Shown here: positions 1 through 11,278 of the stretch, piece by piece
Position numbering within the stretch: position 1 is the first letter of the stretch
How the letters are laid out: the number at the start of each line of letters is the position of its first letter
Assembly: GCA_004374725.1 (NCBI GenBank)
Contig: SOKK01000060.1
Span: forward strand, 1 to 11,278
Direction of reading: 5' to 3'
DNA: 11,278 nt
DNA from: Patescibacteria group bacterium
Lineage (GTDB): Bacteria > Patescibacteriota > SOKK01
The notes under the pieces: model-generated
What the model saw: only the letters and a program-made list of their open reading frames with translations
Told to the model about the DNA's origin: nothing
The model's database searches: none
Position numbers and translations under genes: made by a program

Positions 1-508
1 CAAAATCCTGAACGGCGATAGTTTTGCCAAGATATGATTTGTTGCCTTGCAGAAGCACTATTTCAAGACCTTCTTTAAGAAGATTGTTTTTAGTAACTTG
101 AACGCTGGAGAGAACTCCATCACTTTTTCGATAAGGCACAAAACGACACTTTTTATTAAGCTTTCTTAATCTCTTTTTAATCTCCACTAAATCTTTATTT
201 GTTATCTTTAATCCAAAGGCGGAAACGCCAAAAGAAAACTTAGAATTTGTTTTAATGGTCTGATTAATCGCTTGAGCGACTTGTGAAGATAAGTTATCCA
301 GTTTAATTTCCTCTACGTCCACAATCCGAATTATCCCGCCAAGTTGATTTAAAAAACTTTGGGGTTCAATTTCTTTTTCAATCTCAAAAACAGCAAATTC
401 TTTTTCAAATTCCTTGAGCTCAAAGTTAATCCCCTTGCTTTTGAAAACACTCGCTATTTCCAGTAGTGATAGCTTGGGATGTTTGCCAAGGATGAAAGCA
501 TAATTCAT
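1..508 (-). CDS. Trm11-like RNA methyltransferase, N-terminal part (truncated by window edge)
   Basis: An open frame of 169 codons reads from ATG at 508 off the left edge, so only the N-terminal region is present. The translation begins MNYAFILGKHPKLSLLEIA and later contains LGGIIRI, KFSFGVSAFG, LSSVQVTKN and, at the edge, LGKTIAVQDF. This order resembles archaeal and CPR Trm11-like proteins (putative tRNA guanine-N2 methyltransferases), in which an N-terminal RNA-binding region precedes a Rossmann SAM-binding domain. The catalytic motifs would lie beyond the window, so activity cannot be checked here. No clear Shine-Dalgarno sequence precedes the ATG. The gene is divergent from the next one across a 128-base spacer of 7-mer repeats. 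The family assignment comes from remembered sequence pattern. A different THUMP-type RNA-modifying enzyme is possible. Confidence 0.72.
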   Translation of the reverse strand, partial: MNYAFILGKHPKLSLLEIASVFKSKGINFELKEFEKEFAVFEIEKEIEPQSFLNQLGGIIRIVDVEEIKLDNLSSQVAQAINQTIKTNSKFSFGVSAFGLKITNKDLVEIKKRLRKLNKKCRFVPYRKSDGVLSSVQVTKNNLLKEGLEIVLLQGNKSYLGKTIAVQDF

Positions 509-511
509 AAG

Positions 512-588
512 AAAGGTAAGAGAGCAAAGGTAAGAGGTAAATATGAAATTTTCAACCCTTGACCTATTACCTCTGACCTCTGACCTAT
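512..588. repeat. Inverted pair of 7-base tandem repeats between divergent genes
   Basis: The spacer holds copies of a 7-base unit near AAGGTAA/GAGGTAA (about 512-541). About 25 bases later there are four units of a complementary type: GACCTAT, TACCTCT, GACCTCT, GACCTAT (561-588). Positions 528-540 can pair with 567-579 at 12 of 13 bases, giving a hairpin. No T-run follows on either strand, so it is not an evident terminator. A related 7-base periodicity appears at 5863-5890. Confidence 0.6.
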
Positions 589-636
589 TTCTGATTAAGT
601 ATAACTTAATTTAACCTAACTAAAAAGGAGTAACTT

Positions 637-1242
637 ATGTCAAAACCAAGTTTTATTCATGAACTAAAACTAATCAAGCAATTTTCCTTACCGGGGAGAG
701 CTATTCTGGTAATAGCCGGGGTAGTTCTTCTTTTAGGTGGAGGAATCGGAGGTTATTTGGCAGGAGAAAGTGCGGCTAGTACTAGTAGTGCTAACTCTGA
801 AAAAGATAGTAACCTAGCGACAAAAAACTATCAGTTGAAGTTTGAAGGTTTAGAGGAAGAGGAGGTAAAAGGCGAAGCGAGCGAGGGATTGAAATTAACT
901 TATCGCGGTGAAGAGATTGAAGGTTCAGAAATAGAACTTTCACCCAAAGAAGGATCCAAGAAAATTAACCTTCAGATTGTTTTAGGGAGTGAGAAATTAA
1001 ATTTAATCTTGCCTTTGTTCAGTGCTCCGAAGGTTGTTGCAACTACTAATAGCAATAGTACAGGAAGTTCAGAAGCAACCAAAACCACTGGCAAGTATGT
1101 TGCTAGTAAAAGCGGCGGGAAATATCATCTCCTGGACTGCCGCTATGCCAAAAAGATGAAAGAAGAGAATAAGATTTGGTATGGGTCCAAAGAAGAAGCT
1201 GAAGCGGATGGCAAGGATTCGTGTGGGGTTTGTAAACCCTAA
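637..1242 (+). CDS. Membrane-anchored protein with Ada-like zinc-binding C-terminal domain
   Basis: This 201-residue protein starts at an ATG six bases after AAGGAG (625-630), a clear start choice. A short basic N-terminus leads into one hydrophobic segment at about residues 21-42, a signal anchor, so the rest is probably extracytoplasmic. Residues 60-130 look like a small beta-rich region, followed by a Ser/Thr/Asn-rich linker (about 134-151). The C-terminus has YVASKSGGKYHLLDC, then KEENKIWYGSKEEAEADG, then CGVC. Cys168, Cys196 and Cys199, with His164 as a possible fourth ligand, match the metal-binding module related to the N-terminal zinc domain of Ada. In such anchored proteins the module occurs alone, without the methyltransferase domain, and its role is not established. 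No enzymatic function can be assigned. The gene converges on the next one, with a shared terminator between them. Confidence 0.85.
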   Translation: MSKPSFIHELKLIKQFSLPGRAILVIAGVVLLLGGGIGGYLAGESAASTSSANSEKDSNLATKNYQLKFEGLEEEEVKGEASEGLKLTYRGEEIEGSEIELSPKEGSKKINLQIVLGSEKLNLILPLFSAPKVVATTNSNSTGSSEATKTTGKYVASKSGGKYHLLDCRYAKKMKEENKIWYGSKEEAEADGKDSCGVCKP

Positions 1243-1243
1243 G

Positions 1244-1277
1244 AAAAAGCCCCGCGGTTAGGCGAGGCGAGGTTTTT
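1244..1277. terminator. Shared terminator between convergent genes
   Basis: GCCCCGC (1249-1255) faces GCGAGGC (1262-1268) across a six-base loop, with five A's on the left and five T's on the right. On the minus strand the one imperfect pair becomes a U-G wobble and the stem is followed at once by TTTTT, so it works best for the 174-residue gene. On the plus strand there is a C-A mismatch and the T-run sits four bases beyond the stem, so plus-strand use is weaker. Confidence 0.65.
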
Positions 1278-1302
1278 AGGCTTGGGCGGCGAGACGGTCC
1301 TT

Positions 1303-1827
1303 TCACTTCTTGTGAAGACTGGGGGGAAGCAATGCCGGTTTAATCCTAAGCTCTTTTACGAAGTTACAAAAATGGAGACGGGTATTAACTGCAAGGAAAG
1401 ATTTACCGAGGTCGGTTTGGGGGTTGGTTTTGAGAAGAGTTTCTACCTCTTTGCTCCCAGCAAAGATTTCGACGTCGTTTTGCTGAAAGTGGAAGATTAG
1501 CGGTTGCCATTCATGATCACGCCTTGCTTCGGTGATCGTCTCTCCCAGAATCGCCAGTTCTCCTTGGACTCGGACTTCTCCCCGTGAGATAGGAGGATCG
1601 CCATAGCAGTCGGTGGGAATAACTAATTCCCAGGGACGATATTTTCCTTCCAGTTCCCCATGGCACCTAATGTAAGCTTTCCTTTGGGGAATCTGGCCGA
1701 AGTAAGTGTTAGTAGTGTCCCCGTAGTTAGTTCGGTACTTGCTGAAGATGACGAAAAGCTCACCGTCTGGTGCTGAGTTGAGCTTTTCTGCAAGAGCTAG
1801 GATTCTTTCTTGATCCTCTTTATCCAT
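1303..1827 (-). CDS. Uncharacterised 174-residue protein
   Basis: I do not recognise this family. The frame starts at ATG 1827 behind AAGGCGGTGA, one base off the full anti-Shine-Dalgarno complement, with GGCGG seven bases upstream, so the start is well supported. No signal peptide or membrane segment is visible, so it is probably cytoplasmic. The N-terminus (MDKEDQERILALAEKLNSAP) looks like an amphipathic helix. The middle is Trp/Tyr/Gly-rich with alternating polar and hydrophobic stretches (YIRCHGELEGKYRPWELVIP, then RGEVRVQGELAILG), which suggests a beta-barrel or OB-like fold, but that is only a guess. The end is basic and proline-containing (LLPPSLHKK). Three Cys residues are scattered, with no metal-binding pair. 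It has its own extended -10 promoter about 57 bases upstream and a terminator, so it is a monocistronic unit. By eye it is somewhat more GC-rich than the replication genes. Confidence 0.75.
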   Translation of the reverse strand: MDKEDQERILALAEKLNSAPDGELFVIFSKYRTNYGDTTNTYFGQIPQRKAYIRCHGELEGKYRPWELVIPTDCYGDPPISRGEVRVQGELAILGETITEARRDHEWQPLIFHFQQNDVEIFAGSKEVETLLKTNPQTDLGKSFLAVNTRLHFCNFVKELRIKPALLPPSLHKK

Positions 1828-1883
1828 ACCATCACCGCCTTATTTGAGTTTTTTAAATAACTTACGATTTCTTGGAAGGGGTA

Positions 1884-1911
1884 AGTATAGCAGAACCCTA
1901 GACTTTTGCAA
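1884..1911 (-). promoter_or_regulatory. Promoter of the 174-residue gene, extended -10 type
   Basis: Read on the minus strand, TTGCAA (1911-1906) is followed after 16 bases by TATACT (1889-1884), with TG one base before the -10, giving the extended form TGCTATACT. The start codon lies about 57 bases downstream of the -10. The -35 begins only three bases past the end of the tRNA terminator, so the two units are packed tightly. Confidence 0.7.
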
Positions 1912-1914
1912 GCT

Positions 1915-1942
1915 AAAAAAACAGGCCTTGTTTGAGGTCTGT
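1915..1942 (-). terminator. Intrinsic terminator of the tRNA-Leu gene
   Basis: On the minus strand ACAGACCT and AGGCCTGT form an eight-pair stem with one G-U wobble and a six-base loop, followed by seven T's (complement of 1915-1921). It begins four bases after the tRNA's encoded CCA. The plus-strand reading also has a T-run, but no plus-strand gene ends here. Confidence 0.8.
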
Positions 1943-1946
1943 TTTT

Positions 1947-2035
1947 TGGTGCCGAAGGCCGGAGTTGAACCGGCATGAGGGATGAACCTCACTGGTTTTT
2001 GAGACCAGCGCGTCTACCAATTCCGCCACTTCGGC
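1947..2035 (-). tRNA. tRNA-Leu (anticodon CAA), CCA encoded
   Basis: The minus-strand RNA starts GCCGAAG and ends CUUCGGC-A-CCA, a perfect seven-pair acceptor stem with discriminator A73 and encoded CCA (complement of 1947-1949). The anticodon arm is CUGGU-CUCAAAA-ACCAG, which places CAA at positions 34-36 and decodes UUG. A long variable arm (GUGAGGUUCAUCCCUCAU) and the T arm GCCGG-UUCAACU-CCGGC fit a class II leucine tRNA. The D arm contains the expected UGGUAGACGC. Length is 86 nt without CCA. It has its own promoter and terminator. Confidence 0.96.
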
Positions 2036-2057
2036 TTCTATAAATAATCCTAAGTTT

Positions 2058-2086
2058 ATCTTACCGCTCTGGGGTTTTTAAGTCAA
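2058..2086 (-). promoter_or_regulatory. Promoter of tRNA-Leu
   Basis: Minus strand: TTGACT (2086-2081), a 17-base spacer, then TAAGAT (2063-2058). Transcription would begin near 2051, about 16 bases before the mature tRNA 5' end at 2035. This is good agreement for a short trailer-type precursor. Confidence 0.78.
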
Positions 2087-2124
2087 TGAAGGGCTTTTTG
2101 GGCGATTATCCCCAATTTCTCCCC

Positions 2125-2153
2125 TTACTAATTTTCTTAAAATAGTTTATACT
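2125..2153 (+). promoter_or_regulatory. Probable promoter of the dnaX-dnaB-lemA-ligA gene run
   Basis: A perfect-looking -10, TATACT (2148-2153), is preceded at 17 bases by TTACTA (2125-2130), a weak -35. It would give a leader of about 80 bases before dnaX that includes the two hairpins listed next. It is the only convincing -10 upstream of dnaX on this strand. Confidence 0.55.
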
Positions 2154-2159
2154 GAGTTT

Positions 2160-2219
2160 GTCCATCTGCACTAAATCTTTGATGGACAGGTCCGCCTCGC
2201 TAGAGCATGGCAGAGGCGG
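2160..2219 (+). promoter_or_regulatory. dnaX leader with two consecutive stem-loops
   Basis: GTCCATC (2160-2166) pairs with GATGGAC (2181-2187), and CCGCCTC (2192-2198) pairs with GAGGCGG (2213-2219). Both are perfect seven-base stems with 14-base loops. Neither is followed by a T-run, so they are not terminators. The first begins almost at the predicted transcript start. They may stabilise the 5' end of the mRNA or be copies of dispersed palindromes. No known riboswitch or SRP RNA consensus is visible. Confidence 0.5.
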
Positions 2220-2240
2220 GTTAAATTAAAAGGAACTTTT

Positions 2241-3860
2241 ATGAGGGGAGCGCTTTATTTAAGATGGCGGCCTCGGGTTTTTAGTGAACTTACAGGCCAA
2301 GATCACATCAAAAAAACTCTTCTGAATGCTTTGAAAGAAGGCAAAGTTGGACATGCCTATCTTTTTTGTGGTCCTCGAGGAACCGGAAAAACCACTACCG
2401 CCCGGCTACTTGCCAAGGCACTCAATTGCGAAAGTCCCAAGAAGGGTGAACCTTGCAATAAATGCGAAAGCTGTGAAGAAATTAATGAAGATAAAGCTTT
2501 GGACTTGATTGAAATTGATGCCGCCTCTAACCGAGGGATTGATGAGATCCGGGATTTGAGAGAAAAAGTTCGAGTAGCACCAGCGAAGTCAAAATATAAG
2601 GTCTTCATTATTGATGAAGTGCATATGCTTACCAAAGAGGCCTTCAATGCGCTCTTAAAAACCTTGGAAGAACCTCCCAAGCACGTAATCTTTGTTCTCG
2701 CTACAACCGAAGTCCAAAAAGTGCCCTTAACGATTCTTTCCCGCTGCCAGCGTTTTGACTTCCATTTGATTGGTCAAGAGAATCTTCGGGATAAACTAAA
2801 AAAGATCATTAAAAAAGAAAAGATTGACATTGATGATAAATCATTAGATCTGGTTGTGCGTAAAGCAAAAGGGAGTTACCGTGATGCAGAGAGTTTGCTG
2901 GATCAATTGGCAGCTTTCTCGAAACAAAAGATTGATTTTGAAATGGTGAAAGATATTCTGGGCCTGCCGGATTTTGTGGAGATTGGGAAATTAGCAGAAG
3001 CGCTTTCGGAAAGAGATAATAAAAAGGCTCTTAAGAAACTTGAGGAACTTCTGGACAAAGGTGAGGATCCAGAGCAATTAACAATTAGTTTAATTGATTT
3101 TTTCCGCGATGGCTTGCTTGTTAAAGTTGGCGGCGAAGATCTTACCGGGGAATTAGGTAAGGACGAATTAAAATTTCTAGAGAAAATAAGTAAAGAAATA
3201 ACTGAAAAAGATTTTTTGAAAATTATTAATTTGCTTATTCAAGCCCAAACTCAATTAAAATTTACCGAGGTTCAAAGATTGCCTTTAGAACTTGCTTTCT
3301 TGGATTTTTGTGAAGGTGGTGGGTCTATGCCTGCGGAAGATAAAAAAACTGTTAAGGAGTCAAAAAAGGAAATTTTCGTTAAAAAGACAAGAGAAGTTCC
3401 TAAGAAAATTAAAGAGATTATTAATAAAAAGGAGCCCGAGGAAAAACCTTCTCCCAAACCAACTTCTCCTGTTCGACAGGGAGATCAAAAAATAACAATT
3501 GAAGAAATTAAAGAAAAGTGGGATCAAATTTTAGAAAAAATAAAAGAAGCAAACCATTCTGTAAAGGCCTTTCTTGCGGCAGGGAATCCCACTGAGGTTG
3601 CGGAGGGCAACTGGTTGATTGTTTATTACCGTTATGGTTTTCATAAGGAGAAGATGGATGAACTTAGGAACCGCCAGGTTGTAGAGAAAGCAATTTTGGA
3701 GGTCACAGGTTGCAACTTACGTTTAAGAGGGAAAATCGAGGAAGAGGAAGAAAAACCTAAACCGATTCAGAGAGATAGGTTGAATCGAAAAGATAATCAT
3801 AATTCAACAAAGGAAGTGTTTGAAGTTTTTGGGGGAGGGAAAATAATTAATAATGATTAA
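2241..3860 (+). CDS. dnaX: DNA polymerase III clamp-loader subunit tau (gamma/tau)
   Basis: This ATPase motor loads the sliding clamp onto DNA and, as tau, ties polymerase to helicase. The protein is 539 residues. An N-terminal AAA+ domain carries Walker A GPRGTGKT (44-51), a four-Cys zinc module (Cys63, 72, 75, 78), Walker B with DEVH (125-128), and the SRC motif with arginine finger Arg168. Domains II and III follow to about residue 370, then a Lys/Glu/Pro-rich linker (about 370-415). A C-terminal helical/beta module starts at about residue 420 (ITIEEIKEKWDQILEKIKEA) and resembles the tau-specific end in Gram-positive DnaX. The start is set by AAAAGGAA six bases upstream and by the typical opening ALYLRWRPRVFSELTGQ. 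dnaB follows after 13 bases, rather than the ybaB-recR pair seen in many bacteria. An in-frame shift heptamer at 3362 may give a gamma-like short form. Confidence 0.97.
   Translation: MRGALYLRWRPRVFSELTGQDHIKKTLLNALKEGKVGHAYLFCGPRGTGKTTTARLLAKALNCESPKKGEPCNKCESCEEINEDKALDLIEIDAASNRGIDEIRDLREKVRVAPAKSKYKVFIIDEVHMLTKEAFNALLKTLEEPPKHVIFVLATTEVQKVPLTILSRCQRFDFHLIGQENLRDKLKKIIKKEKIDIDDKSLDLVVRKAKGSYRDAESLLDQLAAFSKQKIDFEMVKDILGLPDFVEIGKLAEALSERDNKKALKKLEELLDKGEDPEQLTISLIDFFRDGLLVKVGGEDLTGELGKDELKFLEKISKEITEKDFLKIINLLIQAQTQLKFTEVQRLPLELAFLDFCEGGGSMPAEDKKTVKESKKEIFVKKTREVPKKIKEIINKKEPEEKPSPKPTSPVRQGDQKITIEEIKEKWDQILEKIKEANHSVKAFLAAGNPTEVAEGNWLIVYYRYGFHKEKMDELRNRQVVEKAILEVTGCNLRLRGKIEEEEEKPKPIQRDRLNRKDNHNSTKEVFEVFGGGKIINND
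3354..3400 (+). promoter_or_regulatory. Candidate programmed -1 frameshift signal in dnaX
   Basis: The heptamer A AAA AAG lies at 3362-3368 in the phase required for a -1 slip (codons TCA AAA AAG, residues 374-376). It is the same heptamer used in E. coli dnaX. After slipping, the frame reads GGA AAT TTT CGT TAA, stopping at 3380-3382 and giving a product of about 380 residues that ends just after clamp-loader domain III. A stem-loop starts at the heptamer: 3368-3377 pairs with 3391-3400 (nine pairs, one mismatch, 13-base loop). AAGGAG (3354-3359) lies two bases upstream. That is closer than the roughly 10 bases of the E. coli -1 signal, and the stem is AT-rich with little spacing, so efficiency is uncertain. 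Confidence 0.55.
3465..3484 (+). repeat. Small palindrome in the dnaX linker
   Basis: TCTCCTGT and ACAGGGAGA flank a three-base centre TCG, complementary except for one bulged G. It lies in the disordered Lys/Pro linker and encodes roughly SPVRQGD. It may be an in-frame palindromic insertion in a permissive position, comparable in kind to the larger one in ligA, or simply chance. Confidence 0.4.
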
Positions 3861-3873
3861 TGAATAATTAAAA

Positions 3874-5262
3874 ATGGCTGATCGAAAAACTGTTCAACCA
3901 CAATTCAAGTCAGAAGGAGCGGACGTTCCGCCCCAGAACATTGAGGCCGAACAAGCTGTGCTTGGTTCACTCTTGATTGACAAAGACGCAATTGTTAAAG
4001 TCGCGGATATTTTGAGATCAGAGGATTTTTACCAAGAGAAACATGAGATTATTTACAAGGCGATGTTGGATGTTTATGAAGCGCGCGATCCGATTGACCT
4101 TGTGACTTTGACAGCGAGATTAGAAAAGGCAAAGCAGATTGAAAGTATCGGCGGAGCAAGTTATCTCTCGGAACTCTTAAGTATTGTCCCGACTGCCTCT
4201 CATGTTGCAAGTTATGCAAAAGTAGTTCAGGAGAAGGCAACTCTGCGTCGTTTAATTAAAGCTGCTAGTGACATTATGGCGCTTGGTTATCGGGAAAACC
4301 AGAGTCTGACTGACCTTCTGGATCGGGCAGAGCAAAACCTTTTCTCGGTTTCTCAAAAGTATCTCAAAGAAAAATTTATCCCCTTGAAAGATGTCTTGAC
4401 GGATGCTTTTGACAGAATTGATTTACTTCATAAAGATAAGAGTCAAATGCGAGGAGTGCCGACGGGCTTTAAAGGGCTTGATAGGCGGTTGGCTGGTTTG
4501 CAACCTTCTGATTTAGTGATCATTGCTGCGCGTCCCTCGATGGGGAAATCGAGTTTGGCTCTAAACATTGCTCAGCATGTTGCGACAGAGGAGAAGACTT
4601 CAGTTGGTTTCTTTAGTTTGGAGATGTCCAAGGAGCAGTTAGTAGATAGAATGCTTTGCGCCGAGGCGGGGATTGATCTTTGGAAACTGCGTACGGGGAG
4701 CTTGGATGATGATGACTTCCCAAAGCTAGGACATGCAATGGGGGTTCTATCAGATGCGCCGCTTTATATTGATGACGCGGCGAATGCTAATGTAATGGAG
4801 ATCCGTACTAAGGCTCGCCGGCTCCAAGCGGAACATGGTCTGGGTTTAATTATTGTTGATTATCTACAGTTGATGGCAGGGACAAATGGAGGGGGAGGTA
4901 GTGATAACCGGGTTCAAGAAGTTTCTGAGATCTCTCGTGGACTAAAGGGAATTGCTCGCGAATTAGATATCCCAGTGATTGCTTTGTCTCAGTTATCTCG
5001 TGCTGTTGAACAGCGCCAGCCGCACATCCCTCAGTTAGCGGACCTACGAGAAAGTGGCTCGATTGAGCAAGATGCTGATGTAGTGATGTTTGTTTATCGC
5101 GAGGAGATGTATGAGCCAGATACAGATCGCAAAAACATTGCTGATATTTTCATTAAGAAACATCGTAATGGCCCCACGGGGCAAATAGAACTTTTCTTTC
5201 ATGCTGATCAGACAAAATTTAGTGATTTGGAAACAGATCGTACAGAGAGAACTAAAGAATAA
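3874..5262 (+). CDS. dnaB: Replicative DNA helicase DnaB
   Basis: This hexameric 5'-3' helicase unwinds the fork and recruits primase. The 462 residues match the usual length, with no intein. The N-terminal domain begins PPQNIEAEQAVLGSLLIDKDAI (19-40). The linker helix falls at about 164-190. The RecA-like domain opens at GVPTGFKGLDRRLAGLQPSDL and carries Walker A ARPSMGKSS (219-227), the catalytic Glu region FFSLEMS (246-252), Walker B GLIIVDYLQLM (324-334), SQLSR (372-376) and DLRESGSIEQDADVV (390-404). No Shine-Dalgarno sequence precedes the ATG. The 13 bases between the dnaX stop and this start are AT-only apart from one G, and translation may be coupled to dnaX. The pairing with dnaX places the tau-DnaB partners in one transcript. 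Confidence 0.97.
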   Translation: MADRKTVQPQFKSEGADVPPQNIEAEQAVLGSLLIDKDAIVKVADILRSEDFYQEKHEIIYKAMLDVYEARDPIDLVTLTARLEKAKQIESIGGASYLSELLSIVPTASHVASYAKVVQEKATLRRLIKAASDIMALGYRENQSLTDLLDRAEQNLFSVSQKYLKEKFIPLKDVLTDAFDRIDLLHKDKSQMRGVPTGFKGLDRRLAGLQPSDLVIIAARPSMGKSSLALNIAQHVATEEKTSVGFFSLEMSKEQLVDRMLCAEAGIDLWKLRTGSLDDDDFPKLGHAMGVLSDAPLYIDDAANANVMEIRTKARRLQAEHGLGLIIVDYLQLMAGTNGGGGSDNRVQEVSEISRGLKGIARELDIPVIALSQLSRAVEQRQPHIPQLADLRESGSIEQDADVVMFVYREEMYEPDTDRKNIADIFIKKHRNGPTGQIELFFHADQTKFSDLETDRTERTKE

Positions 5263-5295
5263 TCAATAACTATTAATTAAAATAAAGGAGTGATT

Positions 5296-5859
5296 ATGCT
5301 TACAATCTTTTGGGTTTTGATTGGAGCCGCTGCAGCATTAGTTTTGTGGGTTATCATGATCTTCAATAGCTTGGTGCGTTTAAAGAATCGTACCAAGGAA
5401 GCTTGGTCAGACATTGATGTCCAATTGAAGCGGAGATATGATTTGATTCCAAATTTAATTGCAACAGTTAAGGGCTATGCTGAGCATGAGGATCGAGTTT
5501 TCACTAAAGTAACTGAGGCACGTAGCCAAGCAATTGCTGCCAAGGATCCCAAAGAGCAATCCAAGGCTGAAAATATGCTTACAGGGACGCTTAAGACTTT
5601 ATTTGCTGTAGCAGAAAATTATCCTGAACTTAAAGCAAACGCGAATTTTTTAGAACTTCAGCGAGAACTATCAGACACTGAAAATAAAGTTCAAGCCGCG
5701 CGGAGATTTTATAACGGCAACGTCCGTGACTTTAACATTAAGACCGAGGTCTTTCCCTCGAGTATTATTGCGAAGACGTTTAAGTTTAAGCAGTTTGAGT
5801 TGTTTGAGTTAGAAGGAGAGGAAGAAAAAAGAGCGCCAAAAGTGGAGTTCGGGAAATAA
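5296..5859 (+). CDS. lemA: LemA family membrane protein
   Basis: Widely conserved in bacteria; the molecular role is not settled. The protein has one N-terminal membrane helix (about residues 2-22, FWVLIGAAAALVLWVIMIF) and a short cytoplasmic or extracytoplasmic helical-bundle domain. The family signature is strong: RLKNRTKEAWSDIDVQLKRR, YDLIPNLIATVKGYAEHE, then ELQRELSDTENKVQAARRFYN and VRDFNIKTEVFPSSIIA. I chose ATG 5296 (187 residues) because AAAGGAG (5284-5290) sits five bases upstream. An in-frame GTG at 5290 overlaps that ribosome site and is unlikely to be used. The C-terminus is acidic then basic (FELEGEEEKRAPKVEFGK). It lies 33 bases after dnaB. Proteins of this family often precede a TPM- or HtpX-type gene, but here a polytopic GT-C-like protein follows. 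Confidence 0.94.
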   Translation: MLTIFWVLIGAAAALVLWVIMIFNSLVRLKNRTKEAWSDIDVQLKRRYDLIPNLIATVKGYAEHEDRVFTKVTEARSQAIAAKDPKEQSKAENMLTGTLKTLFAVAENYPELKANANFLELQRELSDTENKVQAARRFYNGNVRDFNIKTEVFPSSIIAKTFKFKQFELFELEGEEEKRAPKVEFGK

Positions 5860-5862
5860 AAA

Positions 5863-5890
5863 TACCTGTACCCTGTAACCTGTGATCTAT
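5863..5890 (+). repeat. Short 7-base tandem repeat between lemA and the next gene
   Basis: Three consecutive units TACCTGT, ACCCTGT, AACCTGT (5863-5883) are followed by a degenerate GATCTAT. The period and the ACCT core recall the repeat at 561-588. The next gene's start lies directly after it and lacks a Shine-Dalgarno sequence. Confidence 0.5.
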
Positions 5891-5893
5891 CTA

Positions 5894-10275
<4,382 letters not shown>

Positions 10276-10290
10276 GTAAGATTCAAAACT

Positions 10291-10318
10291 AAAAAACTGA
10301 CCCTAGGGCCGGTTTTTT
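10291..10318 (+). terminator. Intrinsic terminator of ligA
   Basis: ACTGACC and GGCCGGT form a short stem (one A-C mismatch, one T-G wobble) around CTAG, flanked by six A's on the left and six T's on the right (10313-10318). It begins 15 bases after the ligA stop codon, closing the plus-strand gene run. Confidence 0.78.
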
Positions 10319-10326
10319 AATTAGCA

Positions 10327-10354
10327 AAGAAAAAGGGTCGCCTGAGGCGACCCT
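10327..10354 (-). terminator. Intrinsic terminator of the 310-nt RNA
   Basis: AGGGTCGCC (10334-10342) and GGCGACCCT (10346-10354) make a perfect nine-pair stem with a three-base loop. On the minus strand it runs straight into TTTTT, then C and TTT. The plus-strand side has no T-run, which fixes the direction. Confidence 0.85.
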
Positions 10355-10640
10355 GTGTGGATTGAAAGCTGACGAGCGACTGGTTTTTGAATCTTTACGT
10401 TCCGATCCCCGGAGGTAGGGGAAACAGAGAGGTCGCTCGTCAGCACTTGTTTGTTATGCGGCGGGAGCGCCAAAAGGAGCTCCCGTCATAGATAGGGACA
10501 TGGAGGGAGGGAGAACCTCGTTTATTAAAGGACCAGAAGGCCGCTTATTTCCTTTCCCTGGGAAATCGTTCCCCAGGGAAGCTCCTAATAAAGGAGGGAG
10601 ATACGGGTGAAGCTGTCGTTACCACACTAAAGAGCGTCCT
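10327..10640 (-). ncRNA. Unclassified structured noncoding RNA, about 310 nt
   Basis: No credible reading frame covers this stretch, yet on the minus strand it is bounded by a strong promoter and a clean terminator. Predicted helices (plus-strand coordinates): a stem joining the two ends, GTGTGG 10355-10360 with CCACAC 10622-10627; a perfect 13-pair helix 10368-10380 with 10432-10444, enclosing a CCCC/GGGG hairpin (10407-10410, 10418-10421); a hairpin 10462-10468 with 10479-10485; a nine-pair hairpin 10554-10562 with 10572-10580; a five-pair hairpin 10582-10586 with 10592-10596. TTTATTA (10521-10527) can alternatively pair with 10586-10592. The shape is a multibranched RNA closed by an end-to-end stem. 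I looked for RNase P RNA, tmRNA, SRP and 6S signatures and found none. One caution: unpaired parts are pyrimidine-rich on the minus strand, while structured RNAs usually have purine-rich loops, so the opposite strand deserves a test. Confidence 0.68.
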
Positions 10641-10646
10641 GCTTTT

Positions 10647-10674
10647 ATTTTACCCCTTTGTTTTTCTTTGTCAA
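10647..10674 (-). promoter_or_regulatory. Strong promoter of the 310-nt RNA
   Basis: Minus strand: consensus -35 TTGACA (10674-10669), 16-base spacer, -10 TAAAAT (10652-10647). It predicts a transcript start near 10640. It is the closest match to a housekeeping-sigma consensus in the window, which suggests abundant, constitutive transcription. The -35 overlaps the T-rich tail of the terminator of the upstream membrane-protein gene. Confidence 0.82.
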
Positions 10675-10702
10675 ATAAAAGGCTGACCTTTGACGGTCAG
10701 CC
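10671..10702 (-). terminator. Intrinsic terminator overlapping the end of the membrane-protein gene
   Basis: GGCTGACC (10681-10688) and GGTCAGCC (10695-10702) form a perfect eight-pair stem with a six-base loop. On the minus strand it is followed by TTTTATTT. The distal arm contains the gene's TGA stop (10697-10699), so the stem overlaps the coding end. Confidence 0.82.
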
Positions 10703-11203
10703 GGTATTGGAGATATCAACACATTCCGCGACTAGTCGCATTTGTATTTCCTTAATTATCACGATTCTATTGAGGACGCTGGCTATTCCCAGCAGTAGAC
10801 CAGCGATGATAAAGACGGATGTAATATGCGGTGGAGGTAATTGAGATTTTATCATGCACATCCCTATGAGGAAAGAGGTGTTTCCCGCCCAAATAATCGG
10901 TTGGAGATGGTAGTGTCCGTCTGGCCTCCCGAATAACATGATCCCATATACAAGTGTGAAGAGATAGAAGGTTCCCATTATCACGCATGAGACTGCCGGG
11001 AGGGAAAGTAGATAATAAGTAATAAGGTTAAGGGTATATATCAGTGTGAAGGGTAATGCACATATTCTTAGGATGCGGGCTAGTTCCTGGAAAGTAGGGA
11101 GTACCCGGTATTGCCAAGCGTCTTCGAATGAAATTGAGGAGGTTTCTCCTTGAGAACGGAGAAGATTTCTACTTTCTTGAGGGAAAAAGGTTCCAGCGCT
11201 CAT
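10697..11203 (-). CDS. Uncharacterised four-helix membrane protein
   Basis: A 168-residue protein of no family I recognise. The start is ATG 11203, eight bases after AAGGAG (11217-11212). A polar N-terminus of about 45 residues (SQGETSSISFEDAWQYRVLP) has no signal peptide character. It is followed by four hydrophobic segments at about 46-67, 70-92, 101-118 and 127-146, and a short mixed tail (KEIQMRLVAECVDISNTG). The loop FGRPDGHYHLQP between helices 2 and 3 has two His and an Asp close together. This could be a metal or substrate site, but nothing proves it. There is no catalytic or transport signature. It is a separate transcription unit with its own terminator, followed on the same strand by the structured RNA gene. 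By eye its composition is a little more GC-rich than the replication genes. Confidence 0.75.
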   Translation of the reverse strand: MSAGTFFPQESRNLLRSQGETSSISFEDAWQYRVLPTFQELARILRICALPFTLIYTLNLITYYLLSLPAVSCVIMGTFYLFTLVYGIMLFGRPDGHYHLQPIIWAGNTSFLIGMCMIKSQLPPPHITSVFIIAGLLLGIASVLNRIVIIKEIQMRLVAECVDISNTG

Positions 11204-11243
11204 CGTTTCTTCTCCTTATGTTGTCTTATTTTGACTCTATTTT

Positions 11244-11269
11244 AAAAGGGCAATCACTTTGTGATTCCC
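11244..11269 (-). terminator. Possible terminator or operator-like hairpin upstream of the membrane-protein gene
   Basis: GGG (11248-11250) plus AATCAC (11252-11257), then TTT, then GTGATT and CCC (11261-11269) form a nine-pair hairpin with one bulged C. On the minus strand it is followed by TTTTAAA, consistent with ending a gene that lies beyond the right edge. The symmetric AATCAC/GTGATT core could equally be a regulator site. A short TAAAAT just downstream may serve as a -10 for the membrane-protein gene, without a good -35. Confidence 0.45.
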
Positions 11270-11278
11270 TCCTTGTTT

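Follow-up and report, generated by a model that had tools for sequence, protein, structure and literature searches.

A candidate orphan small RNA gene with its own promoter and terminator downstream of ligA in a Patescibacteria genome

The minus strand of the window (the whole 11,278-nt stretch of DNA analyzed) is read here, from ∼10640 to 10327, as a stand-alone gene, with its own sigma-70-type promoter and terminator, for a noncoding RNA with a stable fold that would act by antisense pairing through C-rich segments; the rough probability assigned to this reading as a whole is 0.36, and a minus-strand transcript of ∼314 nt is itself probably real. The locus looks like a real, uncatalogued, orphan gene for a stand-alone small RNA, and its sequence is new; its kind is ordinary unless expression and relatives show more. 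Small RNAs in bacteria of this kind seem little described; among the matches listed for literature on noncoding or structured RNA in this bacterial group, no title concerned such an RNA, although one may still have been reported. In these bacteria, a stand-alone RNA with an RNase P-like promoter would constitute a concrete candidate post-transcriptional regulator; for now it is a single orphan locus, with no relatives found, proposed from sequence.

Genomic setting and predicted transcription unit

The source assembly comprises 488 kb in 108 contigs, with an estimated completeness of 78%. Pfam identified dnaX, dnaB, a LemA gene, and ligA in the window, and three reading frames had no Pfam match (5882-8101, plus strand, 739 aa; 637-1242, plus strand, 201 aa; 1303-1827, minus strand, 174 aa). 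The DNA-repair gene ligA lies on the plus strand with its 3′ end at 10275. In the collection of named genomes, the four LigA proteins nearest to its product, labeled Patescibacteria, Falkowbacteria, “bacterium,” and “Euryarchaeota archaeon,” share 43-46% identity with it at their best segments, and the host is therefore probably one of the Patescibacteria. Within the ligA reading frame, a GC-rich stretch at 9805-9842 with the inverted repeat CTCGCC/GGCGAG, noted by eye, is perhaps a small repeat element inserted in frame. Beyond ligA, a near-symmetrical hairpin between an A-run and a T-run (10293-10320), also noted by eye and absent from the terminator scan list, could serve as a terminator for transcription from both sides.

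The RNA locus is placed between ligA and a minus-strand ORF of 168 aa (10697-11203). The start of this ORF is preceded by AAGGAG and it has its own terminator downstream; it matched only itself in a search of 5.77 billion proteins (124 candidates scored), had no Pfam match, and had no relative in viral contigs. Listed ORFs of at least 50 aa touch the RNA stretch in just two cases, a 50-aa frame on the minus strand (10473-10321) and the edge of a 58-aa frame on the plus strand (from 10668). The predicted features, all on the minus strand and given in the direction of transcription, are as follows.

10681-10702, minus strand: terminator hairpin of the upstream 168-aa ORF, 8 pairs with a T-rich tail, between that ORF and the RNA promoter
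10669-10674, minus strand: −35 element TTGACA, matching 11 of 12 consensus positions jointly with the −10 element, spacing 16
10647-10652, minus strand: −10 element TAAAAT from the promoter scan, spacing 16 to the −35 element
10327-10640, minus strand: predicted noncoding transcript of ∼314 nt, from promoter, terminator, folding, and shuffles
10622-10627, minus strand: 5′ arm GUGUGG of closing stem P1, partner 10355-10360, pair probability 0.92
10597-10621, minus strand: linker L1, with CUCCC at its end; L1 plus the 5′ arm of hairpin A resembles an anti-Shine-Dalgarno sequence
10582-10596, minus strand: hairpin A, CUCCU/AGGAG, 5 pairs, pair probability 0.97
10554-10580, minus strand: hairpin B, 9 perfect pairs plus inner pairs, pair probability 0.96
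10531-10542, minus strand: hairpin C, 4 pairs, one of them G-U, pair probability 0.94
10485-10530, minus strand: long linker L3, containing UCUCCCUCCCUCC
10463-10484, minus strand: hairpin D, loop region CUCCUUUUGG, pair probability 1.00
10368-10444, minus strand: long hairpin E, 13 perfect pairs and a 51-nt loop region, pair probability 0.96
10355-10360, minus strand: 3′ arm CCACAC of closing stem P1, partner 10622-10627
10326-10354, minus strand: intrinsic terminator, 9-pair hairpin 10354-10334 plus T-run, pair probability 0.98

A preliminary description of this DNA had named a promoter of the form TTGACA-16-TAAAAT and a perfect nine-pair terminator with a T-run, and both were recovered on the minus strand, the promoter at 10674-10647 and the terminator hairpin at 10354-10334, with seven G-C pairs among its nine, a 3-base loop, and a T-rich tail. 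The start of the transcript near 10640 was inferred from the distance to the −10 element. The promoter follows directly after the terminator of the upstream ORF (10702-10681) on the same strand. When 10276-10696 was shuffled with dinucleotide composition preserved, using thresholds chosen after the site had been seen, a promoter and a terminator in order on one strand appeared in 0 of 3,000 shuffles, a promoter of such quality alone in 3 of 1,000, and a terminator alone in 65 of 1,000. The order of the two signals and the shuffles thus support the earlier claim that the locus is a noncoding, stand-alone unit of transcription. Four promoter-like sites in 60,326 bases of the genome (55,079 readable) agreed with the consensus at 11 or more of 12 positions, and of these the present locus alone was followed by a terminator at a distance of 150-450 nt.

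Elsewhere in the genome, the RNase P gene is preceded by TTGACT-17-TAAAAT (10 of 12 matches), which ends 8 nt before its 5′ end and resembles the RNA promoter in form. A promoter form common to the stable RNAs of this genome was considered and rejected as not general, the tmRNA having no promoter-like site of at least eight matches within 100 bases upstream.

Folding and choice of strand

Seven helices (P1, A, B, C, D, E, and the terminator) were predicted on the minus strand, each with a mean pair probability between 0.92 and 1.00. The perfect 13-pair inner helix described earlier was confirmed within hairpin E, where 10444-10432 pairs with 10380-10368, and a perfect inverted repeat of at least 13 was obtained in 0 of 200 shuffles; the three or more further hairpins of that description are present as A, B, C, and D. 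The stem said to join the two ends is likewise present as P1, but a 6-pair stem of this kind is by itself not above chance, being found in 362 of 2,000 shuffles. The minimum energy of the 307-nt piece on the minus strand had a z-score of −6.2, with 0 of 100 shuffles as good. In a folding survey of noncoding windows (39 windows on 19 segments of 16 readable contigs; 11 of 27 sources read N), one window on the locus ranked second of 39 by its better strand (−7.3 on the plus strand, −6.8 on the minus strand), beside windows on the RNase P RNA and tmRNA, and a second, overlapping window (10423-10699) had z-scores of only −2.8 and −3.2.

The plus strand, which the first reading of the DNA had not considered, folds better than the minus strand, both as a whole (z −8.0 vs. 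−6.2) and without the terminator hairpin (z −6.6 vs. −4.5). With the main helices held fixed and two null models applied, only the plus strand did better than shuffles (z −2.2 and −2.1); the remainder of the minus strand folded no better than its shuffles (z −0.17 and +0.05). Two sets of 200 shuffles produced a difference between the strands as large as the observed one at rates of 0.5% and 0%. A functional RNA on the plus strand, with the minus-strand promoter and terminator being fortuitous or belonging to an antisense partner, would account for these values, and the known RNAs of the genome mostly fold better on their true strand: the RNase P RNA did so (−9.8 vs. −8.5), likewise in its three survey windows, as did the tmRNA in three of four overlapping survey windows. 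The top tmRNA window, however, favored the wrong strand (−6.5 true, −7.0 other), as did the window's tRNA-Leu (−3.1 on the true strand, −3.6 on the other), and folding is thus a strand guide that is right more often than wrong on the known RNAs of this genome, but fallible. Moreover, a scan of 9600-11278 found no promoter-like site on the plus strand before 10987 and no terminator-like site before 11143, and a plus-strand gene is considered unlikely. The promoter and the terminator point to the minus strand, which is taken as the one transcribed, and the better folding of the plus strand is left standing as an oddity.

Known RNA families and search for relatives

Covariance models of Rfam 15 were searched against the window and, with lax filters, against a 361-base piece, the family gathering score serving as the criterion; no family reached or exceeded that score at the locus, and none matched at a meaningful level. 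The best match on the piece was BASRCI337 on the plus strand (10320-10358), with 22.9 bits where the cut-off is 229 (E 0.0011); in the window search it scored 22.1 bits (E 0.061, 10216-10358). It was set aside as a plus-strand match at a tenth of the cut-off that, on the piece, covers just the terminator hairpin and its A-rich flank. The hallmarks of RNase P RNA, tmRNA, SRP RNA, and 6S RNA had been reported missing from the outset; in the present searches the models of RNase P RNA, tmRNA (looked for by RF00023 and a tRNA-like end), and SRP RNA had no match at the locus, and the weak matches on the piece included no 6S RNA. The RNase P RNA and tmRNA (RF00023) have genes above the cut-off elsewhere in the genome, on contigs C62 (221 bits) and C107 (172 bits), respectively, and the RNA locus therefore replaces neither. 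RNase P RNAs of circularised Candidate Phyla Radiation genomes can diverge so far that score thresholds needed lowering (PMC8172020), an explanation that does not apply here because this genome has a clear RNase P RNA.

The RNA may instead have a structural or scaffold role, restricted to this lineage, and form an RNP with a protein, like 6S RNA, Ms1, or SRP RNA, its shape rather than its C-rich linkers being functional. This alternative, which is possible but doubtful, is consistent with a folding stability that places the RNA beside the host's own RNase P RNA and tmRNA, with several perfect helices, and with a closing stem of pair probability 0.92. A search of the genome for the small SRP RNA (RF00169) gave no match at E values up to 10, which would also fit, but this absence is a weak point that says little in an assembly that is 78% complete and contains stretches of N. 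Further against a scaffold, the eight weak Rfam matches that the piece by itself gave at E up to 10 included no 6S or SRP family, the minus strand outside the main helices folds like shuffled sequence, as described above, and no convincing homologues were found.

The search for homologues covered several ranks. For genus, family, and class, the collection searched by blastn contained only the genome itself at each rank. Among 379 genomes of the phylum (own genome included), nine others gave blastn matches of 19-34 bases (E 5.6e-4 to 0.008), which were judged to be due to chance, the loci being compared by blastn and nhmmer only. Three structure models (R1-R3) were each built from two copies of one sequence and hence had low sensitivity; the two minus-strand models, R1 and R2, run on 192 relatives including the own genome, gave best other matches at E 0.41 and 0.079, and the plus-strand model, R3, run on 379 genomes, found only the own genome at E up to 0.5. 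A LigA-led search of genome contigs yielded eight loci at 34-46% identity, and those examined held no nucleotide relative over the inclusion threshold. At one of them (L012), another ORF comes next downstream of ligA, judged by eye, and Rfam searches of loci L011-L014 returned one tRNA and nothing else. The pattern of helix E matched three viral contigs, which were discounted, their loops looking unrelated by eye.

Because searches across the phylum, in up to 379 genomes, yielded no convincing homologue, the label of an abundant housekeeping RNA given in the preliminary description is unsupported. Its alternative wording, a new or lineage-restricted structured RNA, holds as far as the Rfam searches reach and in that the RNA appears, by sequence comparison, to be confined to its lineage. 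The palindromes, several of them perfect and free of G-U pairs, in a single copy with no relatives, might also represent an element acting at the level of DNA (a cruciform, a protein-binding site, or a mobile-element remnant) with no functional RNA. However, a search of the own genome gave one match, the locus itself, phage records gave just 37-base matches at E 0.3 (four records), plasmids gave none, and such an element leaves the ordered promoter and terminator unexplained; it is accordingly regarded as improbable.

C-rich segments, possible targets, and comparison with known systems

Five motifs were tried, among which UCCC (8 observed vs. 3.6 expected, p 0.004) and CCUCC (4 observed vs. 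1.3 expected, p 0.03) were enriched and UCUCC was not (p 0.36). Two of the CCUCC sites are predicted to be mostly open (1.00 and 0.67) and two mostly paired (0.32 and 0.17 open). When five stretches of the RNA were compared with 51 ATG start regions, linker L1 together with the 5′ arm of hairpin A paired better than its shuffled versions (p 0.025); it is one of two overlapping stretches with p 0.025 and 0.045, the others having p 0.16, 0.245, and 0.74. This pairing test has little power, because the generic 16S tail used as a positive control reached only p 0.095; the 16S rRNA, wanted for the genome's own tail in the anti-Shine-Dalgarno test, was not found in this genome. Shine-Dalgarno-like motifs were present in 14 of the 51 start regions vs. 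799 of 5,000 random readable places (16%) and are thus only mildly enriched at starts, which counts somewhat against the mechanism proposed next.

Under the proposed mechanism, the perfect hairpins would shield the RNA and display its C-rich stretches, which would lie exposed in linkers L1 and L3 as well as the D and E loops. These stretches could pair with the G-rich ribosome-binding sites of mRNAs, and translation initiation would thereby be blocked. Such a regulatory RNA, pairing through C-rich stretches with ribosome-binding sites, is put forward tentatively; antisense action is plausible and the target test only marginal. Alternatively, a structured RNA confined to this lineage, for which the collection searched contains no other genome of the class, might expose several copies of an anti-Shine-Dalgarno sequence like the 16S tail and act broadly on ribosome loading, slowing the initiation of translation in general in this small-genome bacterium instead of at a single mRNA; this is considered very unlikely.

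The best guess, by analogy, remains a lineage-specific C-rich antisense sRNA like LhrC, sX13, or RNAIII, and the own promoter and terminator that mark this kind of sRNA were both found here. RNAIII is a large RNA with many hairpins that also encodes a peptide. The predicted RNA resembles it in being C-rich and large with many hairpins; the peptide of RNAIII and the lack of an Rfam match here set the two apart. In Staphylococcus aureus, C-rich stem-loops of RNAIII bind ribosome-binding sites (PMC3771888). The sX13 RNA of Xanthomonas, likened to RNAIII by its authors, directs C-rich loops against G-rich mRNA motifs near start codons and is Hfq-independent (PMC3771888). Stable stems with C-rich loops are predicted here as well; however, sX13 as described in that source has three stems, much of the C-rich sequence here lies in linkers, and no homology between them was found. 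In LhrC of Listeria, CUCCC motifs in loops and in a single-stranded stretch bind lapB upstream of its start codon (PMC4132741). The likeness to the LhrC family, as far as it is described there, lies in several CUCCC or UCCC stretches, here predicted in loops or single-stranded parts, and in the terminator hairpin, but the RNA here is ∼314 nt long, has more hairpins, and lacks both an Rfam match and a relative. Finally, the host's own RNase P RNA and tmRNA are both encoded elsewhere; the RNA of this locus matches neither model, but its folding stability is in the same range and its promoter is similar to that of RNase P.
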